64,000 nt of DNA, taken from contig NZ_JH980292.1 in assembly GCF_000314005.1 (NCBI RefSeq), forward strand, positions 4,004,121 through 4,068,120, in the 5' to 3' direction. This document shows, piece by piece, positions 1 to 64,000 of this stretch (the first letter of the stretch is position 1; every line of letters starts with the position of its first letter). The notes below the pieces were generated by a model. It worked only from the letters and a program-made list of their open reading frames with translations. It did not search any database and was not told the origin of the DNA. Source of the stretch: Spirulina subsalsa PCC 9445 (GTDB lineage Bacteria > Cyanobacteriota > Cyanobacteriia > Cyanobacteriales > Spirulinaceae). Position numbers and translations under genes: made by a program.

Positions 1-2712
1 TCCCTTACCTCAGATCGTCGGTTTCAATCCTCACCCAGCCCGGAGGCCGGGTGCTACGAGGCGCGGTATTTTCGGAATCGCCTCCAGAAAGCAGTTTCAA
101 TCCTCACCCAGCCCGGAGGCCGGGTGCTACACCGCGATGTGTCTCGGCTATTGCAACCTGAACCCGTTTCAATCCTCACCCAGCCCGGAGGCCGGGTGCT
201 ACTTGGCGAGGTCGTCGAGATTATTCACTCCCGGCTAGCGTTTCAATCCTCACCCAGCCCGGAGGCCGGGTGCTACTTGATCGCTGCGGACGACTTTTGA
301 TGTAGCATGTTTCAATCCTCACCCAGCCCGGAGGCCGGGTGCTACACTAAGATGATGTTACGCAATGAGTTAAAAAACCAAGTTTCAATCCTCACCCAGC
401 CCGGAGGCCGGGTGCTACCCGGCTGGGAGTGACCGTTATTGTTTGCAATAAACCAAGAAGTTTCAATCCTCACCCAGCCCGGAGGCCGGGTGCTACTTCT
501 GACTCTGGCACGCTAACGCTCATAATGCTAGGGGGTTTCAATCCTCACCCAGCCCGGAGGCCGGGTGCTACTCGACCTTGTTGGTCTTTTTCAACGTGGA
601 TAGTAGTTTCAATCCTCACCCAGCCCGGAGGCCGGGTGCTACGCTGCGATGGCTCGGCTGTATGCTCGCACTGGGGAGTTTCAATCCTCACCCAGCCCGG
701 AGGCCGGGTGCTACAGAGTTAACGGCTTTCCCCTTGTTCAGGTCGAGGTTTCAATCCTCACCCAGCCCGGAGGCCGGGTGCTACTTCCAGATCAGCGTAA
801 TGCGCGTTCAACATCCCGATCCCGAGTTTCAATCCTCACCCAGCCCGGAGGCCGGGTGCTACGGGAAGACCTCGAACCCGTAAGTACAGAGGATGGTTTC
901 AATCCTCACCCAGCCCGGAGGCCGGGTGCTACTTGGAAGGTTTCGCGATGCAGTCCAGTCCCTACATCGTTTCAATCCTCACCCAGCCCGGAGGCCGGGT
1001 GCTACATTTGGGCGTTTAGGTGAGACGAGGAGGCTTCCTGTTTCAATCCTCACCCAGCCCGGAGGCCGGGTGCTACTCAAGCCGATCGCCCCATCCCCCG
1101 CCCCTCGCCAGTTTCAATCCTCACCCAGCCCGGAGGCCGGGTGCTACGAGGAAGCTCCTCACTGTCTCCCTCGCCCATAAGGTTTCAATCCTCACCCAGC
1201 CCGGAGGCCGGGTGCTACGCTACGGGGACTGTGGGCAGAGGCGCGGTATTTTCGGTTTCAATCCTCACCCAGCCCGGAGGCCGGGTGCTACGAGCCAATG
1301 GAAGGGACTGCAAACCAAGGGGTTTTGTTTCAATCCTCACCCAGCCCGGAGGCCGGGTGCTACTCTCCACATTCCTCATCCCGACTTCATCGAGCCGGTT
1401 TCAATCCTCACCCAGCCCGGAGGCCGGGTGCTACATCTTTTTATGATTGTAGTACCCAGGAATAGACTTGGTTTCAATCCTCACCCAGCCCGGAGGCCGG
1501 GTGCTACCTCCACAGGGCGGGATTCCGCCCCTTGCGGAAGTTTCAATCCTCACCCAGCCCGGAGGCCGGGTGCTACTTTTTTTATCTGTGTTTTTAGCCC
1601 TGAACAAGCCAGTTTCAATCCTCACCCAGCCCGGAGGCCGGGTGCTACGGTCAACAAGGACGGAACACCCACCTCAATGTGGTTTCAATCCTCACCCAGC
1701 CCGGAGGCCGGGTGCTACATTGGTGGAGGAAATCAACACACTCCGAGCTAAGTTTCAATCCTCACCCAGCCCGGAGGCCGGGTGCTACAAAATCTCCTTA
1801 GCCTCGGCGGCCTTTTCTTCGCAGTTTCAATCCTCACCCAGCCCGGAGGCCGGGTGCTACCACGTTTATCTGACTACTCAACAACCCGATAACGTTTCAA
1901 TCCTCACCCAGCCCGGAGGCCGGGTGCTACGCTGTAGATGCTCGTCCAGTGGTCGTAAATGACGTTTCAATCCTCACCCAGCCCGGAGGCCGGGTGCTAC
2001 TGGGAACTGGACATCCTCCAATCTGTGTTGGTGGTTTCAATCCTCACCCAGCCCGGAGGCCGGGTGCTACATTACGGGTGTGATTACAGGTGCTATCACC
2101 AATACGTTTCAATCCTCACCCAGCCCGGAGGCCGGGTGCTACGGTTCATTGGGTCTTCTTTTCCCAAGTCCCAAAAGTTTCAATCCTCACCCAGCCCGGA
2201 GGCCGGGTGCTACGGTCGGGTAACACGCGACCAACCCATCTCTTGCGCGTTTCAATCCTCACCCAGCCCGGAGGCCGGGTGCTACTTTTTTCGTAACCCG
2301 CCAACCGATGGATTCCGTGGTTTCAATCCTCACCCAGCCCGGAGGCCGGGTGCTACACCCACGGTCATAGCGCGTCCAGTAACATCGTGGGGTTTCAATC
2401 CTCACCCAGCCCGGAGGCCGGGTGCTACCTAAAATTAGCAGCACTTTGGGCGAGTGCATCCAGTTTCAATCCTCACCCAGCCCGGAGGCCGGGTGCTACA
2501 ATTCAAAGAACAGGATTAACCTACCGCGTTGTTAGTTTCAATCCTCACCCAGCCCGGAGGCCGGGTGCTACGAAAGGAATAGGGTTAAAACTGCAAAAAA
2601 CAAAAGTTTCAATCCTCACCCAGCCCGGAGGCCGGGTGCTACTAGGGAGAGGGGAGGGGATACCGTCGGGAGATGGTTTCAATCCTCACCCAGCCCGGAG
2701 GCCGGGTGCTAC
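1..2712 (-). CRISPR. Type I-C CRISPR array, 38 repeats, cut by the left edge
   Basis: I count 38 copies of a 37-bp repeat that begins GTTTCAATCC and ends GTGCTAC on the plus strand, starting at 21, 94, 166, 240, 309, 382, 460, 535, 606, 678 and so on to 2676. The 37 complete spacers are 32-41 bp. By eye all repeats are identical, with no degenerate end repeat, so the trailer end lies beyond position 1. Read on the minus strand the repeat ends GGATTGAAAC, the usual 3' end of I-C repeats, so transcription runs right to left from the cas2 side. The repeat contains a GCCCGG/CCGGGC stem, the expected Cas5c processing hairpin. The first 20 bases of the window are a partial spacer. Confidence 0.98.
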
Positions 2713-2880
2713 CGCGATTGTATCAAACCCCTAGATAATAAGCAATCCAGACCCCCAAAACGCGAACCTCCTTGAGAAGGGGTGCAACAAGAGGGGGAAA
2801 AACCAACCCTAAAGGCTGAAACCCTTACTCCGTAAGCTGCGCGAAACCCCCTAGGTTTTACCCATCGCTTGGGGTTCGCG
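2713..2880 (-). promoter_or_regulatory. CRISPR leader
   Basis: This is the 168-bp spacer between the cas2 stop and the last (leader-proximal) repeat. It fits a leader because the repeat orientation and the cas genes both point leftwards. It holds a near-perfect inverted repeat, CGCGAAACCCC at 2840-2850 against GGGGTTCGCG at 2871-2880, next to the cas2 stop; this could end the cas transcript or be a leader element. CGCGAACC recurs near 2761. Confidence 0.7.
2717..2745 (-). promoter_or_regulatory. Candidate array promoter
   Basis: On the minus strand TTGCTT (2745-2740) and TACAAT (2722-2717) are 17 bp apart, a sigma70-like arrangement with a good -10 and a weak -35. Transcription would start inside or just before the first repeat. 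This is a pattern match only. Confidence 0.35.
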
Positions 2881-3171
2881 CTACAAAATGAGCGGTTCAT
2901 CAAAATCGACATAGTGATCCAAACCATAGACCTCCACACAATCACTGCGATCGCCCCGTAAACGATAAACCCTTAAACTGTCGGTTTCTCGCTTGATAAT
3001 TTTGACCAACTTTGCCACAAACGCCTCGTACTGTGCGGCATTCAACCGACACTCAAAAACCGACTTCTGGACACGCTGACCATAATCCTTACAGGTGTTG
3101 GCGACCTGACGGAGCCGACGACGACCCGCCGAAGTTTCTGTATTCACATCATAGGTGACAAGGATATTCAT
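2881..3171 (-). CDS. cas2: CRISPR-associated endoribonuclease Cas2
   Basis: This 96-aa protein has the Cas2 ferredoxin-like start MNILVTYDVNTE with the conserved metal-binding Asp at residue 8, and the length is normal for the family. Cas2 is the dimeric core of the Cas1-Cas2 integrase that inserts new spacers at the leader end. The gene starts 4 bp after cas1 and is the last cas gene before the leader, the normal I-C order. The C-terminal half (residues about 60-96) has the short acidic tail often seen in I-C Cas2. Confidence 0.96.
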   Translation of the reverse strand: MNILVTYDVNTETSAGRRRLRQVANTCKDYGQRVQKSVFECRLNAAQYEAFVAKLVKIIKRETDSLRVYRLRGDRSDCVEVYGLDHYVDFDEPLIL

Positions 3172-3175
3172 ACAC

Positions 3176-4213
3176 TTAACGAGGGATAAAAGGAGGATAG
3201 TGGTCTAAATCGCCTCGGAGGTAACGAGCAAACAAGCGCGCTTGAGTATGAGCGACTAAACCGAGAGGTATTTTGGTTTTGAGCAGAGGATGAGTAATTT
3301 CCTCCTGTTTGCGCTTTTGATAAGCACCCAGCACCGTTTTACGCCCCGACTCCGTGAGATAAATTGCGCCCCCAGGTCGCTCCATAAAATCATCGGGTTG
3401 GATCTGCTGGCGGTTGATTAATGTAAGAACAAGACGATCACACACAATCGGTCGCAACTCCTCCATTAGGTCAAAAGCCAGACTCGCACGACCGGGACGC
3501 AACACATGAAGGAAACCCATTTGGGGGTCAAGACCAACGGATTCACAAGCGGCAATACATTCATTTTTGAGTAGACCGTAAAGGAACGAGAGGAGAGAAT
3601 TGGTCGGGTCAAGGGGAGGATGACGAGAGCGCGTTTTAAACCCAAACGCTTCCCGATTTTGAACAATGGCATGGTCAAACACCTCCAGATAAGCTTTCGC
3701 CGCGTTCCCCTCAATGCCCCGGACAGTCTCTACCGTCGTCGCCGCTTCTAGGCGAGTCAGCGATTCTGCATGATGTTGGGCTGCTTTGGTCAGTGCTGTG
3801 CGATCGCCCTCTTGTTTCGCATCCCGTGCCGAACGCATCAACAGTTTCCGCGCATTTTGGATCTTCCCTGCCACCATATAGCGGGCAATATCCAACGTTT
3901 TAGCCCCGTCATCCACCGCCGCATTTTGAGCGCGACGGAGCAAAACATTTCCCGTCGTCGGCCCCGACAAACGGGCTTTAAACTTGCCATACTCCGACAA
4001 CCAAACAAAATCTCGCCCATCCTGCGCGCAACGGTGGAGCAAAAACGGACTCACAGATACATTGCCAAACACCACTAAACCAGTAAGATGATGCAAAGGG
4101 ATTTGAAAAGGCTTTTGTTCCTCTGCTTTCAGTTTCAAGGTATCTCGTTCAAGATGTAGATAAGCGCCCTGAGTTTGAACGTAGAGAGTATTAAGAATCG
4201 GTTTCATCGCCAA
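3176..4213 (-). CDS. cas1: CRISPR-associated endonuclease/integrase Cas1 (type I-C)
   Basis: This 345-aa protein is full length. The metal-binding residues expected of Cas1 are visible: Glu168 in GIEGNAA, His236 in GFLHVLRPGR and Asp248 in LAFDLMEELRP. With Cas2 it captures and integrates prespacers. The start overlaps the cas4 stop by 23 bp, which implies translational coupling, and cas2 follows after 4 bp. A second in-frame Met at residue 3 is an equally good start. No damage is seen. Confidence 0.97.
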   Translation of the reverse strand: MAMKPILNTLYVQTQGAYLHLERDTLKLKAEEQKPFQIPLHHLTGLVVFGNVSVSPFLLHRCAQDGRDFVWLSEYGKFKARLSGPTTGNVLLRRAQNAAVDDGAKTLDIARYMVAGKIQNARKLLMRSARDAKQEGDRTALTKAAQHHAESLTRLEAATTVETVRGIEGNAAKAYLEVFDHAIVQNREAFGFKTRSRHPPLDPTNSLLSFLYGLLKNECIAACESVGLDPQMGFLHVLRPGRASLAFDLMEELRPIVCDRLVLTLINRQQIQPDDFMERPGGAIYLTESGRKTVLGAYQKRKQEEITHPLLKTKIPLGLVAHTQARLFARYLRGDLDHYPPFIPR

Positions 4214-4814
4214 TTATAAACGGGTTGAACACAGCACGACCCACCAGATCAGGCAGACAAACTCCTTGCAGTGAGCAATCCTCACAGCGTTTATCATGCA
4301 CCGGAGCAGGTATAGTATATTGCTCCAACATTTTCCGGGCTTGTTCCGCAAAAGTCAGCGTTTGTTTTCGCAAAGCTGCCGTCAGTTCCACCTCCTGCCG
4401 TCGTCGGGAAGCATGGTGAAAAATCGCCCCCATCGGAATCTCACAATTGAACATCTCCTCCAAACACATGGCTTGAGCGCAAAGCTGGATACTATTCGCC
4501 AGACGATGACGACGGGGGCCGGATTTGTACTCTACGGGGTAGGGGAGATCATCCTCTCCAAACTCCACCACATCGGCAATTCCCCGCCATTGGTACTGAT
4601 GGGAGCAAAGAGAAAGCGAGCGCTCCACCCGCACCCCATCCACCACCTCACTGGTAGCAGAATCCGCCCGCTCATGAACCCGATGTCCCCGCAACGTATA
4701 AATATTATCCTCAAACGTTTGTTCAACATGAATTAAGGCACATTGACGAGGACAAAAAGCATAATGTTGTAACACACTAATCCACAGATAATCCTCAGTA
4801 TTTCGTTCGCTCAT
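4191..4814 (-). CDS. cas4: CRISPR-associated exonuclease Cas4
   Basis: This is a 207-aa RecB-like nuclease with a Fe-S cluster. The cluster cysteines are Cys21 (FCPRQC) and the C-terminal group RCEDCSLQGVC. The nuclease motif VEYKSG sits mid-protein. In I-C systems Cas4 trims prespacers and helps select those next to a PAM, which agrees with the TTC PAM inferred from this array. It overlaps cas1 and is separated from cas7 by the hicAB pair, whereas in standard I-C loci cas4 directly follows cas7. Confidence 0.95.
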   Translation of the reverse strand: MSERNTEDYLWISVLQHYAFCPRQCALIHVEQTFEDNIYTLRGHRVHERADSATSEVVDGVRVERSLSLCSHQYQWRGIADVVEFGEDDLPYPVEYKSGPRRHRLANSIQLCAQAMCLEEMFNCEIPMGAIFHHASRRRQEVELTAALRKQTLTFAEQARKMLEQYTIPAPVHDKRCEDCSLQGVCLPDLVGRAVFNPFIIGDETDS

Positions 4815-4846
4815 CGCTTAATTTTTAGTAAAATAACCAGAAAATC

Positions 4847-4877
4847 GTAGGTTCGGCACAGGAAGCGTAACCCAACA
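4847..4877 (+). repeat. Small MITE-like repeat (GTAGGTT...AACCCAACA), left of hicAB
   Basis: The sequence begins GTAGGTT and ends GTAACCCAACA. It resembles a common small bacterial palindromic repeat of the form GTAGGTTGGGT...AAACCCAACA. A second copy in the opposite orientation lies at 5533-5565, so the pair encloses hicAB. Confidence 0.5.
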
Positions 4878-5010
4878 AAACCGTAAACAGTAACCAAAAT
4901 ATAAGGGAAGTGTCCGCCCCCTGTGCCATAGACTAATCCCCTCTAGCCCCCCTTTAGAATGGGGGAAAATACAGATCAGAAACTGACGTGAATTTGAGTT
5001 TCTGAAACGT

Positions 5011-5250
5011 TCAGAGTGTAGTTGGAAGTGGGATCTCATCTCCATAGTCCCAAGCCGTCTGAATCCAGGCAACTTTTGCCTCTTGAATATTGACAATAGC
5101 TTCCTCAAGAGTGTCACCTTGGGAAAGACATCCGGGTAAGTCAGCCAGCATCACCGTATAGCCGCCATCAGGTTCAGGATATAGAGTAATCGGATACTTC
5201 AAATTGAGATAGTCTTCCAAAGTTTCAGGTTTAATCTGCGTTTTCATCAT
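5011..5250 (-). CDS. hicB: HicB-family antitoxin
   Basis: This 79-aa protein has the HicB/UPF0150 fold signature YPITLYPEPDGGYTVMLADL followed by PGCLSQGDTLEEAI. HicB binds and neutralises HicA and often represses the operon. This copy is short and I see no separate helix-turn-helix or ribbon-helix-helix at the C-terminus. It overlaps hicA by 20 bp, the usual toxin-first order. The pair sits between cas7 and cas4, an unusual place. Confidence 0.9.
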   Translation of the reverse strand: MMKTQIKPETLEDYLNLKYPITLYPEPDGGYTVMLADLPGCLSQGDTLEEAIVNIQEAKVAWIQTAWDYGDEIPLPTTL

Positions 5251-5488
5251 TCCAGTTCTCCAAATTTAGTAGTTTGACAATTTGTTTCACGTATATGCCT
5301 TTAACCATTTTTCCGCCCTTTTTGGGTATGGTAATTTTCAGCCCGTCTGAGTTACGGAAGGTGTGATGACTTCCCTTAGAGTGTTGTTGTTCAAAGCCAA
5401 AGGATTCTAAAAGATACTGGACATCATTAAATAGAATTTCTGGTGGATCTCTTAAAAATTGCTCAATTAGCTTTTCAAGTTTGCTCAT
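5231..5488 (-). CDS. hicA: HicA-family mRNA interferase toxin
   Basis: This is an 85-aa HicA-like protein. HicA is a double-stranded-RNA-binding-fold RNase that cuts mRNA. The catalytic histidine motif KGSHHTFRN is present (His41/His42) and is followed by the usual basic stretch ITIPKKGGKMVKG. The gene has an unusually perfect Shine-Dalgarno at 5494-5502 and overlaps hicB. Its length is slightly above the family minimum because of a short acidic tail. It appears intact. Confidence 0.9.
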   Translation of the reverse strand: MSKLEKLIEQFLRDPPEILFNDVQYLLESFGFEQQHSKGSHHTFRNSDGLKITIPKKGGKMVKGIYVKQIVKLLNLENWNDENAD

Positions 5489-5493
5489 CAGTA

Positions 5494-5502
5494 ATCACCT
5501 CC
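5494..5502 (-). promoter_or_regulatory. Strong Shine-Dalgarno of hicA
   Basis: GGAGGTGAT on the minus strand is a nine-base match to the anti-Shine-Dalgarno region and ends 5 bp before the hicA ATG at 5488. It fixes the hicA start. Such a strong site is uncommon in this window. Confidence 0.7.
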
Positions 5503-5532
5503 AAACCCGGTTTCTAGATATGAAGCCAGGGA

Positions 5533-5565
5533 TGTTGGGTTTTGCTACCGCTCCACCCAACCTAC
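5533..5565 (-). repeat. Small MITE-like palindromic repeat, right of hicAB
   Basis: Read on the minus strand it begins GTAGGTTGGGTGGAGCGG and ends AAACCCAACA, with a perfect GTTGGGT/ACCCAAC stem. It pairs with the related copy at 4847-4877, in opposite orientation, around hicAB. Next to it is a short tandem repeat (AGATCCCTAC twice, 5566-5590). Confidence 0.6.
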
Positions 5566-5624
5566 AGATCCCTACCTATAGATCCCTACAAATAACCTGC
5601 TTTTGGGGATTTACAACCCACCCA

Positions 5625-6749
5625 TCAAACCAACTCCGTTAATTCCACTCCCTCCGGTAAATCCTCCTTATTGATCACCACTTGATAATCCTTAAACGAC
5701 CGAGGCGCATTACTCCCAGACTCCACCGTAATCCGATCAAATAATTTGTGAGCCGGAGCATTTCCTAACCGCTTTTCATGGGAAAAAATATATAACCCCC
5801 GCAACGCCATCAACCCTCGACTCGCACTCCGATCTAACTCCCACATCCCTTGAATCGCTTGCCAAAATAAAGCTAAATCCTCCTCCGTTACCCCCGTTTG
5901 TTGTGCCAAAAATGGCGAGAAAAACCCAAAACCACGATACAAACCATAGGGAATCTGGGTTTTCCGTCCCATTGTTTGTAAATTGACCCGATCCTCCTTC
6001 GCCTCCGTAACAGCCATGCGGGTAATCGACCAATCCAACGGCAAAACCGGATCAATAGAACGAGCAAATGTTAACTGGACTGGCCCCCGCACCTGACCCG
6101 CATTTAATCCTGTACTCATGACTGCCCCAAACATTCGCACATCATAAAAATTGGCACACATCCACTGTTTCGCTGTCTCAATATTCTGACCTGTTTTAGC
6201 AGGCTTACCTGATTTTTTGACTAACCCCTCAACAAATTTTTTCGCTACTTTCCAATCGCTGAACTCTTCCAATTGCTTATACTCTTCCTTTAATTCCTCA
6301 GCCGAAAGTTCCCCACTATAAGTCAACGTCGAAACAACATTATCCCCCTCTTCTTCATCTTCAATGGCAAAAGCCGAAGGTAATTCATCGGCTAAATTCC
6401 GCAAAGCAGTTAGGACTTTTTCCTCCTTAATCACATCAGAAACTGGTTCACTGACAGGCAACCCTGAACCCACATAAGCCCGACGAATTTGCTCATTGAG
6501 AACCCCGTGATGTTCCACAAAAATTTTCAGCCGTTCTTTCTCCGCTTCCGTCGCTTCATACTCGCTGTAAACCTCAACATAATTCCGCACTTTTCGCTTT
6601 AAACAAACATCCGTCACTAAACCCTGCATGGTTTCCGCATCAGTCCGAGGTAAATTTCCCCCATCTGGATCTCCGTTAGGGTTGCCGTCCAACACATCAA
6701 AAAGCAGGACAAAATCATGACGGCGGTTGGGATCGGTATGAATAGACAT
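5625..6749 (-). CDS. cas7: Type I-C Cascade backbone protein Cas7 (Csd2)
   Basis: This is a 374-aa Csd2-type Cas7. It opens with the family signature RRHDFVLLFDVLDGNPNGDP and NLPRTDAE and ends with the GLYIFSHEKRLGNAPAHKLFD region. Cas7 coats the crRNA spacer in several copies. I-C Cas7 proteins are usually nearer 290 aa. The extra length is in an acidic, helical-looking segment at about residues 100-185. It is 186 bp from cas8c, unlike the tight spacing upstream, and hicA follows 136 bp downstream. Confidence 0.94.
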   Translation of the reverse strand: MSIHTDPNRRHDFVLLFDVLDGNPNGDPDGGNLPRTDAETMQGLVTDVCLKRKVRNYVEVYSEYEATEAEKERLKIFVEHHGVLNEQIRRAYVGSGLPVSEPVSDVIKEEKVLTALRNLADELPSAFAIEDEEEGDNVVSTLTYSGELSAEELKEEYKQLEEFSDWKVAKKFVEGLVKKSGKPAKTGQNIETAKQWMCANFYDVRMFGAVMSTGLNAGQVRGPVQLTFARSIDPVLPLDWSITRMAVTEAKEDRVNLQTMGRKTQIPYGLYRGFGFFSPFLAQQTGVTEEDLALFWQAIQGMWELDRSASRGLMALRGLYIFSHEKRLGNAPAHKLFDRITVESGSNAPRSFKDYQVVINKEDLPEGVELTELV

Positions 6750-6881
6750 GGAATTTTTTTCCTCAATAATTACAAAAAATTCAGTGATTCATGGGTGAGT
6801 CGGCAAGACCAACAAGCCCCAAATCGGTTGGCTGAAATGACAGCACAACGCAACAATTCACCATTACTAACCTTGCAAAAT

Positions 6882-6897
6882 TCCTAACGAATTAGGA
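6882..6897 (-). promoter_or_regulatory. UUCG-tetraloop hairpin between cas8c and cas7
   Basis: The minus-strand RNA would form TCCTAA-TTCG-TTAGGA, a six-pair stem capped by the very stable UUCG loop. It lies in the 186-bp space between cas8c and cas7. No T-run follows, so a processing or mRNA-stabilising element is more likely than a terminator. Confidence 0.4.
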
Positions 6898-6935
6898 TAA
6901 AAAGGCTTGACATTCAACACAAAAAATGCTAATAA

Positions 6936-8702
6936 TTAGCCATCTTTCTTGTTTTTTTGCCTCTTCGCTTGCCCATTATTATGGGCGCGTTGATGGTAGT
7001 AACCGAGAGCAAAAATACTTTGTTGCTGCATGGTGAAGTTATGGGGAAAATGCCCCTGATCCGGTTGGATATGACTATAAATTTCCTCCAGTTCCAGTTG
7101 TAAATTGTGGTGAGCGCCGGGATTATTTTTCCGAATTTTGCTCAGGTGAGCCTGTGCGCCTTGGATTAACACCCCCATAACCTTCCCCGGCGTGGTAGAC
7201 ATTGCCCCGTAGTAACGATCTACAAGGGTGGCGTTGATTTCTTTACCCAAGGCGGTGCGCTGGATTTGTTCCAGTTGTGCCAGTAGACGGCCGCAGTGAT
7301 AGGCGGTGAGGTCAGCCCCTTCTAGGGGAGGCTGTAAATTTAATTGGCTCATGGATTCTGTTTCACTCATCGGGATGATGTCCTTAAACGTAAGGTAAAG
7401 CTTGATTAACGCGGCGCGGGGATGGGTCATTTTGTTGTCACTATCGACCCGAATTCGGCGCACAACGCTGGCTAGGAGGTCATCAGGCAGGGGTTTTCCC
7501 TGCAAGGCGGCGAAAAACAAGGCGGTGGGCATTCGGGGCAACATTTCCTTGCTCACATCCCGATAGGCACAGGCGGCTAAGGCATAGAGGCCAAAGAGTT
7601 TGGGATCTTCCCCGGTAGGACTCACCACCTGTTGCGCCCGAAACCACTGGCCGAGGTTTTGCCGTACTTCGGCCAGGGTGATATTGAGCCAACTCCGGAC
7701 GACGGTGCGGGCATTGTTGGCTGTCAGGGCTACGGCATAAAAGCGGTCTTGTTCCAGTTGCTCTAAGGCGGTGACATTGGGCTGTTTTTTTAGCCCAGCG
7801 ATGAGGTCTTTGACTTGGGCTTGGGCTTGTTCATCACTGGGTTTATCTAAGAAGCTAAAGAGATCAAATCCTGTGGCTTCTTTGGTCCACCAGGCATAAA
7901 CGGCTTTATCGCTGATGCGGAGGTGGGAATCTCGTTCTTTGAGCAGGTGATTGAGGGCTTTGGCGAAAGCTTCCCCTGCATCGCGGGAAATGGGGGAGGT
8001 GAGGGAGTTGGCGAGGCCGTAGGATTCAAAGGCTTTGGAGTTGGCGGAAACTAAGGCGGTGCCGGATGCTTGACCGCCGGGAACCCCTTTAATGGTGAAG
8101 GGGAGCCGTTGCTCAACAGGGCCATAGTTGCCGGAGACTAAACACCAGCCGAGATTTTCCCCTTTGTCTGTTCCCCCGGTATAGTTGGCCCAAAATTGTT
8201 GGATGCTGGTTAATTGGGCTTTGTCTTCGGCGGGGATAACGGGGCCGCTGGGGGTCATGACTTGAAAGGTGATGACCATGCTGGGGTCGAAGTCGGGGGG
8301 GAGAAGGTGGCGATTGCGGTCTGGCTCCCACTGGTCCAGAAACTGAACAATGGCCTTGACTATAGGCTCTTGGGTCACTTCGGCACAGTGACGGGCGAGG
8401 TCTTTAAATTGTTGATGACAGTCGGCAATGCGGTTCGGTTTTGATTTGGGTTTGGGGATGCCGAGAACATATTCCCCCGTATCGGCGAGGAGTTTGGGAC
8501 TAATGCCGGAACTGCGATTAATATGGGGCAGGATTTTCGGCTCTCCCCGTTTGTTTTTTTTATCCCCGAGGGGGGTGAGTAGATCACCCCGGAGTTGACC
8601 ATCGAGGGTGAGACTAATCACCCAACGGACTGGAGAGGGGCCATACATGGCGGGGGTGGGGTTGATGCGCTGGGCATAGTCAGCGAGGGCTTTAAGGAGC
8701 AT
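6936..8702 (-). CDS. cas8c: Type I-C Cascade large subunit Cas8c (Csd1)
   Basis: This 588-aa protein is typical in length and N-terminus (MLLKALADYAQR...PVRWVISLTLDG) for Csd1/Cas8c. The large subunit recognises the PAM and, through an internal start, yields the small subunit Cas11c in other I-C systems; a Met-rich region around residues 450-480 could supply one here, but I cannot prove it. It follows cas5 by 3 bp, so the two are surely co-translated. The C-terminus is highly basic (KRQKNKK). Confidence 0.95.
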   Translation of the reverse strand: MLLKALADYAQRINPTPAMYGPSPVRWVISLTLDGQLRGDLLTPLGDKKNKRGEPKILPHINRSSGISPKLLADTGEYVLGIPKPKSKPNRIADCHQQFKDLARHCAEVTQEPIVKAIVQFLDQWEPDRNRHLLPPDFDPSMVITFQVMTPSGPVIPAEDKAQLTSIQQFWANYTGGTDKGENLGWCLVSGNYGPVEQRLPFTIKGVPGGQASGTALVSANSKAFESYGLANSLTSPISRDAGEAFAKALNHLLKERDSHLRISDKAVYAWWTKEATGFDLFSFLDKPSDEQAQAQVKDLIAGLKKQPNVTALEQLEQDRFYAVALTANNARTVVRSWLNITLAEVRQNLGQWFRAQQVVSPTGEDPKLFGLYALAACAYRDVSKEMLPRMPTALFFAALQGKPLPDDLLASVVRRIRVDSDNKMTHPRAALIKLYLTFKDIIPMSETESMSQLNLQPPLEGADLTAYHCGRLLAQLEQIQRTALGKEINATLVDRYYGAMSTTPGKVMGVLIQGAQAHLSKIRKNNPGAHHNLQLELEEIYSHIQPDQGHFPHNFTMQQQSIFALGYYHQRAHNNGQAKRQKNKKDG

Positions 8703-8705
8703 AAT

Positions 8706-9428
8706 TTAAAGGGGTTGAGGGGGGATGGTGAGGATGCCTTGTTCAAGACGGGCGGCAAAGAAGCGGGGGCGGGCATTCCCGGAGATGATGCGACGACCTT
8801 GGGCATCTTGTTGGCGGTATTGAATGAAGCCTTTGGGGGCGGGTTGAAATTCAAGGTCATAGAGCATTAGGCCGAGTTCGTCGGTGCGGTCAATGGCTTG
8901 TTCTTGCCCGGTGGGGGGTTCAAAGAAGGCGCTAAATTCCCGGGTGCCGAAGTAGGGCTGATGGTGGCATTGACCGCGCTGCACTCGACGACGGAATTGG
9001 TCGCGGTATTTGGCAATATTGGCGGTGGCATGGGGTTTAAGGTTAATCTGGGCTTCGATGAGGTAGGCGACATTGCGCAGGCCGAGGGTATGGCGTTGAG
9101 CGCGATCGCCATCGGCAAAATACCCCCCGACTCCTGTTTTCGCCCAACTCTTGGCACTACTTTCACTCTGGCAGTTATTCACTTCATTACGCCAGATGGA
9201 GAAGTGTTGAATGGGGTTGAGGACATGGATTTTTTCGATGCGATAGCTCATTTCCGGTTTCCAGAAAATGGCTTCGAGAATCCCCCGTGCTGCGCTGGGG
9301 GTGATCACGTCGTAACTAATGCGCTCTACTTTAAATTCCGGTCGGGTAAAGCAGGCAAAGTCGCCGTAGACTTTTAGGGCTAAGGGGGGGGAATTGCTCA
9401 CAGTGCTAATCCTTAACGAATGGGACAA
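8706..9428 (-). CDS. cas5: Type I-C crRNA endonuclease/Cascade subunit Cas5c
   Basis: This is a 240-aa Cas5d/Cas5c family protein. The RAMP segment PSAARGILEAIFWKP and the motif FQPAPKGFIQYRQQDAQG are characteristic. In I-C systems, which lack Cas6, Cas5 cuts the pre-crRNA and stays on the 5' handle. It is encoded 3 bp before cas8c. It begins a second cas transcription block, because 332 bp separate it from cas3. Confidence 0.95.
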   Translation of the reverse strand: MSHSLRISTVSNSPPLALKVYGDFACFTRPEFKVERISYDVITPSAARGILEAIFWKPEMSYRIEKIHVLNPIQHFSIWRNEVNNCQSESSAKSWAKTGVGGYFADGDRAQRHTLGLRNVAYLIEAQINLKPHATANIAKYRDQFRRRVQRGQCHHQPYFGTREFSAFFEPPTGQEQAIDRTDELGLMLYDLEFQPAPKGFIQYRQQDAQGRRIISGNARPRFFAARLEQGILTIPPQPL

Positions 9429-9613
9429 GGAAAGGAGAAAAAGGCGCTTTCCTCTTTCTGCCTCTTCCTGGAGAGGGGGGAGAGTGGACTAGGGGGATTG
9501 CCCTTGAACCGCCATCCCTAGGATTTCAACCACAACTCAAGGGGGCGGCATTTCGGAACTTTGGCTCAACGGTCAGGTTTTAGGTCACAAATTGCACTAA
9601 TATCCCCAATATT

Positions 9614-9760
9614 TTAGAGAAGTGATACGTTTTCTTGCAGTGATGTTCGCAAAAAATCACTAGGTTCAATCTCTGGTGTTTCGGCAAACAGATTAGGTAT
9701 TTCTTGAAGGGTTAATGTAGGCCATGATTCATTCTCCTGATTGAGAATTGGGGGCAAGCG
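9614..9760 (-). other. 48-codon open frame continuing in frame beyond the cas3 stop
   Basis: After the cas3 TAG (9763-9761) the same frame stays open for 48 codons to a TAA at 9616-9614. It reads RLPPILNQENESWP...FAETPEIEPSDFLRTS and ends NVSLL. The composition looks like protein, acidic and amphipathic. It might be a separate 47-aa protein from the TTG at 9757, a readthrough tail of Cas3, or the relic of a gene end. No good Shine-Dalgarno precedes the TTG. I do not recognise the family. The rest of 9429-9613 holds only the putative cas5 promoter region. Confidence 0.3.
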
Positions 9761-11992
9761 CTAAATAATCAAATCAAAGGGATCACGCTGGATGGGTTCA
9801 CCTTGCCATTGAATCCCCACTAACTCATCATAGCCCCCTGTCCATTCCCACAGACCGGGAACCACTTCTTGGCGATTCTCTGGGTTTTGATTGAACTGCC
9901 AAGGGAATAGATTGACTAAATAAGCTTGTAAACGACGGCGAGTTTCTCGCCCCACCCGACCCTGAGAACGAATCTGAGCGAGAATTTGCCCACTTTCGCC
10001 ATAATTGACTACCACCGGGATTGTCTCATCTTCAATCAGGGAAAACTTGGCCACCTCTGGATAATTGAGCTTTTTCCGTTCCCCTTGAATCTCTTGGCCC
10101 CTGGAGAAATCCACCTGTTGATAGAGTTCTTGGAAATAGCGCAGAAAGAGGTCTGGGGTATGGAGGGCATCCATTTCCCCCGGACTGAGGTAGTTTTTCG
10201 CTACAGCGTAGGCCGTTTGATAGAGTCCCCGAGGACTGCCCCCCTCTTGGGGTTCAAACAAGATCACCTGACCTTGAGCGCGCTTTCCTTCTCGATTACA
10301 CCGCCCGGCCGCTTGTACAATACGGTCTAAGGGTGCGATCGCCCGATACACCACCGGAAAATCCAAATCCACCCCCGCCTCCACCACCTGAGTAGACACC
10401 ACCCAACAGGGCAACCTCTCCTTCAAACGTCCTTTCACCGCCTCCAGCACCCGCCGACGATGAGTGCCACAGAGCAACGTCGAGAGATGAAACACCCCCT
10501 CACGGGGGAACTCCGCCCCTTGTAGGGCTGCCAACACCCCCAACGCATCCTTGCGCGTATTAACAATGATTAAAGCCTGTTCCGCCGACCGTGCTTGTAA
10601 ATCTGCCATTAAATCCGACCAAGACCAAGCCCCCGACGGTCGGATATAGCTCACCCGTTTTAAGCGCTGGAAGTGCCTCTGAGCCTCAGCAGGCGGCACG
10701 ATATCCGTGATTTGGTCGAATCCTCGTAAATAGGGGTTAGTCCCCTCAAAGGCGGGCTGAGTGGCCGTACAGAGAACCAGCGTCACCCCGTAATACTTCA
10801 CCAATTGCCCCAACACGTCCAAAATCGGCTCTAAGAGAGGAATGGGCAAGGTTTGCACCTCATCCAAAACAATCACACTGTTCACCAGATTATGCAGTTT
10901 CCGACAGGGCATGGGGCGATGAGCAAACAGACTATTAAACAACTGAACCGTTGTCGTGACAATTAAAGGGGCATCCCAATTTTGCGCCACCAGACGAGCT
11001 TGAGCATAGCCCCAACGGGCATCGTCATCCCGCCAAGTCTCCTTTAATCCTTCCGGGGAAATCGCGCTGTGATGCTCTAAAACCGCCATTTCTCCCAAGG
11101 GGGCGAAAATCTTCCGATAGACTTGGACTGTCTGTTCAATAATGCTGGTGTAGGGTACCGCAAAAATCACCCGACGCTGACCCTGACCGCAAGCATGATT
11201 TAAGGCAAAGGCCAAACCACTACGGGTTTTTCCCCCTCCCGTCGGCACACAGAGCCGAAAAACTCCCGGTTTTTGTGAGGCCTGAGCGCAACAATACTCA
11301 TAAACCTCCCGCCGGACTTGATTCACTGGAGTATCTGGCACTTTTTCCAGCAAGGCCGCCTGTTCACGGGCTAACTGGGCTTGGAGTTGGGGCAGGGTGA
11401 GGGGAATTTCCCGTTGTGCCGTCTGTTCTGGGTTAAAATGTCCTTCGGTGTCCAGATGATCCCCATCAATCAAGCAGGAAAAGAGCAAGCGCAGGAACAA
11501 TTCAGCCCGCAAGGGATCCCGTTGATGGGCGGCCATCTCTTGAGCGAGAGTCGGAGGGGCGGTTAGGTCAATCCCTGCCGCTTCTGCCCGTTTTAACACC
11601 TCTTGATAATCCGTCGCGGTGCGCTCAGGATTGCACCCTTGGAGTTTAACGTTAAGTGAAGACAAAGCCGGTAGGCCGCCATGATGCCCATAAATCAGGG
11701 GGGCGAGGGGTGCAAACTGTTGGGCGGCTAACTTTGCCCCATGAATTGCATGGGGAACTGACTTGGGTTTATCTCCCCGATGGCATCCTTGCAAATAGGC
11801 TTGAAAGTCGGGGTTATATTTGCCTAAATCATGCCACAATCCTAAATAATGCCCGACCGTGGGAGCGCCCAAAAGGGTGGCAAAGTCTGCCGTGCGTTTG
11901 GCCACTTTAACCAGATGGGCTTTTAAATCGTGCCACTGTTGGGGACGGTTGGGGGAGGGGGTATGGGCGACGGGATGGGATGGGGTGGTCAT
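9761..11992 (-). CDS. cas3: CRISPR-associated nuclease-helicase Cas3 (HD + SF2)
   Basis: This 743-aa protein degrades the target strand after Cascade binding. The N-terminal HD nuclease shows LWHDLGK (His54, Asp55), HAIHG and YGHHGG. The helicase has Walker A PTGGGKT (250-256) and the DEVQ box (377-380), then motif VI near IVQAAGRCNREGK. I chose the ATG at 11992 (MTTPSHPV) over an in-frame ATG 46 codons upstream, because that extension would overlap the preceding transporter gene and lacks family likeness. The chosen ATG overlaps that gene's stop as TAATG. Confidence 0.96.
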   Translation of the reverse strand: MTTPSHPVAHTPSPNRPQQWHDLKAHLVKVAKRTADFATLLGAPTVGHYLGLWHDLGKYNPDFQAYLQGCHRGDKPKSVPHAIHGAKLAAQQFAPLAPLIYGHHGGLPALSSLNVKLQGCNPERTATDYQEVLKRAEAAGIDLTAPPTLAQEMAAHQRDPLRAELFLRLLFSCLIDGDHLDTEGHFNPEQTAQREIPLTLPQLQAQLAREQAALLEKVPDTPVNQVRREVYEYCCAQASQKPGVFRLCVPTGGGKTRSGLAFALNHACGQGQRRVIFAVPYTSIIEQTVQVYRKIFAPLGEMAVLEHHSAISPEGLKETWRDDDARWGYAQARLVAQNWDAPLIVTTTVQLFNSLFAHRPMPCRKLHNLVNSVIVLDEVQTLPIPLLEPILDVLGQLVKYYGVTLVLCTATQPAFEGTNPYLRGFDQITDIVPPAEAQRHFQRLKRVSYIRPSGAWSWSDLMADLQARSAEQALIIVNTRKDALGVLAALQGAEFPREGVFHLSTLLCGTHRRRVLEAVKGRLKERLPCWVVSTQVVEAGVDLDFPVVYRAIAPLDRIVQAAGRCNREGKRAQGQVILFEPQEGGSPRGLYQTAYAVAKNYLSPGEMDALHTPDLFLRYFQELYQQVDFSRGQEIQGERKKLNYPEVAKFSLIEDETIPVVVNYGESGQILAQIRSQGRVGRETRRRLQAYLVNLFPWQFNQNPENRQEVVPGLWEWTGGYDELVGIQWQGEPIQRDPFDLII

Positions 11993-12423
11993 TAAGGGTT
12001 GCCCTGTTTCAAATACCAACGACAGGCCAGAGAACCCCCAATCAAAGCCCCCAGAAAGATCACCGGATTGGGAATCCCCAACACTAGCGCCACAATACCG
12101 GGGCCGGGACAATACCCGGCAATGCCCCAACCTATGCCAAAAATCGCTGCCCCAACCAGCAAGCGCCCGTCAATATCGCGCCGCGTGGGGAGTTCAAAGC
12201 GTTCTGTTAATAGGGGATGAGGACGAGGCAAAATAAAGCGAAAGGTAATGAGGGTTACGCCCACTGCACCGCCCAAAACAAAGACTAGGGTAGGGTCCCA
12301 GTCCCCCAAAAAGTCTAAAAAGCCTAAAACGCGATCGCGGTCAACCATTTGGGATAACCCCAGCCCAAAACCAAACAAAATCCCCGATAGAACAACAATG
12401 ACATTCTGTAGATTCTCTTTCAT
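11992..12423 (-). CDS. YeeE/YedE half-transporter, second half (CPGPG motif)
   Basis: This is a 143-aa membrane protein with about four hydrophobic segments and the YeeE/YedE (DUF395) motif GIAGYCPGPGIV, in which the cysteine is thought to relay thiosulfate or persulfide. Its ATG overlaps the stop of the upstream half as ATGA, and its stop overlaps the cas3 start as TAATG. The two halves together equal one full-length TsuA/YeeE. The nearest family relative is the PmpA/PmpB type. The actual substrate here is inferred. Confidence 0.8.
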   Translation of the reverse strand: MKENLQNVIVVLSGILFGFGLGLSQMVDRDRVLGFLDFLGDWDPTLVFVLGGAVGVTLITFRFILPRPHPLLTERFELPTRRDIDGRLLVGAAIFGIGWGIAGYCPGPGIVALVLGIPNPVIFLGALIGGSLACRWYLKQGNP

Positions 12424-12848
12424 AATCCCAATCCATGACGCATAATCCCAACCGTTGCGATCGCCGTCGCCATAAATACTAACACCGCCACCAGCGATCG
12501 CACCGACAACCGCCCCAAACCACAAACCCCATGCCCACTCGTGCAACCATTGCCCAAACGAGTCCCAAACCCCACCAAAAAGCCCCCCACCATCATCAGC
12601 CAGGGCGCAAACTCCCCCCGAGGAGTCCCTTCAATCGCCCAACCATACTCATACAACGCCCCCCCCACCACCATCCCCAACAAAAACAACCACCGCCACC
12701 GCTCCCGTGCCGCCCCCGTCAGCACCCCATTCACCATCCCACTAATCCCCGCAATCCGCCCATTAAACCCCAACAACAGCGTCGCACTCAACCCAATCAA
12801 ACCCCCCCCCACCAAAGCCGACACCCAAGGCACATCCGTCAGCATCAA
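12420..12848 (-). CDS. YeeE/YedE half-transporter, first half (GNGCTSGHG motif)
   Basis: This 142-aa membrane protein carries the other YeeE/YedE signature, RLGNGCTSGHGVCGLGRLS, plus hydrophobic helices around residues 8-30, 50-68, 80-98 and 118-138. The likely role is import of a sulfur compound such as thiosulfate, together with the overlapping downstream half. An AAGGAG Shine-Dalgarno precedes the ATG. It appears to be the first gene of a transcript that could run into cas3. Confidence 0.8.
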   Translation of the reverse strand: MMLTDVPWVSALVGGGLIGLSATLLLGFNGRIAGISGMVNGVLTGAARERWRWLFLLGMVVGGALYEYGWAIEGTPRGEFAPWLMMVGGFLVGFGTRLGNGCTSGHGVCGLGRLSVRSLVAVLVFMATAIATVGIMRHGLGL

Positions 12849-12978
12849 ACCTTAAACTCCTTCAACTCACATTCAACCCCACCCATTTTAACAAGATTGC
12901 CGAGAATTCCCTATCCCCTTGTGGGTCGAGTAGTTCACCAGATGACCTATGTTCACAAAATCATCACAAGAAACCTAT

Positions 12979-13024
12979 AAACCCCCGGCCAGTTAATTTT
13001 GTCTCCACTGACCTGGGGGTTTTC
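12979..13024 (-). terminator. Possible terminator after the EAL gene
   Basis: AAACCCCC (minus strand, near 13024) pairs with GGGGGTTT (near 12979) around a roughly 25-nt loop. It lies just after the stop of the EAL gene. A long T-run is absent, so this is a moderate call. Confidence 0.4.
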
Positions 13025-13035
13025 TCCTAGTCCAT

Positions 13036-13821
13036 TCAAGCCACCAAAAGCCCTTCCTGCAAACGCCCCAACCACAGCCTTTTCTCTAAGCCAATAATCG
13101 TTAACGGATAGCTAAACAAATACCCCTGAGCCACCCCATACCCCTGTTTTTGACAAAATTGGAGCTGCTCTTCCGTCTCCACCCCCTCCAGAATCACCTC
13201 CAAATTGAGACGACGGCTTAAATCCAAAATCGACAGCAACACCTCATAATTCTTCGCATCCATCGTCAAACTTTGAATAAAACAACGATCCACCTTCACC
13301 CCATTAAACGGGAAATGTAACAACCAAAACAAATTAGAATAACCCCGCCCAAAATCATCCAAATAAATCTTAACCCCCAACTCCTGCACCTCCCGCATCA
13401 CCTGAACCGCCTGTTGCACATCATGAATTATCACCCCTTCCGTCAACTCCAACACCAAAAAACACGGATCAATGCCCGTCTCCTCCAACACCTCAGCAAT
13501 CATCCGAGGCAAATACTTATGATTAAAATGACTTGCCGAAAGATTAACCGCCACACTCAGCCCAAATCCTAGCCGATGTAACTCCTGAATATCCTGACAA
13601 GCCTTTTTCAGCACCAACGTATCAATCTCAGCAATGATCCCAGTTGTTTCCGCAAACGGCAGAAAAAACAAGGGAGCCAGTAACCCTAAATCCGGATGTT
13701 GCCAACGAACTAACGCTTCTACCCCTACAATCTTTTGTTGCAAAATATTAACTTGTGGCTGATAATAAGGAACAAACTCCCCCCGTAAAATTGCTTGCTC
13801 AATGCGTTGTAGGGAAAACAT
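13036..13821 (-). CDS. Stand-alone EAL-domain cyclic-di-GMP phosphodiesterase
   Basis: This 261-aa protein is almost entirely one EAL domain, which hydrolyses c-di-GMP to pGpG. The active-site motifs are present: EALVRW (Glu35), NLSASHF, ELTEG, the double Asp in LDDFGRGYSN, KVDRCFI, EGVETEEQ and AQGY. Some consensus letters differ (ELTEG for ELTES, DDFGR for DDFGT) without loss of metal ligands. There is no sensory domain, so input must come from a partner, perhaps the histidine kinase upstream. Confidence 0.9.
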   Translation of the reverse strand: MFSLQRIEQAILRGEFVPYYQPQVNILQQKIVGVEALVRWQHPDLGLLAPLFFLPFAETTGIIAEIDTLVLKKACQDIQELHRLGFGLSVAVNLSASHFNHKYLPRMIAEVLEETGIDPCFLVLELTEGVIIHDVQQAVQVMREVQELGVKIYLDDFGRGYSNLFWLLHFPFNGVKVDRCFIQSLTMDAKNYEVLLSILDLSRRLNLEVILEGVETEEQLQFCQKQGYGVAQGYLFSYPLTIIGLEKRLWLGRLQEGLLVA

Positions 13822-14002
13822 AAAACTATCCTCTTAACGAATCATAACAGCTAACTTTATTTTGTTATAACAAACAAAAATCGTTCCTTTCCCTAAGCAA
13901 AAGTTCAGATTTAATTTACACTTAACCTAATCCGTAATTAATGCTAGAGAATTTACCCAATCCTGAACTTCTCAGACCACTTTCTTAAAGACCCGATAAC
14001 CC

Positions 14003-15520
14003 TCAAGAATTGACACTGGATATCACATCTAAAGGACAGGAAGGAAATACCTTGGGAATTTCCACCACAAACTCCGTACCATGACCCGGTTTAGACCGAC
14101 AGAACAAAGCCCCTTGATGTTTTTCTACCACAATAGAATAAGCAATCGAAAGCCCCAAACCCGTTCCCTTACCCGGTGGTTTTGTCGTAAAAAACGGGTT
14201 AAATAAATGCTGTTGAGTCTGTTCATCAATACCGCCCCCATTATCAATAATCCGAATCTGTACCCGATCCATTAAATCCTCGGTAAAGATCCAGATTGTC
14301 GGTCGAACAATCTCCGGATCTAACACCGCGAAACTTTCCCCCACCCCAGACTCATCCAAGGCATCAATTGCATTCGCGATCAAATTCATGAACACTTGAT
14401 TTAACAACCCGGCATAACATTCAATATGGGGTAGATTGCTATAATTCTTAATGACCTGAATTGTCCCTTGATTGTAGTTCGATTTTAGGCGATGGTTTAA
14501 AATCAACAGAGTCCCATCCAACCCCTCATGAATATCAACCCGTTTCTTCTCCGACTGATCCAAACGGGAAAAATTCCGCAACGACTTGACAATCTCCGTA
14601 ATTCGTTCTGTCCCCATTTGCATACTCGACAATAGTTTTGGTAAATCCTCCCGCAAAAAATTAAACTCAATCTCTGCACAATAACTTTGCACATCTGGAT
14701 CTTGATCCAACCCCTTCGCTTTATACAGATCCATTAACTGAAACAGATGCTCAATATACTCCATCGCATAGGATAAATTGCCATGAATAAAACACACCGG
14801 ATTATTAATTTCATGGGCAATCCCCGCCACCATCCCCCCCAAAGCCGACATTTTTTCCACCTGAATCAACTGCGCCTGAGTCTTCTGTAACTCCGCTAAG
14901 GCATTTTGTAATTGACTCGCCTTTTCCCGTTCTCTAGCCTGAGATAACCTCAACTCAGCCTCAATTTGTTTGCGATCCGAAATATCCCGAATAATAACAA
15001 TCACCTCTTGAGTCCCACAGGGAACATAACGCGCCTCATAATATCGCCAAACCTCCTGATCCGGCAATACATACTCACTATGTTGCACTTGCTGAGTTTC
15101 TAATGCTTGGGTGATAAAATAGCGAGTTAATGCCGCCAAATCTACAGACCAAATTTCCTCAACTGTTTGACCCACTAAATCCCCATTAGAAGATGCTGCA
15201 ACGTTTTGTTCTGAAGGGAAATATTCTAAACAAACACCCTCTCTATTAAAGTGGATTAAGGAGTCGGGCATTGCCAACAAGAGTTTCTGATATTTTGTCT
15301 CTTGCTCTTCTAACAACTTTTTCGCCGCGAGAATTTCACGAATATTCACTTTCTTGGTGGAGAAATTAGATTTGTGAGCGTTGTTCTGATGAGAAGTGGG
15401 AACGCCAGAATTAGACTCTTGAATAGACTTTCGCTCTTTCAAGCTATCTTTCAATGACGTATCATGTTGTGGCGAATGGGAGAATGGGGCGTTTTGCCAA
15501 AGTGGTTGGGGGCTAAACAT
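14003..15520 (-). CDS. PAS-containing sensor histidine kinase
   Basis: This 505-aa protein has a poorly ordered N-terminus (1-65), a PAS domain (about 70-185, MPDSLIHFNREGVCLEY), a coiled coil, a HisKA phosphoacceptor at His236 (GIAHEINNP) and a HATPase domain with N, G1 (DNGGGIDEQ) and G2 (GTGLGLSIAY) boxes. There is no membrane segment, so it is cytosolic. No response regulator is adjacent. A perfect CRP-type site lies 253 bp upstream of its start, which suggests cAMP control. Confidence 0.9.
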   Translation of the reverse strand: MFSPQPLWQNAPFSHSPQHDTSLKDSLKERKSIQESNSGVPTSHQNNAHKSNFSTKKVNIREILAAKKLLEEQETKYQKLLLAMPDSLIHFNREGVCLEYFPSEQNVAASSNGDLVGQTVEEIWSVDLAALTRYFITQALETQQVQHSEYVLPDQEVWRYYEARYVPCGTQEVIVIIRDISDRKQIEAELRLSQAREREKASQLQNALAELQKTQAQLIQVEKMSALGGMVAGIAHEINNPVCFIHGNLSYAMEYIEHLFQLMDLYKAKGLDQDPDVQSYCAEIEFNFLREDLPKLLSSMQMGTERITEIVKSLRNFSRLDQSEKKRVDIHEGLDGTLLILNHRLKSNYNQGTIQVIKNYSNLPHIECYAGLLNQVFMNLIANAIDALDESGVGESFAVLDPEIVRPTIWIFTEDLMDRVQIRIIDNGGGIDEQTQQHLFNPFFTTKPPGKGTGLGLSIAYSIVVEKHQGALFCRSKPGHGTEFVVEIPKVFPSCPLDVISSVNS

Positions 15521-15624
15521 AAAATTTCTCCGTGAGTACGTCCATGTCTATCCCCAATGTACATAAATAAATTGTGTAGAGACATCGGGAAAACTAGGGA
15601 ACTTTTACCCGTGGAAATACTGAA

Positions 15625-15656
15625 ATTAACTATCCGTGTATTTACGGATAGTTAAT
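15625..15656. promoter_or_regulatory. 13-bp perfect inverted repeat upstream of the kinase
   Basis: ATTAACTATCCGT and its exact complement flank the 6-bp loop GTATTT, about 105 bp upstream of the kinase start. With no T-run it looks more like an operator or cruciform than a terminator. The rest of 15521-15934 holds the CRP-type site and the apcE terminator listed separately. Confidence 0.45.
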
Positions 15657-15772
15657 CTCGGGTCAAAAACCTGTTAAAGACCAAATCTTGAATTTATTCT
15701 TAAATCCCGTCAATTTACAACACAAATATTGTTTTAGGAAACTGCCTTAAGGCAGAAATACGGATTAAGTAG

Positions 15773-15788
15773 TGTGATCAATATCACA
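15773..15788. promoter_or_regulatory. Perfect CRP-type operator TGTGATCAATATCACA
   Basis: The 16 bp match TGTGA-N6-TCACA exactly, the site bound by cAMP-CRP, including cyanobacterial SyCRP1. It sits between the apcE terminator and the histidine kinase gene, so the kinase is the probable target, although 253 bp to its start codon is long. Confidence 0.65.
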
Positions 15789-15877
15789 AAAAATCAATGA
15801 TTTGAACAGTAGCCCTTAGAAAATATAGCACAATACTGGAATTTAGTAGCAAAGGATACCATTTCCTATCAGACAAA

Positions 15878-15911
15878 AAAAGAGCATCTATACCCTAGAT
15901 AGATGCTCTTT
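15878..15911 (-). terminator. Intrinsic terminator of apcE
   Basis: On the minus strand AAAGAGCATCTAT pairs with ATAGATGCTCTTT around the loop CTAGGGT, followed by a T-run. It begins 24 bp after the apcE stop. This is a textbook Rho-independent terminator. Confidence 0.92.
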
Positions 15912-15934
15912 GAGGTTAAAAATTAGAGACTAAA

Positions 15935-18658
<2,724 letters not shown>

Positions 18659-18904
18659 CTATCCAAGTTTGTTACAGTCTACAGGCTATTGGTACTTCGT
18701 TATCCTCCGAGTTGTATTCGGGGGATAGGTTCAGGGTTGATAGCCTATAGTCTGCTGATTAAAGGAATCTTTATCAGTTTTGGTCAGCTTTTAGATTAAA
18801 CTGTTTCCGGCTTCCTTAGCGACATTGTTAAGAAGTGTGTAGAAATTCTCAACATAACTATAAGTGTGATGGGCTTGGAGGGGGTTGGTCGGGTGTGGGG
18901 CTTC

Positions 18905-21900
18905 TCAGTTTTTGGGGAAAAGGCGATCGCACCGTTTAAGGTAATACTGGGCGGGTCTATCTCCCGAATGTTCTCTCAGACACCGCTTAAACAGCCCAGA
19001 AGCCTCCTCCATTAGCCCTTGATAGAACAGTAACACCCCCTGCTCAAACCATTCTTTTGTGGCTTTTTTCGCCTCGTACAACTCCCGCCCATCGGCTGAA
19101 AACACCTCAAACAAGCCCACGGCGATACTTTTTCCTTTCACTTTCACTTGTTCTATGAAGCGGACATCATAGGCTAAGGGATCATCTAATTGTGCTAGGG
19201 TTTGATGGGTAATGAGTAAAGACACCCCGTAGGTTTTGGTTAAGGTTTCTACCCGAGCGGATAGATTGACCGCATCCCCAATGACTGTACCATCCATTCG
19301 TCTTGGACTGCCCACTGTTCCCAACATTAAAGACCCTGTATGTAACCCAATACCAATCTCTAAGGGGGAGGACTGGGGATAGGTTTGATTATAGTCGGCT
19401 AAGGCGCGCAACATCCCCAATGCTCCCCGCACGGCATCATCTGGCTGTTGGGGAAATAGTGCCATAATCGCATCTCCAATGTACTTATCAATAAATCCAT
19501 GATTGGCTTGAATGAGGGGTTCCATACAAGCGAGATATTGATTAATAAAGGCAAAATTTTCCGCAGGATTCATTTGTTCGGAAAGGCGGGTGAAGTGACG
19601 GATATCGGCAAATAATACGGTCATTTTCCGTTCTACTTGATCCCCTAGTTGAATATCTGTAATACTCTGTTTGTTGAGCAGGTCTAAAAATTGGCTAGGA
19701 ACAAAGCGTTCTAAGGCTTGATTGAGTTGGGCTTGTTCTTGGTATAAACGAGCTTTTTCTAGGGAGATGGCGGCTTGGGTGGAAAGCAGGTTAATTAAGA
19801 CAATGCGCTCTGGGGTAAATGCCCCGATGGCTAAGTTGTTTTCCAGATAAATCACACCGACTAATTTTCCTTGATTGACTAAGGGACTACATAAGATAGA
19901 CTGAGGCTGCTGGGCTTTGATATAGGGATCTTGGTTAAAGCGTTCCTCCTGCATGGCATTATTTAACACGATACTTTCTTGAGTTCGTGCGACATAGTAA
20001 ATAATGGATTCAGCAAGTTTTTTACTTTCTTTGATGGGAGTTGAGCGAAATAGTACGATATTTTTATGCTCGGTTGTTCCTTCGGCTTCTATTAAGAGTT
20101 TACCACGATCTTCTAAAATCAAATATCCTTTTTGTGCGCCTGCGTTTTCAATCAAAAGCCGCATTAACTGAGAAAGTAGTTCATCTAATAGAAGTTCACG
20201 GGCAATGGTTTCTGATGCTTTAACAAAGGTTTTAATATCTAAGGTTTGTCCTAAACTATTGGTTGTCAGGTGAGTGGTGAGGGGATAAGAAGATTGGGCT
20301 TGATTGCCTAAAAAACGGGGATATTTTTGTTCCATCTGAACCACTTTTAGACGAGCGCCCCAGAGTTGATAGTAATAGTAGGCTTCTTTGAGATAGGCGA
20401 TCGCCGTTAACTCCTTACTACGGGCTAAATAGAACTCTCCGGCGAGTTCGTAGGCGATCGCCAATTCATGGGGATAGTCCTTTTCCTTCGCCCAAGCAAT
20501 AGCTTGGTCATACCATTCTATGGCTTGACTATCTTGGTGATTGATATTACATAACTCAGCCCGCACTAACCAATATCTATGTTGGTGATTATCTGGCGCA
20601 TTTTTAGCCCATTTTTTTAACTTTTTAAGACTTTGACGAATCTCCTTGAAGAAAATTTGACGTTGCCCCGGAGAACAACCCTGTTTTAATAACGCTAGTC
20701 TAGTTAAAGTGTGATAAAAACAAAAGTAAACCAACTTAACACAGCCAATCGCCCCTTGAGCATAGTATTTTGCCAGTTCTCCATTTTGATTAGCTTGTGT
20801 GTAATCACCTAGCAGAAAATGAATGAAGAGGAGGTTGAAATAAATGCAAAAAATAGCATAAAACTCTCGCTTGTCCAGCAAATCATTGAGTTCTGCTTTT
20901 ATACTAAAAGACGAGCCTTCTAGAAAGTGAAATTTAGGATTATCTTGTAATAAATCTAGCACGGCTTGACGATAGATTTTTGCATTAAACAGCATAGACT
21001 CCTGATTAAACGTTTGGGTAATCTCAACATAATGTGTTAGCTTAATATTAATTTCTTCTAAATTTTGACCCACTAAATAGCTATGACCCCAATCTACATA
21101 AGTAGAATAAGAACCATATTCAAAATCCCCTGTTTCTAGACCGCTTTGATAACCTTCTATCCCCCAAGGAATTATCTCTTTTAAGCTAATTTTCCAATGT
21201 CTTATAAAAAAATTAGTCAAAAAATAGACCTTAGCTTTCATGATATTAGCCTGATATTTTTCAAGCAACTTTAACGCCAATTCACTAAATTGATAGCCCA
21301 GATCAAATTGTTCAACAAATCCGCAAAGAAATAGACCATAATTAGCATAGACGACAATAGACTCTAAGCTATTTCCATAGCGCACAGATAGATTAATCTG
21401 TTCAAAAATAATTAAAGGCATCAACAAAGATCCCGAACGATAGGCAGAGGCAATCAGAGCGACTAATATTTTCATCGTTGCCAGTTGATAGGGATCAGTC
21501 ATCGGTGGTAAATTGGCTAAATTCTCAACTTTTTTTCCTAGGAGCAGCCGTTTCGTTTTTAAAAATCCCCATAGAATATGGCGTTTATTGGGATTATTCG
21601 GAAAGTAAATCTTAAGTTCTTTTAAAATCTCTATGCCTACCTCAATGGCTTCTGTTAATTTAATTTGGGCAATGAGTGCAAGAATCTGGATTTCAACAAT
21701 CCGCAGTTTATCTAATAGGGTTTTTGCTTGATTTATTGCTGTGTCAATCAGCCCATTCATTAGGTCAAACTCTCCCCTTAAGTAGGCTGTTTCTATCCCT
21801 AAAGTATAAGCTTCGATTTGCCTATCATAATAGTTGTGCCAACCTTGCTCTCCCAATAGTGCTAGAGCCACTTGCACATAATCAGCACTAGCTGTATAAG

Positions 21901-24202
21901 CATTGGATATCTTGGCTTTCTGCGCGGCTTTTAAGTTCAACTCAGCCAGTTGATATTTTTCCTTTTGTCCTTCAATTAAATTAATCGCTAAGTTCAATTG
22001 ATTGACAATATCAAAAATTTTATCATCTCCCTCGGATTCTGATGTTTCTTCCATTAACACCTGACCAATCCGTTGATGAACTTCTTGCCGAGTTGTTTCC
22101 GACAATAAAGAATAGGCAGCTTGTTGTACTCTGTCATGAACGAATTTATATTCAGGTAATGAAAAATGCTCAGAATTATCCTCAGAAATTAGTTCTAGCA
22201 CTCGTTCTAATTTTTCGCTATTTTCCAAAGAAATAATTAAGCCTAACTGAATGGCATCTTTGAGATATATTGCTGTCTCAGCTAAAGAACTTTGATGAGT
22301 ACAGGCTAGAATTTTTAAATCAAATTGATTGCCAATACAAGCCGCAATTTGCAATAAATTTTGAGTATTAGTTCTCAACTTTTTAATCTTCTGAGTCATT
22401 AACTCTACTACATTGCTGGTAATATCACGAGCTTGTATTGATTTTAAATTCCAAGACCACGTTCTAGTTTTTCTATCAAAATAAACTAAATTTTCTGCTA
22501 CTAAGGAGGTCAAAAACTCTTTGACAAAAAACGCATTTCCTTCTGTTTTTTGTAACAGCAGTTGAGCTAAGGGCTGGACTAGACTAGCAGAACAGTTTAA
22601 ACTGTCCTCTATTAATTCCATGATCTGCCCTTCGCCTAAAGGACTTAAGGTAATCTGTTCAACTTTAGCTTTTCCTTCTCGAATGTTGGCTAGAGTTGTT
22701 ACTAAGGGATGTCCTGCAAAAACCTCGTTATCTCGATAAGCACCGATTAAAAACAACCCTGATTGAATGCCGTCCATTAATAAAATCATCAAGCGCAAAG
22801 ATGCCCGATCTGCCCATTGCAAATCATCTAAAAATAGAACTAATGGATGTTCTGATTGTGTAAAAGTTTGAATAAATTTAAGAAACACCAAATTAAAACG
22901 ATTTTGACGCTCTGCCGGACTCATGCTTGGTAATTCTGGCTGTTGTCCGATGATCAGTTCTAGTTCAGGAATGACCTCAACAATCATTTGACCATTATTG
23001 CCAACAGCCGCCATTATTTTCTCTTGCCACTCTTTTAATTGATCTTCACTTTCCGCTAAAAGTTGCCCAATTAAATCCCGAAAAGCTTCTACAATAGCTG
23101 AGTAAGGAATATTCCGTTGAAATTGATCAAATTTTCCGTTAATAAAATAACCACGATGGGCTGTAATGGGTTTAAATAACTCTTGGACGAGGGATGATTT
23201 GCCAATGCCTGAATAACCTGCGACTAACATTAGGGTGGTGTTGTTTTCTACCTCAGAGGACTGGGTAACTTGTTCAAAGGCTTTTACAAGAGTCTGGATT
23301 TCTTGTTCTCTCCCATAGAGTTTTTGCGGAATTTGGAAACGGTCTGAAATATCTTGTTGGGCTAAAGGAAAAGGGGTTAAAGTTTGAATGGTTCTCAGTT
23401 GTTGATAACAGGTTTCTAAATCGACCTTTAATCCATAACTACTTTGATAACGATCTTCGGCATTTTTTGCCATTAACTTGGCAATAATATCTGGTAGGGG
23501 ATGAGGGAGAGCAAGGGGAGGAGGAGATTGGGCAATGTGGCTATAAACTAATTCTAGGGGGTCTTGAGTCCGAAAGGGAACGCTTCCGGTGAGCATTTCA
23601 TAAAAGGTAATCCCGAGAGAATAAAAATCACTGCGATAATCTAACTCTCGGTTCATTCGTCCGGTTTGTTCGGGGGAAATATAGGCTAGTGTTCCTTCGA
23701 GAATGCGGGGATTTTTTAGGGTAGGATTTTCTCGGTTGAGTTGGGTAGCAATGCCAAAGTCAATAATTTTTAAAACTTGGGTTTCGGGATTATAGACAAT
23801 GTTGCTAGGATTAATATCTTTGTGAATAATCTGTTGACTGTGGATAGCGTCGAGACTGTTGGTAATGGCAAGGGCTAAGGGGAAAAATTCTAGTAGGCTT
23901 AAGGGGGGGCGATTGTTAAGCCATTCTCTTAAGGAAATGCCGCCGAAATCTTCAAATGTAATTACATAACTATTTTGCCAAGGTGTGAGGTCGTAAGCTT
24001 TAATGATGTGGGGAGAATCCAGTTGATGGGTGAGATGGTATTCCTGTTTGTAGCGACAGATTTGTTCTGGGGTGGGATAGTCTTGACTGAGAAATTTTAA
24101 GATAACCGCTTGTTGATCATTGTGTCGTACTGCGCGGTAGACTTGGGAGTTTAAGCTTTTGTGAAGTGCCACAAAGTCGGTGTATCCTGCCAGAATTGCC
24201 AT
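18905..24202 (-). CDS. Ser/Thr kinase - AAA ATPase - GAF - class III adenylate cyclase
   Basis: This 1765-aa multidomain protein has a kinase-like domain (about 1-265, catalytic loop HKDINPSN, DFG present), an AAA/predicted-ATPase module (about 290-560, Walker A AGYSGIGKSS), a long helical TPR-like middle, a GAF domain (about 1324-1490) and a class III cyclase (about 1520-1700). Cyclase residues are intact: FADIRHF and YIGDAIMALF supply the metal Asps, the Lys of IDKYIGD fits ATP, and GDAVNLSARVE is the transition-state motif. It is therefore a probable cAMP source. Confidence 0.9.
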   Translation of the reverse strand: MAILAGYTDFVALHKSLNSQVYRAVRHNDQQAVILKFLSQDYPTPEQICRYKQEYHLTHQLDSPHIIKAYDLTPWQNSYVITFEDFGGISLREWLNNRPPLSLLEFFPLALAITNSLDAIHSQQIIHKDINPSNIVYNPETQVLKIIDFGIATQLNRENPTLKNPRILEGTLAYISPEQTGRMNRELDYRSDFYSLGITFYEMLTGSVPFRTQDPLELVYSHIAQSPPPLALPHPLPDIIAKLMAKNAEDRYQSSYGLKVDLETCYQQLRTIQTLTPFPLAQQDISDRFQIPQKLYGREQEIQTLVKAFEQVTQSSEVENNTTLMLVAGYSGIGKSSLVQELFKPITAHRGYFINGKFDQFQRNIPYSAIVEAFRDLIGQLLAESEDQLKEWQEKIMAAVGNNGQMIVEVIPELELIIGQQPELPSMSPAERQNRFNLVFLKFIQTFTQSEHPLVLFLDDLQWADRASLRLMILLMDGIQSGLFLIGAYRDNEVFAGHPLVTTLANIREGKAKVEQITLSPLGEGQIMELIEDSLNCSASLVQPLAQLLLQKTEGNAFFVKEFLTSLVAENLVYFDRKTRTWSWNLKSIQARDITSNVVELMTQKIKKLRTNTQNLLQIAACIGNQFDLKILACTHQSSLAETAIYLKDAIQLGLIISLENSEKLERVLELISEDNSEHFSLPEYKFVHDRVQQAAYSLLSETTRQEVHQRIGQVLMEETSESEGDDKIFDIVNQLNLAINLIEGQKEKYQLAELNLKAAQKAKISNAYTASADYVQVALALLGEQGWHNYYDRQIEAYTLGIETAYLRGEFDLMNGLIDTAINQAKTLLDKLRIVEIQILALIAQIKLTEAIEVGIEILKELKIYFPNNPNKRHILWGFLKTKRLLLGKKVENLANLPPMTDPYQLATMKILVALIASAYRSGSLLMPLIIFEQINLSVRYGNSLESIVVYANYGLFLCGFVEQFDLGYQFSELALKLLEKYQANIMKAKVYFLTNFFIRHWKISLKEIIPWGIEGYQSGLETGDFEYGSYSTYVDWGHSYLVGQNLEEINIKLTHYVEITQTFNQESMLFNAKIYRQAVLDLLQDNPKFHFLEGSSFSIKAELNDLLDKREFYAIFCIYFNLLFIHFLLGDYTQANQNGELAKYYAQGAIGCVKLVYFCFYHTLTRLALLKQGCSPGQRQIFFKEIRQSLKKLKKWAKNAPDNHQHRYWLVRAELCNINHQDSQAIEWYDQAIAWAKEKDYPHELAIAYELAGEFYLARSKELTAIAYLKEAYYYYQLWGARLKVVQMEQKYPRFLGNQAQSSYPLTTHLTTNSLGQTLDIKTFVKASETIARELLLDELLSQLMRLLIENAGAQKGYLILEDRGKLLIEAEGTTEHKNIVLFRSTPIKESKKLAESIIYYVARTQESIVLNNAMQEERFNQDPYIKAQQPQSILCSPLVNQGKLVGVIYLENNLAIGAFTPERIVLINLLSTQAAISLEKARLYQEQAQLNQALERFVPSQFLDLLNKQSITDIQLGDQVERKMTVLFADIRHFTRLSEQMNPAENFAFINQYLACMEPLIQANHGFIDKYIGDAIMALFPQQPDDAVRGALGMLRALADYNQTYPQSSPLEIGIGLHTGSLMLGTVGSPRRMDGTVIGDAVNLSARVETLTKTYGVSLLITHQTLAQLDDPLAYDVRFIEQVKVKGKSIAVGLFEVFSADGRELYEAKKATKEWFEQGVLLFYQGLMEEASGLFKRCLREHSGDRPAQYYLKRCDRLFPKN

Positions 24203-24673
24203 GTTTTGAGTCCTGTATGGAGTGACAATAGGAGATGAATTAGTCTAGCTTGTTTTGAGGATGGTTTCTAGGGCAAATTATGCGATCGCCCCCTCCCATT
24301 CCAGAGGTGAGACTTCAAGGACACCCGCCACCGATCACCCGCAGACTTAATTGGCGATCGCACCTTCCCAACATCTCAGATCCTTGCTTTTACCCTTTTC
24401 CTCACCCATAAATCCCCGTCCAAAAGTCCAAACGTCTTGGCTACATTTTGAGCCATTCTTGACGGGAATCTAACCCCAAATACACCCTCGAAAAATCACT
24501 TAAGCCCCCATCCTTATCCTCAACCCTGAACTACGGCGAATTGAGATGCAACGGATTATCATTCCATATTAGCTAATCCTTAAAAAACTAAGACCGTTCC
24601 CCAGTAACTCCCCTAGCCCACCCCTTACAATAAAATAGCAAATAGAACACACTAGAGGAGAATATAAGAATCA
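24203..24673. other. Intergenic region upstream of acnB, no gene seen
   Basis: This divergent spacer of 471 bp contains two HIP1 octamers (near 24282 and 24355). A TACAATAAAAT stretch near 24626 may be part of the acnB promoter, and AGGAGA near 24655 is its Shine-Dalgarno. I see no ORF or RNA. Confidence 0.5.
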
Positions 24674-27262
24674 ATGCTCCAAGAATACCGCCAACACGCC
24701 GCAGAACGCGCCCAACTCGGCATTCCCCCCCTCCCCCTCAACGCCCAACAAACCGCCCAACTCTGTGAACTCCTCAAAAACCCACCCGAAGCCGAAAAAG
24801 AAGAACTCTTGATGCTTCTGCGAGACCGCGTACCCCCCGGAGTCGATGAAGCCGCCTACGTTAAAGCAGGCTTCCTCACCGCCATTGCTAAAGGAGAAAT
24901 TGAATGTCCCCTCATCTCCCACCAAGGCGCAGTAGACCTCCTCGGAACCATGATAGGCGGCTATAATGTGCAATCCCTAGTAGACCTGCTCAAATCCAGA
25001 GACAGCAGCCTTGCCGCCGAAGCCGCCAACACCCTCAGCAAAACCCTTTTAGTCTTTGATGCCTTCAACGAGGTTTTAGCACTCTCCGACATCAACCCCC
25101 ACGCCAAACAAGTCGTAGACGCCTGGGCTGAGGGAGACTGGTTCCTCAATAAACCCAAAGTCCCCGAAACCATCACCGTCACCGTCTTTAAAGTCCCCGG
25201 CGAAACCAACACCGACGACCTTTCCCCCGCCCCCCACGCCACCACCCGGCCAGACATTCCCCTCCACGCCCTCGCCATGCTGGAGTCAAAAATGCCCGAT
25301 GGTCTAGAAACCATTGCCCAACTCAAAGCCAAAGGCCATCCCGTCGCCTACGTCGGCGATGTCGTCGGAACCGGTTCCTCCCGTAAATCCGCCATCAACT
25401 CCGTCCTCTGGCACATCGGCCATGACATCCCCTTCGTCCCCAACAAACGGGCCGGCGGCTATATCTTAGGAGGAAAAATCGCCCCCATCTTCTTCAACAC
25501 CGCCGAAGACTCCGGCGCACTCCCCATTGAATGTGATGTCACCCAACTCAATACAGGAGATGTCATCACCATTTACCCCTACGAAGGCAAAATCACCAAC
25601 GAAACCGGGGACACTATTTCCACCTTCCAATTAAAACCCGAAACCATCCTTGATGAAGTCCGCGCCGGAGGACGGATTCCCCTCCTCATTGGCCGCGCCC
25701 TCACCGATAAAGCCCGACAAGCCTTGGGCCTAGAACCTACCCCCCTCTTTGTCCGTCCTTCCCTGCCAGAAGACACAGGCAAAGGCTTCACCCTCGCCCA
25801 GAAAATGGTCGGGAAAGCCTGCGGTTTAGAAGGAGTGCGACCCGGAACCTCCTGTGAACCCATCATGACCACCGTCGGTTCCCAAGACACCACCGGCCCG
25901 ATGACCCGGGATGAATTAAAAGAGTTAGCCTGTTTAGGGTTCAATGCCGACTTAACCCTGCAAACCTTCTGTCACACCGCCGCCTACCCCAAACCCGTAG
26001 ACATCAAAACCCACAAAGAGTTACCCGACTTCTTCTCCACTCGGGGCGGGGTAGCCCTACGTCCGGGAGACGGCATCATCCACTCCTGGTTAAACCGGAT
26101 GTTACTCCCCGACACCGTAGGCACTGGGGGCGACTCTCACACCCGTTTTCCCCTCGGAATTTCCTTCCCTGCCGGTTCCGGTTTAGTGGCCTTTGCCGCC
26201 GCTTTAGGGGTGATGCCTTTAGATATGCCAGAATCCGTGTTAGTTAAATTTACGGGCGAATTACAACCCGGAGTCACCCTGCGCGACATTGTGAACGCCA
26301 TTCCTTGGGTTGCCATGCAGCAAGGGAAACTCACCGTCGGCAAAGAGAACAAAATCAACGTTTTCAACGGCCGCATCATGGAAATGGAAGGTTTACCCGA
26401 TTTGAAGGTAGAACAGGCCTTTGAACTCACAGACGCAACCGCAGAACGCTCTTGTTCTGGCAGTACCATCAAACTCAGTGAAGAAACCGTAGCGGAATAT
26501 TTGCGGTCGAATATCGTGTTAATGAAAAACATGATTGCACGGGGTTATCAAGATGCTCATACCCTCTTACGTCGTATCGCCAAAATGGAGCAATGGTTAG
26601 CCAATCCTAGCCTAATGTCTGCTGACCCTGACGCGGAATATGTAGACACCCTTGAGGTGAATTTAAATGAGATTAAAGAACCCATTGTTGCCGCTCCCAA
26701 TGACCCGGATAATGTCAAGTTAATGAGTGAATGTGCCGGGGATAAAGTGGACGAGGTGTTTATTGGCTCTTGTATGACCAATATTGGTCATTATCGCGCT
26801 GCGGCGAAGATTTTAGAAGGAGCCGGACGAATTAAGTCGGTTTTATGGGTTTGTCCTCCCACCCGGATGGATGAAGAACAGTTACGAGAAGAGGGAGTTT
26901 ATGGTATTTTCGCGGCCGCAGGTGCGCGGACAGAAATGCCGGGATGTTCTCTTTGTATGGGGAACCAAGCACGGGTAGAAGATAATGCGACGGTGTTTTC
27001 TACCTCAACTCGTAATTTCAATAATCGTATGGGGAAAGGTGCGCGAGTGTATCTCGGTTCTGCGGAGTTGGCGGCCGTTTGTGCCTTGTTAGGTAAGATT
27101 CCCACAGTTGAGGAATATCTGAGCATTGTGGCGGAAAAAGTTGACCCATTTAAGGGGGATTTATACCGTTATCTCAACTTCAATGAGATTGAAGGATTTG
27201 AGAATTTTGGTCGGGTTGTTCCTGAAAGTGAGATGCCTAAGTTAGAGGAGGTTGGGGTATAG
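24674..27262 (+). CDS. acnB: Aconitate hydratase B
   Basis: This is an 862-aa AcnB-type aconitase of the TCA cycle (citrate to isocitrate), full length. It has the N-terminal HEAT-like domain unique to AcnB (1-160), a swivel domain (160-370) and the catalytic core. The Fe-S cysteines lie in GSCMTN (about 699) and GCSLCMGN (about 758 and 761), and [13 protein letters not shown] is the family active-site segment. The last 47 codons are duplicated downstream at 28096-28237, with xisH-xisI between the copies. Confidence 0.97.
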
Positions 27263-27313
27263 TAGTATAATGATTAGGGTGGGCTACGGCTCACCCACTA
27301 TAATTTTAAAAAA

Positions 27314-27730
27314 ATGCCAGCGAAGGATATTTACCATGATGGATTCAAAAATGCTCTTATTAAGGATGGATGGGAAATTACTCACGACCCTTATACAATT
27401 AGATATGAAGGATTAAATTTATTTGCTGATTTAGCCGGAAAAAAGTTGCTTGCTGCCCAAAAAGAAGACACTAATATTATCGTTGAAATCAAAAGCTTTT
27501 TAGGTCATTCTCCCGTTCATGAGTTTCAATGTGCTTTAGGGCAATATATTTTATATCAAACCTTGCTCTCTACAATACATCCCGATTATTTTCTTTACTT
27601 GACTATTGAAAAAGAAATTTATGAAACCTTTTTCCAGAGAGCGGGAATCAAACTTGTAATAGAGAAATATCAAGTTTTACTTTTAGTGATTGATATTAAC
27701 AAGGAAGTCATCATACAATGGACAAATTAA
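27314..27730 (+). CDS. xisH: XisH-family protein (fdxN-element excision controlling factor type)
   Basis: This 138-aa protein has the family start PAKDIYHDGFKNALIKDGW and the core NLFADLAGKKLLAA...NIIVEIKSF. The D...E-x-K spacing fits a PD-(D/E)XK nuclease-like fold. XisH was named for heterocyst-specific fdxN element excision in Anabaena, but most cyanobacterial xisHI pairs have no such element and their function is open. It overlaps xisI by 13 bp. The pair sits between two copies of the acnB 3' end, and its AT-richness differs from acnB. Confidence 0.88.
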   Translation: MPAKDIYHDGFKNALIKDGWEITHDPYTIRYEGLNLFADLAGKKLLAAQKEDTNIIVEIKSFLGHSPVHEFQCALGQYILYQTLLSTIHPDYFLYLTIEKEIYETFFQRAGIKLVIEKYQVLLLVIDINKEVIIQWTN

Positions 27731-28062
27731 ATAACTATCGTTTAATCATTAAAAAAATCTTAACAGAGTACCATCAAATCGCCAGTCGGACTCCTAATAT
27801 TTCTGGTGTTGAAACTGTATTAGCTTTTGATGAAAATACAGACCAGTATTTGTGGTTTGATATTGGTTGGCATGATAGGAGAAGGGTAAAAGCAATTTCA
27901 ATTTATGTCCGGATTAAAAATGAGAAAATTTACATTGAGGAGGATTGGACTGAGGAGGGAATAGCGACTGAGTTGGTAAGGGAGGGAGTACCGAAAGGGG
28001 ACATTGTGTTGGCGTTTCATGACCCAGAGAGTCGGAAATTTACGGATTTTGCTATTGCTTGA
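27718..28062 (+). CDS. xisI: XisI-family protein
   Basis: This is a 114-aa full-length XisI-like protein with the typical motifs [34 protein letters not shown] and [15 protein letters not shown]. XisI is the obligate partner of XisH and may inhibit or direct it. The start overlaps xisH by 13 bp, implying coupled translation. Pieces of a second and third xisI lie at 30030-30158 and 55275-55350. Confidence 0.88.
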   Translation: MDKLNNYRLIIKKILTEYHQIASRTPNISGVETVLAFDENTDQYLWFDIGWHDRRRVKAISIYVRIKNEKIYIEEDWTEEGIATELVREGVPKGDIVLAFHDPESRKFTDFAIA

Positions 28063-28095
28063 GTTAGGTGGGTAAGTTGAGGGGGGATTTTGACG

Positions 28096-28237
28096 AGTTG
28101 AGGAATATATGACTATTGTGGCGGAAAAAGTTGACCCCTTTAAGGGGGATTTATACCGTTATCTCAACTTCAATGAGATTGAAGGGTTTGAGAATTTTGG
28201 CCGGGTTGTTCCTGAAAGTGAGATGCCCAAGTTAGAG
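28096..28237 (+). pseudogene. Duplicated 3' end of acnB
   Basis: These 142 bp match acnB 27106-27247 with about 7 substitutions (about 95% identity) and no gaps. The frame reads [18 protein letters not shown] up to [10 protein letters not shown]. The copy lacks the rest of the gene. Most of the differences are at third codon positions, so the copy may once have been under selection, for example as the true 3' end of another acnB allele. Confidence 0.9.
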
Positions 28238-28284
28238 AGCGATCGCACCTTAAAACTCCCCCACAAAGAGCGATCGCACCCCAA
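28238..28284 (+). repeat. 47-bp HIP1-containing direct repeat, copy 1
   Basis: Begins AGCGATCGCACCTTAAAACT and contains two HIP1 octamers. It is identical over 47 bp to 29383-29429. The two copies bracket the HEPN/Abi-like gene. Confidence 0.9.
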
Positions 28285-28306
28285 TCTCCCCTACAAAGCG
28301 ATCGCA

Positions 28307-29208
28307 TCAAGGAGATATAATAATCAAAGGTAAATTTTCTGAATTGCCAATAATTCTTTCCATAACTAATTTAGGTTTTAAATCTAAATATCTAAGAATT
28401 TCATAAGTGCGATCTCTAGTATTACTAAAAGTTCCATCATAATATTTATTCGTTGAATTTACACATCCTTCCCCTTGAGGAGATTCATATTCTTTGCCAA
28501 TTAAGTTATGATGATAAACTGAGTTTCTTCTCCATGATAAAATCATCAGTTTTTCAAAAACATTACATCGAGTTAAATTAGTTAATGATTGGTTTCTTTC
28601 TTCTAAATTTTTTTATTTTCAAATATTATTTTAGTTTGATACTGATCCCAAGCTTTAACATCATAAATAAATGAACTTACCTCGGCAAAAGATAACTTAT
28701 TTAAAAAATATTGACTATTTTTCTTTTTTTCTAATTTATCTAAGGTGTCTGGTTTAGATTTTTTAATTAAAAAACAAGAATAATTTTTCCTATCTTTATA
28801 CCAATCAGAATTATTAAAATGATTACTATAATGTTCATCTACCGCACATCTTAAACTATCTTCTAAAGTATTAAAAGCTAAATAAAGAAAAGCATATTCT
28901 CGCAATGATTCATTATAACCTGACTTAAGCATTCCCCAAATTCTATCAGGTTGTAATAATGCTTTTTCTCTATCTGTTAGATCAGTTCTCGTTTTATTAA
29001 TTTTAATATTTTTTCTTTCTTTTTTAAGTTGACGAGCAACTAATTTTAAACGATCATGATTACAATATTTAAGAAATTGTTTGATTTGTGCTTCTATGGG
29101 ATGATCGCGGGGAATCCCTAAACATTGGCAAATTTCTTTAAAAGTTTGTTCTGACCAAAAAGCACTCATATAAAGGCTATAAAAAAGACTAGCCCAGGGA
29201 TATTTCAC
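28307..29208 (-). pseudogene. HEPN/Abi-like RNase gene, frameshifted at an A7 run
   Basis: The first frame (29208-28603, 201 aa) ends at TAG directly after seven A (28608-28614). Adding one A restores a 300-aa protein continuing LEERNQSLTNLTRCNVFEKL to the TGA at 28307. The rescued part contains WRRNSVYHHN, a classic HEPN RNase motif R-N-x3-H. The first part resembles Abi-family proteins (YLAFNTLEDSLRCAVDEHY). The single-base loss may be decay, phase variation, ribosomal or transcriptional slippage, or a sequencing error. The truncated product lacks the catalytic motif. Confidence 0.65.
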
Positions 29209-29382
29209 CCTGGATACGGCGTTATAATTTTTTTCAAAAATTTAACCCGTTTACTTTCTACCCCGATCCTAAATGATGATTGCTTATTTTGTCAAGTATT
29301 TAATAATACATATCTCAAACTCCCCTCAAAAAGCGCACCGCTATGCGGATCTCTGGAGATCGCACCTCAATCTCCCCAAACA

Positions 29383-29429
29383 AGCGATCGCACCTTAAAA
29401 CTCCCCCACAAAGAGCGATCGCACCCCAA
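29383..29429 (+). repeat. 47-bp HIP1-containing direct repeat, copy 2
   Basis: Identical to 28238-28284. It lies in a HIP1-rich minisatellite (about 29325-29455), whose unit is roughly GCGATCGCACC plus a C-rich stretch. Confidence 0.9.
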
Positions 29430-29476
29430 ACTCTCCCACAGAGCGATCTTACCCTAATTCACCAACGCCAAAAACT

Positions 29477-29959
29477 TTAAACTTTAAACTTATTCAATTC
29501 TTCTATTGCTTCACTTCGATAATTTAAAGATCCTAAATCAAAAATACCAAATAACACTTTTTTTGTTTGATAAGATATAGGATTTTCACTAACAACTAAT
29601 CTAGCCCAATGTTCACAATTCCATCCTTGTATACCATAATGCCATTTATTATGAAAAGCATGAACAGAAGCTATCAGATTAGCTAATATTTCATCATAGT
29701 TTAAGTAAGCATTTAAAACAGCATCTTCAAATTATTTTTCAATTGTATGAATCGCAAGACTACCCTTATAGTAAAGTGCACCTTGTTTATTTGGCCCCCA
29801 AGAAATTCCATAATCATCTGATAAAGCAACTCCATAGTGCCAAACACCATCAAAACGTTGTATAAGTTTTCCGACTCTTTTTGATGATAAGTCCCAATAT
29901 TTCTTAATTTCAGCTATTAATTTATCGTCATCTGTTTGACTCATAATATTTTGACTCAT
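29477..29959 (-). pseudogene. LRAT/NlpC-P60-like gene split by an in-frame TAA
   Basis: The frame is 160 codons plus stop with a single internal TAA at 29734-29732 (codon 76), and reading continues in the same frame on both sides. The first part has RFDGVWHYGVALSDDYG, the second WNCEHWARLVVSENPISYQ. His (HYG) and Cys (NCEHW) are the catalytic pair of lecithin retinol acyltransferase-like proteins. Each half alone lacks one of the two catalytic residues. The tandem TCATAATATTTTGAC at the 5' end gives two possible starts. Confidence 0.6.
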
Positions 29960-30029
29960 AATATTTTTAATTATTATTGATTGATATATTTTGATTTTTT
30001 AATTACCTCATCAATGCTTAAAAACCAGC

Positions 30030-30158
30030 TTTGAGGAGGATTGGACGGAGGAGGGAATAGCGACTGAGTTATTAAGGGAGGGAGTGCCGAAAGAGGATAT
30101 TGTTTTGGCGTTCCATGACCCAGAGAGTCGGAAATTTACGGATTTTGCGATCGCTTGA
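30030..30158 (+). pseudogene. xisI 3' fragment
   Basis: Forty-three codons reading [18 protein letters not shown] through [15 protein letters not shown] and a TGA match the C-terminus of the intact XisI (27718-28062). The 5' two-thirds is missing. The downstream GGTGGGTAAGTTG also matches the flank of the intact copy, so homology continues past the gene. Confidence 0.85.
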
Positions 30159-30206
30159 GTCAGGTGGGTAAGTTGGGAGTGTTCCGACGGACAGAAAAGG
30201 AGGATA

Positions 30207-30308
30207 ATGGCCGCAAAAGATACTTATCATGAAGCTGTGAAAAATGCTTTAATTAAGGACGGTTGGATCATTACATTTGATCCTTATCCGATTAAAACTG
30301 TAAACTGA
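30207..30308 (+). pseudogene. xisH 5' fragment
   Basis: A Shine-Dalgarno (AGGAGG) and an ATG are followed by 33 codons, MAAKDTYHEAVKNALIKDGW then IITFDPYPIKTVN and a stop. This equals the first 28 residues of XisH and then diverges. It lies 48 bp after the xisI fragment, an order (xisI end, xisH start) expected from neighbouring cassettes that have lost their middle parts. 30309-30378 shows no gene. Confidence 0.85.
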
Positions 30309-30378
30309 GAATTATTCGGCATCCATCCCCTCCCCCATTTGCTTGAATGGGATACTTTGTCCAGCTTTTGCCTCTTCC

Positions 30379-33270
30379 CTATTCCCTATGCCGAACCTGA
30401 ATTGAAGGCGAAATAGTCATCAAATGCTCCAAATTGTGAGATTGTAGGGTCTTCAGAGGATCGGTTTGTTGACCCATTTGTTGGGTCAAATACCATTGAA
30501 ACCGATCGGCCGCTAGAGGGGGACTAAACCAATACCCTTGGGCATAATCGCAGCCTTCTTGATATAAAAACTCTAGTTGTTGCAAGGTTTCCACCCCTTC
30601 AGCAATGACGCGCAAATGTAAACCATGCGCCATCGCAATGATAGTTTTCACGAGGGACACGGCTTCAGGATCATGGGGAATATCCGTGATGAAAGACTTA
30701 TCAATTTTTAACACTGTAAAGGGGAAGCGCTTTAGGTAACTCAGGGAGGAGTACCCTGTGCCGAAGTCATCGATGGAAAGGCGTAACTCCAGACGGGTCA
30801 AGTCTTGGATCATCTCATTGGCCCCCGGTACATCTTCCATCAGCAAGCGTTCTGTAATTTCTAACTCTAAACAATGACCGGGTAAACCACTGTCACTTAA
30901 GGCGTTAGTAATGGCATCCACGAGGCCGTGATCTCGAAACTGCCGAGGGGACATATTCACGGCTACCCATAGTTCATATCCGGTGATTTCTCGCCAAGTC
31001 ATGGCCGCCTGACAGGCCTGGGAGGTGATCCACTCCCCGAGGGGATTAATCAGGCCGCTTTCTTCGGCGACGGGGATAAAGTGATCGGGGCGCACCATGC
31101 CTAATTCTGGACTATTCCAACGCATGAGGGCTTCTGCCCCAACGACAACGCCGGAGGCGAGATGAATAAAGGGTTGATAGTATACTGAAATTTCCTGATT
31201 GGCTAAGGCGTGACGCAGATGGTTTTCCAAGCGGATGCGCCGTTGGGCGGCTTCGTTCATGCTGTTGGTAAAGAATTTGAAGAGATTTCGCCCGGCCTGC
31301 TTGGCGCAGTACATGGCGGCATCAGCATGACTCATTAAGCCCCCAATATCTAAGGCATCGTCGGGATAGATGGCGATGCCTATACTGCCAGATAGACAGA
31401 CTTCCTCTCCGCCGAGATCAAAGGGCTGATTGAGGATATCGAGAATTTTTTGTGCGATCGCCTTACAAGCAAAAGGTTGTTCAATATCGGGCAAAATAAT
31501 CAAAAATTCATCCCCCCCCAAGCGCGCCACGGTGTCCCCACTGCGCAGGGCATCTAATAGCCGTTGAGCCGCTAACATCAGCAAATGATCCCCCATGGCA
31601 TGACCCAAGGTGTCGTTAATGTTTTTAAAGTGGTCTAAGTCCACAAACATCACCGCCACTCGTTTATTTTTGCGTTCCGCTTGGGCGATCGCTTGGTGCA
31701 TCCGATCATGAGCTAAAAACCGATTGGGTAAGTCCGTTAGCGCGTCGTATTTGGCCTGATGGAAGAGAATGGCCGCCGTTTCTTTTTGGGCGGTAATATC
31801 TTCTTTCACCGCGACAAAATGGGTAATCACATCGTTTTCATCCCGAATGGGCGAAATAGAGGCCTTTTCCCAAAATAATTGACCGTCTTTCCGTTTATTC
31901 TGGAACTCCCCATGCCATTCTAACCCTTCAGTAATCGTGTCCCACAGCATTTGATATTCTTCCTCACTGGTAAAACCAGATTTGAGAATACGAGGGTTTT
32001 TGCCGATCACTTCTTCCGCTTTATACCCTGTTACCCGCTCAAATTTCGGGTTAACATACTCAATGTCTCCCTCGGAGTTGGTAATCACAATTGAGGCCGG
32101 ACTTTGTTCACAAGCTTGGGAGAGGATTTTTAAGCGCTCTTCCGTTTGTTTGCGGGCTGTAATATCAGTCAGGGAGGCTAAATAGGCCGTATTTTCTTCC
32201 CAAGGTAATTCGACCACCCGCATATCCACAATAGCTAGGGTGTTATCGGGTCGATATAGGGCGATTTCTGTAGAATTTCCCGTCACCATAGGAACGCCCC
32301 AAATCGTGTTTAATAACTTCTGAGAGGAACGACCTAACAGTTGTTCGGCAGCCGGATTGACAAATAATACTTTGCCCTCTTTATCTACAATAATAATTCC
32401 ATTGGCAACTGTGGCAATGATACGCTGTAAGCATTCTTCTGTCTCCTGTAAGGCCGTTTCGGTCTTTTGGTAAGGGGTAATATCCAAAAAGGCCGCCATA
32501 AAGCACAGGGGCTGGTCTTCAGTATCGGTGATTAAGTTGGCGACGACTTGAACGTTAAATAACTCCTCCTGTAACCACTGATAATTGTTCTTTTTCCCCG
32601 TCAGTTCGCCCGACCAAGTGCGATCGCGCATTAAGGCTATGATAACCTTTTGAGCCGCTTCAGGCTCCTGCCAGAACGAATCCGCCGACCGTCCTACAAC
32701 TTCACTCGCTTGCTCATATCCCCACATTTTGAGAAATGCACTATTAACATAAGTTAAACGACCTTGCAAATCCGCCAAAGCAATGGCATTAATAGACCCA
32801 GCAATCGTAGAATTTTGTACCCGGTTTTTGGCAATTTCTTCCTGTAATTTACGATTTTGTTCCTTCAATTGTTGCGTGAGGTGATAAACTTTTAAGTGAT
32901 TGTTAATTCTGGCTAATATTTCATCATGTTGAAAGGGTTTCGTGATATAATCTACCGCCCCTAATTTTAGCCCCTTCACTTTATCGACACTTTCCGCTAA
33001 AGCGGTCATAAAAATGACAGGAATTTCCTGGGTTTCTGCGTGAGATTTTAACTCCCGACAAGCCTCAAAACCATCGATTTCTGGCATTAAAATATCCAGC
33101 AAAATTAAGTCCGGCTTCACTTTTTTTATTTTATTAATCCCCGTTCTGGCATCCCGTGCCACAAACACCTGAAACCCCGCATTTTGCAGCACAGCAGATA
33201 ACACCTGAAGATTAGCAGGCTGATCATCTATAATAAAAATGTTGATGCCGGAAAAAATAGCCATATTCAT
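30379..33270 (-). CDS. REC-PAS-PAS-PAS-GGDEF-EAL cyclic-di-GMP protein
   Basis: This is a 963-aa response-regulator-type protein. A receiver (about 8-125, phosphoacceptor Asp59) is followed by a coiled coil, three PAS domains (about 150-265, 280-375 and 385-510), a GGDEF cyclase (about 520-680) with an intact RLGGDEF, and an EAL domain (about 700-945) with EALMRW, EITERLL, DDFGTGYSS and KIDKSFI. Both catalytic sites look active, so it may make or break c-di-GMP depending on its inputs. The hybrid kinase just upstream, same strand, 116 bp away, is a plausible phosphodonor. Confidence 0.93.
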   Translation of the reverse strand: MNMAIFSGINIFIIDDQPANLQVLSAVLQNAGFQVFVARDARTGINKIKKVKPDLILLDILMPEIDGFEACRELKSHAETQEIPVIFMTALAESVDKVKGLKLGAVDYITKPFQHDEILARINNHLKVYHLTQQLKEQNRKLQEEIAKNRVQNSTIAGSINAIALADLQGRLTYVNSAFLKMWGYEQASEVVGRSADSFWQEPEAAQKVIIALMRDRTWSGELTGKKNNYQWLQEELFNVQVVANLITDTEDQPLCFMAAFLDITPYQKTETALQETEECLQRIIATVANGIIIVDKEGKVLFVNPAAEQLLGRSSQKLLNTIWGVPMVTGNSTEIALYRPDNTLAIVDMRVVELPWEENTAYLASLTDITARKQTEERLKILSQACEQSPASIVITNSEGDIEYVNPKFERVTGYKAEEVIGKNPRILKSGFTSEEEYQMLWDTITEGLEWHGEFQNKRKDGQLFWEKASISPIRDENDVITHFVAVKEDITAQKETAAILFHQAKYDALTDLPNRFLAHDRMHQAIAQAERKNKRVAVMFVDLDHFKNINDTLGHAMGDHLLMLAAQRLLDALRSGDTVARLGGDEFLIILPDIEQPFACKAIAQKILDILNQPFDLGGEEVCLSGSIGIAIYPDDALDIGGLMSHADAAMYCAKQAGRNLFKFFTNSMNEAAQRRIRLENHLRHALANQEISVYYQPFIHLASGVVVGAEALMRWNSPELGMVRPDHFIPVAEESGLINPLGEWITSQACQAAMTWREITGYELWVAVNMSPRQFRDHGLVDAITNALSDSGLPGHCLELEITERLLMEDVPGANEMIQDLTRLELRLSIDDFGTGYSSLSYLKRFPFTVLKIDKSFITDIPHDPEAVSLVKTIIAMAHGLHLRVIAEGVETLQQLEFLYQEGCDYAQGYWFSPPLAADRFQWYLTQQMGQQTDPLKTLQSHNLEHLMTISPSIQVRHRE

Positions 33271-33386
33271 CGTTTTTCATAATTCAAGCCTAGGGTTATA
33301 TCCAAGGGAAAAAACAAAAAATCAAAATCAACTAATTACGTTGCAAAATTACTGATTAAGTTGGTTGTTTAGGGATATTTAGTCAT

Positions 33387-35801
33387 TCATTTCGTTATGC
33401 AATCATCTGGCTGCTCGGCTAATTCAATCAGGTTAAAAATCTCCTGATCAGCGAACTCCTGACCTAACTCCCAAAGGCGATTAGCAAATTTTAGGTACAG
33501 ATGATCCAGTTTTTTTAAGCGGTCAATTTCTTGAAAAATGGTCTTAAAATCTCCCATCTCCAGAGCGTGTTTAATCCCTAATAACTCTTCGGGAGGAGGC
33601 AATTTCCAAGTTGAATGACCAGTTAAATGAGATGCACTCTCACATAAAGCACTATCCTCCAGACCAGATAGTTCAGAATCTGGAGGCCTAGCGGTTAACC
33701 AAGAAATATGCAAAAGTTTTTGCAGTTTGGCAAAAAGTTCTGGTAGATCAATGGGTTTCCCCATAAACTCATTATAACCGAAATCAGAACGCTCGAACTT
33801 TTCTAAATCTGAAAAGCTGGCTGAGATAGCAAGGATAGGTAAGGCTTTAAATTGGGGGAGTTTGCGTAAATTTTTAGTTAAAGAAAACCCATCCATCACA
33901 GGCATTTTAATGTCTGTAATCACTAAATCGGGACAGTTTTTAATCGCTTGTTCTAAACCTTCCTGACCATTAGTTGCAGAGTATACAATAAAGTCTAAAT
34001 TCTCTAACAAACTGATCAATAAAGAGCGGTTTTCTAAACGATCATCAACCACTAAAATTTTTTGCTTTCTCCCAGTATAGCCAATAATTTGCTCGAAAGG
34101 TTGGGAAGTTTGAGAGATATTTTCTACTCCCACTTCACTCAAATCTAAATCAAACCAAAATTCACTCCCTTGTCCTTGCTCACTCCGTACATTAAGCTTA
34201 CTCCCCATTAATTTAACAAGTTCTTGGGAAATAGTTAACCCTAACCCTGTACCTTCATAATGGGCTGAAGTGTCACCGACTTGTTCAAAGGGCAGGAAAA
34301 TATGATCAATATCTGCATTACTAATTCCTATCCCCGTATCTTTTACGGTGAAGCGAATGGGATGGAAAACATAGTTATGGGGATTTTTTTTCAAAGAATA
34401 GGGTAAACGTCGAACGGATAAAGTCACTGTGCCAACTTTAGTAAATTTTATGGCGTTATTTAATAAATTGACCAACACTTGTTTTAGTCGTTTTTCATCC
34501 ACATAGACTCCTAACGGTAAACGATAATCCATGTCAAGAATTAAGTTAATATCCTTCTGCATAGCTTTGGGTTTAATCATGGCGACTAGCCCTTCCAACA
34601 AGCTGGGTAAATGAACAGGATGAGGATAGAGTTCTAGCTTGTCTGATTCGATTTTAGACAGGTCTAAAACTTCGTTAATCAGGTTCAACAAATGATAACC
34701 ACATTGTTGGATAATATTCAGTTCTTCTTGTTGTTTAGGGGTTAAATTTTGATCCCGTTGGAGTAACTGAGTATAGCCCAATATGCCATTTAAAGGGGTG
34801 CGTAGTTCATGGCTCATGGTAGCCAGAAAAACACTTTTAGCTTGATTAGCTTGGTCGGCTTGCTTTTTCGCTTCTTTTAAGGTAACTTCTGCTAATTTAC
34901 GATGGGTAATATCTGCACAAATCACAACAATTCCGGTGAACTTTTCGCTCACATCAAGCATGGGTTTTGCTTTGATTTCAAACCATCGTTTTCCCTGATT
35001 GGTGGGCAAATATTTTTCAACGTCAGGGTTTTCTCGGCTCGGATCAAAAGTTTTAATATAGCGAGATAACCAGGGCAGTTTTAAGTTTAAAGTTTTCCCG
35101 GCATAGTATAACTTCCCTGAACCTTCAAGGGAGGTAAAGGTTTGAGCCGCAATTTCATTAAGGTTAACTAAATTATGCCGATCGTCCAAGAAAAAAACCG
35201 CTTCGTTTAAGCTTTCAAAAATTGTTAGATATTTGTTTTTTTCATTAGTTAACCAGCGATTTTTTGCCTGTAATTCCCCAAGCTCCTCATTTTCCGAATG
35301 ACTACTCCACTCTTGACAAAACCCCAATTCAATGCGGTCAAAAAAACGATGGAGAATGTGGGTATAATATTGGGACTGTTCCGGTGCAAAATCCCCAAGG
35401 TCTAACAGATCCAGATAGGTTTGACGATAATATTTCATCAAGCCCAAAAATAGAGGGAGTGTGATTCCCCTTGTGCGGTGTCGTTTGGCTTCGAGAATAC
35501 CAAAAGCGGCGATCGCATCTTGTGTAAAATCCATCTCAGGAGACAGTTCCCACGTCTCAGGAGGCTGTTTCAATGCCGCTAATAGGGGATCTGATAGCCC
35601 ACAGATAGAAGCCCGCCAAGCCTCTGCTAGGGTGGAGGTATAGGTGGTGTAGTGCTGGGCTTTGGCGTAGTGGAGGATGCGAGACATTAGCCAGTCTTCA
35701 TGGCTGGTGACTAATGTCTCAAGGGGGTCTAATGGGTAAAATGTACTCGATTCGGTGACTTTTTGCCCGGATTGTTCTTCTGATAATGTGCGATCGCTCA
35801 T
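33387..35801 (-). CDS. Hybrid sensor histidine kinase (PAS-HisKA-HATPase-REC)
   Basis: This 804-aa protein has an all-helical N-terminal domain of unknown type (about 20-170), a PAS domain (about 185-305), HisKA with His331 (MSHELRTPLNGI), a HATPase with G1 DTGIGIS and G2 GTGLGLTIS, and a C-terminal receiver (about 590-710, ITDIKMPVMDG). No membrane helices are seen. It is encoded ahead of the c-di-GMP protein in the same direction and probably signals to it. Confidence 0.92.
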   Translation of the reverse strand: MSDRTLSEEQSGQKVTESSTFYPLDPLETLVTSHEDWLMSRILHYAKAQHYTTYTSTLAEAWRASICGLSDPLLAALKQPPETWELSPEMDFTQDAIAAFGILEAKRHRTRGITLPLFLGLMKYYRQTYLDLLDLGDFAPEQSQYYTHILHRFFDRIELGFCQEWSSHSENEELGELQAKNRWLTNEKNKYLTIFESLNEAVFFLDDRHNLVNLNEIAAQTFTSLEGSGKLYYAGKTLNLKLPWLSRYIKTFDPSRENPDVEKYLPTNQGKRWFEIKAKPMLDVSEKFTGIVVICADITHRKLAEVTLKEAKKQADQANQAKSVFLATMSHELRTPLNGILGYTQLLQRDQNLTPKQQEELNIIQQCGYHLLNLINEVLDLSKIESDKLELYPHPVHLPSLLEGLVAMIKPKAMQKDINLILDMDYRLPLGVYVDEKRLKQVLVNLLNNAIKFTKVGTVTLSVRRLPYSLKKNPHNYVFHPIRFTVKDTGIGISNADIDHIFLPFEQVGDTSAHYEGTGLGLTISQELVKLMGSKLNVRSEQGQGSEFWFDLDLSEVGVENISQTSQPFEQIIGYTGRKQKILVVDDRLENRSLLISLLENLDFIVYSATNGQEGLEQAIKNCPDLVITDIKMPVMDGFSLTKNLRKLPQFKALPILAISASFSDLEKFERSDFGYNEFMGKPIDLPELFAKLQKLLHISWLTARPPDSELSGLEDSALCESASHLTGHSTWKLPPPEELLGIKHALEMGDFKTIFQEIDRLKKLDHLYLKFANRLWELGQEFADQEIFNLIELAEQPDDCITK

Positions 35802-36046
35802 ACCCCTCTAACTGCTTAGTGGGGTGACAAGTTTTAGGCCATCGATCCCGCATAATCCCCCCAAGCGGCATCTCCCAAAACTTGATCCCTAAGCAGATTC
35901 TGCCTCCTATTTACCATCTTAGAATGGTCAAGAAAGCTTAGGGACATTTTCCCAAACGTTCGTTACTTAAATTTACTTGAACTGAAGTTACTACTCATTC
36001 TTGGGGATCACTTAACCCTAAACGGAGTCTTTTATTTCTAAAAAGT

Positions 36047-37057
36047 TCAAACCACATTAAGCGTTAAAGCAATTTTTCCCATGGTAGAACCCGTTTCAAT
36101 AGCTTGATGAGCCGCCGCCGCTTCTGCAAGGGGAAAAGTTTGACTTAAATGCAGCCTTAAACGACCTTGATCAAACCACTCACCACACTGTTTTAAAATA
36201 TCCCCGTGATAGCGTTGGGCTTCCACTAACCCCTGTAACATAGGGGTTAACATCAACTCCAAACTAATCCGATGATTCCGTTGCCGTGCTACCTTTAGGC
36301 TACCTTGTTGATAGTTAGGTTCAAGCAATGTAACCACATCACCATAGATTTTAACACAAGGAAACGTCTCATAAAAGACCTTTCCCCCCACCGTATCAAA
36401 CCCTAAATCAACCCCCTGCCCCCCGGTCCACTCTTCAATCATTGAAGTAACATTACCTTGGGTATAGAGAATCGGCAAATCTGCCCCCAACTGTCGCACT
36501 AAACGTTCCTTATCCGGCGAACTCACCGTTGTAGCCACTTGCGCCCCCTTGAGTTTCGCCAACTGGATAGCGACATGACCCACACCCCCAGCCCCGGCGT
36601 GAATTAACACTTTCTGACCCGATTCTAAGCGTCCTCGGTCATAGAGTGCTTCCCAAGCCGTAATCAGCACCAGAGGGGCGGCCGCCGCTTCAGCAAAAGA
36701 GAGAGAACGCGGTTTTGGGGCCACATAATGCTCCTCCACAACCGCATATTCTGCATAGTTCCCTGTCCCTTGTTTCCCCAATCCCCCAGCGCAAAAATAC
36801 ACCTCATCCCCCGGTGCAAAGCCCGTCACCCCTGCGCCCACCGCTTCCACGACACCCGCCCCATCACAGCCCAACACCGCAGGCATTTGGTCAGGATAAA
36901 AGGTTCCCCGTTGTCGTAATTTGGTGTCGATGGGGTTCACTCCAGCCCCGTGGAGGCGAATTAGTAATTGCTGGGGATGGGTGAGGGTGGGTTCGGGAAT
37001 CTCCTGTAGGGTTAAAACCTCGGGACTTCCCGCTTGAGTCATGAGAATAGCTTGCAT
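36047..37057 (-). CDS. Zinc-independent quinone oxidoreductase-like (MDR family)
   Basis: This 336-aa protein belongs to the medium-chain dehydrogenase/reductase superfamily, quinone-oxidoreductase branch: MQAILMTQAGSPEVL at the start, AGVNPIDTKLRQRG, and the nucleotide-binding loop IHAGAGGVGHVAIQLAK. The structural zinc cysteines of classical alcohol dehydrogenases are absent. I start at the ATG at 37057 because the 25 codons upstream do not resemble the family. The substrate is unknown, probably an NADPH-dependent enal or quinone reduction. Confidence 0.85.
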   Translation of the reverse strand: MQAILMTQAGSPEVLTLQEIPEPTLTHPQQLLIRLHGAGVNPIDTKLRQRGTFYPDQMPAVLGCDGAGVVEAVGAGVTGFAPGDEVYFCAGGLGKQGTGNYAEYAVVEEHYVAPKPRSLSFAEAAAAPLVLITAWEALYDRGRLESGQKVLIHAGAGGVGHVAIQLAKLKGAQVATTVSSPDKERLVRQLGADLPILYTQGNVTSMIEEWTGGQGVDLGFDTVGGKVFYETFPCVKIYGDVVTLLEPNYQQGSLKVARQRNHRISLELMLTPMLQGLVEAQRYHGDILKQCGEWFDQGRLRLHLSQTFPLAEAAAAHQAIETGSTMGKIALTLNVV

Positions 37058-37167
37058 GGTCTTTTTTTGGCTAAGGATGAACAGTTCCATCCGGGAGGAT
37101 AGCATTCTTGAGGATTGTCTGTTCCAAATCACTCGGGTTGACGGTAATGCCGAGCAAGTTGGCAGGA

Positions 37168-37500
37168 TTAGGATCCCTTTTCAGAACGCCCACTATTCAT
37201 GTGGGCATCGCGATCGCGCTGATTGGGGAAGAAAATGCCTACTTTCTCCACGACTTCCCGATCTACAGGATCATCAGACTTGGCTAAACGAGCGTAATAG
37301 TAGCTATTAGCAATGGCTATATCCCCCGCACCGGCCGCACAAGCGCCAATTTGAGCGGTGTCATTACCTTCTGGAGAACGGGCAAAGTTCGACACAAACC
37401 CTCGTAACCATTGTCGGGTTCTCGCCGCCCCATGAATGGCAATCAAGCCCCCCACGAGCCATAGATTATAAACCATGAATACCACAGGGGAGCAAACCAT
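37168..37500 (-). pseudogene. Internal fragment of a FutA/IdiA-type Fe(III)-binding protein gene
   Basis: The 110-codon frame reads MVYNLWLVGGLIAIHGAA, FVSNFARSPEGNDTAQI, IANSYYYARLAKSDDPVDRE and VGIFFPNQRDRDAHMN. These are consecutive blocks from the middle of FutA/IdiA periplasmic iron-binding proteins (about 350 aa). The signal peptide, the N-terminal lobe and everything after HMN are missing, and the end (SGRSEKGS) is unrelated. I conclude it is a relic, not a gene. The assignment rests on memory of the family motifs. Confidence 0.7.
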
Positions 37501-37526
37501 CAGAGATTCCCAATCACGTTGACACT

Positions 37527-37547
37527 CCCCGCGCTAAAACGACGGGG
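37527..37547 (+). other. CCCCG/CGGGG hairpin, IS200/IS605-end-like
   Basis: CCCCG-cgctaaaacga-CGGGG followed by TTTTAAAG lies at the broken futA edge, just before the methyltransferase. Similar short hairpins border IS200/IS605 elements in cyanobacteria, so it may mark a lost insertion. A terminator reading is also possible. Confidence 0.35.
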
Positions 37548-37599
37548 TTTTAAAGCCAAATTTCCGATAAAATCTGTCTTGCACTTCAACAATCACATT

Positions 37600-38517
37600 A
37601 TGACTGCACTCACAACCAAAGAACCGGATTTTGTCTCCCGTGTGATCAATGGACTCCTCTCCGTTAAACCCTTAGCCGAATTTGCCAAATCCCGCGCTCG
37701 TACCATGATGATCCAACGGGCCCAACGGATTGGGGTGAATTGGCCCGAACGGGTAGAACAGTTACAAGCGCTGGATTGGCAGGAGCGCTTTACTCAAATT
37801 CAAAATCCTACTGTCACCTATCCGGCCTATTATCAGGTGTCCTTCCATGCTTACGAAAAAGGGGATTTAAGCTGGGATGCGGCCTGGGAGGTGGAATGTG
37901 CCGCGTTAACCGTGCATTCCACCTTGTGGGGGGGTGAAGATCCCGCAGGCGATCGCAAACTCCGGGACAGTTACCACAACGCCTTAAACACCCAACTATC
38001 AACCCCCCCTCAAAACATTCTCGATCTCGGCTGTAGTACGGGAATGAGTACTTTTGCTCTACAAGATCACTATCCCCAGGCCACCCTCACCGGATTAGAC
38101 TTATCCCCCTACTTCCTCGCCGTCGCCCACTATAATAGCGAGCAACAACAACGGGCTGTGACCTGGCACCACGCCCCCGCCGAAGCTAGCGGATTACCCC
38201 CTCAATCCTTTGATCTCGTCTCCAGTTGTCTAATGTTCCATGAACTGCCCCAAGCGGCCGCCCGTGCCATTTTAGCCGAAGCCCAGCGCCTATTACGTCC
38301 GGGGGGGTACTTCGCCCTCATGGACATGAATCCTCGCTCTTCAGTTTATGCCACCATGCCCCCCTATATCCTCACCCTACTTAAAAGCACCGAACCTTAC
38401 TTAGATCAATATTTCAGCCTAGATTTAGAACAAGCCCTAAGCGAGGCCGGATTTGAGCAACCCACGATCACCCCTTGCACCCCTCGCCATCGAGCCGTCA
38501 TCGCTAAACGGAAATAA
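37600..38517 (+). CDS. SAM-dependent methyltransferase (class I)
   Basis: This 305-aa protein has the Rossmann motif ILDLGCSTGMSTFALQ, motif II GLDLSPYFLAVA, post-motif FDLVSSCLMFHEL and LLRPGGYFALMDMNP, all standard for class I methyltransferases. The N-terminal 120 residues are a helical cap. I start at the ATG at 37600 (MTALTTKEPDF) because the 27 codons upstream run through the IS-like hairpin. The substrate is unknown. The gene stands alone, 75 bp before nblR. Confidence 0.88.
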   Translation: MTALTTKEPDFVSRVINGLLSVKPLAEFAKSRARTMMIQRAQRIGVNWPERVEQLQALDWQERFTQIQNPTVTYPAYYQVSFHAYEKGDLSWDAAWEVECAALTVHSTLWGGEDPAGDRKLRDSYHNALNTQLSTPPQNILDLGCSTGMSTFALQDHYPQATLTGLDLSPYFLAVAHYNSEQQQRAVTWHHAPAEASGLPPQSFDLVSSCLMFHELPQAAARAILAEAQRLLRPGGYFALMDMNPRSSVYATMPPYILTLLKSTEPYLDQYFSLDLEQALSEAGFEQPTITPCTPRHRAVIAKRK

Positions 38518-38592
38518 TCCTAACCTTCTGGTTCAGATCGGGGGAGGAGATGCTATATATAAATCGATAACCTAAGCATTTATGCTGAATCT

Positions 38593-39309
38593 ATGCTTTC
38601 TCCGTCATCAAACGATTTGGGATCTTTGGGCGATCGCACCTCTACCGTGTTATTGGTCAAAACGGAAGAGTCCCTAACCCACCCCATAAGCTTGGATTTA
38701 CGAGGGGCGGGTTATGAGGTGATGATTTTATCAGACCTGATGCAAGCACTAGACCAGATCATTGAAATCCAACCCGCCATGATTGTCATTGACCAAACCC
38801 AAGCGGGAGAAGCAGGATATCAGTTGTGCCGTCAAATTCGCAGCACCAAATACCGACTCCCCATTTTGATGTATATGGAACGGGAAACCGTCGAAGATCG
38901 AGCCGCCTGTTTGGAGGCTGGAGCCGATGATTATATTCTCAAACCCTATCGCTCCGATCTGTTTTTGCAATTACTGGAACTTTATCTCCAACCCCCCCTT
39001 CATTCTTCAGAACAGTTACGCTTTGGGGACTTGGTACTGGATTTAAGCCATCGTCGAGCCATGCGCAACAGTCGAGAATTTGACCTCACCATGAAGGAAT
39101 TTGAGTTATTAAAATACCTCATGTCCCATCCTCGGGAAGTCGTAACACGGGAACAAATCCTCGAAAATGTCTGGGGGTATGATTTTATGGGGGAATCCAA
39201 CGTCATTGAAGTGTATATCCGCTATTTGCGCCTTAAAATCGAAGATGATGGCGAAAAAAGACTTATTCAAACCGTTCGGGGGGTGGGTTATGTTTTACGG
39301 GAACCCTAA
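38593..39309 (+). CDS. nblR: NblR-type OmpR-family response regulator
   Basis: This 238-aa protein has a receiver (15-135) and a winged-helix DNA-binding domain (about 140-237, LTMKEFELLKYLMSHP and NVIEVYIRYLRLKI). The acidic pair of normal receivers is missing: the first strand reads LLVKTEES instead of a DD. Asp67 and Lys (LKPY) remain. This atypical receiver and the segment YDFMGESNVIEVY match NblR as I know it, the regulator of phycobilisome breakdown under nutrient stress, which may work without phosphorylation. Its end overlaps the DUF192 gene by 20 bp. Confidence 0.75.
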   Translation: MLSPSSNDLGSLGDRTSTVLLVKTEESLTHPISLDLRGAGYEVMILSDLMQALDQIIEIQPAMIVIDQTQAGEAGYQLCRQIRSTKYRLPILMYMERETVEDRAACLEAGADDYILKPYRSDLFLQLLELYLQPPLHSSEQLRFGDLVLDLSHRRAMRNSREFDLTMKEFELLKYLMSHPREVVTREQILENVWGYDFMGESNVIEVYIRYLRLKIEDDGEKRLIQTVRGVGYVLREP

Positions 39310-39841
39310 AAAATTAGCATCCGGGGTGAGTTTAGTCCTCCTGTTGGGCTTAAGCGCGGGATTAATGGCCTGTTCAACCCCCCCCCAAACCCTAGAAGAA
39401 GTCCCCCTTTCTCAACTGACTCAAGTTCCCACAGAAGGCCAAATGTTGCCGATTCGTGCGATCGCCCAACTCGGCGGCCAAGAGATAGAACTCGAAGTCG
39501 CACGCACCCCCCAAGAACAAGCCATTGGTCTAATGTTCCGAGACGAAATGCCCGACAATCGAGGGATGTTATTTGTCTTTGCATCCCCCCGACGGGTTAA
39601 CTTCTGGATGAAAAACGTCCCCATCCCCCTCGATATGCTCTTTTTGCGCGACGGTACAATTCGCGCGATCGCCCGCAACGTCCCCCCCTGTCTTAAAGAT
39701 CCTTGTCCCACCTACGGCCCCAACCTAGACATCGACCAAGTGCTTGAACTGCGCGGTGGACGAGCCGCCGAATTAGGCGTAAAAGTCGGTGATCCCGTTC
39801 CCATTGAATACCTCGACCCAACCCCCTCCGACGAAGAATAA
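39290..39841 (+). CDS. DUF192 lipoprotein
   Basis: This is a 183-aa protein with a lipoprotein signal (LSAGLMACS, lipobox Cys about 26) and a DUF192 domain: EVARTPQEQAIGLMFRDEMP, GMLFVFASPRRVNFWMKNV and IPLDMLFL. The function of DUF192 is not firmly known. I choose the ATG at 39290, inside the nblR end, because it begins the signal peptide; the 20-bp overlap suggests co-translation with nblR. Confidence 0.85.
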   Translation: MFYGNPKKLASGVSLVLLLGLSAGLMACSTPPQTLEEVPLSQLTQVPTEGQMLPIRAIAQLGGQEIELEVARTPQEQAIGLMFRDEMPDNRGMLFVFASPRRVNFWMKNVPIPLDMLFLRDGTIRAIARNVPPCLKDPCPTYGPNLDIDQVLELRGGRAAELGVKVGDPVPIEYLDPTPSDEE

Positions 39842-40714
39842 GCAACCGAAAAAAAATTTTCACCCCCCGCCCCAAAAAACACCCAACGGAGTATAATAGT
39901 TGACGCTAATCTTGCGGAGACTTAAACTCCTCAAACCCTAGCACATTTATAAATTCCGGTTAAATGACTTAACTTTCAGTGCTTTTCGCTTCTCTCAAGG
40001 AAGCCCCACGCTGTAATCTATCATCCAGCGTCGGGAACCTGTCACTTAAAGAAAATTTAATGAAAAATGTGTCGGAAGATAGAGTTTATTGATTTAGGCC
40101 TGTATTATCTTGCATCTAATTCGCTTAAGATTAGAAATTTCTAACGAACTTCAAGTGCTAAGTTAGCTCATCGTCACGAAGTGAACGCAAAGCGTTGCGT
40201 AGCAAAGCGTTGCGTAGCAAATGTCAGTGTCGGGATGAAAGACGGTTAATTGAGGGGTTCGATGCCCCGAAAATTAACCAACAATCATTCTCAGATTAGA
40301 CCCTTGCCAGATTGATGGTGTGAGGAAAACGGCAACGGTAGGATGAATAGCCCTGATACAGTCAGCGCAAAGATAATCCAAGACAGAGGGCAAATAGTGG
40401 TCAGACGACCTGTACCCCGAAGTGCTTAGGTCAATGTTCTGGCACAGCCTTGAGCCATCCACTGGGTTAACTCCCCTTAAAAGTCCGTGGGACAAGAATC
40501 CCCCGTTAGCTAGCGGCAGCCATTAACGGAGGGATAGTGAATCCCCTCCCTTTCTTCCTCGTCTTACCCCCCTGATGGGTTCTCAAACCAGCGCCCAAAC
40601 CGCGAGGAATCAACGATCCGCCCATTGATTGTTACCCGAGACATTGAAAGCTTGATCTACCCCAAAAATACCTAATCTCAATCATTCATTCCCCATCCCA
40701 TTGGCAATAAGGAG
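39842..40714. other. 873-bp gene-free region with IS200/IS605-like debris
   Basis: No convincing ORF is present. Hairpin-rich stretches include GCCCCACGCTG...CAGCGTCGGG (about 40003-40037), the AGCTCATCGTC block carrying GAACGCAAAGCGTTGCGTAGC repeats (about 40164-40220), the tRNA-like hairpin at 40244-40279, and CCGTTAGC...TTAACGG (about 40503-40529). The stretch 40300-40500 resembles the structured 3' ends (omega RNA) of cyanobacterial TnpB elements. I read it as decayed IS200/IS605 material, possibly still making RNA. Confidence 0.4.
40244..40279 (+). ncRNA. tRNA acceptor/T-arm-like hairpin
   Basis: GGTTAATT pairs perfectly with AATTAACC (8 bp) and encloses GGGG-TTCGATG-CCCC, a 7-nt T-loop-like loop. 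It resembles the coaxial acceptor plus T-arm of a tRNA without the rest. It is not a complete tRNA; any function is unproven. Confidence 0.3.
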
Positions 40715-40936
40715 ATGCCATCTACCATGCAATCCATTCCACCTACTCGGTTTATCAGATTCTTACACGAAGAATTAGCCCTACCCAAAGACTCCATCAC
40801 CATTGCTCAGAGACTCTGGGAACAAAACCCCGGTTCTTTACCCATGATCCTCTGGCAATATGGCTTAGTCAGCCTCGAACAACTTGACCGGATTTTTGAC
40901 TGGATGGATAATTCTCCCAGCACCAATCTTCTATAG
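40715..40936 (+). CDS. DUF2949 family protein
   Basis: This 73-aa cyanobacterial protein contains RFLHEELALPKDSITIAQRL and LPMILWQYGLVSLEQLDRIFDWM, which define DUF2949. The function is unknown. It is soluble and helical. A start four codons in (MQSIPPT) would match the usual 60-70 aa length better. An AGGAGATG Shine-Dalgarno overlaps the first start. It stands alone between gene-free regions. Confidence 0.85.
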   Translation: MPSTMQSIPPTRFIRFLHEELALPKDSITIAQRLWEQNPGSLPMILWQYGLVSLEQLDRIFDWMDNSPSTNLL

Positions 40937-41413
40937 TCAACTGCCGCACCCACAAGGAGATGGGGTTTTCCTGGCAACCTTGATCAATGGGTCGAGAATT
41001 CCCCATCCCGCCAGTAGAGTGCAGATGAGAGGCAAATCCCGTAGATAATTTGTGCTAAAATCATTACCGACGATTGCCGTTGAGTTGGGGCGCTCCCTCT
41101 CCTTGTGATACCTCTCCTTGTGGTACATCTCCTTGTGGGCGGAGTAGTTCGCTCTCCTTAATGATAAAATGGGGGGAAGTGACTCCTCTGAGTCATCGAA
41201 AAAATGGGTCTGAAACCGTACCGTGGGACACACGGAATCGGACTCCTAAAATGGAGTAAAAAGTCTGTGGACTCTGTGTAAGACAGTACATGGTTTTTAG
41301 AACTGTGGTATGCGACGGTGAATGAAGCAGAAACCTAAATCGCGAGGTTTGGGAGTCTCCGCCGTTCTGCGGTGGGGAGGATGTCAAGCTAACTGCGTAG
41401 CACTATACCTTTC
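40937..41413. other. 477-bp gene-free region with CTCCTTGTG triplication
   Basis: At about 41097-41150 the phrase CTCCTTGTG occurs three times, ending in GGGCGGAGTAGTTCGC, a motif related to the GTGGGTGGGGTAGTTCAC end seen in the dispersed repeats of this window. I see no gene. The crp promoter should lie in its last 100 bp. Confidence 0.4.
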
Positions 41414-42097
41414 ATGGAGATCAAAGCTTTTAGCGAGCTTTTCCCCCTTTTTAATACTGCCAGCCCTGAAACCTTAGAATGGTTGCTCTCGGTCGCCGTC
41501 GAACATAGCTATCCTAGAGATCGGGCTGTCCTGATGGAAGATGCTTGGGGGAATGCGGTTTACTTCATCGTTTCAGGATGGATCAAAGTACGCCGCCTAT
41601 CGGGTGATAAAGCCATGACCTTGGCCGTTATGGGTCGGGGTGACTTTTTTGGCGAAATGGCTATTCTGGATGAGTCTCCCCGCTCAACGGATGTGGTGGC
41701 CTTGTCCAATGTAGAACTGTTGAGTATTTCAGCCCAGCGTTTTATCCAAACCTTATTCAAGGATCCCCAGTTACATCACCGGATGCTGCAATTGATGGTA
41801 CAGCGTCTCCGGCATTTCAATATTCGCTTTTTGATGCGAAATCAACCTCCAGCGATTAAATTAGCCAAAACCTTAGTCACCTTAGCGGAAAGCTATGGAC
41901 AATCCACCAGTAAGGGAACGGAGATGTTTTTGATTCCCGATGATGATTTAGCCCAGATTTCCGATATTACTGTGGATGAAACCCGCAAAATCATTGAGAA
42001 ACTAGAAAGCAAGGAGTGGGTTTTAATTGACCGCGATCGCCATAGTTTATGCTTAGTCCATCTTAAACAATTAGCCCATCTCGCCGGACGAGTTTAG
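41414..42097 (+). CDS. Crp/Fnr-family transcription regulator
   Basis: This 227-aa protein has an N-terminal cyclic-nucleotide-binding beta-barrel (about 10-125) with the phosphate-binding cassette FFGEMAILDESPRSTDVV, where the E and the R-S pair are those that bind cAMP in CRP. A dimerisation helix (125-150) and a C-terminal winged helix (about 165-225, DDLAQISDITVDETRKIIEKL) follow. It is not NtcA by sequence. It may bind the TGTGA-N6-TCACA sites at 15773 and 55708, which is an inference. Confidence 0.88.
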   Translation: MEIKAFSELFPLFNTASPETLEWLLSVAVEHSYPRDRAVLMEDAWGNAVYFIVSGWIKVRRLSGDKAMTLAVMGRGDFFGEMAILDESPRSTDVVALSNVELLSISAQRFIQTLFKDPQLHHRMLQLMVQRLRHFNIRFLMRNQPPAIKLAKTLVTLAESYGQSTSKGTEMFLIPDDDLAQISDITVDETRKIIEKLESKEWVLIDRDRHSLCLVHLKQLAHLAGRV

Positions 42098-42286
42098 AAA
42101 CGCCCTCCTAGAGTATCTATCCAAGAAGCCCCTTGAATGGCATCATATTATGAGAATCGCTTAATCTTTTGTGATGTCAGCTTAACTGAGCCAGTCATCA
42201 TCTGTATTGTTAGGGGTGAAAAGCGGGAAAACAAGAGATTGAGCGATCGCTTGTATTGGAAGAAGTACACATCTTGGAGGAGAATC

Positions 42287-42781
42287 ATGCGTCGTTTAAA
42301 ATTCCTATGGATAGCGGCCATAACCCTAATTTTAGGGTTTCAGGTTGCCGTGCAAAGTGCTATGGCGGTTAATATTTCTGAAAGCAACCGGACAGTTAAG
42401 CTCAACGAAGCTGGAGAAACTGTTACCATTACCAACCAACAATTTGAATTAGGGAAACGGGAATTTAATAATACTTGTTCCCAGTGCCATATGTCTGGCA
42501 GAACCAAAACCAACCCCAACGTAACATTAGGGCTGGGGGATTTAGAAGGGGCTTTTCCCACTCGGGATAACCTCTTAGCGATTGTGGATTATACTAAAAA
42601 CCCGACCACCTACGACGGAGAAACTGATATCAGCGACTTGCACCCTAGCACCAGTCGTTTAGACCTCTGGCCGGAAATGCGCAATCTCACCCAAGAGGAT
42701 CTAGAGAATTTAGCAGGTTATATTTTGGCAGAAATTAATATTCGTGGCGATCGCTGGGGTGCCGGGAAAGTGTACGACTAA
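42287..42781 (+). CDS. psbV: Photosystem II cytochrome c-550
   Basis: This 164-aa precursor has a signal peptide (1-27, cleavage after AMA) and one c-type heme site, CSQCH (Cys64, Cys67, His68). The sixth heme ligand is His119 in DLHPS; in mature numbering the two His are 41 and 92, exactly those of PsbV. KNPTTYDGE and the end DRWGAGKVY match the family. PsbV stabilises the oxygen-evolving cluster on the lumen side. The ATG at 42287 follows a GGAGGAG Shine-Dalgarno. A PsbV2 paralogue is a less likely alternative. Confidence 0.85.
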   Translation: MRRLKFLWIAAITLILGFQVAVQSAMAVNISESNRTVKLNEAGETVTITNQQFELGKREFNNTCSQCHMSGRTKTNPNVTLGLGDLEGAFPTRDNLLAIVDYTKNPTTYDGETDISDLHPSTSRLDLWPEMRNLTQEDLENLAGYILAEINIRGDRWGAGKVYD

Positions 42782-42820
42782 TCCCACCCAGCAAGGGATT
42801 CGCTAGTTCAAATTAGACCC

Positions 42821-42848
42821 AAGGGGCAGGGAAAACACCTTGCCCCTT
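42821..42848 (+). terminator. Intrinsic terminator of psbV
   Basis: AAGGGGCA pairs with TGCCCCTT around a short loop and is followed by ATTTTTTT. It lies 40 bp after the psbV stop. Confidence 0.9.
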
Positions 42849-42972
42849 ATTTTTTTCCTCCTCCAGAAACCTCCCCACCAGTCCAGAGGGCGAATTTTGG
42901 GCAAGCCCGAGAACCCGCGAAAATCGGGTAAAATCGATCACGAAACCGAACTACGACAATTTGTAGAAAATC

Positions 42973-43359
42973 ATGAGCAAAAAATTAGGATTACTTCTCT
43001 CCAGCGTTTTGTTACTGCTTGCTAGCTTGGCGGTATTCGTCGCCCCAGCAGAAGCCGCCACCTACACCGTCAAAATGGGAGCCGATAACGGAATGTTGCA
43101 ATTCGTTCCCGACAGCCTGACCATTAAACCGGGCGACTCCGTGGAATTTGTGATGAATAAACTCGCCCCCCACAACGCCGTATTCGGCAAAGGTCCTAGT
43201 GGAGCGAAATTAGATAAATTGTCCCACGACAAGCTTTTATTCTCTCCCGGCGAGTCCTACACCACCGAATTTCCCGCCGACAGTCCCAAAGGCGAATATG
43301 ACTACTACTGCCAACCCCACCGGGGAGCAGGCATGGTGGGAAAAATTATTGTCGAATAA
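42973..43359 (+). CDS. petE: Plastocyanin, first tandem copy
   Basis: This 128-aa precursor of the lumenal copper electron carrier between cytochrome b6f and PSI has a signal peptide ending AEA (1-28). The copper ligands are His67 (LAPHN), Cys113 (YYC), His116 (PHRG) and Met121 (GAGM). Relative to the second copy it has extra residues at about 72-82 ([10 protein letters not shown]) and 103-107 (DSPKG). The upstream 30 bp is also duplicated before copy 2. Confidence 0.95.
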
Positions 43360-43423
43360 GTTTAACCTCCCAAACAAGGTACAATCTGTAACGAAACCTA
43401 AATACGACACCTTGTAGAAGATC

Positions 43424-43783
43424 ATGATTAAGAAACTAGGTTTAGTTCTCTCCACCGTTTTGTTACTGGTTGCTAGCTTTGCCCTAGCCGTTGCTCCGGC
43501 CGCCGCCGAAACCTACACGGTTAAAATGGGTGCTGATAGCGGACAGTTAAAATTTGACCCCGCGACTCTGACCATCAAAGCAGGCGATACTGTTAAATTC
43601 GTCAACAACAAACTGGCTCCTCACAACGTGGTTTTTGACAAAGCCCCTGAGCTTTCCCATAAACAACTGTTGTTCAGCCCCGGAGAATCCTTTGAAACCA
43701 AATTTGATACCGCAGGATCCTATAGCTATTACTGCGAACCCCACAGAGGGGCGGGGATGGTTGGAACCATCACCGTTGAATAA
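43424..43783 (+). CDS. petE: Plastocyanin, second tandem copy
   Basis: This 119-aa precursor has a signal peptide ending AAA (1-28), and the ligands His67, Cys104, His107 and Met112 are all intact. It lies 64 bp after copy 1 and shares its signal peptide, the core VKMGAD and the promoter-proximal phrase TACGACA...TTGTAGAA. Copy 2 is shorter by two loop deletions. Both look functional, so they may differ in expression or in partner docking. Confidence 0.95.
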
Positions 43784-43818
43784 GTGAAATTCAACCCAAC
43801 TTGATTTAACCATCAAAA

Positions 43819-43845
43819 AAGAGGGATGTTCAGAACATCCCTCTT
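43819..43845. terminator. Bidirectional terminator between petE and metK
   Basis: AAGAGGGATGT pairs with ACATCCCTCTT around TCAGA, with A-run before and T-run after, so it can end both the petE and the metK transcripts. Confidence 0.9.
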
Positions 43846-43873
43846 GTTTTTGGTTTAAGGCGTGAAATGGAAT

Positions 43874-45127
43874 TTAGGCGATCGCACCCGATAACGCCTC
43901 TTCCTTCAAAATAGCCGCCTTGTCAGTTTTTTCCCAAGGAATATCAAGATCCGTCCGGCCTAAATGACCATAGGCCGCCAAATCCTGATAGAAACGCCCA
44001 CCCCGTTCTGCGGGCAACTGCCGCAAATTAAACGTCTGGATAATGCCAGCCGGACGGAGTTCAAAATGTTTCTTAACCAAACGTAATAAAATCTCTTCAT
44101 CCACCTTACCCGTGCCGAAGGTTTCCACCAGAATACTCACCGGACGAGCCACCCCAATAGCGTAGCTCACTTGTACCTCGCATTTTTCGGCCAGACCTGC
44201 GGCGACAATATTTTTCGCCACATAACGACAAGCATAGGCCGCCGAACGGTCTACTTTCGTGGGATCTTTGCCCGAAAAAGCCCCGCCCCCATGACGGGAG
44301 TAGCCCCCATAAGTATCCACAATAATCTTGCGTCCCGTTAAACCGGAATCCCCTTGGGGGCCACCAATGACAAATTTTCCAGTCGGATTAACCAACAACT
44401 TAGTATTATCATCGGGTTTAACCGCAATATCTTCAAACACAGGTTTGACCACCACTTCCATTAAATCGCCTTTAATATGGGCTTGAATCGCCGCATCATC
44501 GGTCAATCCGGCAACGGTTGCACTGTGTTGGGTAGAAATTAAAATAGTATCAATGCCGACGGGTTTTCCGTCTTCATAGATAACACTAACCTGAGTTTTG
44601 CCATCGGGGCCGAGATAGGGGAGTTGCCCAGTTTTGCGCACTTGAGCCAAACGGCGAGAAATGCGGTGAGCCAAACTAATGGGGAGGGGCATTAATTCGG
44701 GGGTTTCATCGCAGGCGAACCCGAACATCAACCCTTGATCTCCGGCTCCGATTTGGTCGAGTTCATCATCACTCAAAGCTTCCCGGCGTTCTTGGGCGCT
44801 GGTGACACCTTGGGCAATATCGGGGGATTGTTCATCGAGGGCAACGAGAACCGAACAACTCTCGGCGGAGAAGCCATTTCCTGCGTCAATGTAGCCAATT
44901 TCAGCGATTTTGCGACGCACCACATCCACATAGTTAATATGGGCTTTGGAGGTAATTTCTCCGGTAATGAGAACTAAACCCGTGTTTACAACGACTTCCG
45001 CCGCCACACGACTGCCTTCATCTTCGGTTAAAAGAGCATCTAAAATTGTGTCAGAGAGTTGATCACAAATTTTATCAGGATGCCCTTCCGTTACGGATTC
45101 TGAGGTAAATAGATAACGACGAGCCAA
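43874..45127 (-). CDS. metK: S-adenosylmethionine synthetase
   Basis: This 417-aa MetK is full length and makes SAM from methionine and ATP. The signatures [24 protein letters not shown] and [20 protein letters not shown] (the phosphate-binding loop) are present. The gene appears monocistronic with its own terminator; a copy of the dispersed repeat begins 50 bp upstream of its start, so the repeat may have been placed in or near its promoter. Confidence 0.97.
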
Positions 45128-45176
45128 TGTTTTTTATGTCTCCTTGTACGCAGTGCAACAGGGCACAGGTTTGTGC

Positions 45177-45473
45177 GTGAACTACCCCACCCTGCCTAGG
45201 CGCGAGGATGGAGCTTCCTGATTCAATGGGAAGTGCTTTCTATACCGAAATATAGCAAGTCTTATCTTCCCTCCCCAGGCAGAAGTCCTAGTTCCTAAGA
45301 CCCAAATTTTCTCTTGCAACACAGCCCTTTTTAGCTTGGTTTTCGCTTTGGGAGTTAGTGGTCAAGATCTATTTATCTTAGCATGGATTCGCTGTCGCTC
45401 AGTATATTGCTGGGTTGCTATCCATCCGGTCCCTGCAAGCGAGGAAGGGGAATTCCGCAACATTTTTGTTAGA
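45177..45473 (+). repeat. Dispersed ~295-bp repeat, copy A
   Basis: Begins GTGAACTACCCCACCCTGCC and ends CAACATTTTTGTTA. It is nearly identical to copy B (51340-51634) and, reversed with a 55-bp deletion, to copy C (60978-61218). It has no coding capacity and carries several imperfect hairpins. The ends resemble those of cyanobacterial IS200/IS605-derived non-autonomous elements. Confidence 0.9.
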
Positions 45474-45519
45474 CTCTCATACTAGCGTTTGTTTTGCCAA
45501 TTTGGAAAAAAACTTAAAG

Positions 45520-45620
45520 GGAGCAGGGGAGAGGGGGAGAATTGATAATTATTCCCTACTCCCGACTCCCTATTCCCTACTCCCCACTCCCGACTCCCGA
45601 TTCCCGACTCTTCCCAACCT
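45520..45620 (+). repeat. Heptamer minisatellite (CCCGACT type)
   Basis: A purine-rich block (GGGAGCAGGGGAGAGGGGG), then TTGATAATTATT, then repeats of CCCGACT/CCCTACT/CCCTATT. The same three-part arrangement recurs at 58464 and 61252. Confidence 0.85.
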
Positions 45621-45634
45621 TTCTCAGCCAGCCA

Positions 45635-47014
45635 TCAATCGGGCAAATCAATAAAAACCCGCTCACCGGGCTGTAAACCTGAGAGAACCTGCACCTTATC
45701 CTCTAAAGTTGCCCCAAAAACCACCGGGCGAAATTCTGGTTGATTGTTCTCCCCGACCACCATCACCCCTCGTTGTCCTTCTTCCGTCACCACAGCCACC
45801 GTCGGTACGGTTAACGCTTGCCCCAAGGATACCCCCACAAAGGTGACATCTACATTCATCCCCGATAATAATTGACTTTCGGCGGTTTCGTCTAACTGAA
45901 TCCGCACCTCAAAAGAAGTAACATTTTGTTCCACTACGGCTTCGGGGGCAATTAACTTGACCCGACCGCGAAACACCTGATTCGGGAAGGCATCGGCGAT
46001 GATTTCTACAGGTTGGCCCGGCTGAAGTCGGATTACATCCACTTCGGGGACTTTAGCGAGGACTTCTAAACCTTGGGCGATCGCCAAAATAGAAGCGGAG
46101 GTTGCCGAAGCGGTTGCAGATACGGAGGTTGTGGGCGTAACAAAGGATCCGGGTGTAGCGTATTTCTGGGTGATAATCCCCGCAAAGGGGGCGCGAATTT
46201 GGGTATCTTGAAAGCGAATTTGAACTTCTTGTAATTGGGCTTGGGCGGCTTCTGCGGCTCCTTGTAAACGGGTCATTTCAAGGCGAGCATTGCGTTCTCG
46301 TTGCTCTAGGGCGATGCGGGCTTCTAGGGCATTGGCTTGTAGGCGTTGGATTTCTGGTTCTCGGGTTTGTACTTCCCGCCTTAAACTCTGTTGGGCTTGA
46401 ATCACGGCGACCTGAGCATTGCGCAATTCTAGGGCAGCATCATCAAAGGCATTAGTCGAGACGGCCCCGGCTGAGGCGGGGGTTTGATAGCGTTCGTACC
46501 GACTACGCGCCCGGTTAAACCGTTCCTCGGCGGCGGCGAGTTGGGCTTGAGCTTGGTCAATCTCTGTGGGGATGCGGGCTTGAGCTTCTCTTAAGCTGGC
46601 TTGGGCGGCATTAAAGCGGGCGCGGGCTTGTTGAATTTCCCCATTAATGCGAATTTCTGCCTCTTGTAAGCTGGCGACGGCCTGTTTTAAGTTGGCTTGG
46701 GCTTGTATGCCTTGGGCGGCAATTTCATCATTGTCCATTTCGGCTAGAGGTTGCCCTTCTTCTACCCGCATCCCCTGCTCAACGCCTAAGCGCCGCAGTC
46801 GTCCGGCTGTTTTGGGGCTAATATTCACACTCTGGATGGGGACAACGGTCCCATTGGCGGAAATGCGGAGTTGGAGGTTTTCCGGTTGAACGGTAATGGT
46901 GAGATTATCTAGTTCTGATTGAGGAGGATTAAAAACAGCTTGGTAGGTGGCAATCCCGACGAGGATAGTTCCTCCTCCGACTAAACCAATAATCCAAGGT
47001 AACGGGTTACGCAT
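45635..47014 (-). CDS. HlyD/RND-type efflux adaptor (membrane fusion protein)
   Basis: This 459-aa protein has an N-terminal membrane anchor (about 7-28), a biotinyl-lipoyl half-motif (GTVVPIQSVNISPKTAGRL), a long coiled coil rich in Ala/Gln/Glu/Arg (about 105-265), the second lipoyl half (QIRAPFAGIITQKYATPGSF) and a beta-barrel. It links an inner-membrane pump (RND or ABC) to the outer membrane. No pump gene lies beside it in the window, so the partner is encoded elsewhere or out of view. Confidence 0.9.
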   Translation of the reverse strand: MRNPLPWIIGLVGGGTILVGIATYQAVFNPPQSELDNLTITVQPENLQLRISANGTVVPIQSVNISPKTAGRLRRLGVEQGMRVEEGQPLAEMDNDEIAAQGIQAQANLKQAVASLQEAEIRINGEIQQARARFNAAQASLREAQARIPTEIDQAQAQLAAAEERFNRARSRYERYQTPASAGAVSTNAFDDAALELRNAQVAVIQAQQSLRREVQTREPEIQRLQANALEARIALEQRERNARLEMTRLQGAAEAAQAQLQEVQIRFQDTQIRAPFAGIITQKYATPGSFVTPTTSVSATASATSASILAIAQGLEVLAKVPEVDVIRLQPGQPVEIIADAFPNQVFRGRVKLIAPEAVVEQNVTSFEVRIQLDETAESQLLSGMNVDVTFVGVSLGQALTVPTVAVVTEEGQRGVMVVGENNQPEFRPVVFGATLEDKVQVLSGLQPGERVFIDLPD

Positions 47015-47062
47015 CGAATAGGTAATAGGTAATAGGGAATAGGGAATAGGGTAATAGGGAAC
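47015..47062 (+). repeat. Short GAATAGG/TAATAGG heptamer tract
   Basis: Seven-base units GGTAATA and GGGAATA repeat about six times directly in front of the adaptor gene start. It is the same class as the CCCTATT minisatellites read on the other strand. Confidence 0.8.
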
Positions 47063-47268
47063 TGTTTACAGTTGACTGTCAATGCACCTGACCCTAACTT
47101 GTCCCCAATGGGGTCAATGCCTAATTGAACTCCGAGGAAACTAGCTTTGAGAATAGCCAATGCTTCTGAAATGTGTCAACTCTCGGAGTCGGGATGGGGG
47201 GCGGCAGAATCTTTTAAGGCGTGATAGCTTAGTATAGAACGCGATATAGGAAATTTCGAGGCTGAACT

Positions 47269-48126
47269 GTGCCGAAACGTAACTGGTTACTTTCTGTTTT
47301 AGCGATCGCAGGTTGTTGGCAGTTAGCCCTCCCTGCATCGGGTCAAGCATTACTCCCTTACACCTTAAATCTGGAGGCGGAGGCGTTGGAAACTCAAGGC
47401 TTGGCGTTAACCCAAGATGCTATCCAACTGGTTCGCTTTGAACAATACGATCTGGCCTTGCCGAGGGCAAAGTTAGCCACCCAACTGGCCCCGGATACTT
47501 TTGAACCTTGGTTCGTCTTGGGGAGTTTGTATGTCCAGCAACAACAGTTAGACGAAGGTATTACGGTATTAAGACGGGCGCAACGTCTAGCCCCTCGGGA
47601 GGCGGGAATTTTATTCACGTTGGGATCTGCCTATTTCCAAAAAGCCGATTATCAAGCGGCACTCCGGGAGCTCGAAGCAGCATTAAGGCTGGATTCTAAT
47701 TCTTTGGAAGGGTTGTTTGATTTGGGCAATACCTATCTGATGTTGGGGCGTTTCCCGGAAGCCATTGCTACCTATCAGAAGGCAATGGAACAAGAACCGC
47801 GTTTTTGGCCCGGTGTCAATAATATTGGCTTAGTGCGGTATGAACAAGGGGATATTGAGGGGGCGATCGCAGACTGGGAAGCCGCCCTAGCCATTGATCC
47901 CAATGCGGCTGAACCCATGTTAGCCATTGCGGTGGCTCGTTATCGCCAAGGCCGTCAAAGTGAAGCCCTCAAACAAGGTCAAGCGGCTTTAGCCCTAGAT
48001 CAAGAGTATGGTAGTTTGGACTATCTGAAAAAGAATCTCTGGGGCGATCGCCTCTTGGCCGATGCAGCGCGCTTTTTCTCGAATCCCCAAATGCAGGCTA
48101 TTACAACCATTAGCCCTAATCCATAA
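47269..48126 (+). CDS. Secreted tetratricopeptide-repeat protein
   Basis: This 285-aa protein starts at GTG (GTG CCG AAA CGT), has a signal peptide to about residue 25 (LPASGQA) and about five TPR units between 45 and 245 (e.g. WFVLGSLYVQQQQLDEGI, FTLGSAYFQKADYQAAL, FDLGNTYLMLGRFPEAI). TPRs mediate protein assembly; the partner is unknown. It is divergent from the adaptor gene across 254 bp. Confidence 0.85.
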   Translation: MPKRNWLLSVLAIAGCWQLALPASGQALLPYTLNLEAEALETQGLALTQDAIQLVRFEQYDLALPRAKLATQLAPDTFEPWFVLGSLYVQQQQLDEGITVLRRAQRLAPREAGILFTLGSAYFQKADYQAALRELEAALRLDSNSLEGLFDLGNTYLMLGRFPEAIATYQKAMEQEPRFWPGVNNIGLVRYEQGDIEGAIADWEAALAIDPNAAEPMLAIAVARYRQGRQSEALKQGQAALALDQEYGSLDYLKKNLWGDRLLADAARFFSNPQMQAITTISPNP

Positions 48127-48251
48127 TCAATGGACTGCCCCTAAAAGTCCCTTTGGGGAACGGTAGCATCGGGTCTAACTCTCAATTATCAATTCCCCCA
48201 CACTCCACTTGCTTAGATTCCTGATTAGGACTAAAATACTACACAAGAAGT

Positions 48252-48302
48252 CAAAGAAAAAGAATCATCCTCCCAAACGTGAGAGATGAGCCTTTTTCTT
48301 TG
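48252..48302. terminator. Bidirectional terminator between convergent genes
   Basis: CAAAGAAAAAG and CTTTTTCTTTG form a perfect 11-bp inverted repeat, extended by ATCATC/GATGAG, between the convergent TPR and receiver genes. The stem is AT-rich, so it is weaker than the petE/metK one. Confidence 0.55.
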
Positions 48303-48317
48303 TGCTTTCTGTTCGTT

Positions 48318-48713
48318 CTACTGAGGTAAGAGGGTGAGGATTTGATTCACAAACTCTTGATGGTCTACAACAGGCTTAGAAATATAGCCATCGGCTCCAC
48401 TCTGTTTCAGAAAAGTTTCGCGATCGCCCTCCATCGCATGGGCCGTGACCAGAATAATGGGCAAATGGGCAGTATTGGGATCAGCCTTCAGCATTTGGGT
48501 AATTTTGATCCCATCCACGGCTTTTCCTTGATAAACACTGTGAGCGAGGGAGACATCCATTAAAATAATATCCACCTCCCCCCCTTGGGCGGCGCGCATC
48601 ACTTCTTCCACATCTTCTGTCCCACGGACTTCCAAGCCTCCCCGTTTGGTGAGAATCTTAGAAAAAACGCGAAGATTGATGGGATCGTCTTCTACAATCA
48701 AAACGGTTGTCAT
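48318..48713 (-). CDS. Stand-alone receiver-domain response regulator
   Basis: This 131-aa CheY/DivK-like receiver has the acidic pair Glu8-Asp9-Asp10, phosphoacceptor Asp53 (ILMDVSL) and the Lys of SKPV. No output domain is present. It contains a short insertion after the phosphoacceptor (AHSVYQGKAV). The cognate kinase is not obvious; the orphan kinases in this window are candidates. Confidence 0.9.
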   Translation of the reverse strand: MTTVLIVEDDPINLRVFSKILTKRGGLEVRGTEDVEEVMRAAQGGEVDIILMDVSLAHSVYQGKAVDGIKITQMLKADPNTAHLPIILVTAHAMEGDRETFLKQSGADGYISKPVVDHQEFVNQILTLLPQ

Positions 48714-48845
48714 AGGTAATTATCCGAAAAATCAGATGCCACTCGACGCAAATCAAAACCAGTACTCAAAGTTACCTTATGTAATGTTCCCATTACAGGG
48801 GCAATCCGTCATCATGTTTGACCATAACAAAGGAAACCAAAACTC

Positions 48846-51323
48846 ATGGTAAAACAGTTAAACCTGTTACAGACCGGAAAAATCATCCCTACAGCACTCC
48901 ATGCAGAAATGGAACGGTCTTATCTTGAATATGCCATGAGCGTGATTGTTGGTCGAGCTTTACCGGATGTACGAGACGGGCTTAAACCCGTTCACCGTCG
49001 TATTTTATACGCAATGCACGAATTAGGGTTAACGCCAGACCGACCTTTTCGCAAATGCGCCCGGGTGGTGGGGGATGTATTAGGGAAATATCACCCTCAC
49101 GGGGATCAGGCGGTTTACGATGCCCTAGTGCGGATGGTGCAAGATTTCTCTTCTCGCTATCCCCTACTGGCAGGACATGGCAATTTCGGATCCGTGGACA
49201 ATGATCCCCCGGCGGCCATGCGCTATACAGAAACACGCTTGGCTGAAATTGCCCATCAAGCCATGTTGAGCGAAATTGGCGAGGCCACGGTAGACTTTAC
49301 CAGCAACTTTGACAACTCTCAGCAAGAACCTGTCGTTCTGCCTGCTCAACTTCCTCTATTATTACTCAATGGCTGTTCTGGGATTGCCGTAGGCATGGCC
49401 ACCAATGTTCCGCCCCATAATTTGGGGGAGTTGGTGGATGGTTTAATTGCCTTGATTGATAAGCCCGATTTGCCCGATGAGAAACTCTGGGAAATCATCC
49501 CTGGGCCTGATTTTCCCACGGGGGGGCAAATTCTGGACAAGGAGGGGATTCGGGACGCTTACCGTACCGGACGGGGTATTATTACGGTGCAGGGGGTGGC
49601 GAAAATTGAACGGGTGGATCTGGGCAAACGCCGCAAAAATACCGGGGTGATTGTGATTACAGAGTTGCCCTTTCAGGTGAATAAGGCGGGCTGGATTGAG
49701 AAAATCGCCGATTTGGTGAATCAGGGTAGGTTAGAGGGGATTGCTGATATTCGGGACGAGAGCGATCGCGAAGGAATGCGGGTCGTGGTGGAAGTAAAGC
49801 GGGATAGTAACCCCAAGGAAGTCTTACGTCAACTCTATAAACAAACGGCACTGCGGAGTAATTTTGGGGCGATTCTGCTCACGTTGGTAGATAACACCCC
49901 CTGTCAGTTGAGTTTACGCCAAGTTTTAGACGAATTTCTCAAGTTTCGCGAACAGACGTTAACCCGGCGTTATGGTCACGAGTTAGAACAGTGTCAACGG
50001 CGTTTACATTTAGTCGAGGGCTTATTAGCCGCGTTAAATCAGTTAGATTTGGTGATTGATTTATTGCGCCACGCCCCCGATGGCACCACGGCAAAAGGGG
50101 AATTGCAGGTGCGTTTAGGGATTAGTGAAACCCAAGCCGATTCGATTTTAGCCATGCCCTTACGCCGTTTAACGGGGCTAGAACGCCAGAAACTCGAAAA
50201 CGAGAATGAGGAGTTACAGCAAAGGATTGAGGAGTTAGAACGGTTATTAGGCGATCGCCACGAACTCCTAAAATCCCTAAAAAAAGACCTGCGCGCCCTC
50301 AAGCGGAAATTTGGCGACGAACGCCGCACTAAAATAATCACCCCCGCCGCCCCTAGCCCCCACCTTCCCAAATCGGCCACACCCTCCCACCCCATCGAAG
50401 CCCCCCCGCCCCCCGTTACCCTGCCCAAAGATGCCGTAGTCGAACTCACCCACAAAGGCAAAATCTGCTGGCATTCTCCCCCCCCCAAATTGAAGAATGC
50501 CAAAAAAGTCGAAGATTTAGTTCTCTTCTTTGAACCCGTGCAAAAACGAGAACAACTGATCGTTCTCACCGCCTCCGGCAAAGCTTACCCTGTAGCCGTG
50601 GGAGATATTCCCTCGGCCGGGAGTCGGTCTACACCCCTCCTCAAACTCTTACCCAGTAGCGTCCAGCAGAAGCGAGAATACATTTTTACCGCCTTTTTCC
50701 CGCCGAAAGACCTCCAACAGCATTTTCTCGTCATTTTGACCGCTCAGGGACGAGTGAAACGGTTAGCGGGAACCGAAGTCGATCAACTCACAAATCGGGG
50801 ATCTACCCTAGTCAAATTAAAAGCCGATGATGCCTTGATTTATGTGGGGTGGGCGACAGAAGCCGAAGAAGTCGCCGTAGCCACCTCTGGGGGGCGGATT
50901 TTGCGCTTCCCCATTGATGATCTGCAACTGCCCATTATGGGGCGTACTGCCCAAGGGAATCAGGCCACCCGCGTCCGCAAAGGGGAGGATGTGGTAGGCT
51001 GTGCGACCCTCACCCCCGATCAGGACTTACTCCTACTCTCTCAAGACGGCTATGGGAAGCGTTTACCCTTCCACATGATCCGACGGGGGCAACGGGGCGA
51101 TATTGGGACTCAAGGGCTACAATTTCACCGGAGAGGCGATCGCCTCATCGGAATGATAGTCGCCCCTCCCGAAAGCGCACAGTTTTCCCTAATCACCAGT
51201 CAGCAGCGCCTAATCTATCTCCCTGTAAAGTCAGTCAGCTTATGGGGCAAAGATGGCATCGGGGATAAAATCGACGCACTCCAAGGGGAAGAAACGATTC
51301 TTAAGCTATTTCCTCCCGCTTAG
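48846..51323 (+). CDS. Type IIA DNA topoisomerase subunit A (GyrA/ParC-like)
   Basis: This 825-aa protein has the GyrA winged-helix/tower region with the catalytic Tyr in [11 protein letters not shown] and the quinolone-region motif [17 protein letters not shown]. Gln occupies the position of E. coli GyrA Ser83. A coiled-coil gate (about 430-500) is followed by a Pro-rich linker (about 500-525) and a beta-pinwheel C-terminal domain. It cuts and passes duplex DNA with a GyrB/ParE partner. Gyrase or topoisomerase IV identity cannot be settled from this sequence alone. Confidence 0.93.
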
Positions 51324-51339
51324 ATTTATTTCTTCTATC

Positions 51340-51634
51340 GTGAACTACCCCACCCTGCCTAGGCGCGAGGATGGGGCTTCCTGATTCAATGGGAAGTGCT
51401 TTCTATACCGAAATATAGCGAGTCTTATCTTCCCTCCCCAGGCAGAAGTCCTAGTTCCTAAGACCCAAATTTTCTCTTGCAACACAGCCCTTTTTAGCCT
51501 GGTTTTCGCTTTGGGAGTTAGTGGTCAATATCTATTTATCTTAGCATGGATTCGCTGTCGCTCAGTATATTGCTGGGTTGCTATCCATCCGGTCCCTGCA
51601 AGCGAGGAAGGGGAATTCCGCAACATTTTTGTTA
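51340..51634 (+). repeat. Dispersed ~295-bp repeat, copy B
   Basis: Near-identical to copy A, starting 17 bp after the topoisomerase stop and in the same orientation. It differs from A by a handful of substitutions (e.g. AAATATAGCGAG for AAATATAGCAAG). Confidence 0.9.
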
Positions 51635-51662
51635 AATCACCCCACATCTGAAGAGGATTAGG

Positions 51663-51880
51663 TTTGTGACATCCTCCCGACACCGACCCTAGGGGTACGG
51701 TGCGGGCTTCCCCATATCACTATGAGGCTTTCCTGCTTCTACGGGAGGCTCTAGATGTCTTTTTAGGGACATCCCCGTTCGCGTTCACTTCGTGACGCTT
51801 CGCGTTTGCTACGCAAAGCGTTGCGAACGCGAACGTACAGTGCGGGGCTTCCCGACGATGAGCTAAAACCCCGCCCTTTC
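51663..51880. mobile_element. IS200/IS605-like non-autonomous element with nested palindrome
   Basis: A left hairpin (CATCCTCCCGACACCGACC with TACGGTGCGGGCTTCC) and a right block (GCGGGGCTTCCCGACGATGAG) look like the two ends of an IS200/IS605 relative with no transposase between. Inside is a palindromic array GTTCGCGTTC...CTACGCAAAGCGTTGCGAACGC. The block AGCTCATCGTC next to the same GAACGC units also occurs at about 40164. 51881-52004 shows nothing further. Confidence 0.45.
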
Positions 51881-52004
51881 TCAGTTTGGAGCTTTCACCC
51901 CCTCCTTTTGAAAGAGGGAATGAAAGCTCCCATTTACCTATTCCCCGTTCCCTGTTCCCTAGCCCAGTTATTCAGCCAGCCCTAGGTAATAGAGAATAAG
52001 TCAT

Positions 52005-52844
52005 TCACGAACCCTGAGAACCATTGCCCGAATCCCCCGGAGTTCTGGGAGGAATAGAAGAAGGATTTTCTCGATGTAACATTAAATCCGTCATCGCCTG
52101 ATTTAAGGCATTCGGATCCATAAAAACAATCTTAGAATTGGGACTTTCACCTAACTTTTCATTAGCATCTACATAACGTTGAGCCACTAAATATTGCAAG
52201 ACCTTTTGGGCATCCGGCTGTAACTGCAACGCCTTTGATAACATTTCAATCGACTTAACTGTACCCTCCGTTTCTAACAAAGCTGCCCGTTTTTTGCTCT
52301 CGGCCGCCCGTTCCAACTCTAGAGACTCCATCACCGTCCGCGCTGGCGTAATTTCTCGCACCTCCACCCGCGTGATTTTGACCCCCCAATTGCTGGTAGC
52401 TTCATCTAACTGTTGCAGCAATTCCTGATTAATTTTATCCCGAGAGGAGTAGGTTTCTTCTAACTCTAACCGTCCAATCGCTGACCGTAATGTAGTTACG
52501 ACCAAGTTCTCAATAGCTGAGGTAATATCTTCCACCACATAAAACGTTTTCTCTAAATCAATAATCTGCCAATACACCACCGCATCCACCCGTAAGGACA
52601 CATTATCTTTAGAGATCGCATTTTGTGGATCAATCCCTAATACTTTTTCCCGAGTGGTTTCTTCTACAACAATTGAATCCACAACTGGCACAATAAAATT
52701 GAGTCCAGGAGTCAGCTTTTTGTTATACTGACCTAGCCTTTCAACTAAGGCCTCGTTCCCCTCATTAATAATACGAATTGAAGCTAAAAACGCGCCAACT
52801 GTACTGATAAATGCAGCAATAACACTATAAAGTAAGATATCCAT
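52005..52844 (-). CDS. SPFH/stomatin-like (paraslipin) membrane protein
   Basis: This 279-aa protein has an N-terminal membrane helix (about 3-24), an SPFH/PHB domain (about 25-190: EALVERLGQYNKKLTPGLNF, VDAVVYWQIID, SAIGRLELEETYSSRDKIN) and a C-terminal coiled coil rich in Ala/Glu. It forms membrane-bound oligomers that organise lipids and proteases. An NfeD partner gene, common with slipins, is not adjacent. The disordered tail is rich in Ser, Gly and Pro. Confidence 0.9.
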   Translation of the reverse strand: MDILLYSVIAAFISTVGAFLASIRIINEGNEALVERLGQYNKKLTPGLNFIVPVVDSIVVEETTREKVLGIDPQNAISKDNVSLRVDAVVYWQIIDLEKTFYVVEDITSAIENLVVTTLRSAIGRLELEETYSSRDKINQELLQQLDEATSNWGVKITRVEVREITPARTVMESLELERAAESKKRAALLETEGTVKSIEMLSKALQLQPDAQKVLQYLVAQRYVDANEKLGESPNSKIVFMDPNALNQAMTDLMLHRENPSSIPPRTPGDSGNGSQGS

Positions 52845-53077
52845 AGGTTGAGAACTAATAATTTGAGAGCCATTAATAGAAGCATTCAGCCCTTCTAGGT
52901 AACACCCTAAATTACTGTTACTTCATTATAGAACATTGACTCTCCCCACTCTGGCCTAGACGAGACCTCAAAATTCCCGTGTTATTTGTCTGTCGGGAAC
53001 TCTACAGAAGAGTGGGGGGATTTATCCGAATAAATCCCCCCTGTTGAACGGCACTTCAGTCCGTGCCAGTTGTGACC

Positions 53078-54244
53078 TTAGTGATGGTGGTGATGTTCAC
53101 CATGATGGTGGTGGTGATGGTCATGATCGTGACTGTGACTGTGACCGACTGCGGCTAAACTGGGGTTAACGGTTACTCCCGTTTCTGTTAGTAGTGCCTC
53201 AATTTGAGGATTTGCCCAGTCTGCAACCATAGTCAAAAAGGCAGGATGATCATTGACGCAAGCCATTTGCACATAGGTCACTTTATAGTATTTTTGGCGC
53301 AAATGAGCAATAATATGTTCCACATCTAACAGGGTTTCGTGGTTTTCTGTCGCAAAACCAATGGGCATCATAACAATAGCAGTTGCTCCCAATTCTATTA
53401 GGTTTTTGGCGGCCAACTCAACGTTAGGTTGAGTCCATTCAATTAAAGGGGTGTCATGGTTCAACCAACCAATGGAAATTAGAGGATATTTATGAATCAA
53501 TTTAGCCCGAACCGCTTCATAAAGGGCTTCACTTTCCATAATACCGGAGGTAAATCCTTTGGCTTTATGGGGACATCCATGATTCATTAAAACAATGCCA
53601 GTTTGTGAAGGTAAATGAGCAACGGCTAAATCCTTTTGAATTTTCTCTTCTACTAAGCGGGCTAAGAGGTCAATATAGGCGGGTTCATTGTAAAAGGAGG
53701 GAATATACCTTGTTCCTTTTAACCAATGTTCTCCGGGGTCTGCTAGGTGGCTGAGAGCGTGATTCACTTGTTCAACGGCGATGCCACTGGTAAAGATAGA
53801 ATCTACCACTAACAGGGGATAAATCAAGAGTTTATCAAAGCCCTCAGCTTTGATTTGGGTTAATACTTGTTCGGGTAAATGGGGGGCGCAAAAGTTGAAG
53901 GCTTTAAAGACTTTTACTTTGTCTCCCCAAGTTTTTTGTAGGGCTTGTTCCACTCCAGCCCGTTGTTGTTCAAAAATATGATTATGGGGAGAAATAAAAT
54001 TCCCATGTTGATGACTCCACTCATGGAGGTCAAAAATGGCGAGTAATTTCGCTAAGGGGGGATAAATCCAAGTCGGCACAGGGGCAAATTTAGCCGTCAG
54101 CAGATTTAGTGCTTGTTCGTTATAGTTGGCAAAGTCTTCATAGCTTTCTACTTCACCATAACCCATTAGTAACACAGCAACGCGATCGCCGCCTGCGGGG
54201 GTATCTGTACTCTGGTGTTGGATTTTCTCTGGGGTAGCAACCAC
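53078..54244 (-). CDS. Ferrochelatase-like class II chelatase with poly-His tail
   Basis: This 388-aa protein has a chelatase-fold core: VAVLLMGYGEVESYEDF, FNFCAPHLPEQVL, GIVLMNHGCPHKAKG and GFATENHETLLDVEH. It differs from standard HemH, which starts VGVLLLNLGGP and has the SYCGRG-type segments. The last 21 residues contain 14 His, a metal-storage feature typical of CbiX-like cobalt or nickel chelatases. A metal-inserting step in heme, siroheme or cobalamin biosynthesis is likely; the metal is uncertain. No HemH-type CAB helix is present. Confidence 0.75.
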   Translation of the reverse strand: MVATPEKIQHQSTDTPAGGDRVAVLLMGYGEVESYEDFANYNEQALNLLTAKFAPVPTWIYPPLAKLLAIFDLHEWSHQHGNFISPHNHIFEQQRAGVEQALQKTWGDKVKVFKAFNFCAPHLPEQVLTQIKAEGFDKLLIYPLLVVDSIFTSGIAVEQVNHALSHLADPGEHWLKGTRYIPSFYNEPAYIDLLARLVEEKIQKDLAVAHLPSQTGIVLMNHGCPHKAKGFTSGIMESEALYEAVRAKLIHKYPLISIGWLNHDTPLIEWTQPNVELAAKNLIELGATAIVMMPIGFATENHETLLDVEHIIAHLRQKYYKVTYVQMACVNDHPAFLTMVADWANPQIEALLTETGVTVNPSLAAVGHSHSHDHDHHHHHHGEHHHHH

Positions 54245-54646
54245 GATTCAACTCCTACAAGTCGATTCAGTTTCAGGATGATTTAATCTTTAGCATAGCA
54301 TCCCCTTGGGGGGGATGGGGACAAACCAGTAAGGTTGATTCTGACCTGCTTGCGAGGCTTTACCCCCTATCAAACATCTTGTTCTTCCTCGCGTATAGGT
54401 TTTTCAACGGGAGATTTTAGGAAAAACTTATTCATAATCTCTCGATAGTCTGCCACCATACAGCTTACGTCCCCAATGTGAGGGAAACCAAATTATTTAG
54501 TCGTCAAACTGATAAAATTACTTCGACCAAAAGATACAATATTGCTCTTAGGGCGAGGAGAGCAAATCTTAAAAGAGTCTAAAGAAAAAGCAGGAAGGAA
54601 GCAATCTTAGAGAGAAAGGAAACAAGACTCCTTACTTTTTTCTCCC
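54245..54646 (-). other. Gene-free region with a possible gene-end fragment (54370-54492)
   Basis: On the minus strand 40 codons read FGFPHIGDVSCMVADYREIM, NKFFLKSPVEKP, then IREEEQDV and a TGA (54372-54370). The frame is closed upstream by TAA and a start at 54459 would give 29 aa without a Shine-Dalgarno. It looks like the end of a lost gene that I do not recognise. The remainder is the promoter side of the radical-SAM gene. Confidence 0.3.
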
Positions 54647-55270
54647 ATGACACCATTTACTGATTACGCTTCTCCCACTCCTGTCAAAATCCCTCCCCAT
54701 CATCTCAACATTATGGGGTATGTGGATGAATCCCAAGTCAATGGTCCGGGAATTCGGGCGGTGGTGTGGGTGCAAGGCTGTAAACGAGAATGTCCGGGGT
54801 GTTTTAATCCTGCGTCTTGGTCTTTTGAAATTAATCAGTTAGTTTCTGTTGAAACCTTAGCGGAACAAATTTTAAAGAATCCCAATAATCAAGGGGTGAC
54901 TTTTTCGGGGGGTGAGCCTTTTTGGCAAGCTTCGGCCTTGGCAAAATTAGCCCAAATCTTGAAGGGTGAGGGCTTAAATGTAATGTCTTTTACAGGTTTT
55001 ACCTTAGAAGAATTACGTCGAGATGATGCCCCCAACGGTGCGGATGCGTTGCTTGCTCAATTAGATATTTTAGTCGATGGTCCCTATGTTGAGTCTTTAG
55101 CGATTCATTCACCGGATTCTCCCGTTTCCTCGCGCAATCAACGGATTCATATTTTTAATCCTGCGTTTCAAGATCAAATCACTTGGGCGAGTGATCAGAT
55201 GGAAATTCACATCTTAAAGGATGGAAGTCGTATTATTACGGGGTTTCAAGGACATTTGGGGTTAATGTAA
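54647..55270 (+). CDS. NrdG-like radical SAM activating protein
   Basis: This 207-aa single-cluster radical SAM protein has the Cx3Cx2C motif in QGCKRECPGCFNP, the SAM-binding GGEPFWQ and DGPYVESL. The family activates anaerobic ribonucleotide reductase (NrdD) by forming a glycyl radical. No nrdD is nearby, so the target is open. The N-terminal 25 residues precede the NrdG core. A relic of xisI begins 5 bp after its stop. Confidence 0.85.
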   Translation: MTPFTDYASPTPVKIPPHHLNIMGYVDESQVNGPGIRAVVWVQGCKRECPGCFNPASWSFEINQLVSVETLAEQILKNPNNQGVTFSGGEPFWQASALAKLAQILKGEGLNVMSFTGFTLEELRRDDAPNGADALLAQLDILVDGPYVESLAIHSPDSPVSSRNQRIHIFNPAFQDQITWASDQMEIHILKDGSRIITGFQGHLGLM

Positions 55271-55274
55271 TGTT

Positions 55275-55350
55275 AAAGGAGGGAGTGGCAAAGTGTCACT
55301 GTTTCAGGATTCTGAGAGTAGGACGTTTACGGATTTTGCGATCGCTTGAG
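55275..55350 (+). pseudogene. Third, decayed xisI 3' fragment
   Basis: AAGGAGGGAGTGGCAAAGTG ... GTTTACGGATTTTGCGATCG then CTTGAG aligns with the xisI end at 28062 and the fragment at 30158, with several indels. The reading frame is lost. It shows that an xisHI cassette once sat behind the radical-SAM gene. Confidence 0.75.
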
Positions 55351-55369
55351 ATACACTCCATCAAACCAT

Positions 55370-55410
55370 AAAGGAGGGGTAGTATCTGAGTTCGATTCCA
55401 CCCCTCCTTT
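55370..55410. terminator. AAAGGAGGGGT/ACCCCTCCTTT hairpin
   Basis: A perfect 11-bp stem with a 19-nt loop lies between the xisI relic and the end of the 49-aa gene at 55451. It can serve as a terminator for either strand, though T-runs are short. Confidence 0.55.
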
Positions 55411-55450
55411 AGACTATTAACTGAACTATTGTCTGTATTACTTCCGTCAA

Positions 55451-55600
55451 TCATTCTTTTACCCATTGACAATACAACTGATTCTTTTCATCCTTCACCC
55501 AACGCGCTATAAGACGGGGTTTAGCTGTTGTTACAGGAAAGGTCGCGGGGGTAACGCTGGGAATTTGGACTTTGGATGGACGGGTGAGTGTAGTAGCCAT
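55451..55600 (-). CDS. 49-aa conserved-looking small protein
   Basis: A short gene: MATTLTRPSKVQIPSV, then TPATFPVTTAKPRLIARW and VKDEKNQLYCQWVKE, ending at TGA (55453-55451). A good Shine-Dalgarno, AAGGAG, precedes the ATG at 55600. The W-x-n-L-x-C-x-W ending resembles small cyanobacterial proteins of unknown function. The N-terminal half is Thr/Pro-rich, the C-terminal half basic with two Trp and one Cys. A perfect CRP-type site lies 108 bp upstream. I know no function. Confidence 0.7.
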   Translation of the reverse strand: MATTLTRPSKVQIPSVTPATFPVTTAKPRLIARWVKDEKNQLYCQWVKE

Positions 55601-55707
55601 GATCTTCAAACTCCTTAGTGATCAGAGGGGGGGAAGGGCTGTCTAAGTTGTTAACCTTTTCTTTACCTAACCTTTACTTTCAGTTTAACCCCTCTGCATC
55701 CGGATAG

Positions 55708-55723
55708 TGTGATGAGCGTCACA
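55708..55723. promoter_or_regulatory. Perfect CRP-type operator TGTGATGAGCGTCACA
   Basis: Exact match to TGTGA-N6-TCACA, 108 bp upstream of the 49-aa gene and 50 bp after the pepP stop. Distance and orientation make the small gene the likely target. It is the second such site in the window. Confidence 0.7.
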
Positions 55724-55772
55724 AATGTATAAATCCTCCGCTCCCCTGCTCCCTATTCCCTGGGTGTAGAGG

Positions 55773-57086
55773 TTACAAGTCTGCGATCGCCTTGGGAACA
55801 TCAGCCGTGAGGACTTCATGGCCTTGTTCAGTCACTAAGACATCATCCTCAATACGAACCCCAATCCCGCGCCATTCGGGGGGGACTTCTGGTTGTCCTT
55901 CGGCGGGTTTAATATCTGGTGCGATATAAATTCCGGGTTCCACCGTTAAAATATTACCCGGTTGGAGAACTTGCCATTCCTCGGGACTAGATTGATACAT
56001 CCCCACATCATGGACATCTAACCCCAACCAGTGGCCAGTACGGTGCATATAGAAGGGTTTATACTTCTCTTCCTTGATTAACTCTTCTAAGTCCCCTTGC
56101 AGCAGTCCAAAGTCAATTAATCCCTGAACCAGGACACAAACGGCTATATCGTGGAACTCATTATAGGCCTTGCCCGGTTGAACTTCTGCGATCGCCTTCA
56201 TCTGAGCCGCTAACACCAACTCATAAATCGCCTGTTGATACTTGTTAAACTGACCATTCACCGGGAACGTCCGGGTAATATCCCCGTTATAGTAATCAAA
56301 GGCACAGCCCGCATCAATCAGCAACAAATCTCCATCCTGCATCTGACGGTCATTTTCCGTATAGTGGAGAATACAGGCATTAGCCCCCGATGCCACAATA
56401 GAGGGATAAGCCGGCCCCATCCCCCCTTGTAAGCGAAAGGTGTGCTCAATTTCCGCTTGCACCTGGTATTCATACATCCCCGGTTTAGCAAAGTGCCGAG
56501 CGCGATTATGAGCTTCCGCAGAGATGGCCGTAGCACGACGCATTAACTCCAATTCCGCCGCGCTTTTCACCTGTCGCAGAGGATGAACGAGGGAATTAGA
56601 ATCAACGAGTGCCAAAGGCCCCGTCCCTCGTCGGGGATAAGTCATGATAAAACGTTGCCAATGTTGGAGAATCGTTTGATTAAACCCCTCATCTCGCCCT
56701 AGGTGATAGTATATTTGCTCTGCTTTTTCAATATATTGGGGGAATTTTTCGTTAAACTCTGTGATGGGATAAGCTTCATCGGCTCCATAACGTTCTTTTG
56801 CTTGTTCCACCCCCACTCGATACCCCGTCCAGGTTTCCTTTTCGGGATCTTTCGGTTGGACAAACAAGATAAAGCGGTGTTCCTCGTGGTGAGGTGCCAA
56901 CACAGCAACAGCTTCCGGTTCATTAAATCCGGTTAAATAAAAAAAATCACTATCTTGGCGAAACGGGTACTCTACATCATTGTGCATCACCACCATCGGG
57001 GCGCTCCGAAAAACGGCCGTTCCCCGGCCGATTTTCCCCATAACTTGTTCTCGACGGTGACGGTACTCTGTGGCATCAATGCTCAT
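55773..57086 (-). CDS. pepP: Xaa-Pro aminopeptidase (PepP type)
   Basis: This 437-aa protein has an N-terminal aminopeptidase P domain (1-165) and a C-terminal pita-bread metallopeptidase. The metal ligands of the creatinase fold are visible in LLIDAGCAFDYYNGDITRTF (two Asp), HRTGHWLGLDVHD (His), TVEPGIY (Glu) and IRIEDD-type GVRIEDDVLV (Glu). It removes N-terminal residues before proline. The gene looks intact and monocistronic. Confidence 0.92.
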   Translation of the reverse strand: MSIDATEYRHRREQVMGKIGRGTAVFRSAPMVVMHNDVEYPFRQDSDFFYLTGFNEPEAVAVLAPHHEEHRFILFVQPKDPEKETWTGYRVGVEQAKERYGADEAYPITEFNEKFPQYIEKAEQIYYHLGRDEGFNQTILQHWQRFIMTYPRRGTGPLALVDSNSLVHPLRQVKSAAELELMRRATAISAEAHNRARHFAKPGMYEYQVQAEIEHTFRLQGGMGPAYPSIVASGANACILHYTENDRQMQDGDLLLIDAGCAFDYYNGDITRTFPVNGQFNKYQQAIYELVLAAQMKAIAEVQPGKAYNEFHDIAVCVLVQGLIDFGLLQGDLEELIKEEKYKPFYMHRTGHWLGLDVHDVGMYQSSPEEWQVLQPGNILTVEPGIYIAPDIKPAEGQPEVPPEWRGIGVRIEDDVLVTEQGHEVLTADVPKAIADL

Positions 57087-57451
57087 AGTTTTTGCTTTTT
57101 CCCTCTGGTTAGCGAGTCTCCCCCTATTCTAGGGCTTGCTGAGGCAGTCTGCTTGTGGAGGGAGTGGGGAACAGGGAACAGGTAAAAGAAAAAATAGGTT
57201 GAGCTACGGTCTTTCTTTACAGCAATGTTGCGTTGAAAGCCCCATTCCCTTGTGGGTGGGGAGCTTCAAGCCTGTGGACAAGGTAAGCCGACTCCGTTGG
57301 TAGAAACCAGAAGTCAAACTGACTTAAACGCCTTGAGCCGTCAAGGTTTCAGCCTTTATCTAGCGGAAGTCATCCCCTAGAGTATTCGCCGAACCCCTAA
57401 CCCCTAGTGAGTGAACTATAATCCGAAGGAGTTGGATCTTAGGAAAGAATC
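57087..57451 (+). other. Intergenic region with a TnpB C-terminal fragment (57270-57380)
   Basis: A 36-codon open stretch reads ACGQGKPTPLVETRSQTD then LNALSRQGFSLYLAEVIP and TAG. The phrase ACG...VETRSQ resembles the variable C-terminal tails of cyanobacterial TnpB proteins. A hairpin CCCCATTCCCTTGTGGGTGGGG directly precedes it. I read it as an IS200/IS605 remnant. The promoter of the ROK gene should lie in the last 70 bp. Confidence 0.4.
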
Positions 57452-58459
57452 ATGAGCATTTACTTAGGGGTTGACATTGGTGCTAGCACGGTCAAACTGG
57501 GATTATTTGATCCAGAAAAAGGGGTCATCGGAGAACGGTTAGATCGTCCCAGTAGCGCCTCTGAGGGTCCCGAAGCGACCGTAAATGTGATTAAAACGGC
57601 CACCAGTGAGCTACTCGAAGCCAATGATCTACAATTCAAGGATTTAAAAGCCATTGGTGCTTGTTGTCCCACTCCTATTGATGCTTCGGGAATGTGTGTT
57701 TATCCCACCAATATTGATCGCTCTTGGCAAGGAGTCAATGTTAGCCAAAAACTCTCGGAGGCTCTCCAGTTACCCGCCCTCCTCCTCAATGATGGAGACG
57801 CGGCCGCTTACCGGGAATACAGCGTCCGGGAGGCTCAAAATAAGGCCTCTTCTGTCATGGCTCAGTTTATTACCGGAACGGGATTAGGCGGTGCTTTGAT
57901 TATCAACGGTAAAATCTGGTCGGCTCCGGCTGTTTCCGCAGAATTGGGTCATATTTGTATTGATAGTTCTGAAAATGCGGATCCCTGCGGATGTGGTGCG
58001 AGGGGGTGTGTGGAAACGAGATCCTCTTTATTGGGTCTGAGAAATATGGTTAAACACCGACAGGCTCAGGGGAATGTGCCGGAAGCGTTGCAAGGAGAGC
58101 CTATGGAGGTGGCGAAAATCCTGCGTCGCTTGGGTCAAATGGATGATCCTCTGTCGGATGTTGTGGCGATTTGGCAAGAGTATTTTACAAGTTTGGGCAT
58201 AGCGGCTCGTAATGTGGTCAATACGGTAGGCTGTGACCTGATTGTGATTTCTGGGGGAGCGCAAGAAAGGGAAAAAACGGCATCTGATGGGGCTTATGAA
58301 CGATTTAAACAGGAGGCCATCTCCTCGATTCGTCAGGGCATTGACCATAGTTTCCCCCATCTCACCCAGACAAGGGTGGAATGGTCTATTGATACGCTCC
58401 CAGATAGTGCGGCTTACGGTGCGGCTCAATATGCCAGTGTGATAGGGAATAAGGAATAG
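57452..58459 (+). CDS. ROK-family protein, putative glucokinase
   Basis: This 335-aa protein starts MSIYLGVDIGASTVKLGLF (ATP-binding DIGAST), has LLNDGDAAAYRE (catalytic Asp) and FITGTGLGGALI, AELGHICI and the ROK zinc motif CGCGARGCVE. ROK sugar kinases phosphorylate glucose or related sugars. No DNA-binding domain is present, so it is a kinase, not a repressor. The exact sugar is not known. Confidence 0.87.
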   Translation: MSIYLGVDIGASTVKLGLFDPEKGVIGERLDRPSSASEGPEATVNVIKTATSELLEANDLQFKDLKAIGACCPTPIDASGMCVYPTNIDRSWQGVNVSQKLSEALQLPALLLNDGDAAAYREYSVREAQNKASSVMAQFITGTGLGGALIINGKIWSAPAVSAELGHICIDSSENADPCGCGARGCVETRSSLLGLRNMVKHRQAQGNVPEALQGEPMEVAKILRRLGQMDDPLSDVVAIWQEYFTSLGIAARNVVNTVGCDLIVISGGAQEREKTASDGAYERFKQEAISSIRQGIDHSFPHLTQTRVEWSIDTLPDSAAYGAAQYASVIGNKE

Positions 58460-58463
58460 TTTA

Positions 58464-58650
58464 ATGGGGAGAGTGGGAGAGTGGGAGAGTGGGAGAGAGG
58501 GGGAGCAGGGGAGCAGGGGAGAGGGGGAGTTGATAATTATTAACTATTCCCGATTCCCGACTCCCGATTCCCGACTCCCGACTCCTGACTCCACTTCGAC
58601 TTCGCTCAGTGGCCACCGACTCCCGACTCCCGACTCCCGACGCACCTTTT
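58464..58650 (+). repeat. Heptamer minisatellite (GAGAGTGG / CCCGACT)
   Basis: Begins with GGGAGAGTGGGAGAGTGG units, goes through GAGTTGATAATTATTAAC, and ends in about ten CCCGACT/CCCGATT units interrupted by CACTTCGACTTCGCTCAGTG. The layout is the same as at 45520 and 61252. Confidence 0.9.
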
Positions 58651-58652
58651 CC

Positions 58653-59444
58653 CTACTCAATCTCAATAGGGGTGGGAGGCGCGTCTCCGGGGGATTGGGG
58701 GGTGAGGGGTTGGCGGAATTCGGCATAAAGGCGATCGCGCCAAGCAAAGAAAGGCGCGTAGGCACTATTATCCGCCAACTCCGGAATCCCTTTCCCTTTC
58801 AAGTGTTCCGGGATATCTAGATAATTCCCATCGGGGAACTTTAACACCATACTTAACCCAGCTACCGCCAAATCGGCCAGAGAGGCTGTATTCCCCACTA
58901 AATAGGGTTGACTCTCCAAAATCAAACACAAGGCCTCTAAATCCTGTTTTAGCCCCGTCACAGCCTCTTTTACCGAGTCTCCCCCCAAACCCACACCAGA
59001 CCCTAACACATCGAGCAAATCCCCCGGAATTGCCCCCACTAAATTTTTCACAAAATCCGGCACATCTTTGGGCAAGACAGAAGTTCTGAAATTCTGATTC
59101 TTGTTTAAGGCCCCAATTAAAGCCTTGCGACCTTTCAATCCAATGGACTCATCCGCCCACTCCTCCATCATCAAACAAAACCCCTTAGCCCTAGGATTAG
59201 AGGGCAATAACGGTCGTTCAGGATACTTGCGTTCTAAATAAAACGCAATGTCTGTTGAGTCTCCAATATAGGTATCCCCATCCTTCAAAACTGGAACTTG
59301 CCGATGGCCGGACTTTTGAAATAAATCCAGTTGCCCCACCCCCGGAGTCACTTCTACTTTGCGGTAGTCTAACCCTTTGTAATCCAGAATCAAGCGGACT
59401 TTCTCAGAATATTGGGATAACTCAAATTGATACAACTCCAGCAT
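58653..59444 (-). CDS. Glutathione S-transferase family protein
   Basis: This 263-aa protein has an N-terminal thioredoxin-like domain (1-78: LYQFELSQYSEKVRLILDYK, VPVLKDGDTYIGDSTDI) and a helical C-terminal domain. The SQYSEKVR motif has Ser instead of Cys/Tyr at the catalytic position. The family detoxifies electrophiles or isomerises metabolites. The C-terminal 20 residues are a Pro-rich tail next to the minisatellite, so the minisatellite expansion may have altered the end. Confidence 0.87.
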   Translation of the reverse strand: MLELYQFELSQYSEKVRLILDYKGLDYRKVEVTPGVGQLDLFQKSGHRQVPVLKDGDTYIGDSTDIAFYLERKYPERPLLPSNPRAKGFCLMMEEWADESIGLKGRKALIGALNKNQNFRTSVLPKDVPDFVKNLVGAIPGDLLDVLGSGVGLGGDSVKEAVTGLKQDLEALCLILESQPYLVGNTASLADLAVAGLSMVLKFPDGNYLDIPEHLKGKGIPELADNSAYAPFFAWRDRLYAEFRQPLTPQSPGDAPPTPIEIE

Positions 59445-59503
59445 GACAATTTTTCCTTAAACGATGGGCTACAGATACAGGGTACAGGTTTTTCCCCTCA
59501 GCG

Positions 59504-60007
59504 TCATGAGGGTTTATCGTTTCTCCCCCGCTTCAATTCTTCCAATACCTCAAGGGGTTTTTCGAGCAAACTCACCCGAATCCCTTCTCTCCAATAGGAA
59601 GCGGGGGATTGTTGACCATTGGGGGAACGATTGAGCAACAAAAGAGGAATACTTAACACCCCTAACCCCATGACCAATCCTGCCGTTAGCCAGACCATGA
59701 GGGGATTAGGGGTATAGTTACCTGTTTCGATTTGCTCACTGATGCGACCATAGTTCAAGATGGCTAGGGGGATGAGAATTAAACCTGTGAGAATAAAGCC
59801 TAGACCCAATATCTCCGACGTGCCTAAAGCACTCATGGAAACGGCCTCGGGATTATTCAGGTATTGACTTTGACGGAGAAACAGACCAAAACGTGCGATC
59901 GCCAAACCAATCCCAATCATTGCCAAAGCCGTGCGAATCCAAGCTAAAAACGTCCGTTCATTGGCCTGATGTTCTCGTTGACGATCTAGGGGAGGTTTTC
60001 CTGTCAT
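59504..60007 (-). CDS. DUF202/YidH-like membrane protein
   Basis: This 167-aa protein opens with HQANERTFLAWIRTALAMIGIG, the DUF202 hallmark, and has three hydrophobic helices (about 22-45, 65-88 and 103-124). The function is unknown. The C-terminus is a cytosolic basic segment of about 40 residues, longer than in minimal DUF202 proteins. Confidence 0.85.
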   Translation of the reverse strand: MTGKPPLDRQREHQANERTFLAWIRTALAMIGIGLAIARFGLFLRQSQYLNNPEAVSMSALGTSEILGLGFILTGLILIPLAILNYGRISEQIETGNYTPNPLMVWLTAGLVMGLGVLSIPLLLLNRSPNGQQSPASYWREGIRVSLLEKPLEVLEELKRGRNDKPS

Positions 60008-60116
60008 TTTTTATTACTTTTTAGTCACGAATTAACTTTAAGATTTTAATGTATTTACCCCCCAAACATCAAATACAATAGGATTAGTTTTGGTCTATTT
60101 TTTACATGAGAAAAAT

Positions 60117-60956
60117 ATGCAGCCCTTCAAAGTTTCTCAAAGTCAGCCTTCTGGATTAACTCGTTCACCATGGGCAAGGACGGCTACCCTTGCCGCCCTA
60201 TTGACCACTTCATCACTGTTCGGGTGTAATTTAGGCATTGCTCAAGGGAGTTACAATCAAGGAGAGATTACGATTAAATATGAGCGAGTTCAAGATAAAA
60301 CCTATCAAGATGTCTACAATATTTTGACCCAAACCCAAGCTTTTAATGACATTGTGACCAATCTCAATGATACTTTTGCTTTGCCAACTAATGTTTTAGT
60401 AAAGTTCACCGAATGTGGGGAAGAGAATGCCTTTTATGATCCCAGTGATCGCTCCATTTGGATGTGCTACGAACTCATTCAAAGGTATGTTGATATTTTG
60501 AGTGAGGAAACGGAGTCAGATGAAGACTATTTAGCCCAAGTTATCAACGCGGCACTCTTTACCTTTCTTCATGAATTAGGTCATGCCTTAGTCGATATTT
60601 TGGAATTACCCATTACAGGCAAAGAAGAGGATGTAGTGGATGAATTTGCTGCCATTATGTTGTTGCGTGGGGGAGAGCAAGAAATTGAGGCGGTTTTTTC
60701 TGCGATGTATCAATTTGAATTAGATGCACAAGAGGCGGAAGAACTAGAGGATGAAATCTCCTATTGGGGTGTACATTCTTTGGACTTACAACGTTTCTAC
60801 AATCTGGCCTGTTTTGTCTATGGCAGTGATCCTGAAGAATATGCCTACTTTATTGAGCATGAGTATTTACCGGAAGAGCGTGCAGAAGTTTGTGAAGAGG
60901 AATATGCTCGGAAAGAGAGAAGCTGGGATATTTTGTTAGGAGATTATTATAATTGA
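60117..60956 (+). CDS. DUF4344 metallopeptidase-like lipoprotein
   Basis: This 279-aa protein has a lipobox LFGCN near residue 37, so it is probably membrane-anchored outside the cytoplasm. The zincin motif HELGHALVD and the following DEFAA (third ligand region) match DUF4344 putative metallopeptidases. The rest is strongly acidic. I start at the ATG at 60117 (MQPFKVSQS) rather than 27 bp upstream because it leads into the signal. The target is unknown. Confidence 0.83.
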   Translation: MQPFKVSQSQPSGLTRSPWARTATLAALLTTSSLFGCNLGIAQGSYNQGEITIKYERVQDKTYQDVYNILTQTQAFNDIVTNLNDTFALPTNVLVKFTECGEENAFYDPSDRSIWMCYELIQRYVDILSEETESDEDYLAQVINAALFTFLHELGHALVDILELPITGKEEDVVDEFAAIMLLRGGEQEIEAVFSAMYQFELDAQEAEELEDEISYWGVHSLDLQRFYNLACFVYGSDPEEYAYFIEHEYLPEERAEVCEEEYARKERSWDILLGDYYN

Positions 60957-60977
60957 CATCCTCTCCCCAGGCCGTTT

Positions 60978-61218
60978 TAACAAAAATGTTGCGGAATTCC
61001 CCTTCCTCGCTTGCAGGGACCGGATGGACTTGACCACTAACTCCCAAAGCGAAAACCAAGCTAAAAAGGGCTGTGTTGCAAGAGAAAATTTGGGTCTTAG
61101 GAACTAGGACTTCTGCCTGGGGAGGGAAGATAAGACTCGCTATATTTCGGTATAGAAAGCACTTCCCATTGAATCAGGAAGCTCCATCCTCGCGCCTCGG
61201 CAGGGTGGGGTAGTTCAC
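60978..61218 (-). repeat. Dispersed repeat, copy C (inverted, 55-bp deletion)
   Basis: Reverse complement of copies A and B. After GTGGTCAA it jumps straight to GTCCATCCGGTCCCTGC, lacking the segment with CTATTTATCTTAGCATGG. The deletion leaves the ends intact, as expected if the ends are what matters. It starts 21 bp after the metallopeptidase stop. Confidence 0.9.
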
Positions 61219-61251
61219 CAACCCGTTGCCCACGGGCAGAGATAACATAGG

Positions 61252-61378
61252 GGGAGCAGGGGGGCAGGGGGGCAGGGGAGCAGGGGAGCAGGGGAGCAGG
61301 GGAGCAGGGGAGAGGGGGAGTTGATAATTATTAACTATTCCCGATTCCCGACTCCCGACTCCCGACTCCCGACTAGGG
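61252..61378 (+). repeat. Minisatellite (GGGGAGCA / CCCGACT)
   Basis: About six GGGGAGCA units, GAGTTGATAATTATTAAC, then CCCGATT and four CCCGACT units. It abuts the htrA stop and closely repeats 58500-58600. Confidence 0.9.
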
Positions 61379-61382
61379 TCAA

Positions 61383-62585
61383 TTAATCCGGGAAAACCCC
61401 CGGTGTAACTTGTAACTGCATCGTGCGTCTTTGACGGAGAATTGTCACCGCTAAAGGTTGACCAATCACACTCCGTTCCACTTGTTGCTGAACATCCATA
61501 GCTGTTGCTACAGCCACCCCGCCCACTTCAAGGATCACATCTCCGGCTTGAAAACCCGCTTGGGCGGCTGGGGAGCCTTGGATTACTTCCATAATGACAA
61601 CGCCTTCATCAACGCTGACATTAAAGTTATGGCGGCTATTCTCATTGATTTCCTTGCGCCGTTCAGCGTTCAGGGTAATCATTTGAATGCCTAAATAGGG
61701 GTGATCAGCCTTGCCCTTACTAAATAACTGATTGGCAATCCGTTGAGCGGTTTCAACGGGAATGGCAAAACCTAAACCTTGGGCATTAGCGCGGATGGCT
61801 GTGTTCATGCCAATGACTTCCCCTTGGGCATTGAGTAGGGGGCCGCCGGAGTTGCCGGGATTAATCGCCGCGTCGGTTTGGATAAAACGAACACGCTTAT
61901 CAGGAACTCCCACCTGTGTACTAGAACGGTCGAGAGCGCTGATAATGCCCACCGTGACGGTATTATCAAGGCCTAGGGGGTTGCCAATGGCGATCGCCCA
62001 CTCCCCCGGAATCAAGGTTTCAGAATTCCCCAACTGTACAGTAGGCAAGTTTTCCGCCTCAATTTTCACCACAGCAATATCCGTCACATTATCCGCCCCA
62101 ATCACCCGCCCCTCTAAAATGCGACCATCTTTCAAGGTGACGCGGACTAAATCCGAACCTTCCACCACATGAGCATTAGTAATCAAACGCCCATCAGAAC
62201 TCAGAATAAACCCCGAACCCGTCCCCCGTTCGATGGGAGTTCTTGGTTCAGGAACATCATTGCCAAAAAAGCGACGGAAAAACGGCGAATCCCCAAAAGA
62301 CTCCATCGACTGACTCGCCGTTGAACGCATCGCATCAATACGAACCACAGCCGGCCCAACTTTCTGCACCGCCTCGGCAATAAAGTTAATATTAGCTGGA
62401 TTGGGGTTTGCTGCTGGGGAAGGAGTGACAGATAAGGGCTGTATAGCAGCAGGAAGAACCTCTGGCGTTGGCGTAACGGCATCGGGTCGTCCAGAAATAA
62501 TATACTGATGCCCGACAAAGCCCACACCTCCACCAATGAATAGCAAACTAATATACAAACCCAGTTGCTTTAGTGGAATAGTCAT
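61383..62585 (-). CDS. HtrA/Deg-family serine protease
   Basis: This 400-aa protein has an N-terminal membrane anchor (about 8-28), a Pro-rich linker, a trypsin-like domain (about 65-270) with the triad His139 (TNAHVV), Asp169 (VTDIAVV) and Ser246 (GNSGGPL), and one PDZ domain (about 300-395). It degrades damaged envelope or lumen proteins. I start at the ATG at 62585; four codons upstream is an alternative. It is one of the HhoA/HhoB/HtrA type; which one cannot be told. Confidence 0.92.
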   Translation of the reverse strand: MTIPLKQLGLYISLLFIGGGVGFVGHQYIISGRPDAVTPTPEVLPAAIQPLSVTPSPAANPNPANINFIAEAVQKVGPAVVRIDAMRSTASQSMESFGDSPFFRRFFGNDVPEPRTPIERGTGSGFILSSDGRLITNAHVVEGSDLVRVTLKDGRILEGRVIGADNVTDIAVVKIEAENLPTVQLGNSETLIPGEWAIAIGNPLGLDNTVTVGIISALDRSSTQVGVPDKRVRFIQTDAAINPGNSGGPLLNAQGEVIGMNTAIRANAQGLGFAIPVETAQRIANQLFSKGKADHPYLGIQMITLNAERRKEINENSRHNFNVSVDEGVVIMEVIQGSPAAQAGFQAGDVILEVGGVAVATAMDVQQQVERSVIGQPLAVTILRQRRTMQLQVTPGVFPD

Positions 62586-62734
62586 CGAAAAATACAATTT
62601 ATGCTTACTATCCCCATTCTACTCTTAACCTTTTGAGCTACGGCAATTTTGCCAGATTATTTCCCATTTCCCAAAATGGTGTAGTACCATGCTGGTGACT
62701 CCCTCCCGACGCTCCCCTAAGCCCTACGGCCAGA

Positions 62735-62770
62735 CCGCGCCAACGGGAGAGCGTTCTGCAACTGGCGCGG
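62735..62770. repeat. GC-rich palindrome upstream of the secreted-protein gene
   Basis: CCGCGCCA pairs perfectly with TGGCGCGG around a 20-nt loop. It lies between divergent genes and resembles other short interspersed cyanobacterial palindromes. Confidence 0.55.
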
Positions 62771-62856
62771 ATTGGCGAATTCTGTCTCCTCAAAGGCTTT
62801 TAAGTGTTGGGTGATTTCTACCTAATTGTCCACCGTTCTAATTTTCGGGAATTGCT

Positions 62857-64000
62857 ATGAAGAAATTTCGGTTAATCACGCGCTCCACAGCCGCCTTATG
62901 TTTGGTGGGACTCCATACCCAAGTCGCCCAAGCCTCCACTAGGGTCATGGTTTGGCAACCGGATGAGGAAGGGGGGGGAGATATCCCGGTGGGCTATGAG
63001 ACAGAAGACCGGACCAGTGAAGGAATGCCCCTCTCTCCACCAACTACCCTAGTTCCCCTGTCTCCAGTCGCCTCCTATACCCCCATTGAAAAAGACCCCT
63101 ATATTCGGGCGGCCATTGACCCCGGTAGTTCCTCCCTTTCCCCGGAAGAATTACAACAACTCACGGCCGAGGATGTGATTCGGGATGGTCGGAGTTTTGC
63201 CGAACTGATTAACCCTACCTCGGAACAAATAGCCGCCAAAACCACAGGATTAAGGGCGGAAGAACAGGCCTGGGTCGAAGCAGACCGACAAGCGCGGGTG
63301 AGTGCTGCCCCAGTGGAATCGGCTCCCGTTGCGGCGACCTCGGCAACCCCTCGCCCCTCCTCGGAACCGCCTCTGTTAGCGGAATTAGAGGCCGACTTAC
63401 AACGAATTCGCGCCGAAGTCGCTCAGTTGTCCACAGAAACCCTTGACCCGGCCCCAGTGATTCGCAGTGACTTTGTGCCGGAGTCTTTGCCGGAGGATTT
63501 TTTCCCACAACGGAACTTAGCCGCCACCCTACCAGACCTAAGCGAGGGGGATTTTCAAACCTTTGCCGGAACTCCGGGCTGGACGGAAGCGACAGAGAGT
63601 TTCGCCCGGATTAATCTCAGGTTCTTAAAAACGGATTTATTCAGCCAAGATTTAACCCAAATGGCGGTAGAGAGTTTTACGCGCCATCTAGGGCAGGAGG
63701 AAAAAAATCCCCTGGTGAAGGAATTACTAAGTTTTGAGGTGGGGGTTAATGTCTCGCCCTTTGAACTTCAGGGGGACTGGTGGACGGAGATTGCCGGGGA
63801 GGTGGATGACCTGTTTAAGGGTTGGGATATGGCACTAAATCCGGTCTTAGGTTTGGAGGTGAACCCAGTTTTTGGGGAGGTGGATTGGGTCTTAGAATCG
63901 ACTGTTGAGTTATTCTCAGGCCAAACTACACTAGGACAACCGGGGGATTTCTCGGCGGCCTCCGTCCCCTTGATTGCTCAAAACCGTCTTAGTCGGAATA
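62857..64000 (+). CDS. Secreted protein of unknown function, 3' end outside the window
   Basis: An open frame of 381 codons begins MKKFRLITRSTAALCLVG with signal peptide cleavage likely after AQA (about residue 26) and is still open at the window end. The N-terminal 160 residues are Pro/Ser/Glu-rich with coiled-coil potential (LLAELEADLQRIRAEVAQL at about 165-185). The later part (about 200 on) has alternating hydrophobic strands and aromatic girdle residues (GDWWTEIAG, LEVNPVFGEVDWVLE), suggesting a beta-rich outer-membrane domain. I do not recognise the family. Confidence 0.75.
   Translation, partial: MKKFRLITRSTAALCLVGLHTQVAQASTRVMVWQPDEEGGGDIPVGYETEDRTSEGMPLSPPTTLVPLSPVASYTPIEKDPYIRAAIDPGSSSLSPEELQQLTAEDVIRDGRSFAELINPTSEQIAAKTTGLRAEEQAWVEADRQARVSAAPVESAPVAATSATPRPSSEPPLLAELEADLQRIRAEVAQLSTETLDPAPVIRSDFVPESLPEDFFPQRNLAATLPDLSEGDFQTFAGTPGWTEATESFARINLRFLKTDLFSQDLTQMAVESFTRHLGQEEKNPLVKELLSFEVGVNVSPFELQGDWWTEIAGEVDDLFKGWDMALNPVLGLEVNPVFGEVDWVLESTVELFSGQTTLGQPGDFSAASVPLIAQNRLSRN

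Follow-up and report, generated by a model that had tools for sequence, protein, structure and literature searches.

A HicAB toxin-antitoxin pair at the cas7-cas4 junction of a type I-C CRISPR-Cas operon in Spirulina

Why does a toxin-antitoxin (TA) pair lie inside a CRISPR-Cas operon, and how did it come to be there? The question is raised by the first 12 kb of the Spirulina subsalsa window (the whole stretch of DNA analysed, 64,000 nucleotides at G000:C2:4004121-4068120), which carries all seven cas genes on the minus strand in the order cas3-cas5c-cas8c-cas7c-[hicAB]-cas4-cas1c-cas2, a gene set that together with its array places the system in type I-C. The first-pass annotation had located hicA and hicB between cas7 and cas4 on the operon strand, and profile matches and coordinates bear this out:

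21-2712, strand not given: CRISPR array, 38 exact 37-nt repeats and 37 spacers; may extend beyond the window edge
2881-3171, minus: cas2 (PF09827, 86.7 bits)
3176-4213, minus: cas1c (TIGR03640, 495 bits)
4191-4814, minus: cas4 (TIGR00372, 130.8 bits)
5011-5250, minus: hicB, short HicB-like antitoxin, 79 aa (PF15919, 51.9 bits; cut-off 27)
5231-5488, minus: hicA, HicA-family toxin, 85 aa (PF07927, 44.5 bits; cut-off 27)
5625-6749, minus: cas7c (csd2; TIGR02589, 331.7 bits)
6936-8702, minus: cas8c (csd1; TIGR01863, 375.1 bits)
8706-9428, minus: cas5c (TIGR01876, 146.6 bits)
9761-12130, minus: cas3 (PDLC01765 Cas3c, 647.6 bits); open reading frame (ORF) drawn from the earliest candidate start; the gene itself may begin further in

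Judged by sequence, hicAB is an ordinary type II toxin-antitoxin pair, with toxicity and neutralisation predicted from family: both products exceed the cut-offs of their family profiles, and the two genes overlap by 20 bp on one strand. HicA, whose translation contains a GSHH stretch, is by its family presumably an mRNA interferase and would cleave mRNA, while HicB, which we take on family knowledge to bind HicA, would block it. Compared with solved structures, HicB matched a HicB (PDB 6u0i, E 7.3e-10) and HicA had a weak best match (1whz, E 0.0015); the source genome holds seven HicA-family matches. The pair resembles HicAB type II systems (PF07927/PF15919) in its small, overlapping genes, toxin-antitoxin order and two above-cut-off families, and differs from the usual ones in lying within a type I-C cas operon and in the short form of its HicB. 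The 79 aa of this HicB compare with 73–87 aa in many relatives and 122–133 aa in others, and the C-terminal extension of the latter, which by eye we read as a ribbon-helix-helix, is absent; a HicB of this form may perhaps be incapable of repressing its own promoter. A sigma-70 consensus scan, a weak test in cyanobacteria, returned no promoter-like sites in 4700-5750 (shuffle mean, 1.7). The short HicB and the lack of such a site make it probable that hicAB is transcribed as part of the cas message, with the interference genes on one side and cas4-cas1-cas2 on the other. One further signal lies between hicB and cas4, where three overlapping matches (shuffle mean, 0.9) mark a hairpin that could lower cas4-cas1-cas2 expression in the source strain:

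4903-4922, minus: terminator-like hairpin

The age of the arrangement was approached through related operons, using a Cas8c search of 59 genomes (the window's own included) in which six were positive. In Spirulina subsalsa FACHB-351 (G001; contig region L046), whose Cas7 is 95% identical to that of the window, blastn and a junction alignment found no hicAB in the cas7-cas4 gap. The window aligns to FACHB-351 up to 4818 on one side and from 5511 onward on the other, leaving:

4819-5510, no strand: presence/absence segment, 692 bp, facing 18 bp in FACHB-351

The breakpoint sequences differ between the two genomes, and the FACHB-351 draft (280 contigs) contains no HicA ortholog elsewhere (best match, 31% identity). 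Nor is hicAB present at cas7-cas4 in the more distant G011, G008 and G031, and in G042 the gap holds an apparent Uma2 gene instead. The first-pass annotation had regarded a 719-bp segment as mobile and had pointed to relatives and empty sites as the check; hicAB is indeed a segment that is present or absent at this junction, and the part of the claim that made palindromes the mobile ends does not survive, as set out below. Under gain or deletion alike, hicAB appears young at the cas7-cas4 site.

The pair is indeed flanked by two palindromes in opposite orientations, as had been described:

4847-4877, plus: left palindrome, a REP of another sequence variant (GTAGGTTCGGCACAGGAAGC...); RNA hairpin weaker (z -1.40)
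5533-5565, minus: right palindrome, a GTAG-type REP fitting the strict consensus; RNA hairpin -13.8 kcal/mol (z -2.64)

The palindromes exceed chance in one sense, as members of a real repeat family. A strict pattern (GTAGGTTGGGT-N6..20-AACCCAACA) occurs in 97 copies in the source genome against none for the reversed pattern used as control, and a loose pattern in 123 copies against one. Of the eight genomes in this search, the sister FACHB-351 has 283 loose copies, two further members of the family have 57 and 43, and the last four have 0–3. The left palindrome has near-identical copies at G000:C2:393293 and C2:1280226, and besides the hicAB site there are four clusters in which strict copies of both orientations fall inside 1 kb. 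Since the family is so abundant in this genome, palindromes on two sides of a gene are weak evidence; palindromes around a cyanobacterial gene may be REP elements, and as such are a poor guide to a mobile unit. The whole cas7-hicA leader was unremarkable as an RNA structure (z -1.02).

Of the five Y1-transposase matches in the source genome, one lies inside a cluster of 11 REP copies and belongs with the REP-associated tyrosine transposases (NF047646, 210.4 bits; cut-off 80); the other four have no loose REP copies within 1.5 kb on either side. The clustered locus is a likely source of REPs in this genome:

L196 1474-2016 (G000:C2, about 4218.2 kb), strand not given: REP-associated tyrosine transposase amid 11 GTAG palindromes

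Seven of these 11 palindromes form a tandem series with a spacing of 57–58 bp. PMC3733652 describes GTAG-tagged REPs, reported from cyanobacteria among others, whose transposase is flanked by copies. Both features are found here, namely short high-copy palindromes beginning GTAG and a tyrosine transposase amid the copies; unlike the families described there, the Spirulina sequence family is not assigned to a named GTAG family, and the words Spirulina and Arthrospira are absent from the main text of that paper.

Relatives of the pair were common in the phylum, with HicA matches (E ≤ 0.001, many of them weak) in 99 of 386 cyanobacterial genomes, the window's own included, and 23 loci besides the window reaching 49% HicA identity. 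A hicB match adjoins hicA in all 29 non-window loci among the 30 listed, and matches to the window's Cas proteins were found in none of the 29 within about 1.5 kb on either side. Four further loci from the same family gave a similar picture, with hicB at three (the exception being the FACHB-351 locus, at 30% identity) and cas matches at none, so that in 0 of 33 hicA loci could a cas gene be detected over a distance of about 1.5 kb. HicAB relatives are thus widespread in cyanobacteria and, in the loci read, away from cas genes. The nearest relative (L054; HicA 76%, HicB 87% identity) is similar in DNA to the window only over 5019-5502, that is, the genes and a few bases upstream. The hicA of L054 has in-frame stops while its HicB is still 87% identical to that of the window, making this HicB a possible orphan antitoxin. 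At L063 (G280:C1:3618567-3618806) hicA and hicB are apparently one open frame of about 204–212 aa, a possible toxin-antitoxin fusion.

The HicAB pair being ordinary, the interest of the locus may lie in the insertion site, and the cas7-cas4 junction was compared with the other junctions of type I-C operons. The best 80 of 249 relatives from a Cas7-alignment scan were taken, chosen by Cas7 similarity and not by cargo; cas7 and cas4 were both detected in 75 of the 80 loci, and the five lacking one were left out. Wide gaps (≥250 bp, corrected by profile boundaries) occurred at cas7-cas4 in 20 of 75 loci, compared with 0/71 at cas5-cas8, 1/77 at cas8-cas7 (locus L096), 2/68 at cas4-cas1 and 0/64 at cas1-cas2. 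Wide gaps are thus much more frequent at the boundary between interference and adaptation genes than at the four other junctions of these operons (20/75 vs 3/280; Fisher p = 3.5e-12, a test that ignores kinship and draws on the same loci on both sides). Cyanobacteria contributed 8 wide gaps in 13 loci and the other loci 12 in 62. At L126 a long ORF matching cas1 overlaps the gap and puts it in doubt; leaving this locus out brings the count to 19. No hicAB was detected in any of the 80 other I-C loci (phmmer, E 1e-5, ORFs of at least 40 aa).

A second, cyanobacterial survey drew on 31 of 388 genomes, with 30 loci read and cas4 in reach in 14; a gap of at least 200 bp was present in 8 of the 14, the window itself included. 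These loci were not added to the count because five of the seven others share, by eye, a cargo protein with the first set; the survey did supply two new cargo loci (L167 and L187). The hotspot failed to replicate in plasmid operons, where 20 of 55 Cas7c-matching records were sampled and the 13 with cas7 and cas4 annotated (seven did not show both, the gene table being incomplete) had no insertion at cas7-cas4 and gaps of -14 to 150 bp. Titles and abstract openings in the literature name no case of TA genes at cas7-cas4, which is weak evidence of absence. The cargo of the wide gaps was as follows, at cas7-cas4 unless stated:

L099, against the operon strand: YefM/YoeB, next to a gene that resembles that of L107 and is present twice, once in part
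L161, against the operon strand: ParE and an Unstab_antitox partner
L151: Unstab_antitox gene, then a 97-aa ORF that matches nothing in Pfam, even at E 1
L124: NTase_sub_bind and a nucleotidyltransferase, which we take to be HEPN/MNT-like
L102: DUF433 with DUF5615, plus DUF29
L103: Unstab_antitox, alone
L106: DUF433, alone
L088, L089, L091, L097: Uma2 genes (Pfam)
L095, L123: Uma2 genes (by likeness to the Pfam-matched Uma2 loci)
L167 (second survey): Uma2 gene (Pfam)
L107: gene with a sub-threshold 23S_rRNA_IVP match
L090, 6230-6559: coiled-coil ORF
L187 (second survey), 2198-2494: coiled-coil ORF
L152 (Armatimonadota MAG), 6059-6241, on the other strand from the operon when the repeat is oriented as in the window: CRISPR of three repeats and two spacers
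L126: ORF without a Pfam match
L116, L144, L146: wide gaps with no gene named
L157, 6642-7046: DUF559 gene at cas4-cas1
L159, 6609-7439: Bro-N gene at cas4-cas1

Putative TA pairs account for 5 of the 20 wide gaps and are of at least four kinds, a raw share that is uncorrected for the rate at which TA pairs enter other operons. In L151, we take the 97-aa ORF, by eye, for a ParE-like toxin.

The explanation that we consider probable is that a common cyanobacterial HicAB pair occupies the cas7-cas4 gap, a gap tolerant of such cargo. The pair would have reached the gap by horizontal transfer, and it is most likely maintained as a selfish TA module or one of slight benefit; on the safest reading, the interference block ends in a gap, ahead of a separable adaptation block, where insertions are tolerated, and TA pairs, being small and self-retaining, would be common among the arrivals. 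The terminator-like hairpin between hicB and cas4 and the 13 plasmid operons free of insertions count against this explanation. A variant compatible with this explanation makes hicAB ancestral to both Spirulina, a deletion in FACHB-351 having taken the pair and most of the left REP. We regard this variant as possible though somewhat unlikely: AACCTACG, the closing stretch of the left REP here, recurs in the 18-bp filler of FACHB-351 and so leaves room for a deletion, as does the comparison with one other Spirulina genome, but G011, G008 and G031 also lack hicAB, so that even this variant amounts to a gain, merely a slightly older one. Very unlikely, on the other hand, is the first-pass proposal that a MITE-like or composite element with the palindromes as its ends moved the 719-bp segment as a unit. 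Two opposed palindromes do flank the pair, but the right REP is in the same place in FACHB-351 despite the absence of hicAB there, which puts the breakpoint 22 bp inside the right REP (5511 vs 5533), and the right REP is not the end of a hicAB unit. The two palindromes are, moreover, different variants of a high-copy family (more than 100 copies) with its own transposase, by which they presumably spread, and a loose REP copy lies within 1.5 kb of only 1 of 29 other hicA loci. Palindromes as MITE ends were accordingly rejected on the hicAB-free sister site and the copy number of the repeat.

A role linked to CRISPR has to be weighed against the tolerant gap as well. The first-pass annotation had suggested that the pair guards the operon or serves as its back-up. 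In its protein-only form, operon damage would silence HicB, which is labile, together with HicA, and the stable HicA would then hit the cell, an addiction that works through co-transcription. In favour of such a guard are the same-strand position inside the operon, the short HicB, the empty sigma-70 scan (within the limits of that test in cyanobacteria) and, at cas7-cas4 in other bacteria, a further five TA or putative TA pairs. Yet the sister and more distant relatives retain the operon without hicAB, relatives of the pair sit apart from cas genes, none of the 80 other I-C loci (the best 80 of 249) has hicAB, and the L099 and L161 pairs are oriented against their operons, all of which makes a guard improbable. 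Several unrelated TA families at one junction could reflect selection for linked function rather than tolerance. Stated broadly, the cas7-cas4 boundary would be a docking site at which unrelated pairs (HicAB here; YefM/YoeB, ParE-type, HEPN/MNT-like and DUF433/DUF5615 elsewhere), read from the cas transcript, are recruited repeatedly as protein-only guards against the loss or silencing of interference genes; this, too, we think unlikely. If selection and not tolerance is at work, addiction modules made of protein alone exist in CRISPR operons alongside the RNA-guided ones of the CreTA kind.

An RNA-guided arrangement, in which Cascade and a crRNA-like guide silence hicA and a block of Cascade releases it, is very unlikely, with the location in the cas operon and nothing else in its favour. 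PMC12737573 describes the RNA-guided CreTA and CrePA as using a crRNA-like antitoxin. As in those systems, the toxin gene sits among cas genes; unlike them, hicAB shows no crRNA-like guide or degenerate repeat, its antitoxin is a protein, and its toxin is HicA rather than an RNA or a KilA-N protein. The best array-repeat-like match in the junction was 18/37, within the control range (16–21, with 18 the commonest, in 200 draws of 810 bp), in a test that could miss a strongly degenerate guide. Array spacers matched the junction at 57% at best and gave a single 8-nt seed match, where controls average 1.14, so that neither a CreA/CreR-like guide in the junction nor spacers aimed at it rose above chance, and HicA already has a protein antitoxin. 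No crRNA-like antitoxin with CRISPR-repeat-like sequence was found near the toxin, which speaks against placing hicAB with CreTA/CrePA. Because no crRNA-like guide or spacer match ties hicAB to Cascade, the CRISPR guard is unproved; the searches for repeat-like sequence, spacer matches and cas genes near relatives gave no positive evidence for a guard or back-up, and the sister operon lives without the pair.

The Uma2 cases all come from cyanobacteria, and some of them resemble one another; by eye they comprise at least two subfamilies, and therefore probably more than one arrival. The small coiled-coil ORFs of L090 and L187, for which no informative family match was found, are alike, with a hydrophobic C-terminal stretch, and both occur at the same junction in cyanobacteria. 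In L152 the last repeat of the small CRISPR is degenerate; a displaced array is one possible identity of this element, a CreR/CreA-like guide another. In L099 (3818-5160), YefM/YoeB has copies of a single gene on both sides, one partial and one fuller, as though that gene had been duplicated when the pair arrived.
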